Below are positions 1-36,572 of a stretch of 36,572 nucleotides of DNA, piece by piece. Both the position numbers and the translations under genes were made by a program. The stretch comes from Oceanicaulis sp. Lineage in GTDB: Bacteria; Pseudomonadota; Alphaproteobacteria; Caulobacterales; Maricaulaceae. The stretch is from contig JAIUMW010000006.1 in NCBI GenBank assembly GCA_022565365.1, forward strand, positions 1-36,572. Direction: 5' to 3'. How positions within the stretch are numbered: position 1 is the stretch's first letter; every line of letters starts with the position of its first letter. The notes beneath the pieces are model-generated. The model saw only the letters and a list, made by a program, of their open reading frames with translations. It made no database searches and was not told where the DNA came from.

Positions 1-263
1 CCGGCGCCAAACGGTCCGCGACCCCCGCCGCCGCCATTCTGGAAGGCGGCATGGCCCATCCGGTCATAGGCGGCGCGCTTGTCGGCGTCGGACAAAACGG
101 CATAGGCCTCGCCGACTTCCTTGAACTTGGTCTCGGCGTCAGGATTGTCCGGATTCTGGTCGGGATGGTGCTGCATGGCCAGCTTGCGGTAGGCGCTCTT
201 GATCGCCTTCGCATCGGCATACCGGGCAACCCCCAGAACCTCGTAATAATCACGCATGCTCAT
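1..263 (-). CDS. dnaJ: Chaperone DnaJ, N-terminal part (truncated by window edge)
   Basis: The reverse strand encodes the J domain of DnaJ, the Hsp40 co-chaperone that stimulates DnaK ATPase and delivers unfolded substrates in the cytoplasm. The start reads [12 protein letters not shown], followed by [15 protein letters not shown] with the diagnostic HPD tripeptide in the loop between helices II and III, then the start of the Gly/Phe-rich region ([13 protein letters not shown]). About 87 residues are visible; the zinc-finger and C-terminal substrate domains lie beyond the left edge. ATG at 263 is used; a second in-frame ATG at 257 gives MRDYYEV and is nearly as good. The gene lies 88 bp downstream of dnaK on the same strand, the usual dnaK-dnaJ order, so co-transcription is likely. 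Confidence 0.96.
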
Positions 264-351
264 GATTCCGTCCGCACAGATCCGCGCCTGAAAGGGTGCG
301 CCCCCGCCCCCGATGGGACGGGGCCGCGCTCCTCGTCTGGGGGCCGCGCTG

Positions 352-2268
<1,917 letters not shown>

Positions 2269-2422
2269 TGCGTGCGTCTCTCCTGATTGTTGCGGCGGGG
2301 CGGCGCCGGTTACGAAGGCCCGAAGCACCCTCGGCCGGCCGGGAGCCACCCCCCGTCTGGGCTCGCATTTGTTGTTACAGCCCACGGGCTCACACTTCAG
2401 TGATACCCATGCGCGTCATGCG

Positions 2423-2454
2423 GCGATTTAGGGAGGCGCAGCGGCGCGCGCAAG
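2423..2454 (-). promoter_or_regulatory. Candidate RpoH (sigma-32) promoter for dnaK
   Basis: On the minus strand a CCCTTG -35-like element (CTTG at 2454-2451) is followed after 18 nt by CCTAAATCGC (2432-2423). The alphaproteobacterial heat-shock consensus is roughly CTTG-N17/18-CYTATNTNNG; the -10 box matches at 5 of 7 fixed positions. The position, about 150 nt upstream of dnaK, fits a regulated heat-shock start. This is a motif match only. Confidence 0.4.
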
Positions 2455-2570
2455 GGCGGACACGTGAATTGACCTGTGGCGGGACAGACCGGCGCGGGGG
2501 CTTTTGCGGTGGTTGACAGCGGCGTACGGCGCCACAAGGCTGACGTTTCTCAAATCCGGGAGCCTGCGCA

Positions 2571-3230
2571 ATGATGACGATCCGATCAGGACTGGCCGCC
2601 CTGCTGGCCGCCCCCTTGCTGACCGCCTGCCTCAGCCAGCATGAATACGCCGAAGCCCCCGACAGCGCCGGGCTGGTGATCACGCTGGACGGCGCGCCGG
2701 TGGCCGGGGCGCAGGTAAGCTATCCGGGGCTGGAGGATGCCGAGACGGTGCAAGCAGACGCTGAGGGGCGCTTCCAGCTCGCCGCGCGCATGGGCGAACG
2801 CCGCAGGATGGTCGGACCGGGCGGGGTGTTCGCCGACTCAGCCCTGGTCCGGGCCCGCGCGCCCGGACTCTCTGACGGCTGGGCCAGCGCGACATTCATC
2901 AATGGCCTCGACCGTCCCGAAGCCGAGAACGAGGTGCTGGTGGTGATGCTGGAGGCAGATGCGCCCGGGCCCGGTCTGACCGCGCTGGCGCAGGACTGCT
3001 TGCAGCGGCCCGAACAGCGTCATGCGCTGGCGCTCGCCGAATGGGCGGGCGGGCTTGACCGCGAGGCGGCGCCAGACTGGCTGACGCCCGAGCGCGCCCG
3101 GTGGCTGGACGAACATCTGCGCATGACCCTGTCCTCGGGCGCGGTGTCGGCGTGCGGGGAATCCAGCCAGCTCTATCAGAACATCCGCGAAAGCACCGGC
3201 CCGCTCATCGATATCGGCCGGGACGGCTGA
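2571..3230 (+). CDS. Putative lipoprotein with carboxypeptidase-regulatory-like domain
   Basis: The 219-residue product starts with a short hydrophobic signal ending in LLTAC, a lipobox with Cys20 as the likely lipidation site, so it is probably an envelope lipoprotein. Residues about 32-95 (VITLDGAPVAGAQVSYPG ... DAEGRFQLAARMGERR) resemble the carboxypeptidase D regulatory-like beta-sandwich common in exported proteins. The C-terminal half is not recognised; it has several Trp residues and two Cys that could form a disulphide. GGGAG lies about 9 nt before the ATG. The upstream TTGACA (2513-2518) has only a weak -10 partner. alkB starts 13 bp after the stop, so the two may be co-transcribed, although the functions look unrelated. 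Confidence 0.75.
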   Translation: MMTIRSGLAALLAAPLLTACLSQHEYAEAPDSAGLVITLDGAPVAGAQVSYPGLEDAETVQADAEGRFQLAARMGERRRMVGPGGVFADSALVRARAPGLSDGWASATFINGLDRPEAENEVLVVMLEADAPGPGLTALAQDCLQRPEQRHALALAEWAGGLDREAAPDWLTPERARWLDEHLRMTLSSGAVSACGESSQLYQNIRESTGPLIDIGRDG

Positions 3231-3243
3231 CGCGGCGCCGGCG

Positions 3244-3873
3244 ATGACGCGCGCGCGTTTCACAGCGCCAGAGGGTTTCCGCGTCCTGCCCGGCTGGCTC
3301 AGCCCGCACGCCCAGCGCGCTCTGATCGATAGCGTGCGCGCCATCGAGGCCGACGCCCCGCTCTACCAGCCCGCCATGCCGCGCACGGGTACACCTTTAA
3401 GCGTCACCATGACCAATTGCGGGCCGCTTGGTTGGGTGACCGACAAGGATCGCGGCTATCGCTATGAGCGGCTCCATCCGGTCACAGGGCGGCCCTGGCC
3501 GCCCATGCCGCAGGCTCTTCTGGACCTGTGGGAGGCGGTGTCGGGGTGGCCTCAGCCGCCGCAGGCCTGCCTGATCAATGTCTATCGTGACACCAGCCGC
3601 ATGGGCCTGCATGTGGACGCTGACGAGGACGCCCGCGACGCGCCGGTGGTGTCGGTGAGCCTGGGCGATCCCGCCCGCTTCCGCATTGGCGGGCCGCAGC
3701 GGCGCGACCCCACAGGATCCCTCAAGCTCAGCTCAGGCGATGTGGTGGTGCTGGCCGGCCCGGCCCGGCGCTGCCATCATGGCGTGGACCGGATCTATCC
3801 GGGCGCCTCCACGCTCCTGCCCGAGGCCTGGCGGCCGGGGCGCATCAATCTCACCCTGCGCCGGGTCAACTGA
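3244..3873 (+). CDS. alkB: Alpha-ketoglutarate-dependent DNA dealkylase AlkB
   Basis: This 209-residue protein is an AlkB-family Fe(II)/2-oxoglutarate dioxygenase that removes methyl groups from 1-methyladenine and 3-methylcytosine by oxidation. The iron ligands are visible: H123 and D125 in RMGLHVDADED, and H179 in CHHGVDRI. R200 and R206 in RINLTLRR correspond to the 2-oxoglutarate and family arginines (E. coli H131, D133, H187, R204, R210). The family NxY motif is seen as INVYRD before the first ligand. The length is close to the E. coli enzyme (216). It sits 13 bp after a lipoprotein gene; an ada-like gene lies about 7 kb away. No LexA box or Ada box was seen in front. Confidence 0.95.
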   Translation: MTRARFTAPEGFRVLPGWLSPHAQRALIDSVRAIEADAPLYQPAMPRTGTPLSVTMTNCGPLGWVTDKDRGYRYERLHPVTGRPWPPMPQALLDLWEAVSGWPQPPQACLINVYRDTSRMGLHVDADEDARDAPVVSVSLGDPARFRIGGPQRRDPTGSLKLSSGDVVVLAGPARRCHHGVDRIYPGASTLLPEAWRPGRINLTLRRVN

Positions 3874-3930
3874 CGCGCTCGGAACCCGGCGCCGGTTCGC
3901 GCATTGATTTGAAAGGGCCATGAAGTTTCG

Positions 3931-3973
3931 TTCAGCCTCAATTCAGCCTTCTGCGTGTTACAGTGTGTGACAC
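3931..3973 (+). promoter_or_regulatory. Direct repeat and dyad upstream of glycine-zipper lipoprotein
   Basis: Two copies of TTCAGCCT start at 3931 and 3942, an exact 11-bp period of the type bound by OmpR-family regulators. Just downstream is a dyad, GTGTTACA-GTG-TGTGACAC (3955-3973), with 7 of 8 paired positions. The pair ends 54 bp before the ATG at 4028. The binding proteins are unknown. Confidence 0.4.
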
Positions 3974-4027
3974 AGGCCGGGAGCATCCGGTCAGCCAGAC
4001 ACCCAACCAATGGAAAGGGTCCAACTC

Positions 4028-4393
4028 ATGATCCGCACATTTGCTCTCGCCGCCATCGCCCCCTTCGCTCTGGCCGCCTGCGCCACCACCTCCCCGGGTG
4101 TCAGCGGCGCGGCCACTGGCGCCGCTGTCGGCGCTGTGGGCGGCGCCATTATCGGCAATAACACCGGCAGCGGCGATGCGCGCACCGGCGCCATTATCGG
4201 CGCTGTGGGCGGCGCAGTCGCCGGCGCAGCCATCGCCTGCCATCGTGCCGGCGGCTGCCAGCACAACCCGCGCAATGCGCGCCACTCCGAGCTGTATTAC
4301 GACCAGTATTCGGGCCGCTACTGGTACGAGGACTACGATACCGGCGCGACCTTCTGGCAGAACGGCGAGCCGCGCACGGCGCGCCGCCGCTAG
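4028..4393 (+). CDS. Glycine-zipper outer-membrane lipoprotein
   Basis: The 121-residue product has a signal peptide ending in the lipobox LAAC (Cys18). A glycine-zipper segment (about residues 24-72) follows, with two mirrored blocks, GAVGGAIIG and GAIIGAVGGAV. This matches the Gly-zipper 2TM families (17-kDa antigen/SlyB-like, Omp glycine zipper), which are small lipoproteins held in the outer membrane. The C-terminal 45 residues are aromatic and charged (YYDQYSGRYWYEDYDTG) and end in an Arg run. The ATG at 4028 is preferred over a start 18 bp upstream because GGAAAGGG lies 9-16 nt before it and it places the signal peptide correctly. A strong terminator follows, so it is probably a single-gene transcript. 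Confidence 0.85.
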   Translation: MIRTFALAAIAPFALAACATTSPGVSGAATGAAVGAVGGAIIGNNTGSGDARTGAIIGAVGGAVAGAAIACHRAGGCQHNPRNARHSELYYDQYSGRYWYEDYDTGATFWQNGEPRTARRR

Positions 4394-4423
4394 GGTCTGA
4401 CATCCCTCATACGGACCAGACAG

Positions 4424-4457
4424 ACAGGGCCGCCCCATGGGGCGGCCCTGTTTCGTT
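4424..4457 (+). terminator. Rho-independent terminator
   Basis: A perfect 28-bp palindrome (4424-4451; arms ACAGGGCCGCCCCA) is followed by TTCGTTT. It lies 30 bp after the glycine-zipper gene and 36 bp beyond the convergent grpE stop. The T-rich side faces the plus strand; it may also slow transcription from grpE. Confidence 0.85.
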
Positions 4458-4486
4458 TGGCGCCAAGCCTCAAGACAGCTGAAGCC

Positions 4487-5170
4487 TCAGGCGCTCACAT
4501 CCACGCCGCCATCGGGGCGCTTGGGCTGAGGTGCATCCGCCGTGTCAGCCGTTTTCGATCCGGCATCGGCCGCGCCTCCGCCCTCCGCCGGGCCTGCGCT
4601 GACCACCACCATGGCGGCGCGCAGCGTGCGTTCGCCGATCACATAGCCCGGCTGCATGACATGGGCGATGGAGCCCTTGGGCTGGGGTGCAGGCACTTGC
4701 GCGGCGGCCTGGTGCCGGTTGGGGTCCAGCGGATCGCCCGGCTCTGGCGACAGCTTTTTCACCCCGTGACGCTCAAGTGTCGATGACAGGCGCCGCTCGG
4801 TGAGCTCCACGCCTTCCAGGAGATTGGCCAGGGCCGGTCCGGCGGAGGCGCGGGCCTCGTCACTGACCGCGGCCAGGGCGCGGGCAAGATTGTCGGCCAC
4901 GTCCAGCATGTCGCGCGCAAACCCGGTGACGGCATAGTCGCGCGCATCCTTCACATCGCGCTGGGCGCGCTTGCGGGTGTTTTCCTGTTCGGCCAGCGCG
5001 CGCAGCAGCTGATCACGCAGGCCTTCAATCACCGCCTCCGGCGCAATCTGGGCCTCGGCCTCTTCAGCTGCAGCGTCCTCGGCGTCAGCTTCGGGCATGG
5101 CCTCGCCGTTCAGAGGCGCGTCGTCATCAGCGCGGGTGTCGCCGTTGTGGGTCTGATCTTTATCGGTCAT
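4487..5170 (-). CDS. grpE: Nucleotide exchange factor GrpE
   Basis: The 227-residue protein is GrpE, which releases ADP from DnaK and so sets the pace of the chaperone cycle. After an acidic, low-complexity N-terminus (about residues 1-45) comes the long dimerisation helix (GLRDQLLRALAEQENTRKRAQRD). The conserved region follows (YAVTGFARDMLDVADNLARAL), then the C-terminal beta domain with the signature HVMQPGYVIGERTLRAAMVVVS. A Pro/Gly/Ala-rich tail of about 30 residues follows. It lies 46 bp downstream of hrcA on the same strand, the classical hrcA-grpE arrangement, and is away from dnaKJ here. Confidence 0.97.
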   Translation of the reverse strand: MTDKDQTHNGDTRADDDAPLNGEAMPEADAEDAAAEEAEAQIAPEAVIEGLRDQLLRALAEQENTRKRAQRDVKDARDYAVTGFARDMLDVADNLARALAAVSDEARASAGPALANLLEGVELTERRLSSTLERHGVKKLSPEPGDPLDPNRHQAAAQVPAPQPKGSIAHVMQPGYVIGERTLRAAMVVVSAGPAEGGGAADAGSKTADTADAPQPKRPDGGVDVSA

Positions 5171-5216
5171 GGGGTCAGGTCTTCATGTCAGGATGGGACA
5201 AGGTCAAGGTTTGGCC

Positions 5217-6284
5217 TCAGCGCGCGCCGAGGAGGCGGCCGACCACCTGGGCGGTATAGTCGACCAGCGGGATAACCCGGGCATAATTGAGCCGGGTCGG
5301 GCCGATGACGCCGATAGCGCCGATAATGCGGTTCTCGCTGTTTCGATAAGGCGAGACGATCACGCTGGAGCCCGACAGGGAGAAGAGCGGGTTTTCCGAG
5401 CCGATGAACAGGCGCACGCCCTGGCCGGCGCGGGCCTCATCGAGCAGGGCCAACAGGCCCTCCTTGCGCTCGATATCCTCAAACAGCATGCGGATACGCT
5501 CGATATCCTCCACCGCCTGAACCGATTCCAGGAGCCTCGCCTGACCGCGTACGATCAGCTGGCGCGTCTCCGGTCCGGTCCAGTCGGCCACGCCCTGACG
5601 CACCAGTTCGGACGCGGCTTCATCCAGCTGGGCGCGCCGCTCGCTGATCTCGGTCTGGATCTCGCTCAGCGCCTGGGCCAGCGTGCGTCCGCGCAGGCGC
5701 GCGGACAGGAAATTGCCCGCTTCGATCAGCGCGGCGGGCGGCATGCCCACAGGCGCGCGCATCAGCCGGTTCTCAACCGAGCCGTTTTCGCTCACCAGCA
5801 CGGCCAGCACCTCGCCGGGGGCCAGGGCGACAAACTCCACATGGCGCAAAGGCGCCTCGCTCGCCGCCGCCGCCACCAGCCCGGCGCCGCCAGCCAGGCC
5901 CGACAGCAGGGTGGAGGCTTCGCTCAGCACATCCTCGGTGCGCCGGCCCACGGCCGCGACCCGGTCATCAATCTCCTTGCGGTCACCGGAATCGAGATCA
6001 CCGATCTGCAACAAGCCATCCACGAACAGGCGCAGGCCCGCATGGGTGGGCATGCGCCCGGCCGAGGTGTGAGGCGCCGACAGGAGCCCGGCGCTGGCGA
6101 GATCGGCCAGCGTATTGCGGATCGAGGCGGGCGACAGGTTCAGCGCCGAGCGCTTGGACAGGGTGCGTGAGCCCACAGGCTCGCCCGTATCCAGATACGC
6201 CTCCACCAACTCGCGGAAAATATCGCGCGAGCGCGCGTCGAGTTCAGCGAGAGACGTGGTGTTGGTGGGAGGAAACCCGGTCAT
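5217..6284 (-). CDS. hrcA: Heat-inducible transcription repressor HrcA
   Basis: The 355-residue protein matches HrcA, the repressor that binds CIRCE inverted repeats (mostly at groESL in alphaproteobacteria) and is kept active by GroEL. The N-terminal winged helix is seen in RSRDIFRELVEAYLDTGEPVGSRTLSKRS and LSPASIRNTLADLASAGLL, followed by PHTSAGRMPTHAGLRLFVD. The GAF-like dimerisation region includes GSSVIVSPYRNSENRIIGAIGVIGPTRLNYARVIPLVDYTA. The ATG at 6284 is chosen over an in-frame TTG at 6293. No CIRCE was seen in front of it, and groESL is not in the window. It starts 47 bp after polA and is followed by grpE. Confidence 0.97.
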   Translation of the reverse strand: MTGFPPTNTTSLAELDARSRDIFRELVEAYLDTGEPVGSRTLSKRSALNLSPASIRNTLADLASAGLLSAPHTSAGRMPTHAGLRLFVDGLLQIGDLDSGDRKEIDDRVAAVGRRTEDVLSEASTLLSGLAGGAGLVAAAASEAPLRHVEFVALAPGEVLAVLVSENGSVENRLMRAPVGMPPAALIEAGNFLSARLRGRTLAQALSEIQTEISERRAQLDEAASELVRQGVADWTGPETRQLIVRGQARLLESVQAVEDIERIRMLFEDIERKEGLLALLDEARAGQGVRLFIGSENPLFSLSGSSVIVSPYRNSENRIIGAIGVIGPTRLNYARVIPLVDYTAQVVGRLLGAR

Positions 6285-6331
6285 GGCTCTCAATTAGGCA
6301 CGATGGCGGTCACGCGCAATCAGCCATGCTT

Positions 6332-9106
6332 TCAGTGCGCCTGCCCCCAGGTGGCGCCGGCGCGCGCATCCACATCCAGCGGCACCGAGAGCGCCACCGC
6401 CGGGGCCGCAGCCTGGCTCATGACCTCCTGGGCCAGCACGATCAGCTTGTCGGCCTCGGCCTCTGGAACCTCGAACACCAGCTCGTCATGGACCTGAAGC
6501 AGCATGCGGGCGCTCAAGTTTGCCTGCGCAATCGCGGCGTCCATGCGCGCCATGGCTCGGCGGATGATGTCCGCGGCGGCGCCTTGAATGGGCGCGTTGA
6601 TGGCCTGGCGCTCGGCGAACTGGCGCATGGCCGGGTTCTTGTCGCGAATGCCGGGCAGATGGATGCGCCGGCCAAACAGGGTCTCCACATAGGCCCGGTC
6701 GCGCGCCTCGCGCTTCATCGCGTCCATATAGTCGGCGATGCCGGGGAATTTCTTGAAATAGCTGTCGATATAGCTCTTCGCCTCGTCGCGTGAAATGCCC
6801 AGATTATTGGCGAGGCCAAAGGCGGAAATGCCGTAGATAATGCCGAAATTGATGGCCTTGGCGTTGCGCCGCACCATCGGGTCCATGCCCTCTATGGGCA
6901 CGCCGAACATTTCCGACGCCGTCATGGCGTGGATGTCCTGTCCGGCGCGGAACGCGTCTTTGAGCGCATCCACACCGGCGATATGGGCCAGCAGCCTCAG
7001 TTCGATCTGGGAATAGTCCGCCGCGACAATCACATGGCCGGGCTCGGCCACGAAGGCCTCACGGATCTTGCGGCCCTCCTCGGTGCGGATCGGGATGTTT
7101 TGCAGATTGGGTTCCGAGCTCGACAAACGCCCGGTGGAGGTCGCCGCCAGCGAAAAGCTGGTATGCACCCGGCCGGTCGCCGGATTGATCGCCTCTTTCA
7201 GGGCGTCGGAATAGGTGGATTTGAGCTTGGCGAACTGGCGCCAGGTGAGCAGTGCGCGCGGCAGGGCGTGGCCCTGCGCGGCCAGCTCCTCCAGCACGGC
7301 GGCGTCGGTGGACCAGGCGCCCGACTTGGTCTTCTTGCCGCCGGGAAGGCCCATATCCCCGAACAGGATATCGCCGATCTGCTTGGGGCTGCCGGGATTG
7401 AATCGCGTGCCCGCCGCCTCGAACGCGGCGTCTTCGGCCTCGGCCATTTTCTGGGCGAACACAGACGACAGGCGCGAGAGCTGGGCCACATCCACCTTGA
7501 CGCCATTGAGCTCCATGCGCGCGAGCACCGCAGGCAGGGGGCGTTCGAGGGTTTCATACACCGTGGCGAGGCCGCCTGCGGCCAACGAGGGCTTGAGGAT
7601 CTCCCACAGGCGCAAGGTGACGTCCGCGTCCTCGGCGGCGTACTCAGTGGCGGTCTTGAGATCGATATCGGCGAAGGATTTCTGCCCCTTGCCCGAGCCG
7701 CACACCTCCTTGAAGCTCATGGGCTTGTGGCCGAGATGCAGCTCGGACAATTCGTCCATGCCATGGCCGTGCAGCCCGCTATGCTGGACGTAGGACAGGA
7801 GCATGGTGTCGTCTATGGGCGCCGGGAAGACGTCATAGCGCGCAAACACCGCCAGATCATATTTGATGTTCTGGCCGACTTTCAGGATGGCGAGATCTTC
7901 CAGAAGGGGTTTGAGCCGCCCCAGCGCGTCGGCCTCTGACATCTGTTTCGGCCGCCCGCCGCCATCGGCGAGATCGCCGCCCAGATGGCCCAGCGGAATA
8001 TAGCAGGCCTCGCCCGGGCGTACGGCGAGCGACACGCCCACCAGCCGCGCCGCGCTGGCCGACAGCGCGTCTGTCTCCACATCCCCCGCGATCACCCGGG
8101 CGGCGCGTGCGCGCGCGATCCAGGCGGCGAGCTCCTCCATGGTCTGGACGGTCTTGTAGGCGGACCGGTCGATGGGCGCGGTGGCGTCGCCAGTCTCGTC
8201 AGCGGGACCGGCGCCCAGCGCCTCCTCGATCCGGCGCGTCAGGGTGCGGAACTCCATGGTGCGCAGGAAGCTTAAAAGGCGCTCGCCATCGGGCTCGGCG
8301 GCGCCGAAGCTGTCGAGGGCCGCTTCCACATCCACATCGACTTTCAGCGTCACCAGCTCGCGCGACAGGCGGGCATTGTCCGCGTGGGCGATCAGGGATT
8401 CGCGGCGCTTGGGCTGTTTGATCTCTTCAGCGCGGGCCAGCAGCGTGTCGAGATCGCCGTATTCCCCGATCAGCTGGGCGGCGGTCTTGATGCCGATCCC
8501 CGGCACGCCGGGGACGTTGTCCACGCTGTCGCCGGCGAGCGATTGCACATCGATGACTTTTTCCGGCGGCACGCCGAATTTCTCGATCACTTCCTCGCGC
8601 CCGATGCGGCGCACTTTCATGGGATCAAGCATCGTCACCTGGTCATTGACCAGCTGCATCAAATCCTTGTCTGACGAGGCCACGGAGACGCGCGCGCCCG
8701 CCTCGGCGGCCAGGCGCGCATAGGTGGCGATCAGATCATCGGCCTCAAACCCCTCCATCTCGATGGAGGGCAGGCTGAACGCCTCGGTGGCTTCCCGGAT
8801 CAGCGCAAACTGCGGGACGAGGTCTTCGGGCGGCTCGGGCCGGTTGGCCTTGTAGCCGTCATAGAGCGCATTGCGGAATGTGGTGGCGGAATGGTCGAAG
8901 ATCACCGCCAGATGGGTGGGCGCATCCTCGCCGCGCAGATCATTCAAGAGCTTCCACACCATGGCGCAAAAGCCCTGCACCGCCCCCACGGGCAAGCCGT
9001 CAGAGCGAGTGAGGCCCGGTAGGGCGTGATAGGCGCGGAAGATAAAGCCCGACCCGTCCACCAGATAGACATGGGACTGGGCGTCAACGGGGCGGGTCAC
9101 GGCCAT
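6332..9106 (-). CDS. polA: DNA polymerase I
   Basis: The 924-residue enzyme fills gaps in excision repair and removes Okazaki primers; length is close to E. coli Pol I (928). The 5'-3' exonuclease domain occupies about residues 1-300 (YLVDGSGFIFRAYHALP; GFEADDLIATYA; ASSDKDLMQLV; VPGVPGIGIKTAAQL). The 3'-5' proofreading domain keeps its acidic residues (GDVETDAL, GQNIKYDL, YAAEDADVT), so it is probably active. The polymerase domain shows motif A (DYSQIELRLLAHIAG), motif B (RRNAKAINFGIIYGIS, with the dNTP-selective Phe) and motif C (LLQVHDELVFEVPE). The ATG at 9106 has GGAG about 7 nt upstream and is preferred to a TTG 66 bp earlier. Upstream on the same strand, 113 bp away, is a gene with a LexA-type promoter, so some polA transcription might be damage-induced. 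Confidence 0.98.
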   Translation of the reverse strand: MAVTRPVDAQSHVYLVDGSGFIFRAYHALPGLTRSDGLPVGAVQGFCAMVWKLLNDLRGEDAPTHLAVIFDHSATTFRNALYDGYKANRPEPPEDLVPQFALIREATEAFSLPSIEMEGFEADDLIATYARLAAEAGARVSVASSDKDLMQLVNDQVTMLDPMKVRRIGREEVIEKFGVPPEKVIDVQSLAGDSVDNVPGVPGIGIKTAAQLIGEYGDLDTLLARAEEIKQPKRRESLIAHADNARLSRELVTLKVDVDVEAALDSFGAAEPDGERLLSFLRTMEFRTLTRRIEEALGAGPADETGDATAPIDRSAYKTVQTMEELAAWIARARAARVIAGDVETDALSASAARLVGVSLAVRPGEACYIPLGHLGGDLADGGGRPKQMSEADALGRLKPLLEDLAILKVGQNIKYDLAVFARYDVFPAPIDDTMLLSYVQHSGLHGHGMDELSELHLGHKPMSFKEVCGSGKGQKSFADIDLKTATEYAAEDADVTLRLWEILKPSLAAGGLATVYETLERPLPAVLARMELNGVKVDVAQLSRLSSVFAQKMAEAEDAAFEAAGTRFNPGSPKQIGDILFGDMGLPGGKKTKSGAWSTDAAVLEELAAQGHALPRALLTWRQFAKLKSTYSDALKEAINPATGRVHTSFSLAATSTGRLSSSEPNLQNIPIRTEEGRKIREAFVAEPGHVIVAADYSQIELRLLAHIAGVDALKDAFRAGQDIHAMTASEMFGVPIEGMDPMVRRNAKAINFGIIYGISAFGLANNLGISRDEAKSYIDSYFKKFPGIADYMDAMKREARDRAYVETLFGRRIHLPGIRDKNPAMRQFAERQAINAPIQGAAADIIRRAMARMDAAIAQANLSARMLLQVHDELVFEVPEAEADKLIVLAQEVMSQAAAPAVALSVPLDVDARAGATWGQAH

Positions 9107-9219
9107 GGTCAGGCTCCGGCTGGCTCTTGTCTGATGAGCCGCCAAGCTAGGCCCGGCTGCGGGCCGGGGCAATGCGCGAGCGGCGCCCGTGCGCGCCCGC
9201 GCCTTGCCTGCGCGTCCGG

Positions 9220-9510
9220 TCAGGCGTGGGCGAACAGATCGCCCTGCGGCGCGGCCGGAACAGGGCCGCGCGGCGTGCGCGTCAAGGTGCGCGCGGGCGG
9301 CGGCGCGACGACTGTTTCCGTATTGGAGAGTGTCAGGCCCAGTTCGCCCGCCTTGGCGCGGATCGCGCTGTCAGGACGGCCAAGGCGCAGGCTGATCAGG
9401 CGCACCGGCGCGCCCTCGCGCGCCAGCGTGCGCAGCCTGGCGAGATCCTCACCGCGCCAGCGCGTGCCGGCATTGCGGGAGTAACCGTTGGAATGAGGGG
9501 CGTAGCGCAT
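9220..9510 (-). CDS. Small SOS-controlled protein: Myb/SANT-like domain plus clamp-binding motif
   Basis: This 96-residue protein is not one I can name. Residues about 16-61 (TRWRGEDLARLRTLAREG and then LISLRLGRPDSAIRAKAGEL) form a three-helix pattern. It has the Trp and the LGR-xSAIRxKA recognition-helix signature of Myb/SANT- or GcrA-like DNA-binding domains. Residues 62-87 are a Pro/Thr/Arg-rich, probably flexible linker. The C-terminus is QGDLFAHA; Q89-G-D-L-F93 fits the beta-sliding-clamp binding consensus Q-x-[SD]-L-F. The ATG at 9510 has a strong AAGGAG 8-13 nt upstream and sits about 17 nt after the predicted transcription start, so the longer open frame to 9549 is unlikely. Two perfect LexA boxes cover the promoter. 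polA follows after 113 bp. Inference: a damage-induced factor recruited to the replisome. Confidence 0.8.
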   Translation of the reverse strand: MRYAPHSNGYSRNAGTRWRGEDLARLRTLAREGAPVRLISLRLGRPDSAIRAKAGELGLTLSNTETVVAPPPARTLTRTPRGPVPAAPQGDLFAHA

Positions 9511-9532
9511 GGTTCTGCTCCTTCTTGAAGCA

Positions 9533-9581
9533 GAACGTAGGCGGAACATCGCCCTTTGTCAAGGATGTTCCTTTAATGTTC
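9533..9581 (-). promoter_or_regulatory. SOS promoter with two LexA boxes
   Basis: On the minus strand, TTGACA (9562-9557) is followed after 17 nt by TACGTT (9539-9534). Two perfect GTTC-N7-GTTC boxes, the alphaproteobacterial LexA operator, flank or overlap it. One is GTTCCGCCTACGTTC (minus strand, 9547-9533), covering the spacer and -10. The other is GTTCCTTTAATGTTC (plus strand, 9567-9581), ending 5 bp upstream of the -35. Predicted transcription starts near 9527 and runs into the 96-residue gene. Confidence 0.8.
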
Positions 9582-9616
9582 CGTTTGCGCGTTTCCGGGT
9601 GCGTCGCCGGAGCGCC

Positions 9617-10087
9617 CTACCAGGCGCCGGTATTGTCCATGCTGGCCCAGGGCTCGGCAGGGTCCAGCGGCTCGCCACGCTGCAGGAGCTCGATGGAGAT
9701 GGCGTCGGGGCTGCGCACAAAGGCCATATGCCCGTCGCGCGGCGGGCGGCTGATCACATAGCCGAGACTCTGCAGCCGGGCGCACAGGGCGTAAATATCG
9801 GCCACGCGAAAGGCGAGATGGCCGAAATTGCGCCCGCCCTCATAGTCCTCGGGGTCCCAGTTATGGGTCAGCTCGATCATCGGCAGGCCAGCGGGCAGCG
9901 GGCCCTCGGCCGGATCGATGGGTCCGGCCCGGGCGATATCGTCCGCCGCGGCCAGGAAGATCAGGGTGAAACGTCCGGTCTTGCTCTCCTTGCGGCGCAC
10001 TTCCTTCAGGCCGAGCCCGTCGCAATAGAAGCGCAGCGACGCATCCACATCGCGAATGCGCACCATGGCGTGCAGATATTCCATCAT
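9617..10087 (-). CDS. gloA: Lactoylglutathione lyase (glyoxalase I), VOC family
   Basis: The 156-residue protein converts the methylglyoxal-glutathione hemithioacetal to S-lactoylglutathione. It has the two-module VOC fold: module 1 starts YLHAMVRIRDVDASLRFYCDGLGL, module 2 starts FGHLAFRVADIYALCARLQSLGY. The four metal ligands are placed as in E. coli GloA: H6, E72 (IELTHNW), H90 and E133 (SIELLQRG). Compared with the E. coli enzyme there is an insertion of roughly 16 residues before the first Glu ligand (about residues 50-66). AAGGAGA precedes the tandem ATG codons at 10087 and 10084. It starts 17 bp downstream of a membrane protein gene, probably as one transcript. Confidence 0.9.
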   Translation of the reverse strand: MMEYLHAMVRIRDVDASLRFYCDGLGLKEVRRKESKTGRFTLIFLAAADDIARAGPIDPAEGPLPAGLPMIELTHNWDPEDYEGGRNFGHLAFRVADIYALCARLQSLGYVISRPPRDGHMAFVRSPDAISIELLQRGEPLDPAEPWASMDNTGAW

Positions 10088-10104
10088 CGCTCTCCTTGCC
10101 GGGT

Positions 10105-10722
10105 TTACGGCCGTATCCGCGCCTGAACGGCCGGCGTATCGTCGGTGTTTGCGCCGCCGTCCTCGCCGTCGCTACCGTCTTCATAACCATCAGGCCGCGC
10201 GCGCCGCGCCCATTTGGGCCGGCGCCGCCAGGTGGTTTCTTCGGGAATGGGTTCGCCCCGCGCCCGGGCCAGCGCATGGGTCCAGGGTTCCGGCGCCCGG
10301 CGCCAATAGGCGCGCGCCACGAGCCCGGCGATCACCGCCAGAATGGCGATAGCCCCGAAGAACAGCGAGAACTGATAGACATAGCCGATGGGCCCGCCCC
10401 ATTCGGGCGCCCCGACCGACCGCCAGATCAGCTCATAGGCCGAGCCCGCGATGGTCAGAGCCACGGGCGTCACCACCAGGGCCGCGCCCGCTGCAATTGC
10501 GGCATAGAGCGCCCAGCGCGGCTGGAAGCTGGTGACATACAGCGATGTGAAATCGGCTTCGCTGAGGCCCGCCACGCTGCCCGGCTTGTCGCGCAGGCGC
10601 TCGGCGTATTCGGCGCGGGCGTCAGCGCTCAGCGCGCGCACGGCCAGACCCCAGCGGATGAGGCAGACAAGCACAAAGACCGCAATGGCGGCGGCGATGA
10701 CGAGGAGGCCGGAATTGATCAT
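10105..10722 (-). CDS. Inner-membrane protein of unknown function
   Basis: The 205-residue product is not recognised. Three hydrophobic segments are visible at about residues 5-25, 72-95 and 117-140, with a charged region between the first two (ADARAEYAERLRDKPGSVAGLSEADF). A long Arg-rich then Asp/Gly-rich C-terminal tail of about 60 residues follows (RRRPKWARRARPDG, EDGSDGEDGG) and is probably cytoplasmic. No catalytic motif is seen. It lies 17 bp upstream of gloA and 10 bp downstream of the ada-like gene on the same strand, so it is likely part of that operon. Confidence 0.7.
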   Translation of the reverse strand: MINSGLLVIAAAIAVFVLVCLIRWGLAVRALSADARAEYAERLRDKPGSVAGLSEADFTSLYVTSFQPRWALYAAIAAGAALVVTPVALTIAGSAYELIWRSVGAPEWGGPIGYVYQFSLFFGAIAILAVIAGLVARAYWRRAPEPWTHALARARGEPIPEETTWRRRPKWARRARPDGYEDGSDGEDGGANTDDTPAVQARIRP

Positions 10723-10732
10723 AAGAGGCTAT

Positions 10733-11611
10733 TTAGCGTCTTGCGGCTTCATAGGCGAGCATGGCGCGCTTTCGCTCAATACCCCAGTGATAGCCGGTCA
10801 GCCGCCCGTCGCCCGCCAGCACGCGGTGACACGGGATCAGCCAGCTCACAGGGTTCGCCCCCACCGCCGCGCCCACGGCCCGGCTGGCGCGGTCGCTGCA
10901 TACCTCGCGCGCAATATCGCCATAGCTCACCGTGCAGCCCGGCGGAATGCGCAGGAGGGCGCGCCAGACCTGACGGCGCCAGGGCGTGCCATAGAGCGCC
11001 AGAGGCAGGGCCGCCTCGCCGGCGCGCGCATCGAAAATCCGCCCCGCCCAGTCTGCGGCCAGCGCGTCGTCTCGCTCGAACCGCGCGCCGGGATAGCGCG
11101 CCGTCAGATCGGCAAGCGCGTCATCGGTTCTGTCTGGCGCCGCGAAGGCCAGCGCCGAGAGGCCGCGCGGCGCGATGAGAAACACGCCTGTCCCGAACGG
11201 CGTCAGCGCCTCGCCCCAGCGAAAATCGATGCCGGTCCCGCCCGCTTTCGCCTCGCCCGGTGTCACGGCTTCCTCGGCGATGAACACGTCATGCAGGCGC
11301 GAGGGACCGGACAGGCCGGTCTCAAGCGCCGCGTCCAGCACGCTCGCCCCGTCCACCAGCAGGCGCCGGGCGCTGGCATGGGTCAGCGCCTGGACAAAGC
11401 GTTTGGGGCTCGCCCCGGTCCAGCGGGTGAAGACGCGCTGGAAATGGCTGGGCGACAGGCCGGCCGCCGCGGCGGCGGCGTTCAGGTCGGGCTGGTCGCG
11501 CCAGTGGGCGCTCAGGAAATCCAGCGCGGCGACAATGCGCGGATAATCGCGGGCGCGCTCGTCCAGCGGGGCGGGGGCGTCTGCGCGGGAGAGGGCTTGG
11601 GAATCGCTCAT
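10733..11611 (-). CDS. ada: AraC-type regulator fused to O6-methylguanine-DNA methyltransferase (Ada-like)
   Basis: The protein of about 292 residues combines an AraC-type DNA-binding half (AAAAAGLSPSHFQRVFTRW, TGASPKRFVQALTHASARRLL) with a methyltransferase half. The latter carries GTPWRRQVWRALLRIPPG, YGDIAREV, RAVGAAVGANPVSWLIPCHRVLAGDG and the alkyl-accepting Cys261 in PCHR. It repairs O6-alkylguanine by irreversible transfer to that Cys. The N-terminal zinc/Cys domain of E. coli Ada, which accepts methyl from phosphotriesters and switches on transcription, is absent. The ATG at 11611 is used; an in-frame GTG at 11647 would overlap the upstream gene by 20 bp. Neither has a clear ribosome site. 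Confidence 0.9.
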   Translation of the reverse strand: MSDSQALSRADAPAPLDERARDYPRIVAALDFLSAHWRDQPDLNAAAAAAGLSPSHFQRVFTRWTGASPKRFVQALTHASARRLLVDGASVLDAALETGLSGPSRLHDVFIAEEAVTPGEAKAGGTGIDFRWGEALTPFGTGVFLIAPRGLSALAFAAPDRTDDALADLTARYPGARFERDDALAADWAGRIFDARAGEAALPLALYGTPWRRQVWRALLRIPPGCTVSYGDIAREVCSDRASRAVGAAVGANPVSWLIPCHRVLAGDGRLTGYHWGIERKRAMLAYEAARR

Positions 11612-11627
11612 GGCGGCAAACTGCCCG

Positions 11628-12200
11628 TCAGGCGAGGGCGCCGCCACCTGATTCTTGCGCGGATGGACCGGCGTCAGACCGCCGCGCTTTATCCAGCGCC
11701 TCCCCCACGGCGGCGGCGAGGCTTTCGCGCTCTTTGGGCGACAGCATCGCCCCGATGATCAGCGTCTTGCCCATGGCGGTCAGCTGGGCCTGCACATCGG
11801 GTTCGCCCGTCCCGGCCAGCGCGACGCGCGTCCAGGCGCTGGGCAGGCGGAACCAGGTCTGATGGCCGGTGGGATAGCGCCGCCCGACGCGGATTTCACG
11901 GCGCGTGATCTCGATGGTCTCCAGCCGCCGCCCGTCCCGGTAGGAGATGCGGAAGGCCAGCCAGACCAGCAGCACGTCCAGCCCGAAAAAGCCCAGCACC
12001 GGCCAGGCGCCCGCCATCATGAAGGCGATCCCGGCGGTGAAGCTGACCAGCGCAATGGCGCCCATCAGCACATAGAAGCCGGTATTGGGCAAAGAGCGGT
12101 TGGGCCGCACCTCGGCGTTGAACACAACAGGATCGTCACCGGCCAAGGGCGGCGGTGCGGCCTCGGCAGGCCAGGTTTCGTACATCGGGCGGCGTTCCAT
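11628..12200 (-). CDS. DUF2244 family membrane protein
   Basis: The product (about 190 residues) carries the DUF2244 signature: VVFNAEVRPNRSLPNTGFYVLM, two closely spaced membrane segments (GAIALVSFTAGIAFMMAGAW and GFFGLDVLLVWLAF) and ISYRDGRRLETIEITRREI. A soluble C-terminal domain of about 90 residues follows. The molecular role of the family is unknown; it is common in alphaproteobacteria. ATG at 12200 or 12185 are both possible; neither has a strong ribosome site, and 12185 has a GGAA about 11 nt upstream. The ada-like gene follows after 16 bp. The stretch of about 200 bp to lolA on the other strand must contain the divergent promoters. Confidence 0.8.
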   Translation of the reverse strand: MERRPMYETWPAEAAPPPLAGDDPVVFNAEVRPNRSLPNTGFYVLMGAIALVSFTAGIAFMMAGAWPVLGFFGLDVLLVWLAFRISYRDGRRLETIEITRREIRVGRRYPTGHQTWFRLPSAWTRVALAGTGEPDVQAQLTAMGKTLIIGAMLSPKERESLAAAVGEALDKARRSDAGPSAQESGGGALA

Positions 12201-12407
12201 GGCGGAATAAGATAGCGCGCCGGGCCGGTCACGCACAGAGCCTGCGGCGGGACGCCTCAGGGCGCATGCCTGCAGCTGCATCCTGCATGCAATATGAATG
12301 CGCACGCCTTTCTCGCGCCAAAATCAGGGATGAAACTTGGTTCCATGGCGGACGGGAACAGTCTATCGCAACCCGGCCGCGTCCCGCTCCAGATCAGGCA
12401 AGATGCC

Positions 12408-13160
12408 ATGACCCTGTCCGCCCTAATGACCGCCTCCGCCCTCAGCGCCGCCGCTTTGGTGATCGGCGCGCCAGTGGACGCGCCGCGCGCCGAGTTCGCG
12501 TCGTATGTCTATACCGCCGAGCCCGACCCGTCGGCGGACGCGATCGTGCCCCTGCCGTCGGGCGAGAACGCGGCCGGCGCCGAACAGCGCGCGCAAAGCG
12601 TTGCCCGCGCGGAAGCCTGGTTTGAGGGCCTGACCACCTTGCGCGCACGCTTCGAGCAGATCGCGCCGGACGGCAGCCTGACCACCGGCGACGTGGCGCT
12701 GAGCAAGCCCGGCCGGGCGCGCTTTTCCTATGATGCGCCGACGCCCGTGCTGATGGTGGCGGACGGCTCGACTGTGGCGATTGCCGATTTCGATCTGGAG
12801 ACCATTGACCGCGCGCCCATCGCCTCGACCCCGCTGCGCTATGTGCTGGGCGGCGGTCCGGCCCTGAGCGAAACCGGCGCTGTGACCGATGCCGGTCATA
12901 GCCGCGGCCGGCTTTATGTCTCGCTCACCGATCCCGATGGCGAAACCGATGTGCGTCTGACCCTGGTGTTTGACGATCCCGATCCGGCCCTGCCGGCGGA
13001 CACCTTGCAGCTGGCCGGCTGGTACGCGGTGGATTCCATGGGCGGCCTGACCGAAGTGTTGCTCAGCGATGTGCAGACCGGCATGCGCCTTGAGCCGCGC
13101 CTGTTCGTGCTGGACGACGAGGACGTGATCCCCGACCGCCGCCGCACCCGGCGGCGCTAG
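12408..13160 (+). CDS. lolA: Outer-membrane lipoprotein carrier protein LolA
   Basis: The 250-residue protein looks like LolA, the periplasmic chaperone that takes lipoproteins from LolCDE to the outer membrane. A signal peptide (about residues 1-28, MTLSALMTASALSAAALV, then APVDAPRA) is followed by a low-complexity stretch. The LolA fold then begins at WFEGLTTLRARFEQIAPDGSLTTGDVALSKPGRARFSYDAP, with the typical VADGSTVAIADFDLETIDRAPIASTPLRYVL. The start is the ATG at 12408 because it opens the signal peptide; an open frame 38 codons longer lacks this sense. The stop overlaps that of convergent ubiG by 4 bp. No LolB was seen. Confidence 0.85.
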   Translation: MTLSALMTASALSAAALVIGAPVDAPRAEFASYVYTAEPDPSADAIVPLPSGENAAGAEQRAQSVARAEAWFEGLTTLRARFEQIAPDGSLTTGDVALSKPGRARFSYDAPTPVLMVADGSTVAIADFDLETIDRAPIASTPLRYVLGGGPALSETGAVTDAGHSRGRLYVSLTDPDGETDVRLTLVFDDPDPALPADTLQLAGWYAVDSMGGLTEVLLSDVQTGMRLEPRLFVLDDEDVIPDRRRTRRR

Positions 13161-13918
13161 GGCTTCACCGCCGCCATCAGATAATTCACCCCGGCATCGC
13201 CGGAAATGAAGAAGCGGTCTTTGAGCGGGTTATAGCTCACGCCCACCGGCGTGCGCACGTCCAGCCCTTCGGCTTCCAGCGCGGCGCGGGCCTCGTCGGG
13301 GCGTACCAGCTTGTCAAAGCGGTGCGTGCCGCGCGGCAGCCAGCCCAGCACGTATTCCGCGCCGAAAATCGCCGTGGCGAAGGCGCGCGCGGTGCGGTTG
13401 ATGGTGCCCATGATCATCATCCCGCCCGGCTTCACCAGCCGCGCGCAATCGCGCAGGAAGGCGTCCGGGTCGGCCACATGCTCGACCACTTCCAGATTGA
13501 GCACCACGTCGAACTGGCCCGGTCCGCCCTGTTCCAGCAATTGCTCGGCGACGCCCCAGCGGTAATCGATTTTCAGCCCGGTCTCTTCGGCATGCACCAT
13601 GGCCGTCTTGATATTGGCCTGCGCCGCGTCCACCCCGGTTACGCTTGCGCCCAGCCGCGCCATGGGCTCGCTGACCAGCCCGCCGCCGCAGCCGATATCC
13701 AGCAAGCTCAGGCCCTCCAGCGGCGTCGCGCCGCTGCGCCCGTAATGGGCGCTGAGCTGCTCGCGAATCCAGGTCAGGCGCGCCGGATTGAATTTGTGCA
13801 GCGGCGCGAATTTGGAATCCGGATCCCACCATTCTCCGGCGATTTTCGAGAATTTCTCCACCTCATCTGGATCGATGGAGGGCGCTTCAAGACGGTCTGG
13901 GGTGGCGGCCTGGGCCAT
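13157..13918 (-). CDS. ubiG: Ubiquinone biosynthesis O-methyltransferase UbiG
   Basis: The 253-residue class I SAM methyltransferase carries out both O-methylations in ubiquinone synthesis. The N-terminal signature is EVEKFSKIAGEWWDPDSKFAPLHKFNP. The SAM-binding motif I is LLDIGCGGGLVSEPMARLG, followed by VTGVDAAQANI, FDVVLNLEVVEHVADP and LVKPGGMMIMGTINRT. The C-terminus keeps YNPLKDRFFISGDAGVNYLMAA. Length is near the family norm (about 240-250). It converges on lolA and is divergent from lysC; the ubiG/lysC pairing is, to my knowledge, common in this class. Confidence 0.97.
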   Translation of the reverse strand: MAQAATPDRLEAPSIDPDEVEKFSKIAGEWWDPDSKFAPLHKFNPARLTWIREQLSAHYGRSGATPLEGLSLLDIGCGGGLVSEPMARLGASVTGVDAAQANIKTAMVHAEETGLKIDYRWGVAEQLLEQGGPGQFDVVLNLEVVEHVADPDAFLRDCARLVKPGGMMIMGTINRTARAFATAIFGAEYVLGWLPRGTHRFDKLVRPDEARAALEAEGLDVRTPVGVSYNPLKDRFFISGDAGVNYLMAAVKP

Positions 13919-14061
13919 GGGTGACTCCGGTGCGGCGTTGGCGCGCGCGGGGCGCTTACGTATAGGTGTCGCAATATGGGCGCTCGCGCGCCCGGAATCG
14001 AGCCGGGTGCGCGGTTACGTCCCGGTCCGGCGCCAGGGATGGGTAACGGGCGGGAGCAGGC

Positions 14062-15282
14062 ATGACGCGTCTGGTAGTCAAATTCGGCGGCACCTCCATG
14101 GGCGGGCCTGAGCGCATCGCCCATTCAGCCTCCATCGTCGCCCATGAAGCCGCAAATGGGCGCCAGCTCGCCGTGGTGGTCTCGGCCATGGCCGGGGAGA
14201 CTGACCGGCTGCTGGGCCTCGCCGAAGCGCTGGGCGGCGGGCTGGGCGAGGTAGAGACCGATACGGTGCTGGGCGCTGGCGAGCAGGCCAGCGCGGCGCT
14301 GATGGCGCTGGCGCTGAAAGCCCGGGGGCTGCAAGCCGACGCGGTGATGGGCTGGAGCCTGCCGATCCTGGTGGCCGGCCCGCCGGGCGCCGCACGCATC
14401 ACCGCCATCGACGGCGCGGCGCTGGACGCCATGATGACCGCCGGGATCATCCCGGTGGTGGCGGGCTATCAGGGCCTCGACGTCAATGGACGCCTGGCCA
14501 CGCTGGGAAGGGGCGGGACGGACCTGACCGCCGTGGCCGTCGCCGCTGCTGTGGGGGCTGAATGCGACATCTACCCCGATGTGGACGGGGTGTTCACCAC
14601 CGATCCGCGCATTGCGCCCGACGCGGCGCGGGTGGAGCGCATCAGCCATGACGCCATGCTGGAGCTGGCGGCCATGGGCGCCAAGGTGCTGCAGACCCGC
14701 TCTGTGGAATACGCCAAGGCCAAGGCGGTGACCCTGCGGGTGAAATCGAGCTTCCTCGCCCCCGGCGCCAGCGCCGGCACCGAAGTGGTTGAGGAGGCGC
14801 GCCTGGCCGAACGGCGCATCGTGTCGGGCGTGGCCTATGTGCGCGATCAGGCGCGCCTGTCGCTGCATGGCGCCCCCGGCGCGGAGGCGGCTGAAGCCCT
14901 GTTCGCCGCCTTCGCCGAGGCCGATGTGGCCGTGGACATGATTGTTCAGGCCCGCGCCCGCGCCGGCGGGGCGGTGGTGGAATGTTCGGTCAGCGGACGT
15001 GACCTGCCGCGCGCCCTGGCGCTGGCCGAAGGGCTGGCGGCGCGCTTTGACGGGCTGGACATCCGCTCGGAAACCGGGCTTGCCAAGGTGTCGGTGGTGG
15101 GCACGGGGCTGCGCGGCCGGGCCGATGTGGCGCGCACGCTCTATGGCGTGCTGGCGCGCGAGGGGGTGAGCGTGCGCATGGCCGCCACCAGCGAGATCAA
15201 GATCTCCGCCCTGGTTGACGGCGATCTGGTGGAGCGGGCGGTGCGCGCGCTGCACGGCGCCTACGGTCTGGCGCGCGGATGA
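14062..15282 (+). CDS. lysC: Aspartokinase
   Basis: The 406-residue enzyme phosphorylates aspartate, the first step to lysine, threonine, methionine and diaminopimelate. The kinase domain starts [15 protein letters not shown] and includes [14 protein letters not shown], the catalytic region [37 protein letters not shown], and [20 protein letters not shown]. Two ACT domains follow (from about residue 265), the last reading [20 protein letters not shown] and [16 protein letters not shown]. The allosteric arrangement is that of lysine/threonine-sensitive alpha-beta type aspartokinases. GGGAG lies 8-12 nt before the ATG. In many alphaproteobacteria ptsP follows; here cobT does. Confidence 0.97.
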
Positions 15283-15340
15283 TGCGCTGCGGCGCCGCGC
15301 CGGGTTCGCAAGCGCGCGCGCGGGCGCTAAGGGTGTCGTC

Positions 15341-17212
15341 ATGAGCGAAGACAGTCCCGCCGAAACCTTCCGCCGCGCCCTCAGCGCCGCCACGCGCGCC
15401 CTGTCCGGGGCGCGTGAGCTGGAGGTGAAATTCGGCGGCGACAAGGATGTCCTGACCAAGGGCCGGGTGCATCTGCCCAACCCGCCCGAGGCCCTGACCC
15501 CGCAAGACGCCGCCCGGCTGCGCGGCAAGGCGGATGCGCTGGCGCTGAGGCTGGCGCTGCATGACACGGCGCGCCACCAGCAGACGGCGCCGCCGGGCGC
15601 GCGGGCGCGGCGCATTCATGACGCCGCCGAGCAGGCCCGGGTGGAGGCGCTGGGCGCGCGCGACATGCGCGGCGTGGCGGGCAATCTGGATGCCGCCCTG
15701 ATCGAACGCTGCCGGCGCGAGGGCTGGAACCAGGCCGAAGACCGTCAGAGCGCGCCGCTGGCCGACGCCGTGTCCATGCTGGTGCGCGAGCGCATTACCG
15801 GGCGCCCCGCCCCGGCGGAGCCACGCGGCCTGAGGCAGGGCGGGCGCGAGGATGGGGCGGCGGCGGCAGGCGGCGCGCTGGACGCGCTTGCCGAAAGCGC
15901 CGGGGACCAGACACGCTTTGCCGAGGCGCTGCGCCAGGTCCTGCGCGATCTCGATCTGACCGATGAACTGGGTGAAGAGGCCGACGAGGACGAGGACAAC
16001 GAGACCGACGACGATTCCGGCGTCGAGCAGGACCCCCAGTCCGGCGAGGATGAGGGCGACAGCGACCCTGACAGCGGCGAGGCCGACCAGCCTGAAGATG
16101 CGCGCGGCACGGCGTCGGACAGTGATGAAATTGACTACGCCCAGGACAGCCAGACCCGCATCGAGGCCGATGACGAGCCCGGCGAGGCGCAACACGCCTC
16201 CCGGCCCAACTGGGTCCAGCCCAAGGGCGATGATCCCAACGCCTACAAGGTGTTCACCCGCGCCTTTGACGAGGTGATTCACGCGTCTGATCTGTGCGAT
16301 GGCGAGGAGCTCACGCGCCTGCGCCGTAATCTCGATCAGCATCTCAAGGGCCTTGAAGCGGCGGTAGGCCGTCTGGCCAACCGGCTGCAGCGCAAGCTGA
16401 TGGCCAAGCAGCAGCGTTCCTGGGCGTTTGATCAGGAAGAGGGCGTGCTGGACCCGGCGCGCCTGCCGCGCATCATCATGGACCCCATGCAGCCTCTTTC
16501 CTTCAAGCAGGAACAGGAGATGGCCTTCCGCGATACGGTGGTCACCCTGCTTCTGGACAATTCAGGCTCCATGCGTGGCCGGCCCATCCTGGGGGCGGCG
16601 GCCTGCGCCGACATTCTGGCGCGCACGCTGGAGCGTTGCGGGGTGAAGACCGAGATTCTGGGCTTCACCACCAAGGCCTGGAAGGGCGGCCGCTCCAAGG
16701 AGGACTGGCTGGCCAAGGGCAAGCCGCCCCATCCCGGCCGGCTCAATGATCTGCGCCACATCATTTACAAAAGCGCCGACGCGCCCTGGCGCCGGGCGCG
16801 GCCCAATCTGGGCCTGATGCTGCGCGATGGCTTGCTGAAAGAGAATATCGACGGCGAGGCCGTGCTGTGGGCGCACTCACGCCTGCTGACGCGGCCCGAA
16901 CAGCGGCGCATCCTGATGGTCATCTCCGACGGCGCGCCGGTGGATGACGGCACCCAGTCCGCGAACTCGCCGGCCTATCTGGAAAAGCATCTGCGCGAAG
17001 TGATCGAGATGATCGAGACCCGCTCCGACGTAGAGCTTCTGGCCATCGGCATCGGCCATGATGTGACGCGCTATTACCGCAAGGCTGTGACCATTGTGGA
17101 TGTGGACCAGCTGGCCGGGGCCATCACCCACCAGCTCGCCGATCTGTTCGAGCGCGATCCGCGCGCCGCTCGGCCGGGCGCCAGGCGCGCACAGGGCGGC
17201 CGCGGGCGCTGA
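15341..17212 (+). CDS. cobT: Cobaltochelatase-type subunit CobT
   Basis: The 623-residue protein matches CobT, which with the AAA+ CobS activates CobN to insert cobalt in aerobic cobalamin synthesis. The N-terminus ([25 protein letters not shown]) is family-typical. A very acidic linker occupies roughly residues 207-275. The C-terminal von Willebrand A domain has the MIDAS motif DNSGS (residues 406-410, in [15 protein letters not shown]), plus [17 protein letters not shown] near the end. The ATG at 15341 is chosen because the longer open frame overlaps lysC. No cobS, cobN or other cobalamin gene is in the window; CobT homologues are often kept by relatives that lack the pathway, so a cobalt role is not certain. 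Confidence 0.92.
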
Positions 17213-17216
17213 CCCC

Positions 17217-18221
17217 TCACAGAGTTTTCAGAAAACCCTCCAGCTCCGCCATGTCGGCGGGCAGGGGTGTTTCGAAGCGGTGGGCCTCGCCGGTCACCGG
17301 ATGCTCGAAACCCAGCACGGCGGCATGCAGCGCCTGGCGTGGGAAGCCGCGGAACACCTTGCCGTCATCGAGCTTGGCCAGCACCCCGCCGCGCCCCTTG
17401 CCATAGAGCGGATCGCCCAGAAGCGGGCAGGCGATATGGGCCATATGCACTCGGATCTGGTGAGTGCGCCCGGTCTCCAGCCGGCACTCCACGCGCGCAG
17501 CCATGGGCGTGCCGACCGAGGCGCCGGGGACCTGACCGTAGACGGTCAGCGTCTCGTAATTGGTGATCGCGTGCGTGCCGGCCTGGCTGTACTCGGGCAG
17601 CACCGCGATCTTCTTGCGGTCATGGTCCGAACGACCGAGCCGCGTCTCGATCCGCCCGGCGCGCGGCTTGGGCGCGCCCCGGATGAACGCGATATAGGCG
17701 CGCTCCACATCATGGGCGGCGAATTGTTCGGACAGGCCCTGATGGGCCTCGTCGCTCTTGGCCGCGACCATTACGCCGGATGTGTCCTTGTCCAGCCGGT
17801 GCACGATCCCCGGGCGCATCACCCCGCCAATGCCCGACAGGGTGCCCGCGCAATGGTGCAACAGGGCGTGAACCAGCGTGCCGCTCCACGCGCCCGCGGC
17901 CGGGTGCACCGTCATGCCCGCCGCCTTGTTGAGGACGATGAGGTGCGCGTCCTCATAGAGAATTTTGAGCTTGATCGCTTCAGGTTCGGGCTCGGCGCGT
18001 TCGGGCTCGGGCACGCTGAGCACGTATTCGCCCTCGCGCACCTTGGCGGAGGCTTCGGTCAGCGCCGCGCCGTCCACCAGCAGCGCGCCGGCCTCGATCA
18101 GCGCCTTGCAGCGCGAGCGTGACAGGTCGGGGCACTGGTCCGCCAGCCAGCGGTCCAGGCGCTCGCCCAGCGCTTCGGGCTCGGGGGACAGGGTGCGGAT
18201 GTCTGGGTGCGCGTCGCTCAT
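17217..18221 (-). CDS. rluD: 23S rRNA pseudouridine synthase, RluA/RluD family
   Basis: The 334-residue protein has an N-terminal S4 RNA-binding domain (LDRWLADQCPDLSRSRCKALIEAGALLVDG) and a RluA-type catalytic domain with GIVHRLDKDTSGVMVAAKS, where D144 is the catalytic Asp. It also has RVECRLETGRTHQIRVHMAHI and HAAVLGFEHPVTGE. It most likely makes pseudouridines 1911/1915/1917 in helix 69 of 23S rRNA, although family members can differ in target. The ATG at 18221 precedes the S4 domain; the longer open frame (to 18323) starts in the intergenic region. It ends 4 bp from the convergent cobT stop. Confidence 0.93.
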   Translation of the reverse strand: MSDAHPDIRTLSPEPEALGERLDRWLADQCPDLSRSRCKALIEAGALLVDGAALTEASAKVREGEYVLSVPEPERAEPEPEAIKLKILYEDAHLIVLNKAAGMTVHPAAGAWSGTLVHALLHHCAGTLSGIGGVMRPGIVHRLDKDTSGVMVAAKSDEAHQGLSEQFAAHDVERAYIAFIRGAPKPRAGRIETRLGRSDHDRKKIAVLPEYSQAGTHAITNYETLTVYGQVPGASVGTPMAARVECRLETGRTHQIRVHMAHIACPLLGDPLYGKGRGGVLAKLDDGKVFRGFPRQALHAAVLGFEHPVTGEAHRFETPLPADMAELEGFLKTL

Positions 18222-18226
18222 AAGCC

Positions 18227-18240
18227 GCCTTGTACAAGGC
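18227..18240. promoter_or_regulatory. Perfect 14-bp palindrome GCCTTGTACAAGGC
   Basis: A perfect 14-bp palindrome lies 5 bp upstream of the rluD start, overlapping its ribosome-binding region, in the space shared with the divergent TonB receptor gene. It could be an operator for a dimeric regulator or simply a small hairpin in the rluD leader. Confidence 0.35.
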
Positions 18241-18283
18241 GCAGAGCGTGGCGAACAGGCCACACCCCACACATTGCTGCACC

Positions 18284-18323
18284 GCGTCAAATACGTGTCA
18301 TCGCTCTGTCGAGCGGTTGTCAT
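18284..18323 (+). promoter_or_regulatory. PhoB-box-like array upstream of TonB receptor
   Basis: Four 7-mers occur at an exact 11-bp period: GCGTCAA (18284), GTGTCAT (18295), CTGTCGA (18306) and TTGTCAT (18317). Against the PhoB half-site CTGTCAT they score 4, 6, 5 and 6 of 7. All share a central GTC at the same register with 4-nt gaps, the layout of PhoB tandem sites. The array ends 74 bp before the receptor ATG, where an activator would sit over or near the -35. Confidence 0.65.
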
Positions 18324-18397
18324 ACGCCGCGCCTAGGCAGGCGGATAGCGCGGGCTGCCATCACGCAGCGCGCAATTTCAGTTCGAGGGGAATCTCC

Positions 18398-20746
18398 ATG
18401 ACCACCAAGTCCCGCCTGTCCGCCTGTGTTGCGCTCGCCGCGCTGGCCTCCGCCGCGCCCGCCCTCGCCCAGAGCGAGGCCGAGACCGCGCCGCGCGCCG
18501 AGACACGTGACGTCATCACGGTGACGACCCAGTTCCGCGCCCAGTCGCTGGCCGAGGTGCCGGTCAACGTCACCGCCTTTGACGCCGAGTTGATCGACCG
18601 TCTCGACATCCGCAATCTGGAAGACCTCGCCCTGTTCACGCCGGGCCTGGTGATCCAGGAGCAGAGCCCGAACAATACCGGCTACTCCTTGCGCGGCATC
18701 ACCACCGACAGCGGCGCGGCCAACGCCGAAGCGCGCGTGGCGATGTTCCAGGACGGCCTGTCCATCACCCGCTCGCGCGGCTCCTATGTGGAGCTGTTCG
18801 ACATTGAGCGCGTGGAAGTGGCCAAGGGCCCGCAGCCGACCCTGTTCGGGCGCGGCGCGCTGATCGGCGGCATCAACATCATCCAGAACAAGGCCGTGCA
18901 GGACAATAATGGCGGCGTTTACGCCGGTTACGGCAACTTCAACCATCGTGAGCTGGGCGGCCATGTGAACCGCGATCTGGGCGCGGGCTACGCCTTCCGC
19001 CGGGCCGGCGTGTTGCGTGCGCGTGACGGCTATATCGAAAATCGGGGCGATGGCGCGGATCTGCAGGGCCGCGACACGGCCGCCGTGCGCGCCGTGTTCA
19101 GCGGCGAGCCGACCGAAACCTTCAGCTTCCACGTGATCGCCAACTGGCAGGAAGACAACGGTCCCGGCACGTCGTTCAAGTCCGGCGTGCTGGCTGCGCC
19201 CGGCCTCGATACCTCGCCCTACACCGCCGCTGATCTGCGCCTGATTCCGGGTTTTGAAGGCGGTCAGCCCCTCGGCCTCGACCGCACTGTGCGCGGCGTG
19301 ACCGTCCTGACCGATTGGGACCTCACCGATTCGCTGCATCTGAGCACGATCACCGGTTATCGCGATTATGAGTCGGTGGAAATCTTCGATCCGATCGGCG
19401 CCGGCCTCAACTTCGTGAACTTCGCCGAGGACGCGTCGGGCCGGCAGACCAGCCACGAAATGCGCCTGACCTTTGATGATGGCGGTCCGGTCACCGCGTT
19501 CGGCGGCTTCACCTATTTCTACGAAGCCAACACCCAGCGCATCCCGGGCATCTATAATGAAGCCGTGGCCCAGGCCTTCTTCGTGTCCACCGGCGCGTTC
19601 GGCGACCCCGCTGTCGTGGCCGGCGCGCTCGGCCTGCCGGTGTCGGCGATCACCGATCTGCGCAATCCCTTCCCGTTCTCGATCGCTGCGCTCTCCGGCG
19701 GGCAGGGCTTCGTGCCGCTGCGCACCAACTACACCGAAGAATCGGCCAATGCCGGGCGCACCGAAGCCTTTGACGTGTTCGCTGACGTCTCCTTCGCCGT
19801 CACTGACCGCCTCACGCTGACCGCCGGCGTGCGCTACACCGATGAAGACAAGATCGCGTCGGGCTATGGCGGCACGTCCATGGGCCCCAACCGCGTCACC
19901 TTCGGCCCGACGCTGGTTCTGCCGGCCACCCCGAACGGCGCGACGGTGCGCGAGACCGCCAGCTTCGACGCCTGGACCTGGCGCTTCGTGGCGGCCTATG
20001 AGCTCAATGACCGCATCAATACCTGGGCGAGCTATGCGCGCGGCCGCCGCCCCGACGTGATTGCGCTGGACACCGGATCGCCGACCTTCTTCTCCATCGC
20101 GCCGGCCGAAATCGTGGAATCGCTCGAAGCGGGCGCCTTCATCAGCCTTGATCGGGGCAACCTGTCCGGCTCGATCTTCCGGTCTGAATACACCGACTTC
20201 CAGTCGGCGATCTTTGATCCGACGTCTGGCACGTTCGCGCCGAGCAATGCGGGCAACGCAACCCAGTACGGGCTGGAACTGAACGGCGATTTCCGCTTCG
20301 GCGACCGGGCCGATCTGTTCTTCACCTACGCCTATAACCTGGCCACCTTCGATTCAGAAACGAACGGCCAGCCCCAGGCGCTGGCTGGCAATCGTTTCCG
20401 TTATTCGCCCGAGCATGCCGTTTCGCTTGGCGCGCGCGTCTCGGTGGCCAGCGGGTCGTGGGGCGAGGTGAGCGTCCTGCCGAGCTATTCCTGGCAGTCG
20501 CACATCTATTTCGACAACGACAATCAGGAATTCGTCGGCGTGCGTCAGGACTCCTACGGCCTCCTGCGCGCCCGCCTGCGCTATGAGACTGCTGACCGCG
20601 GCCGGTTCGCCGAAATCTTCGGCGCCAACCTGACCGACGAGCAATACCTGATTGATGCGGGCAATACCGGCGCGGCCTTTGGCCTGCCGACCTTCATCGC
20701 CGGCGCGCCGCGCACCTTCGGCGTGCGCATCGGCGCGTACTTCTAG
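18398..20746 (+). CDS. TonB-dependent outer-membrane receptor
   Basis: The 782-residue protein is a TonB-dependent transporter. A signal peptide (about residues 1-25, ending ALAQ) is followed by a TonB-box-like DVITV (38-42) and the plug domain (VPVNVTAFDAELIDRLDIRNLEDLALFTPGLV, YSLRGI, VELFDIERVEVAKGPQPTLFGRGALIGGINII). The rest is a 22-strand barrel ending in the typical terminal Phe (GVRIGAYF). GAGGGGA lies 7-13 nt before the ATG at 18398. The substrate is not evident from sequence. The Pho-like box upstream and the phosphatase gene downstream suggest a phosphorus compound or a metal needed by PhoD; this is inference. A strong terminator follows. Confidence 0.93.
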   Translation: MTTKSRLSACVALAALASAAPALAQSEAETAPRAETRDVITVTTQFRAQSLAEVPVNVTAFDAELIDRLDIRNLEDLALFTPGLVIQEQSPNNTGYSLRGITTDSGAANAEARVAMFQDGLSITRSRGSYVELFDIERVEVAKGPQPTLFGRGALIGGINIIQNKAVQDNNGGVYAGYGNFNHRELGGHVNRDLGAGYAFRRAGVLRARDGYIENRGDGADLQGRDTAAVRAVFSGEPTETFSFHVIANWQEDNGPGTSFKSGVLAAPGLDTSPYTAADLRLIPGFEGGQPLGLDRTVRGVTVLTDWDLTDSLHLSTITGYRDYESVEIFDPIGAGLNFVNFAEDASGRQTSHEMRLTFDDGGPVTAFGGFTYFYEANTQRIPGIYNEAVAQAFFVSTGAFGDPAVVAGALGLPVSAITDLRNPFPFSIAALSGGQGFVPLRTNYTEESANAGRTEAFDVFADVSFAVTDRLTLTAGVRYTDEDKIASGYGGTSMGPNRVTFGPTLVLPATPNGATVRETASFDAWTWRFVAAYELNDRINTWASYARGRRPDVIALDTGSPTFFSIAPAEIVESLEAGAFISLDRGNLSGSIFRSEYTDFQSAIFDPTSGTFAPSNAGNATQYGLELNGDFRFGDRADLFFTYAYNLATFDSETNGQPQALAGNRFRYSPEHAVSLGARVSVASGSWGEVSVLPSYSWQSHIYFDNDNQEFVGVRQDSYGLLRARLRYETADRGRFAEIFGANLTDEQYLIDAGNTGAAFGLPTFIAGAPRTFGVRIGAYF

Positions 20747-20766
20747 GCTTCAGGCCCAGGGGGCGG

Positions 20767-20810
20767 ACGGCCGGCGCGGGAGAGGGGCCCGCAGCCGGCC
20801 GTTTGCATTT
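20767..20810 (+). terminator. Rho-independent terminator after TonB receptor
   Basis: Arms ACGGCCGGC (20767-20775) and GCCGGCCGT (20794-20802) enclose an inner GCGGG/CCCGC stem, and TTGCATTT follows. It separates the receptor transcript from the phosphatase gene, although read-through is possible. Confidence 0.75.
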
Positions 20811-20882
20811 CGGACGTTAAATGCTTGCAATTGCGCGCCGTCCTGCAAGTCTGGCGGCGCGAAATCCGGGGAGGGATGTGAC

Positions 20883-22610
20883 ATGGCCGACAACAAGTTC
20901 AAGCTGACGCGCCGCGGCGCGCTTCTGGGCGCCGCCGGCATGGGCGCCGCGCTCAGCGCCTGTGGCGAGGATCTGCCGCAGTTTGATCCGCTGCCCCGGC
21001 GTGAAGGCGTGTTCAAGCATGGCGTCGCCTCCGGCGATCCCAAATCTGACAGCGTGGTCCTGTGGACCGCCATCACCACTGATGACGGCGCAGCGCCCGG
21101 CCCGGTCATTGTGGAAATGGCTGCGGACGCAGACTTCAACGACATTGTCTGGAGCGGCGAAGCGGCCCCGCGCGACGGCGTGCTGACTGTCCATGGCGCC
21201 ACGCCGGTGAAGATCATCGCCGACGGGCTGGAGCCCGGGCGCTGGCATCATTACCGCTTCCGCTATAGCGGGCAGACCTCGCCCACAGGGCGCACGCGCA
21301 CCCTGCCGGTGGGCCGGGTCAATGAATACCGCATCGCGGCCTTCTCGTGCTCCAACTATCCGCGCGGTTTCTTCAACGCCTACCGCCATGCCGCCGAGAA
21401 CGCCGAGGCGGATCTGATGATCCATCTGGGCGATTACATCTACGAGTATGGCATGGGCGGGTATGGCACGGGCGACGCCGAGCGCCTGTCGCGCGTGGTT
21501 GATCCGGTCACTGAGCTCTATTCGGAAGAGGATTATGCCCGGCGCCACTCGCAATACAGCCTCGATCCCGACCTGCAGGCGGCCAAGGCGGCCGCAGCCT
21601 GGCTGCCCATCTGGGACGATCACGAGACCGCCAATGACAGCTGGGTCGACGGGGCGGAGAACCACGATCCCGAGACTGAAGGCGACTGGCATGAGCGCCG
21701 GGACGCAGCGATCCGCGCCTATCATGACTGGCTGCCCGTGCGCGAGGGCGAGACCCTGATCTACCGCTATGGCAAGGCTGAAATCGGCGATCTGGCCACC
21801 CTGCTATTCATCGAGACGCGCCTCACCGCCCGCTCGGCGGAGCTGGATTTCACCAGCTTCCCGATCCCGGTCGGCTCTGATCCCGACGATCCGGCCCACC
21901 AGGCCGCCGTGCGCGACTGGCGTGAGAATGTGGTGGGCGATCCCGAACGCCGCCTGATCGGTGACGCCCAGGGGGACTTCATTTCCCAGACGCTGTCGGC
22001 GTCTGTGGCTGAGGGCAAGCCCTGGCGGGTGGTCGCCAATCAGGTGCTGATGGGCCGGCTGGAAGCGCCGAATTTCATGACGCAGACGCCGTTCTGGCTG
22101 CGCATGGGCATGCGCCTCACCTCGCGCTTCCAGTGGGAGTTCGCCCAGCGCACCGCTCACGGCGTGCCGATGAATCTCGACAGCTGGGACGGTTTCCCGG
22201 TGGACCGCGAGCGCTTCTATGACCGCGCCCGCGCCGCCGGCGCCGATTTCATCGTCCTGACGGGCGACACCCATAATATGTGGAACAATGATTTGTTTCT
22301 CGCCTCGGGCGAACGGCTCGGCGCCGAGTTCGGCGTCACCTCGGTGACCAGCCCCTCGCCCTATGAGGCGGTCAACGCGCCGGACGTGGATTTCGGCCGC
22401 TTGATGGAGGATCGCAATGTGGAGATCCTGCACAATAATGTGCGCGACAAGGGCTATCTGCGCCTCACCCTGCGCCGGGGGGACGCGCTGGCCGACCATG
22501 TGCGCGTGTCCACCATTTTGACCCGGGACTTTACCGGCGAGGTGGAAAGCCTGTGGCGGCTCAGCCCGTCCCTGGGCGGCGCCGTGCCGGCGGTGGAGCG
22601 CATCAGCTGA
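20883..22610 (+). CDS. phoD: PhoD-type alkaline phosphatase/phosphodiesterase
   Basis: The 575-residue protein matches the PhoD family of exported, metal-dependent phosphodi- and monoesterases. The N-terminus is a twin-arginine signal (LTRRGALLGAAG, R10-R11) that ends in a lipobox LSAC (Cys27), so it may be a Tat-exported lipoprotein. The PhoD N-terminal domain (FKHGVASGDPKSDSVVLWTAI) is followed by the metallophosphatase core with HLGDYIYEYG, PIWDDHETANDSW, NQVLMGRLE and VLTGDTHNMWNND, supplying the metal ligands. GGGAGGGATG lies just before the ATG. It is placed 136 bp after the TonB receptor; together they look like a scavenging pair for organic phosphate. Confidence 0.93.
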   Translation: MADNKFKLTRRGALLGAAGMGAALSACGEDLPQFDPLPRREGVFKHGVASGDPKSDSVVLWTAITTDDGAAPGPVIVEMAADADFNDIVWSGEAAPRDGVLTVHGATPVKIIADGLEPGRWHHYRFRYSGQTSPTGRTRTLPVGRVNEYRIAAFSCSNYPRGFFNAYRHAAENAEADLMIHLGDYIYEYGMGGYGTGDAERLSRVVDPVTELYSEEDYARRHSQYSLDPDLQAAKAAAAWLPIWDDHETANDSWVDGAENHDPETEGDWHERRDAAIRAYHDWLPVREGETLIYRYGKAEIGDLATLLFIETRLTARSAELDFTSFPIPVGSDPDDPAHQAAVRDWRENVVGDPERRLIGDAQGDFISQTLSASVAEGKPWRVVANQVLMGRLEAPNFMTQTPFWLRMGMRLTSRFQWEFAQRTAHGVPMNLDSWDGFPVDRERFYDRARAAGADFIVLTGDTHNMWNNDLFLASGERLGAEFGVTSVTSPSPYEAVNAPDVDFGRLMEDRNVEILHNNVRDKGYLRLTLRRGDALADHVRVSTILTRDFTGEVESLWRLSPSLGGAVPAVERIS

Positions 22611-22720
22611 GCGCTCCTGTGCCTGCCTCGCCTGTCCGAGAAGTAACGCCTGCAATGCTGGACAGCTGAGCGAACAGCGTTCACGGTCCGATGAACTTTA
22701 TTCTGCTGGGAGCCGGAAGC

Positions 22721-24598
22721 ATGTCTGAACACGCCAAGGAAAACATCGCCGCCAGGATCTGGCGCTGGATCGGTCACATCCAGCACGGAATCCTGCGGGT
22801 TTTCGGTCTGATACTGATCCTTATCGTCCTCATCGTCCTGATCGGGGCGATGTTCAGTGGAGACGACGAGTTTGAAATGGCCGAAGGCGGCCTTCTGAAC
22901 TTCTCGCCCACCGGCGTGATCGTGGAGGAGAAGAGCCGGGTCTCGCCCGGTGACGCCTTTACGGCGGCCCTGCTGGGCGGCGGCACGCCCAACCAGATCC
23001 TCTTGCGCGATGTCATTGAAGGCCTGCGCCTGGCCGCTGAAGACGAAGAGGTCACGGCGCTGCTGGTCAATTTTGACGGCCTGACCGGCGCCACGCCGGC
23101 GGCGCTGCACGCCATCGCCGCCGAGATGACCGCGTTCCGTGAGGCGGGCAAGGACATCATCGCCTATGGCGACAGCTACTCCATGGGCGGCTACATGCTC
23201 GCCTCCCACGCCAGCGAAGTGCACATGCACGAAATGGGCGGCGCTGTGGTCAACGGCTACGCCATCTACCGCACCTTCTTCCGCTCGCTGCTGGACCGGC
23301 TGAACGTGACGGTGAACGTCTATCGCGTGGGTACGTTCAAGTCCGCGCTGGAGCCCTTCCTGGACGATAGCATGTCGCCGGAAGCCGCCGAGGCGACGCG
23401 CTATGTGTGCGGCGATATCTGGGATGCCTACCAGACCCGTGGGGAGGCGGCGCGCGGCCTCGAGGCCGGCGCCCTGCAAACCTATGCCGACACCTTCCCG
23501 GCCCTGATGGCGAGCGTCAACGGCGACACCGCCCGCGTTGCCGAGGACGCCGGTCTGGTGGACTCCCTGTCCGGACGCGGCGCCTGGCGCAATATGATGG
23601 AGGAGCGCTTTGGCCGCGAAGCCGGTGAAAACCGCATCCGGTCCAGCAATTTCCTTGAATATGTCGAGGCGCGCCGGCCCGAGCCGGCCCGGCGTGGCGA
23701 TGTCATCGCCGTAATCAATGCTGTGGGCACGATCATCGAAGGTGACGGCGATGGCGGCGTGATCGGCGGCGACATGCACGCCAATCTCATCCGCCGCGCG
23801 CGTCTTGATGACGATGTGAAGGCTATTGTCCTGCGTATCGATTCCGGCGGCGGTTCGGCGTTTGCGTCCGAGCTGATCCGTGAAGAGCTCGTCCTGGCCC
23901 GCGAACAGGGCAAGATCGTCATCGCCTCCATGGGCGGCGTGGCGGCCTCGGGCGGTTACTGGATCGCGGCCCCGGCCCATGAAATCTGGGCCGAACCCAC
24001 GACCATCACCGGCTCGATCGGCATTTTCGGCTTCATCCCGACCTTCGAGAACACCATGGCCGAAATCGGCGTGTTCGAAGATGGCGTGTCGCTGACCGAG
24101 TCCGCGCGCTTCCCCTCGCCATTCGGCGGCGTGACCGACACCTGGGGCGACATTCTCCAGCAGTCCGTCCAGGCGGGGTATGAGCAGTTCCTGACCATTG
24201 TGGGTGAGGGCCGCAACATGACCCGTGACGAGGTCGACGCCGTGGCCCAGGGGCGCATCTGGACCGGCGCACAGGCTCATGACCGCGGCCTGGTGGACCA
24301 TCTGGGCGGCTATGACGACGCTATCGCCGCCGCCGCCGCGCGCGCCGGGCTGGAAGAGGGCGCGTTCCGGGTGAAGGAATTCGTTGAGAAGCGCGACCCG
24401 TTCCAGGAGTTCCTGAAAATGATCGGCCTGTCCTTCGTCTCGGGCGCGCTGGACGGCGTAAGCCTGTTGCCGGGCGGATCGTTCGGCCAGGCCGCGGCCG
24501 AAGCCGGCGCAGAGCTGCAGCGTATCAATATGATGAATGATCGCCGCGGCGTGTACGCCACCTGCCTGGAATGCGAGGCCTTCCGCCGCGTCCAGTAG
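22721..24598 (+). CDS. sppA: Signal peptide peptidase SppA, 67-kDa type
   Basis: The 625-residue membrane protease degrades cleaved signal peptides. One membrane segment lies at about residues 23-43 (ILRVFGLILILIVLIVLIGA). Two tandem S49 domains follow. The general base K207 is in YRVGTFKSALEPF and the nucleophile S410 is in MGGVAASGGYWIAAP, close to E. coli K209 and S409. ITGSIGIFG follows as expected. The ATG at 22721 has GGGAG 9-13 nt upstream; an in-frame ATG at 22691 lacks one. The last 25 residues contain two Cys (ATCLECEAF). It starts about 110 bp after phoD and ends in a strong terminator. Confidence 0.96.
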   Translation: MSEHAKENIAARIWRWIGHIQHGILRVFGLILILIVLIVLIGAMFSGDDEFEMAEGGLLNFSPTGVIVEEKSRVSPGDAFTAALLGGGTPNQILLRDVIEGLRLAAEDEEVTALLVNFDGLTGATPAALHAIAAEMTAFREAGKDIIAYGDSYSMGGYMLASHASEVHMHEMGGAVVNGYAIYRTFFRSLLDRLNVTVNVYRVGTFKSALEPFLDDSMSPEAAEATRYVCGDIWDAYQTRGEAARGLEAGALQTYADTFPALMASVNGDTARVAEDAGLVDSLSGRGAWRNMMEERFGREAGENRIRSSNFLEYVEARRPEPARRGDVIAVINAVGTIIEGDGDGGVIGGDMHANLIRRARLDDDVKAIVLRIDSGGGSAFASELIREELVLAREQGKIVIASMGGVAASGGYWIAAPAHEIWAEPTTITGSIGIFGFIPTFENTMAEIGVFEDGVSLTESARFPSPFGGVTDTWGDILQQSVQAGYEQFLTIVGEGRNMTRDEVDAVAQGRIWTGAQAHDRGLVDHLGGYDDAIAAAAARAGLEEGAFRVKEFVEKRDPFQEFLKMIGLSFVSGALDGVSLLPGGSFGQAAAEAGAELQRINMMNDRRGVYATCLECEAFRRVQ

Positions 24599-24621
24599 GC
24601 GGAGGCTTTCACCACGCCTGC

Positions 24622-24660
24622 ACAAAGCCCGGATGCGCAAGCGTCCGGGCTTTGTCTTTG
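24622..24660 (+). terminator. Rho-independent terminator after sppA
   Basis: A perfect 12-bp stem (ACAAAGCCCGGA, 24622-24633, with its complement 24644-24655) encloses a 10-nt loop and is followed by CTTTG. It lies between convergent sppA and the HAD gene and could act in both directions. Confidence 0.85.
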
Positions 24661-24664
24661 GCGA

Positions 24665-25510
24665 TTACCAGGTCAGCGCGGGCGCGGCGTAGCGGGCCGA
24701 CAGCGCGTCTTCGGCCAGCAGGTTCGCCGCCGCGCTCGCGTCGAAGGCGCCAGTCAGGCGTTTCCCGGTGATCCCGCCGGTGATGAACAGCGCATCCACC
24801 CCTTCGCCCTGGGCCCCGGCGATGTCGGTTTTCGGCCCGTCGCCAATCACCAGCATGCGGCTGCGGTCCGCCTCCATGCCCAGCGCTTCGAGCCGCCGGT
24901 AGGCGAGCTCATAGATGGGCGGGTGCGGCTTGCCGGCCATTACGACGGCGCCCCCCAGCGTCTCATAGAGCTGCGCCAGCGCGCCCGCGCAATAGCGCAG
25001 CGCGCCGCCCACCTGCACGACGATATCGGGATTGGCGCACACCATGGTCAGACGGCGCAGCGCCGCCTCGGTGAGGAGATCGCGGTATTGGTCGGGCGTC
25101 TCGGTCTCGAAATCGATCAAACCGGTACAGGAGATGAAGGCGGCGTCTTTCAGGGGCGCGAACTTGAGCCCTGTCCCCTCATAAAGAGCGTCATCATAAT
25201 CGGGGCCCAGCTTGTAAGCGGGACCAGGGGCGCGGCGGGACAGCTCCTCAAATATCGCATCGCCCGAGGTGACCGCCCCGTCCCAGCTTGAGGCGTCTGC
25301 GCCCAGCTCGGCGAGATGGTTGAGCAGCCAGTCATGGCGCTGGGGCGAGTTGGACAAAAGGAGGACCGTTCCGCCCGCCGCGCGAAAGCGCTTGAGGGCG
25401 TCGAGCGCGTCTGGCATCAGTGCGCGCCCGTCGCGGATCACGCCCCAGACATCGCACAGGATCACATCGTAGTCAGGCTGCAGCGCGGACAGGCGGGCCG
25501 CGGCGCTCAT
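24665..25510 (-). CDS. HAD-superfamily class IIA phosphatase (TIGR01459-like)
   Basis: The 281-residue protein is a haloacid-dehalogenase hydrolase with a class IIA cap, of the NagD-like type. Motif I reads VILCDVWGVIRDG: the nucleophile Asp (D20) is present, but the usual acid/base Asp two residues on is Trp. This DxWG form is typical of the TIGR01459 subfamily. Motif II is TVLLLSNSPQRH, motif III includes the Lys in VMAGKPHPPIYELA, and motif IV is MLVIGDGPKTDIAGAQ. The substrate is unknown. The ATG at 25510 overlaps the stop of the upstream membrane-protein gene by 4 bp, indicating coupled translation. Confidence 0.88.
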   Translation of the reverse strand: MSAAARLSALQPDYDVILCDVWGVIRDGRALMPDALDALKRFRAAGGTVLLLSNSPQRHDWLLNHLAELGADASSWDGAVTSGDAIFEELSRRAPGPAYKLGPDYDDALYEGTGLKFAPLKDAAFISCTGLIDFETETPDQYRDLLTEAALRRLTMVCANPDIVVQVGGALRYCAGALAQLYETLGGAVVMAGKPHPPIYELAYRRLEALGMEADRSRMLVIGDGPKTDIAGAQGEGVDALFITGGITGKRLTGAFDASAAANLLAEDALSARYAAPALTW

Positions 25511-25827
25511 ATGGCGGGCGGGCGGTATTCCAGCCCGATATAACTGACCACGCCAAAGGCCAGCACGCTGACGAAGGCCAACAGCCGCAACGCCCGGTCC
25601 GGCCATCCCGGCACTACCGAATAGGGCGGCTGGCCGCCGACCTCACGCACCAGAAATCCCGCTACCATAAGGGCGATGATCCCGGCGACGAGCAGACCCG
25701 CGAAGATCAGGCGTTCGGCGCCATGAGCGGCCTGGAAACCGGCGATGGCGCACAGGCCCAGCGCCGCATGGGCGTAGGTGAGCTTGCGCACGAGGGCGTG
25801 ACTGGCGGAGGGGGGACGAGCTGACAT
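25507..25827 (-). CDS. Small inner-membrane protein, unknown
   Basis: The 106-residue protein is not recognised. Three hydrophobic stretches are visible, at about 15-33, 39-61 and 80-99 (YAHAALGLCAIAGF, LIFAGLLVAGIIALMVAGFL, LRLLAFVSVLAFGVVSYIGL). No motif suggests a function. The stop overlaps the HAD gene start by 4 bp (ATGA), so the two are almost certainly co-translated. tipF ends 42 bp upstream on the same strand. Confidence 0.7.
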   Translation of the reverse strand: MSARPPSASHALVRKLTYAHAALGLCAIAGFQAAHGAERLIFAGLLVAGIIALMVAGFLVREVGGQPPYSVVPGWPDRALRLLAFVSVLAFGVVSYIGLEYRPPAI

Positions 25828-25869
25828 AAATGCGAATATGGCGTCTGCCTGCTGGGCTGGCCAGCCGGT

Positions 25870-27108
25870 TTAGCCGGTCTGGCGCATATCCTGGTCAGTC
25901 TGGCTCAGCACCTCTTCGCGCACCGGCCGAGGGGCGCCGAACAAATGGCCCTGGGCGTAGGCGATATCCAGATCGAGCACTTCCACCACAGTGGCCTCGG
26001 TTTCGATCTTCTCGGCCACCAGATCCACGCCATAGCGGGCGAACAGGCCGGCGATGTCTTCAGGCGGCAGGGCGCCGGGCTCGCGTCCGGCCACCGGCTC
26101 GCCGCCATGCAGGGCGGCCACCAGGCGCTCGCCGGGGATTTTCACAAAGCGCACCCCGGCGCGCTGCAGCTCGTTGAGGTCAATATTGAGATCGCTGACC
26201 TGATCGAGCGAGAAGCGGAAGCCGTAATCGGCCAGGCGCGCCATGTTCCGCGCCGCGATCGCCGAGCGGTTCTCAAACGCCGCGCGGGGCATCTCGAAAA
26301 TCAGCGCGCCGGCCAGATCACCGTTGCGGCGCAGGAAATCGAGAAAGCCGGGGAAGAAATCCTCGTCGGCCAGCGACCGGATCGAGACATTGCAGAACAC
26401 GCCGACCCGCCGGTCCGATTTGGTCAGGCGCCGCACGATCTGCACGCAGCGCAGCAGCAGGAGATTATCCACCTCGGCGATCATTCCGGCGCTCTCGGCG
26501 GCGGCCAGGAAGGCGCCCGGGGCCACCACCTCGCCCGTGCCGGTGCGCAGCCGCGTGAAGCCCTCATAGAAACAGGTGCGCCGCTGCGGCAGGCCGACAA
26601 CGGGCTGCAGGTAAAGGTCCACCCGGTTGGCGTCGAGCGCCTCGCGGACCATGGCCGCGATGCTGGCATCGTCATCGTCATCGTCGTCATCAAAATCAAC
26701 ATCGGCATGGCCGGGTGTGGACGCGGGCGCGGTGCGGGCGGCGTCCAGCCGGGCGAGGATCTGGGCGACCAGGGCTTCGTCCCGCGGCGCATGGGTCTCC
26801 CCGTCCGTTGGCGCTGAGGGCCGGGCGCCGCCGGACAGGGTGTCGAGCCGGGCCTGCGCCTCGCTCAGCGCGCTCACCATGCTGGCATTGGCGCGCTGCA
26901 GGGATTTGAGCTCGGCCTCGAAACGGGCGCGCTCCTCGGCGCGCGCGGCGGCGGCGTGGACCTGGCCGGCGATAAGAAACACCACTGCGCCCATCAGCCA
27001 CGCCAATTGCGCGCTCATCAGCTCGAAGCGCTGGAACGCAAGCGCGGCCACCACCGCCACCATGGCGTAGGTCAGCACGACCAGAATGTCGCTGAGGCGA
27101 GCCTTCAT
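25870..27108 (-). CDS. tipF: TipF-like degenerate EAL domain protein
   Basis: The 412-residue protein has two N-terminal membrane segments (about 8-25 and 36-50), then a coiled-coil (RAEERARFEAELKSLQRANASMVSAL). A linker with a run of eight Asp (near residues 138-145) leads to a C-terminal EAL domain. The catalytic motifs are altered: EAL is EGF, the second Glu position lies in FEMPR, and the DDFGTG loop is LDQVSD. It therefore probably binds c-di-GMP or a partner without hydrolysing it. This layout is that of Caulobacter TipF, a polar c-di-GMP effector needed for flagellum placement. The ATG at 27108 (GGAGAAAG about 12 nt upstream) is preferred to 27168. A flagellar-like gene is divergent from it, which supports the call. 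Confidence 0.75.
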   Translation of the reverse strand: MKARLSDILVVLTYAMVAVVAALAFQRFELMSAQLAWLMGAVVFLIAGQVHAAAARAEERARFEAELKSLQRANASMVSALSEAQARLDTLSGGARPSAPTDGETHAPRDEALVAQILARLDAARTAPASTPGHADVDFDDDDDDDDASIAAMVREALDANRVDLYLQPVVGLPQRRTCFYEGFTRLRTGTGEVVAPGAFLAAAESAGMIAEVDNLLLLRCVQIVRRLTKSDRRVGVFCNVSIRSLADEDFFPGFLDFLRRNGDLAGALIFEMPRAAFENRSAIAARNMARLADYGFRFSLDQVSDLNIDLNELQRAGVRFVKIPGERLVAALHGGEPVAGREPGALPPEDIAGLFARYGVDLVAEKIETEATVVEVLDLDIAYAQGHLFGAPRPVREEVLSQTDQDMRQTG

Positions 27109-27222
27109 GTCCGTTGCGTCTTTCTCCGCCGCGCTGCTCCTGCTGCGCGAATCAGCACGCATACCCATTACCAGACTAGGCTGCGTTAAACTTCATTGTC
27201 ACATCGTTAATCGCCGCGCATC

Positions 27223-27240
27223 GGTCACCGGACGGTAACC
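27223..27240. promoter_or_regulatory. Paired GGTNACC repeats between tipF and flagellar-like gene
   Basis: GGTCACC (27223) and GGTAACC (27234) are 11 bp apart, so both sit on one face of the helix. Each is itself palindromic apart from the centre. The site lies between two divergent genes. The binding protein is unknown. Confidence 0.35.
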
Positions 27241-27293
27241 CTCACGCCAAATGATGCGTGCGCTGGCATGCCCAAGCCGTCATGATCCTTCCC

Positions 27294-27545
27294 ATGACAC
27301 CCGTCCTCGCCACCGGCCTTCAGGCCTTCAATCAGGCCAGTGCGCGCATGAATGCGGCGGCTGACCTCACTGTGCGCAACGGGCTCGCCCCCACGGATGG
27401 CAAACCGCGCCAAAACGGCTGGAGCGACGATATTATTTCTGCCCGCATCGAAATGATCCGCGCGCACCATCAGGCTGCGGCTGCGGCCACGTCCATCCGG
27501 ACGGCCAGCGACATGGTGGGTAAAATTCTCGATGTGACGGCCTGA
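27294..27545 (+). CDS. Short flagellar rod/hook-like protein
   Basis: The 83-residue product starts VLATGLQAFNQASARMNAAADLTVRNG. This resembles the N-terminal heptad helix of flagellar axial proteins (FlgB, FlgC, FlgE types: SGLxAxxxxxxxxAxNxAN). It ends ISARIEMIRAHHQAAAAATSIRTASDMVGKILDV, which resembles their C-terminal helix (LVxMixAxxxYxANxxVixTADEMLxxLLDI). The middle domain is only about 20 residues. ATG 27294 is taken; ATG 27282 is also possible and neither has a clear ribosome site. It may be an accessory axial component or a regulator of rod assembly. The link is by pattern only, but the divergent tipF gene supports a flagellar role. Confidence 0.7.
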   Translation: MTPVLATGLQAFNQASARMNAAADLTVRNGLAPTDGKPRQNGWSDDIISARIEMIRAHHQAAAAATSIRTASDMVGKILDVTA

Positions 27546-27574
27546 GGCGCGGCCTGCTGAAGGCCGGACCTCAG
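27542..27574. terminator. Hairpin between convergent genes
   Basis: CTGAGG (27542-27547) pairs with CCTCAG (27569-27574), with an inner GGCC/GGCC pair and a 3x3 internal loop. It covers the stop codons of both convergent genes. There is no T-run, so termination is only possible, not shown. Confidence 0.35.
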
Positions 27575-28005
27575 AACGGGCGGATCGCGGCTGTCGCCGT
27601 GGCCGTGGCGCACAGAACGCCATCCTCATTCCACAGCCGGCCTTCCAGAAACGCCACGGATGATCCCATGCGCGCCACCTGGCCCAGTGCGCGGGCGCGC
27701 GCAGTGGTCAGCGGGCGCAGGAAGCTGGTTTTCATTTCCAGTGTCGGCACGGCGGCTTTGAGATCAGTGGACATGAAGGCCGCTGCGCTCATCGCCTCGT
27801 CCAGAAACCCTGTGACGATGCCGCCCTGGACCGAGCCGTTGGGATTGAGAAACTCAGGCCGGGCGGCGAACCAGGCCTCCACGCTCTGGGCCTGAGGGTC
27901 GAGCCCGATCCGCTCAAATCCGAAATGCTTCGACACGGCCGGGATGTGGGCCGGGTCGGAAAACAGCGCGATGAAGCGCGCAGCCGGGTCTGGCGCGGCG
28001 CTCAC
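27571..28005 (-). CDS. PaaI-like hotdog thioesterase
   Basis: The 144-residue protein matches the PaaI/YdiI hotdog-fold acyl-CoA thioesterases. The core reads FLNPNGSVQGGIVTGFLDEAMSAAAFM, with the catalytic region N-G-x-x-x-G-G and an acidic residue (E70) in the central helix. It is followed by TLEMKTSFLRPLTTARARALGQVARMGSSVAFLEGRLWNEDG. The substrate is unknown. It starts with GTG at 28005, overlapping the sspB stop (GTGA) by 4 bp, so it is translationally coupled to the sspB C-terminal half. Confidence 0.85.
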   Translation of the reverse strand: MSAAPDPAARFIALFSDPAHIPAVSKHFGFERIGLDPQAQSVEAWFAARPEFLNPNGSVQGGIVTGFLDEAMSAAAFMSTDLKAAVPTLEMKTSFLRPLTTARARALGQVARMGSSVAFLEGRLWNEDGVLCATATATAAIRPF

Positions 28006-28271
28006 TCTTTTTTCCGGAAGGTGTCGAGACTGACCACCGTGCTTTCGCCGCCGGGGGGGGCAGTGTCGCTGGCCGCGCGCGCAATCTCGCCCGGTCCCGG
28101 CGACACATAGTCAAAATGCAGCCGGAAGCCGACACTGGGATCATGAAAGCGGGTCACCGCGCGCCAGGGCACGCGCATGTATTTGGGCACGCCGGAAAAG
28201 CGCAAGGTGACTTCCCAGCCCTCATCGTCGCTGGACAGGTCCCAGAACTGGTGCTCCAGCACCACGGTCAT
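28002..28271 (-). CDS. sspB: SspB C-terminal half (separated by in-frame stop)
   Basis: This 89-residue frame continues the SspB reading frame directly after a TAA. It begins MTVVLEHQFWDLSS, which in intact alpha-type SspB follows YxE(E/Q) without a break, then WEVTLRFSGVP, VPWRAVTRFHDPSVGFRLHF, and ends VVSLDTFRKKE, the conserved C-terminal tail that docks on ClpX. SspB hands ssrA-tagged proteins to ClpXP. The ATG immediately after the TAA allows reinitiation, so this half may be made as a separate polypeptide. The coding strand contains a run of eight C (plus-strand 28053-28060), a possible slippage site, but the frame downstream is intact. Its stop overlaps the thioesterase start. Confidence 0.85.
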   Translation of the reverse strand: MTVVLEHQFWDLSSDDEGWEVTLRFSGVPKYMRVPWRAVTRFHDPSVGFRLHFDYVSPGPGEIARAASDTAPPGGESTVVSLDTFRKKE

Positions 28272-28460
28272 TTACTCAGGGTAGGCTTTGACCAGGCTTT
28301 CATCGATATCGCAGGCCGGATCATCGGTGCGGAAGGTGATGTAGAAATGATGCGCGCCCGGCAGGCCGCCAGGCCCGGCCGCGCGCTCCAGAGCCTTGCG
28401 CACGACCCCGCGCAGCGCATCTTGCGCCAGCTGGGCGTAATGCATCAGATCCTTGCTCAC
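28272..28460 (-). CDS. sspB: SspB N-terminal half (ends at TAA within the normal gene)
   Basis: This 62-residue frame starts at GTG 28460 and reads VSKDLMHYAQLAQDALRGVVRKAL, then LPGAHHFYITFRTDDP and ends LVKAYPE-TAA. It matches the first part of alpha-type SspB (helix 1, dimer interface, first beta strand). In relatives the next residues are Glu or Gln, then MTIV(L/I)QHQFWD. A single change (GAA or CAA to TAA) explains the break. The GTG is preferred to ATG 28445 because MSxDL is the usual family start and a purine-rich stretch (GGAGAAGGGCGG) lies upstream. Alternatives are true loss of function, read-through, a two-chain SspB, or a sequencing error. Confidence 0.85.
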   Translation of the reverse strand: MSKDLMHYAQLAQDALRGVVRKALERAAGPGGLPGAHHFYITFRTDDPACDIDESLVKAYPE

Positions 28461-28504
28461 GCCCCTGCCGCCCTTCTCCAGCCCCGCTGGACTCTTCTTG
28501 GTCG

Positions 28505-28543
28505 AGCCTAGCTCAGTCCCCGCGCGCGTCAATTGCGCGCGGG
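28505..28543 (-). promoter_or_regulatory. sspB promoter with overlapping GC-rich dyad
   Basis: On the minus strand TTGACG (28532-28527) is followed after 16 nt by TAGGCT (28510-28505). In Caulobacter terms it is TTGACGC-N13-GCTAGGCT, against TTGACGS-N10-14-GCTANAWC. The -35 lies inside a dyad with perfect 9-bp arms CCCGCGCGC/GCGCGCGGG (28519-28543). The divergent P450 gene starts 84 bp further on, so the dyad could serve both. Confidence 0.5.
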
Positions 28544-28626
28544 CGCCTCAAAGCACCCGGGCTCGCCTTGGTTGCAGGACCCGCCGCATGCTAGTCCGGT
28601 TGCATGCTGGCCAGAGGGAAGCTCCG

Positions 28627-30006
28627 ATGACGCCGCCTGCAGACCTCGCCAGACCGCCTCAAGCGCTGTTCAGCCCCGCCCGTTCGCCGGGCCTCACCGC
28701 GCCGACCAGCCTGATGGAGACGGCCCGGCTGATGCGCCGCAACCCCATGGCCATCCTGCCTGAAGCCCTGTTCGAGACCACGCGCCTGACCGGCCCATAT
28801 CTGGGGCGCAAGGTGCACGAAGTGTCCGGCCCGGCCGAGATGAAATCCATACTGCAGGACAATTTTCACGCCTGGCGCAAATCGCCGCTCATATTGCGCA
28901 TGCTGACGCCGATCCTGGGCGATTCCATCCTCACGGCCCACGGTGAAAGCTGGCGGCGTCAGCGCAGGATTCTGCAGCCGGCCTTCCTGAAGCGCCGCAT
29001 CGACCGCTTCGTGCCCATCATGGCGGGCGCCGGAAGCGACGCGGTGGAGACGCTGCTGGCCGCTGACGGTCCGGCGGACGTGCACGCGGTCATGAATGAC
29101 ACGACGTTTTCGGTGATCGAGCGGGCGCTGTTCTCTGATGTGGAGGGCTTTGACCGCTTTGAGGTGCGCGCCGCCATCGAGGTGCTGCTCGAGGAAATCG
29201 GGCGCATGCGCTATTCCGATCTGGCGCCGTCGCCGGAATGGGCGCCGCGCCTGATGGGGCCGGGCGCACGCCGCGCCCGCAAGGTGTTCCGCGCCGCCGC
29301 AGACGGCCAGATCGCCCGGCGCCGCGCGCTGGACGATCCAGGTGAGGATTTGCTGGGCCTGCTTTTGTCGGCGCGGGATGAGGAAACCGGCGCGGCGCTG
29401 TCCGACCGGGATATCCGCGACACGCTCATGACCTTCATCGCCGCCGGCCACGAGACCACCGCCATCGCCCTGACCTGGGCGCTGTACCTGATCTCCCACG
29501 ACGAGGCCTGTCAGGACGCCCTGCGCGCGGAAGCCGACGCCGTGTTCGGCGCCGGCGAGCCGGACGCTGAAGCCGTGCCGCAGCTTGTCCTGGCGCGTCA
29601 GGTGATTGAAGAATCCATGCGCCTCTTTCCGCCTGCGCCGATCCTGGGGCGGCGGGCCGTGACCGATACCGAGATTTGCGGCCATCCGGTGCGCAAGGGC
29701 GATGTGGCGCTGCTCGCCTTCTACTGCCTGCACCGGCACAAGACGCTGTGGGAGCATCCCGATCACTTCGATCCGGACCGCTGGAGCCCGGAGCGCCGAC
29801 CGCGCGACCGCTATCAGTTCCTGGCCTTCGGCGGCGGTCCGCGCGCCTGTATCGGGGCGCAGTTCGCGCTGCAGGAGGCCGCGATCGTCCTGTCCCTGAT
29901 CGTCTCGCGCACCCGCATCACCCCCGCCCACGGCGAGGTGGAGCCGGTCATGCAGGTCACGCTGCGGCCCAAGGGCGGGATGCCGCTGAAGATCGAGGCG
30001 CGGTGA
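28627..30006 (+). CDS. Cytochrome P450
   Basis: The 459-residue protein is a bacterial P450 monooxygenase. Visible motifs are the I-helix AGHETT (273-278) for oxygen activation, the K-helix ExxR (E329-SM-R332), HPDHFDPDRWSPER, and the haem loop FGGGPRACIG with the axial Cys408. It has no fused reductase, so it needs a separate ferredoxin system. The sequence style (YLGRKVHEVSGPAEMKSIL, ILTAHGESWRRQRRILQPAF) is that of class-I P450s related to fatty-acid or terpenoid hydroxylases; the substrate is unknown. The ATG at 28627 has AGGGAAG upstream. It is convergent with ssrA, whose 3' end lies within about 10 bp. Confidence 0.95.
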   Translation: MTPPADLARPPQALFSPARSPGLTAPTSLMETARLMRRNPMAILPEALFETTRLTGPYLGRKVHEVSGPAEMKSILQDNFHAWRKSPLILRMLTPILGDSILTAHGESWRRQRRILQPAFLKRRIDRFVPIMAGAGSDAVETLLAADGPADVHAVMNDTTFSVIERALFSDVEGFDRFEVRAAIEVLLEEIGRMRYSDLAPSPEWAPRLMGPGARRARKVFRAAADGQIARRRALDDPGEDLLGLLLSARDEETGAALSDRDIRDTLMTFIAAGHETTAIALTWALYLISHDEACQDALRAEADAVFGAGEPDAEAVPQLVLARQVIEESMRLFPPAPILGRRAVTDTEICGHPVRKGDVALLAFYCLHRHKTLWEHPDHFDPDRWSPERRPRDRYQFLAFGGGPRACIGAQFALQEAAIVLSLIVSRTRITPAHGEVEPVMQVTLRPKGGMPLKIEAR

Positions 30007-30014
30007 TGAAATGA

Positions 30015-30331
30015 AAGTGGGGGGCTTCTGTTGCCAGGCGCCCCCCGAACCCCGCCTGACCTTGCTAGAGATCAGGACTTAAGTGCGAGATACCCGCGCT
30101 GCTATGCAGCGAGAGCCACCTCTTCAGCATAGTTGTCATTGGCAACTACTTTGAGTGGGCTGGTAACGAAGCCCATTCGGGCGAAAGCTACGCCTTTAGC
30201 CATCCGTCGATGCTAGTCGGCCCCTCACGCCGCGCCAATGAGCGGGAATTTGGTGGAGCCGCCGGGATTCGCACCCGGGTCCGGTCTGGTTATTACACGC
30301 GCGTTTATCGCCATAGACCGCCGAAGCGGAC
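30015..30331 (-). ncRNA. ssrA: Permuted two-piece tmRNA (ssrA)
   Basis: On the minus strand the acceptor piece comes first (about 30331-30251). It has a T-arm (CCGGG-TGCGAAT-CCCGG) and 3' acceptor strand CGGCTCC with an encoded ACCA ending at 30251. A 26-nt intervening segment follows, then the coding piece from 30224 to about 30015, starting GGGGCCGACTAGCATCGACGG. GGGGCCG pairs with CGGCTCC over 7 bp including one G-U, proving the permutation. The tag frame (30143-30102) encodes ANDNYAEEVALAA then TAG; with the charged Ala it gives a 14-residue tag. The 3' part carries GGGGGGC/GCCCCCC and GGCAACAGAAGCC. Ends are approximate. A UUCG hairpin (30329-30318) opens the precursor. It rescues stalled ribosomes and marks products for ClpXP. 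Confidence 0.95.
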
Positions 30332-30337
30332 ACCCTC

Positions 30338-30343
30338 AATATA
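30338..30343 (-). promoter_or_regulatory. -10 element of ssrA promoter
   Basis: TATATT on the minus strand (30343-30338) is the only AT-rich hexamer before the acceptor piece and would start transcription near 30331. The expected -35 position (TTTCAT, about 30366-30361) is a poor match. Confidence 0.5.
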
Positions 30344-30374
30344 AGGGGTCGACGCCGCAGATGAAAGGCGCCTG

Positions 30375-31064
30375 ATGATCAGATGCTTTTATCCCCCCCA
30401 TTTCGCCCGTATCGCCGGGCTCGCCTGCCTGATGATGCTGGCCGCCTGCGCCGGCCCTTCCCGGACCATCGCACCGCCGCCTCAGGCGGATGATTGCGCC
30501 CTGATCGGCGTCAGCTCCAATGGCTGGCATGCCGGATTTTACCTGCCTGCAGAAGCGTTTGCGCCGGACAGCGTGCTGAGGAGCGAATTTCCTGAAGCGG
30601 ACTGGTTCGCCATAGGCTGGGGCGATGTGCGCGCCTATCCAGGGCCGCTGGGACCGGCCAGCGCGGTCACCGCCATCGCCTGGCCCACAGGCTCGCTCAT
30701 CCATGCCGCCGGGCTGACCCGCGATCCGCGCGCGGCCTATCTGCAGGACCATGTGGATGTCGCGGTGTCGCAGGCCGGCCTGGCCAGCCTTGTGGAGGCC
30801 ATCGAGGCCGAGTTTCAGCGCGATGGAGATGACGGCGCGATGGTCGCCGGACCCGGTCTTGACCCGCGCGGCAGCGCGTTTTTCGAGGCGCGCTCGTCCT
30901 ATCATCTGTTCAATACCTGCAATGTCTGGCTGGCGGGACATCTGCGCGATGCCGGGGTGGATGCTGGCTGGCCGGGCGGTCATGTTTTGCCGGCTACGTT
31001 GATGTCCAGGCTGGAATCGGGGGCGTCGTCCGCCTGTCCGCCGGCGCCGGAGGCAGCGCGTTAA
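30375..31064 (+). CDS. DUF2459 (TIGR02117-like) lipoprotein
   Basis: The 229-residue protein begins with a signal ending in the lipobox LAAC (Cys25). It carries the DUF2459 features: VSSNGWHAGFYLP, WFAIGWGDVRAY, and FNTCNVWLAGHLRDAGV near the C-terminus, with conserved His and Cys residues that resemble a papain-like or NlpC-like hydrolase arrangement. The function of the family is unknown. AAAGGCG lies 5-11 nt before the ATG. It is divergent from ssrA and precedes the pse operon by 60 bp; no terminator is seen between, but a functional link is not implied. Confidence 0.85.
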   Translation: MIRCFYPPHFARIAGLACLMMLAACAGPSRTIAPPPQADDCALIGVSSNGWHAGFYLPAEAFAPDSVLRSEFPEADWFAIGWGDVRAYPGPLGPASAVTAIAWPTGSLIHAAGLTRDPRAAYLQDHVDVAVSQAGLASLVEAIEAEFQRDGDDGAMVAGPGLDPRGSAFFEARSSYHLFNTCNVWLAGHLRDAGVDAGWPGGHVLPATLMSRLESGASSACPPAPEAAR

Positions 31065-31123
31065 CCCTTTGGTGGCGGGACTCACGATGTGAACGGGATA
31101 GTGATCTGGACAGGTTGAGGCCC

Positions 31124-31819
31124 ATGGCGTTGGCGGTCATCCCCGCACGAGGCGGCAGCAAGCGCATTCCGCGCAAGAACGCCGCCGATTTCTGCGGCCG
31201 GCCCATGATCGCCTGGCCGATCCGGGCGGCGCTGGAGTCGGGCTGTTTCGAGCGCATCATTGTCTCCACAGATGACCCTGATGTCGCCGCGCTGGCCCGT
31301 GAATGTGGCGCGCAGACCCCCTTTGTGCGGCCTGACCATTTGTCCGACGACCGTACGCCGGTCATTGATGTCATCGGCCACGCCATCGAGACGCTGGAGG
31401 GCGCGGGCGAGCGCCATGAGCATGTGTGCTGCCTGTTCGCCACTGCGCCCTTCCTCAAGGCGGAGGATCTGCGCGCCAGTGCAGGCCTGATCACGGCGGA
31501 CGGCGTGGATTACGTGTTTTCCGCCGCGCGATACGGCTTCCCGATCCAGCGCGCCTTCCGGGTTACTGACAATGGCGGCTGCGAGATGTTTGATCCCGGC
31601 CAGTTCCATACCCGCAGTCAGGATCTTGAAGAGGCCTATCACGACGCCGCCCAGTTCTATTGGGGCGTGCGCGCCGCCTGGCTGGAGCGGCGGCCCGTGT
31701 TTACGCCGCGCGCGCACCCTGTGGTGCTGCCGCCCAGCCGGGTCTGGGATATCGATACGCCCGACGACTGGGAGCGCGCCGAGCTGATGTTCCGCGCGCT
31801 GGGGCTGGACGGCTCATGA
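31124..31819 (+). CDS. pseF: Pseudaminic acid cytidylyltransferase PseF
   Basis: The 231-residue enzyme activates pseudaminic acid with CTP, the last cytoplasmic step before glycosyl transfer. The nucleotide-binding start is AVIPARGGSKRIPRKN, followed by GRPMIAWPIRAALESG and IIVSTDDPDVAALARECGA. PVIDVIGHAIETL, DAAQFYWGVRAAWLERRP and VWDIDTPDDWERAELMF are typical of PseF rather than of sialic acid synthetases. The ATG at 31124 is used; a TTG at 31115 is in frame. It is the first gene of four that overlap, and pseG begins within its stop codon (ATGA). Confidence 0.93.
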   Translation: MALAVIPARGGSKRIPRKNAADFCGRPMIAWPIRAALESGCFERIIVSTDDPDVAALARECGAQTPFVRPDHLSDDRTPVIDVIGHAIETLEGAGERHEHVCCLFATAPFLKAEDLRASAGLITADGVDYVFSAARYGFPIQRAFRVTDNGGCEMFDPGQFHTRSQDLEEAYHDAAQFYWGVRAAWLERRPVFTPRAHPVVLPPSRVWDIDTPDDWERAELMFRALGLDGS

Positions 31820-32844
31820 GGCGCGCCGCGTTCCGCTGCGATGCCGGTGCGGCGCTGGGCGGCGGACATCTGATGCGCTGCCTGACGCTGGCGCAGGCGC
31901 TCAGCGCGCGCGGCTGGGGGATAGAGTTTCTGTGCCGGGAGCAGCCCGGCGCCGGGCTGGACCGGGTCACGGCGGCGGGCTTTGACCTTCATCGCCTCAG
32001 CGATGACCGCCCGCAAACCGCGCGCGCCTGTCTGAAAGGCGATGAGGCGGTCTGGCTGATTGTGGATCATTACGGGCTGGACGCCGCGTTCCAGCGCGCC
32101 GCCTGCCCGCCGGGATGGCGGGTCATGGCGATCGATGATCTGGCGGATCGCAAGCATGACTGCGCCCTGTTGCTGGACCAGGCGCCGGGCCGCGCGGCGG
32201 GCGATTATGACGGCAGGGTTCCGGACGGCGCCGCCCGACTGATCGGGCCGGATTACGCCCTTCTGCGTCCGGGCTTTGCGGTGGGGCGGCCTGTCTTGCC
32301 TGAAGCCGGCCCGCTGCGCCAGGTGCTGGTCGCCATGGGCGCCGCAGACCCGGCGAACGCCACCGGCGCCGTACTGGACGCGTTGGCGGCGCGCGGCGAT
32401 CTCATGGTCACCGTCGTGCTGGGATCCGGCGCGCCGCATCTCGTCACGGTGGCGGGTCAGGTGGAGGCCCGCGGCGAGGCCGGGCGGCTGCTGGTCCAGC
32501 ATGGCGATATGGCCGGTTTGATGGCGCAGCAGGATCTGGCCATTGGCGCCGGCGGCATGACGGGGCTGGAGCGCGCCGCCATTGGCCTGCCCGCCCTGAT
32601 CGTGACTTTGGCTGATAATCAAAGCCTTGCCGCCAGCGCGCTGCATGCGTCTGGCGCGGCGCGCCTGATCGGCGATGTGCGTGCGCCGCAATGGAGCGAA
32701 GCGATTCTTCCCGCGCTGGACGCTGTGGCGCCGCCGGAAAACCGCATCAACATGGCGCGGCCGGGGCTGGATCTGGTGGACGGGCGGGGCGCGGGCCGGG
32801 TCGCGGAGACGCTCGATGCACCCTCAACCGGAGATAGCCATTGA
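31816..32844 (+). CDS. pseG: PseG, UDP-sugar hydrolase of pseudaminic acid pathway
   Basis: The 342-residue protein removes UDP from UDP-2,4-diacetamido-2,4,6-trideoxy-beta-L-altropyranose. The GT-B-like fold starts FRCDAGAALGGGHLMRCLTLAQALSARG, with the catalytic His in GGGHLMRC. It continues WLIVDHYGLDAAFQ, MAIDDLADRKHDCALLLDQ, LIGPDYALLRPGF and LAIGAGGMTGLERAAIGLPALIV. The start overlaps pseF by 4 bp and the end overlaps pseH by 29 bp, pointing to tight co-translation. Confidence 0.93.
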   Translation: MRRAAFRCDAGAALGGGHLMRCLTLAQALSARGWGIEFLCREQPGAGLDRVTAAGFDLHRLSDDRPQTARACLKGDEAVWLIVDHYGLDAAFQRAACPPGWRVMAIDDLADRKHDCALLLDQAPGRAAGDYDGRVPDGAARLIGPDYALLRPGFAVGRPVLPEAGPLRQVLVAMGAADPANATGAVLDALAARGDLMVTVVLGSGAPHLVTVAGQVEARGEAGRLLVQHGDMAGLMAQQDLAIGAGGMTGLERAAIGLPALIVTLADNQSLAASALHASGAARLIGDVRAPQWSEAILPALDAVAPPENRINMARPGLDLVDGRGAGRVAETLDAPSTGDSH

Positions 32845-33385
32845 GGGGATAGGCGCGCTTCATCGCGTGGACAATGCCGACCGTGACACGGTGCGCGTCT
32901 GGCGCAACGCGCCGGACGTGCGCGCCGCCATGTACACCCGCCATGAGATCTCACCGGCCGAACATGAGTCGTGGTGGGAGCGTGATGTGTCAGATCCGGC
33001 CCGCCATATGTTCATCGCGGCGCTTGATGGGGTCATGCTCGGCGTGGTGAGTGTCTTCCGGCCTCCGGGGGCGAAACAGGCGAGCTGGGCGTTCTATGCG
33101 GCGCCGGATGCGCCGCGCGGCGCCGGCCGGCGGATGGAGGCGCTGGCCCTGGAGCTGGCCTTCGGACCGATGGGGGTCGAGACCCTCGACTGTGAGGTCC
33201 GGGTGGAGAATGTCCGGGTGATCGCTTTGCATGAGATGTTCGGGTTTGCGCCCGCCGGCGAGATCACGCGCGAGACGCCCGAAGGGCCGGTGATAGCGGT
33301 GCAGCTTATCCTCACATCACAGAGCTGGGCGGCGCGGCGCGCCGGGGTGCTGGCGCAGCTGGGCTATACTGGAGAGGCGTCATGA
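32816..33385 (+). CDS. pseH: PseH, N-acetyltransferase of pseudaminic acid pathway
   Basis: The 189-residue GNAT-fold protein acetylates the 4-amino group of the UDP-altrosamine intermediate with acetyl-CoA. The sequence shows DRDTVRVWRNAPDVRAAMYTRHEISPAEHESWWE and GVVSVFRPPGAKQASWAFYAAPDAPRGAGRRMEALALELAF. VENVRVIALHEMFGFAPAGEI follows, the usual C-terminal GNAT strand-helix. The substrate is inferred from its place between pseG and pseI. The ATG at 32816 lies in the pseG tail; GGAGA precedes it by about 6 nt. It overlaps pseI by 4 bp. Confidence 0.85.
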   Translation: MHPQPEIAIEGIGALHRVDNADRDTVRVWRNAPDVRAAMYTRHEISPAEHESWWERDVSDPARHMFIAALDGVMLGVVSVFRPPGAKQASWAFYAAPDAPRGAGRRMEALALELAFGPMGVETLDCEVRVENVRVIALHEMFGFAPAGEITRETPEGPVIAVQLILTSQSWAARRAGVLAQLGYTGEAS

Positions 33386-34443
33386 GCGCAGGCTTCACCA
33401 TTGACGGACGCGCCATCGGGCCGGGCGCGCCGCCCTATCTGATCGCGGAGCTGTCGGGCAATCACAAGGGCGAGCTCGCCCGGGCGCTCGCCATGATCGA
33501 CGCGGCGGCGGACGCGGGCGCCGATGCGGTGAAGCTTCAGACCTATACCGCCGACACCATCACGCTCAAAAGCGATGCGCCGGAATTCACGATACGGGGC
33601 GGCCTCTGGGATGGGCGCACCCTGCATGATCTCTATCAGGAGGCGTCCACCCCCTGGGACTGGCATGGCGCCCTGTTCGAGCATGCGCGCCAGCGCGCGA
33701 TTACGATCTTTTCCTCGCCCTTCGATCCCAGCGCCGTGGACCTGCTGGAGCGCCTCAACGCTCCGGCCTACAAGATCGCCTCGTTTGAAATCACCGACCT
33801 GCCGCTGATCCGCTATGCGGCGAAAACCGGCAAGCCGCTGATCATTTCCACCGGCATGGCCAGCGAGCGCGAGATCGCAGACGCCGTGGAGGCCGCCCGG
33901 TCAGCGGGCGCAGGCGGGATCGTGCTTTTGCGCTGTGTCAGCGGTTATCCGGCGCCGGCCCATGATTACCATCTGGCGGCGCTGGCCGACATGACCGCCC
34001 GCTTCGGCGTCCCGGCGGGGCTGTCGGACCACACGCTGGATGATGTCACCGCCATCGCCGCGACGGCGCTGGGCGCAGTGGTGATTGAAAAGCATTTCAC
34101 GCTGGCGCGCGCCGATGGCGGGCCGCACGCGGCTTTCGCCCTGGAACCTCCGGAATTTGCGCGCCGCGCCCGAGCCGTGCGCGACGCCCATGCGGCGCTG
34201 GGCAAGCCAGTGTACGGCGCCAAGGCCAGCGAGGCCGGCAATCTGCAATTCCGCCGCTCGCTCTACTTCACCCGCGACCTGCCGGCGGGGCATGTAGTGG
34301 GCGAGGGTGATGTGCGGTCCGTCCGCCCCGGCCATGGCCTTGCCCCGAAACATCTCGATGCCGTGCTGGGCCGGCGCCTTGCGCGCCCTGTGCGTCATGC
34401 GCAGCCGGCGGCCTGGGATGCGTTTGAGGGCGGGGGCGGTTGA
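33382..34443 (+). CDS. pseI: Pseudaminic acid synthase PseI
   Basis: The 353-residue NeuB-family enzyme condenses the 6-deoxy-altrose derivative with phosphoenolpyruvate. The TIM barrel begins YLIAELSGNHKGELARALAMIDAAADAGADAVKLQTYTADTITL. ITIFSSPFDPSAVDLLERLNAPAYKIASFEITDLPLI, GKPLIISTGMAS, GLSDHTLDD and VVIEKHFTLARADGGPHAAFALEP follow. A C-terminal SAF (antifreeze-like) domain runs from about residue 290. GNHKG and DGGPHAAF favour PseI over NeuB/LegI. It is the last gene of the operon; pseB and pseC, needed for the first two steps, are not in the window. Confidence 0.94.
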   Translation: MSAGFTIDGRAIGPGAPPYLIAELSGNHKGELARALAMIDAAADAGADAVKLQTYTADTITLKSDAPEFTIRGGLWDGRTLHDLYQEASTPWDWHGALFEHARQRAITIFSSPFDPSAVDLLERLNAPAYKIASFEITDLPLIRYAAKTGKPLIISTGMASEREIADAVEAARSAGAGGIVLLRCVSGYPAPAHDYHLAALADMTARFGVPAGLSDHTLDDVTAIAATALGAVVIEKHFTLARADGGPHAAFALEPPEFARRARAVRDAHAALGKPVYGAKASEAGNLQFRRSLYFTRDLPAGHVVGEGDVRSVRPGHGLAPKHLDAVLGRRLARPVRHAQPAAWDAFEGGGG

Positions 34444-34931
34444 AGGTTGAGCGGGGCGTTCGATCGCAGGTGGGTTAGTGAAATGCAACCCCATCTGCCC
34501 TTCGATCCTTGCTGAGCCATTTTGCATGATCTTCCAGCATGGAACGATGGGAAGGTTTGACCCCCAGAGCCTTCCAGGGGGGAGCCGGCAGGCGCATCGC
34601 TGGGCCGAGAAGGAATGAGACAAGCGCCTCATCTTTCCCTCCCCTTGAGGGGAGGGTTGGGGTGGGGTGTGCGGCGGTGACGGGTGATGTGTCTGTGGTT
34701 GAAGCTGCATGCCCCCCACCCCGGCCCTCCCCCGGTGGGGGAGGGAGAGCGGACAGCGCCGTCTTCAGCCATATCCGGCAACTCCGGTTCAAGTTTGATC
34801 GCGCTGCCTTGATGGGGAGGGGAAAACAGGGCTGCGATCTGATATCTGACACCTGCTCGTCCACGCCAGCAGCGGCGAGCGCTACACGGGCGGCGCCAGC
34901 CTCGCCTACAGCGAGGGCGGACCCGCGCCGC
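34444..34931. repeat. Gene-free stretch with palindromic G/C-tract repeat
   Basis: No credible gene is seen in these 488 bp. At 34635-34669 lies CCCTCCCCTTGAGGGGAGGG followed by a G-tract block. At 34711-34748 the complementary C-tract block is followed by CCCTCCCCCGGTGGGGGAGGG. The two arms can pair with each other and each also folds on itself, leaving a loop of about 40 nt. This is the look of a dispersed intergenic repeat (REP- or MITE-like), often mis-called as a PQPSPQGEG-type peptide. The flanks (34460-34634 and 34750-34850) are not recognised and may belong to the same mobile unit. Confidence 0.55.
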
Positions 34932-36074
34932 TCACTCCGCCGCCGCTTCCGCCGCCTCGCGGCTGGCGCGCAGTTTTTCGGCCTGGTCCTCCACCGCGGC
35001 GACGATGCGCTCGATCATCTCTTCGTTGGAGACTTTTTCGGTCTGCTGGCCGGCGAAATAGAGCATGCCTGCGCCCTTGCCGCCGCCGGTGAAGCCGAGA
35101 TCAGTATAGGCCGCCTCGCCCGGGCCATTGACCACGCAGCCGATGATGGACAGCGAGATCGGCTCGGAGATGTGTTCGAGGCGCTCTTCCAGCGCCTCCA
35201 CCGTCTTGATGACGTCAAAGCCCTGCCGGGCGCAGGACGGACAGGAGATGATGTTCACCCCGCGCGTGCGCAGGCCCAGCGATTTGAGAATATCGTAGCC
35301 GACCTTGATCTCCTGCACCGGATCGGCGCTGAGCGAGACCCGGATGGTGTCGCCAATCCCGGACCAGAGGAGATTGCCAAGCCCGATGGCGCTCTTGATG
35401 CCGCCGGTGCGTAGCCCGCCGGCTTCCGTCACGCCCAGATGCAGCGGCGCGTCGGTGGCTTCAGACAGCATCTGATAGGCGGCGACGGTGAGGAAGACGT
35501 CGGAGGCTTTGACCGAGATCTTGTATTCGCGGAAATTGAGGTCTTCCAGGATGCGCGCATGGTCGAGCGCGCTTTCCACCATCGCCTCGGGGCAGGGCTC
35601 GCCATATTTTTCCAGCAGATGGCGCTCCAGCGAGCCGGCATTCACGCCGATGCGGATGGAGCAGCCATTATTGCGCGCGGCCGAGACCACATCGCGCACC
35701 CGGTCCATCGACCCGATATTGCCCGGATTGATGCGCAGGCAGGCCGCGCCGGCCTCCGCCGCTTCGATGCCGCGCTTGTAATGAAAGTGAATGTCGGCCA
35801 CCAGCGGCACGCGCGATTCGCGCGCAATGGTGCGGAAGGCGGCGGTGCTTTCCGGGTCGGGGCAGGAGACGCGCACGATATCGGCGTCGGCGTCCTCCAG
35901 CTGGGCGATCTGGTTGAGCGTGGCGCGCGCGTCCGTGGTGGGCGTGTTGGTCATGGACTGCACGCTGATCGGCGCGCCGCCGCCGACCGCCACCGGGCCG
36001 ACATGAATCTGCCGGCTCTCGCGCCGGTCGATCATGCGCCAGGGGCGCACCTTGGTATGGGCTTCAACGGCCAT
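34932..36074 (-). CDS. ispG: 4-hydroxy-3-methylbut-2-enyl diphosphate synthase IspG
   Basis: The 380-residue [4Fe-4S] enzyme makes HMBPP from the cyclic diphosphate in the MEP isoprenoid pathway. The barrel domain shows [51 protein letters not shown] and ISVKASDV. The cluster ligands are C278, C281 (SCPSCAR), C313 and E320 ([10 protein letters not shown]), equivalent to E. coli C270, C273, C305 and E312. The last 20 residues form an Ala/Glu-rich tail. It lies 62 bp downstream of rodZ on the same strand, the rodZ-ispG order also found in E. coli. Confidence 0.97.
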
Positions 36075-36136
36075 GATGGTTCATGTCTCATGCTTACAGC
36101 CCGGATATAGTCCTCATCCGGCGTCAGCGCGAGGGG

Positions 36137-36572
36137 TCAGCGGCCTGCAGGCGTGTTGAGCGCGTTGAGCAGGAATTCCGACACCGGAGCGTTGTCCAGC
36201 GCCTCGCCGCGCTCACCCAGCGCGCCCAGGGGACGGCCGGCGGCGCGGATCAGCACTGCGCCCGCATCGCTGGCCGAGATCATCAGACCCGGCTCGTCCG
36301 GGGCGCGGTAGATGTCGCCGGCCTCCAGCATGCGCGAGATCAGGATGCGGCCCGAGGCGTCGCGCACCTCCAGATGCACCGGCGCGCCCGCTTCCAGCAC
36401 CACGGCGCCGGCGCTGCGCGGACCGGGCAGGCCGGCCCAGATTTCGTCAGGGCGCATGGCGGCCCGCGGCATGTCCGATTCCGGCCTCGCATCGGCGCTG
36501 ATCAGGGCGCTCATGGGCTGGCTGGCGGCGTCAAGGGTGTCGCGCTGGGAGATGTAGTGGCCGTACCAGCCG
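36137..36572 (-). CDS. rodZ: RodZ-like cytoskeleton protein, C-terminal part (truncated by window edge)
   Basis: The frame is open to the window edge, so the visible 144 residues are a C-terminal fragment. It begins GWYGHYISQRDTLDAASQ, just after the membrane segment expected in RodZ. It continues to the periplasmic DUF4115 domain: VVLEAGAPVHLEVRDASGRILISRML, AGDIYRAPDEPGLMISASDAGAVLIRAAGRPLGALGERGEALDN. RodZ links MreB to the membrane for rod shape; its N-terminal helix-turn-helix domain would lie beyond the edge. A start at ATG 36514 would give only a truncated domain and is rejected. The neighbouring ispG supports the call. Confidence 0.85.
   Translation of the reverse strand, partial: GWYGHYISQRDTLDAASQPMSALISADARPESDMPRAAMRPDEIWAGLPGPRSAGAVVLEAGAPVHLEVRDASGRILISRMLEAGDIYRAPDEPGLMISASDAGAVLIRAAGRPLGALGERGEALDNAPVSEFLLNALNTPAGR

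Follow-up and report, generated by a model that had tools for sequence, protein, structure and literature searches.

The window, by which we mean the whole 36,572-nucleotide stretch of Oceanicaulis DNA that was analyzed, carries on its reverse strand a gene for a 96-residue protein (positions 9220 to 9510, stop codon included). A ribosome-binding site, AAGGAG, can be read at 9518 to 9523 on the same strand, 5′ of the ATG at 9510, and both this start codon and the reading frame are common to the homologs of the gene. A longer ORF of 109 residues, the start of which falls inside the region of the LexA box described below, is not its likely form. The source genome is a draft in 419 contigs with 4.5% contamination.

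The first-pass annotation had divided the protein into a helical domain at residues 16 to 61, a linker and a QGDLF sequence at residues 89 to 93, a layout that was confirmed by the translation and by an AlphaFold2 model. The domain, which is of a three-helix GcrA/Myb-like type according to the model, a structural match and the PHROG 323 profile, is encoded at 9328 to 9465. The Pro- and Arg-rich linker (residues 62 to 88; 9247 to 9327) was delimited from the model and from an alignment of homologs, in which it varies in both sequence and length, and the same alignment singled out QGDLF (9232 to 9246) as a putative beta-clamp binding pentapeptide; all three features are on the reverse strand. 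The protein terminates in ...APQGDLFAHA, with three residues beyond the pentapeptide. It matched no Pfam or NCBIfam family. DinB, ImuB and UmuC are, as a class, damage-induced and clamp-binding; unlike them, the protein is only 96 residues long, and scans with Pfam and NCBIfam found no polymerase or Y-family domain in it.

Profile searches yielded 23 full-length homologs, the window's own included, distributed over four genera of one family with one locus each. They include sequences from an Alphaproteobacteria MAG, an Oceanicaulis MAG and Alkalicaulis satelles (Maricaulaceae in the NCBI taxonomy). In the search of the family, 25 of 137 genomes matched, 23 of them with a full-length gene and two (G034 and G083) with the helical domain alone; one genome (G064) gave an additional, second match that was also restricted to the helices. 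Two members (L032 and L036) were counted as full-length since the stop listed for them is the gene's own end and their ORFs are intact. Up to 36, 16 and 13 first-look candidates were scored per genome in the searches of the family, the order and the class, respectively, and weak members may therefore have escaped.

A LexA-type box over the promoter

Parsing of the upstream region located a −35 element, TTGACA (9557 to 9562), separated by 17 bases from a −10 element, TACGTT (9534 to 9539), both on the reverse strand. The −10 element lies inside a perfect GTTC-N7-GTTC box, GTTCCGCCTACGTTC (9533 to 9547, reverse strand), identified by a motif scan and by comparison of the homologs. The motif scan also found a second LexA-type box farther upstream and in the opposite orientation (9567 to 9581, forward strand). 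A generic promoter scan, which required at least 4 matching bases of 6 per hexamer and 9 of 12 over the pair, listed no promoter at the gene. In all 23 homologs a box is present 35 to 41 bases 5′ of the ATG and covers the −10 element, and 22 of the 23 have a −35 element of the TTGAC type with a spacer of 17 or 18 bases. The upstream box, GAACN7GAAC, was found within 140 bases in 11 of the 23.

GTTC-N7-GTTC is described as the LexA site of Alphaproteobacteria in PMC3323433, PMC8565304 and PMC12700426. The window contains two GTTCN7GTTC sites, compared with an average of 0.49 in shuffled sequences, 11 of 100 of which had at least two. Genome-wide, the exact box matched 63 times and the reversed control pattern 50 times, so that most of the matches are probably due to chance; some of them adjoin AT-rich, possibly foreign, genes. 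The argument for LexA thus rests on the position and the conservation of the box, not on the abundance of the motif. We read 58 stretches around the box matches of this genome, naming genes only where Pfam gave a match, and found the box, in either orientation, in front of recA, lexA, ssb, a ComM-like Mg-chelatase gene and a radical SAM gene. With GTTC-N7-GTTC in the promoter of all 23 homologs, as at recA, lexA and ssb, the gene has the operator of a LexA-regulon member. From these sequence features, it is almost certainly repressed by LexA and would be induced by DNA damage, and the proposal of LexA control made at first pass stands at the sequence level.

Other boxes of the same genome deserve mention in their own right. 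The Mg-chelatase gene behind a LexA-type box (L139, G000:C130) is of the ComM/YifB type, which in other bacteria is associated with natural transformation. At another locus (L119, G000:C24:6066-9743), one and the same LexA-type site occurs twice, at 1001 and 2664, about 1.66 kb apart and each time with the same 14 bases on its left; one copy precedes a 333-residue ORF and the other a radical SAM gene, as if a promoter had been duplicated together with an inserted gene. An ORF near a further box (L128) gave no match in a Pfam scan and is, we assume, ImuA-like, and what we take to be the start of a UvrA-like gene lies near yet another (L142).

The helical domain and its relation to GcrA

The AlphaFold2 model, built from 22 sequences, contains helices at residues 20 to 32, 36 to 43 and 47 to 57, with a mean pLDDT of 88 to 91 over residues 21 to 60, and shows the linker and the tail without helix and at low confidence. 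The best structural match found with VIA-align was the DNA-binding domain of GcrA (5yiv), with an rmsd of 0.9 over 44 residues, 30% identity and a Z score of 7.2, which lies in the middling range by that tool's own note; spliceosomal, transposase and Myb chains ranked just behind. Foldseek gave no match with an E value below 0.001. Profile matches in solved structures were to 2lvs, the title of which is CRISPR repeat binding protein (E = 1.2e-7), and to the GcrA chain of 7ye1 (E = 0.00075). All 23 members matched PHROG 323 (transcriptional regulator, D5-like), and some matched Pfam models weakly, four of the 23 that of GcrA (best E = 0.0089) and three that of Myb; the protein of the window matched neither. 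The model and the structural matches, at a middling Z score, point to a three-helix fold of the Myb/SANT-like or GcrA-like kind, which supports the fold class of the DNA-binding-like domain first assigned.

The three-helix domain is shared with GcrA (PF07750; 5yiv and 5yiu), a cell-cycle regulator of Alphaproteobacteria. The 96-residue protein does not reach the Pfam cut-off for PF07750, however, and it lacks the C-terminal part of GcrA, which interacts with sigma. In its place the alignment shows just the variable linker and the QxxLF end, and the gene has a LexA box. The protein thus has a GcrA-like fold but is not a GcrA. Two of the proteins compared (L057 and L058) are presumably genuine GcrAs and have a long C-terminal part containing Cys and His residues.

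The helical domain probably binds DNA, and the net charge of the proteins, +8 to +14 in all 23 members, is consistent with such a function. Folds of this type can instead serve protein contacts. The proximity to the DNA-binding domain of GcrA, the closest fold, together with the PHROG 323 matches throughout the family and the scattered Pfam matches, would also suit a damage-induced transcription regulator whose GcrA-like domain recognizes specific promoters while the tail does no more than keep it near the replisome or contact some other partner. We consider this unlikely, because the long C-terminal part of GcrA-type proteins is missing and because the Q, L and F that never change in the tail match the clamp consensus QL(S/D)LF, as given in PMC9690074.

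The conserved C-terminal tail

A Q-x-[DE]-L-F sequence close to the C terminus is present in all 23 full-length homologs and is followed by no residue in one member, by one residue in eight and by three in 14. It occurs as QGDLF, QMDLF, QPDLF or QLELF, with Asp at the third position in 12 members and Glu in 11. The Q, L and F residues are invariant although their codons vary: Gln is encoded by CAG in 20 members and by CAA in three, Phe by TTC in 19 and by TTT in four, and Leu by four different codons. The helical domain and the motif have mean pairwise identities of 0.72 and 0.76, respectively, against 0.30 for the linker, none of whose 39 columns is invariant, and 0.27 for the residues past the motif. 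The motif was also kept in all ten representatives sharing less than 70% identity. A conserved tail on a drifting linker had been set beforehand as the test of the motif, and it is what the alignment revealed.

The first-pass annotation had cautioned that so short a motif might have arisen by chance. The composition of five ORFs of the window predicts a Q-x-[SDE]-L-F followed by zero to five residues in about 1.1e-4 of proteins, or 0.33 per 3000 proteins, and a single copy of the tail is therefore weak evidence. The conservation of the tail in 23 of 23 homologs is thus the main evidence that the motif is real. A chance match, which such random occurrence of short motifs might have suggested, is already contradicted by a tail that persists in the whole family through synonymous turnover while the linker drifts, and its probability is practically negligible. 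That selection acts on the tail is well supported by these alignments.

What the selected tail binds can be approached by comparison. The clamp consensus is QL(S/D)LF at the C terminus, and much wider variability may be tolerated, according to PMC9690074. The 23-member family has a conserved peptide of this Q-x-[SD]-L-F type in a flexible, terminal position, with Glu in place of Ser or Asp in 11 members as a mild departure from the consensus. A regular-expression search found QASLF in a DnaE fragment of the same genome (L167), 240 residues before the C terminus; it detected nothing of the kind among the Y-family ORFs at 12 loci, so that one protein provides the whole in-lineage yardstick. The MutS protein of Caulobacter, according to PMC8034640, depends on a C-terminal clamp motif for its replisome foci. 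On the strength of sequence likeness and conservation, the tail is likely to bind the beta clamp.

The conserved end might alternatively be a tag for protein degradation. Short-lived proteins are common in the SOS response, and four of the 23 members have AA as their last two residues, past the motif. Nine of the 23 stop at the F or one residue past it, however, without alanine, and identity past the F falls to 0.27 while Q, L and F do not vary, which makes a degradation tag hardly credible.

Fifteen of the 23 members have an RTL-x-R element in the linker (residues 74 to 78 of the window's protein), and the other eight lack it. This element could be a second contact site.

Range, genomic neighborhood and proposed role

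The searches beyond the family gave matches in 12 further genomes of 299 for the order and in 12 further genomes of 385 for the class, and all of these were matches to the helical domain only. The Q-x-[DE]-L-F end was absent from the 21 of these 24 matches that were read (10 of 12 for the order and 11 of 12 for the class); the three left out of this reading (G295, G358 and G645) end at positions 63, 74 and 75 of the 99-position profile. Some of the outside matches are, we presume, GcrA-type proteins. When viral contigs were scanned once with the alignment of the 23 members, to probe a phage origin, no relative was found. The protein had initially been taken for a general player in Alphaproteobacteria, a view that has to be given up, as full-length members were found in four genera of one family only. 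With 23 genomes in four genera, the family is therefore not needed for the SOS response in general.

Six of the helix-only matches in other Alphaproteobacteria (L041, L042, L043, L051, L052 and L063) are small proteins (...NTPTRVIGLKLGRTE...NQSPYNRR) that combine the helical domain with a conserved end of the SPY type. Of three such proteins scanned against Pfam, one gave a weak match below the cut-off and the others none. They share the helical domain with the 96-residue family by profile match but, unlike it, have neither the linker nor the Q-x-[DE]-L-F end. Among 16 helix-only genes, two had a GTTCN7GTTC within 200 bases upstream (L042 at −94 and L052 at −69), in both cases elsewhere than the box of the 96-residue family and not over a TTGAC/TATGTT promoter. 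A box match near a helix-domain gene is thus not special by itself.

A promoter pattern with 10 bases between TTGAC and GTTC, which misses the gene of the window with its TACGTT as the −10 element, matched in 10 of 372 genomes of the class sample, and the control pattern had none among the matches listed. In the loci read outside the family, no ORF of 30 to 250 residues with its start within 165 bases of a box ended in Q-x-[SDEP]-L-F. This is a thin test, and it leaves room for a second, independent small protein with a clamp tail driven by LexA.

Of the other 22 genomes with the gene, we read its surroundings in 14, and the downstream side in 10 loci. A glyoxalase-like gene (VOC by Pfam) is the nearest upstream neighbor in 13 of the 14, within about 0.7 kb. 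Farther upstream lies an ORF, at 10733 to 11647 on the reverse strand of the window, that we take to encode an Ada/Ogt-like alkyltransferase and that is syntenic in 12 of the 14, so that two genes with a possible link to DNA damage are less than 2.5 kb apart. Downstream, on the other strand, are what we take to be dapB and dnaJ in seven of the 10 loci. In the loci examined, the gene had no repair or polymerase gene as a conserved partner next to it, and it therefore stands alone with its own promoter.

In the window, the next gene downstream is polA, which has the same orientation and starts after a gap of about 110 bases; no terminator-like site was detected in this gap, which decides nothing. 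An operon with polA is ruled out as the general arrangement, since polA directly follows the gene in only two of the 14 further loci. The close spacing in the window would be expected of an adaptor for DNA polymerase I; with other genes in this place elsewhere, such a role is very improbable.

We propose the following course of events for a LexA-controlled clamp ligand. In an undamaged cell, LexA would be bound to the box that covers the −10 element, keeping the gene off. Damage would lead to cleavage of LexA and to synthesis of the small basic protein, the Q-x-[DE]-L-F tail of which would dock in the peptide pocket of DnaN, the beta sliding clamp, that DnaE and other polymerases use. The GcrA/Myb-like domain, tethered by the flexible linker, would hold DNA beside the clamp. 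Where forks are damaged, the access of polymerases to the clamp would in consequence be slowed or rearranged, which would make the protein a brake or an exchange factor. For the reading as a whole, in which a LexA-repressed clamp ligand competes with or manages polymerases at damaged forks and keeps hold of DNA by its helical domain, we see about an even chance. Its last element taken separately, the braking or exchange of polymerases at the fork, is put forward tentatively.

Occupation of the clamp pocket might instead make the protein a growth inhibitor that halts elongation as a checkpoint. SocB, the clamp toxin of Caulobacter crescentus, blocks elongation through a clamp-binding motif in the clamp pocket, as described in PMC9690074 and PMC12795458, and the DnaN peptide pocket that SocB occupies according to the former is the site proposed here for the Q-x-[DE]-L-F tail. 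An induced small protein with a tail of strong consensus could act alike. SocB, compared here by description only, is part of a toxin-antitoxin pair, whereas the 96-residue protein has a helical domain of the DNA-binding type and its gene a LexA box. No antitoxin-like small partner gene was noticed in the loci read, a weak point against the inhibitor because the downstream side was read for ORFs of at least 90 residues. We judge inhibition of this type quite unlikely.

Returning to the LexA-controlled clamp ligand, we found no published description of the protein in the open-access literature, which was the scope of the search and mostly excluded subscription papers. SOS proteins that bind the clamp are known already, and so are small inhibitors of it; what is new is a LexA-box-driven protein in which a GcrA-like domain is combined with a putative clamp tail. 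A bolder and rather doubtful version is that this lineage joined the two under LexA to obtain a damage-induced clamp rider that reads the DNA behind the fork and directs the traffic of polymerase exchange, being neither a polymerase nor a repair enzyme nor a toxin.

If the tail does bind the clamp, the SOS response of this family would include a dedicated small protein governing access to the clamp. Polymerase exchange at damaged forks could then be tested with a single protein of 96 residues, and QGDLF, QMDLF, QPDLF and QLELF would be gained as natural clamp-binding peptides.
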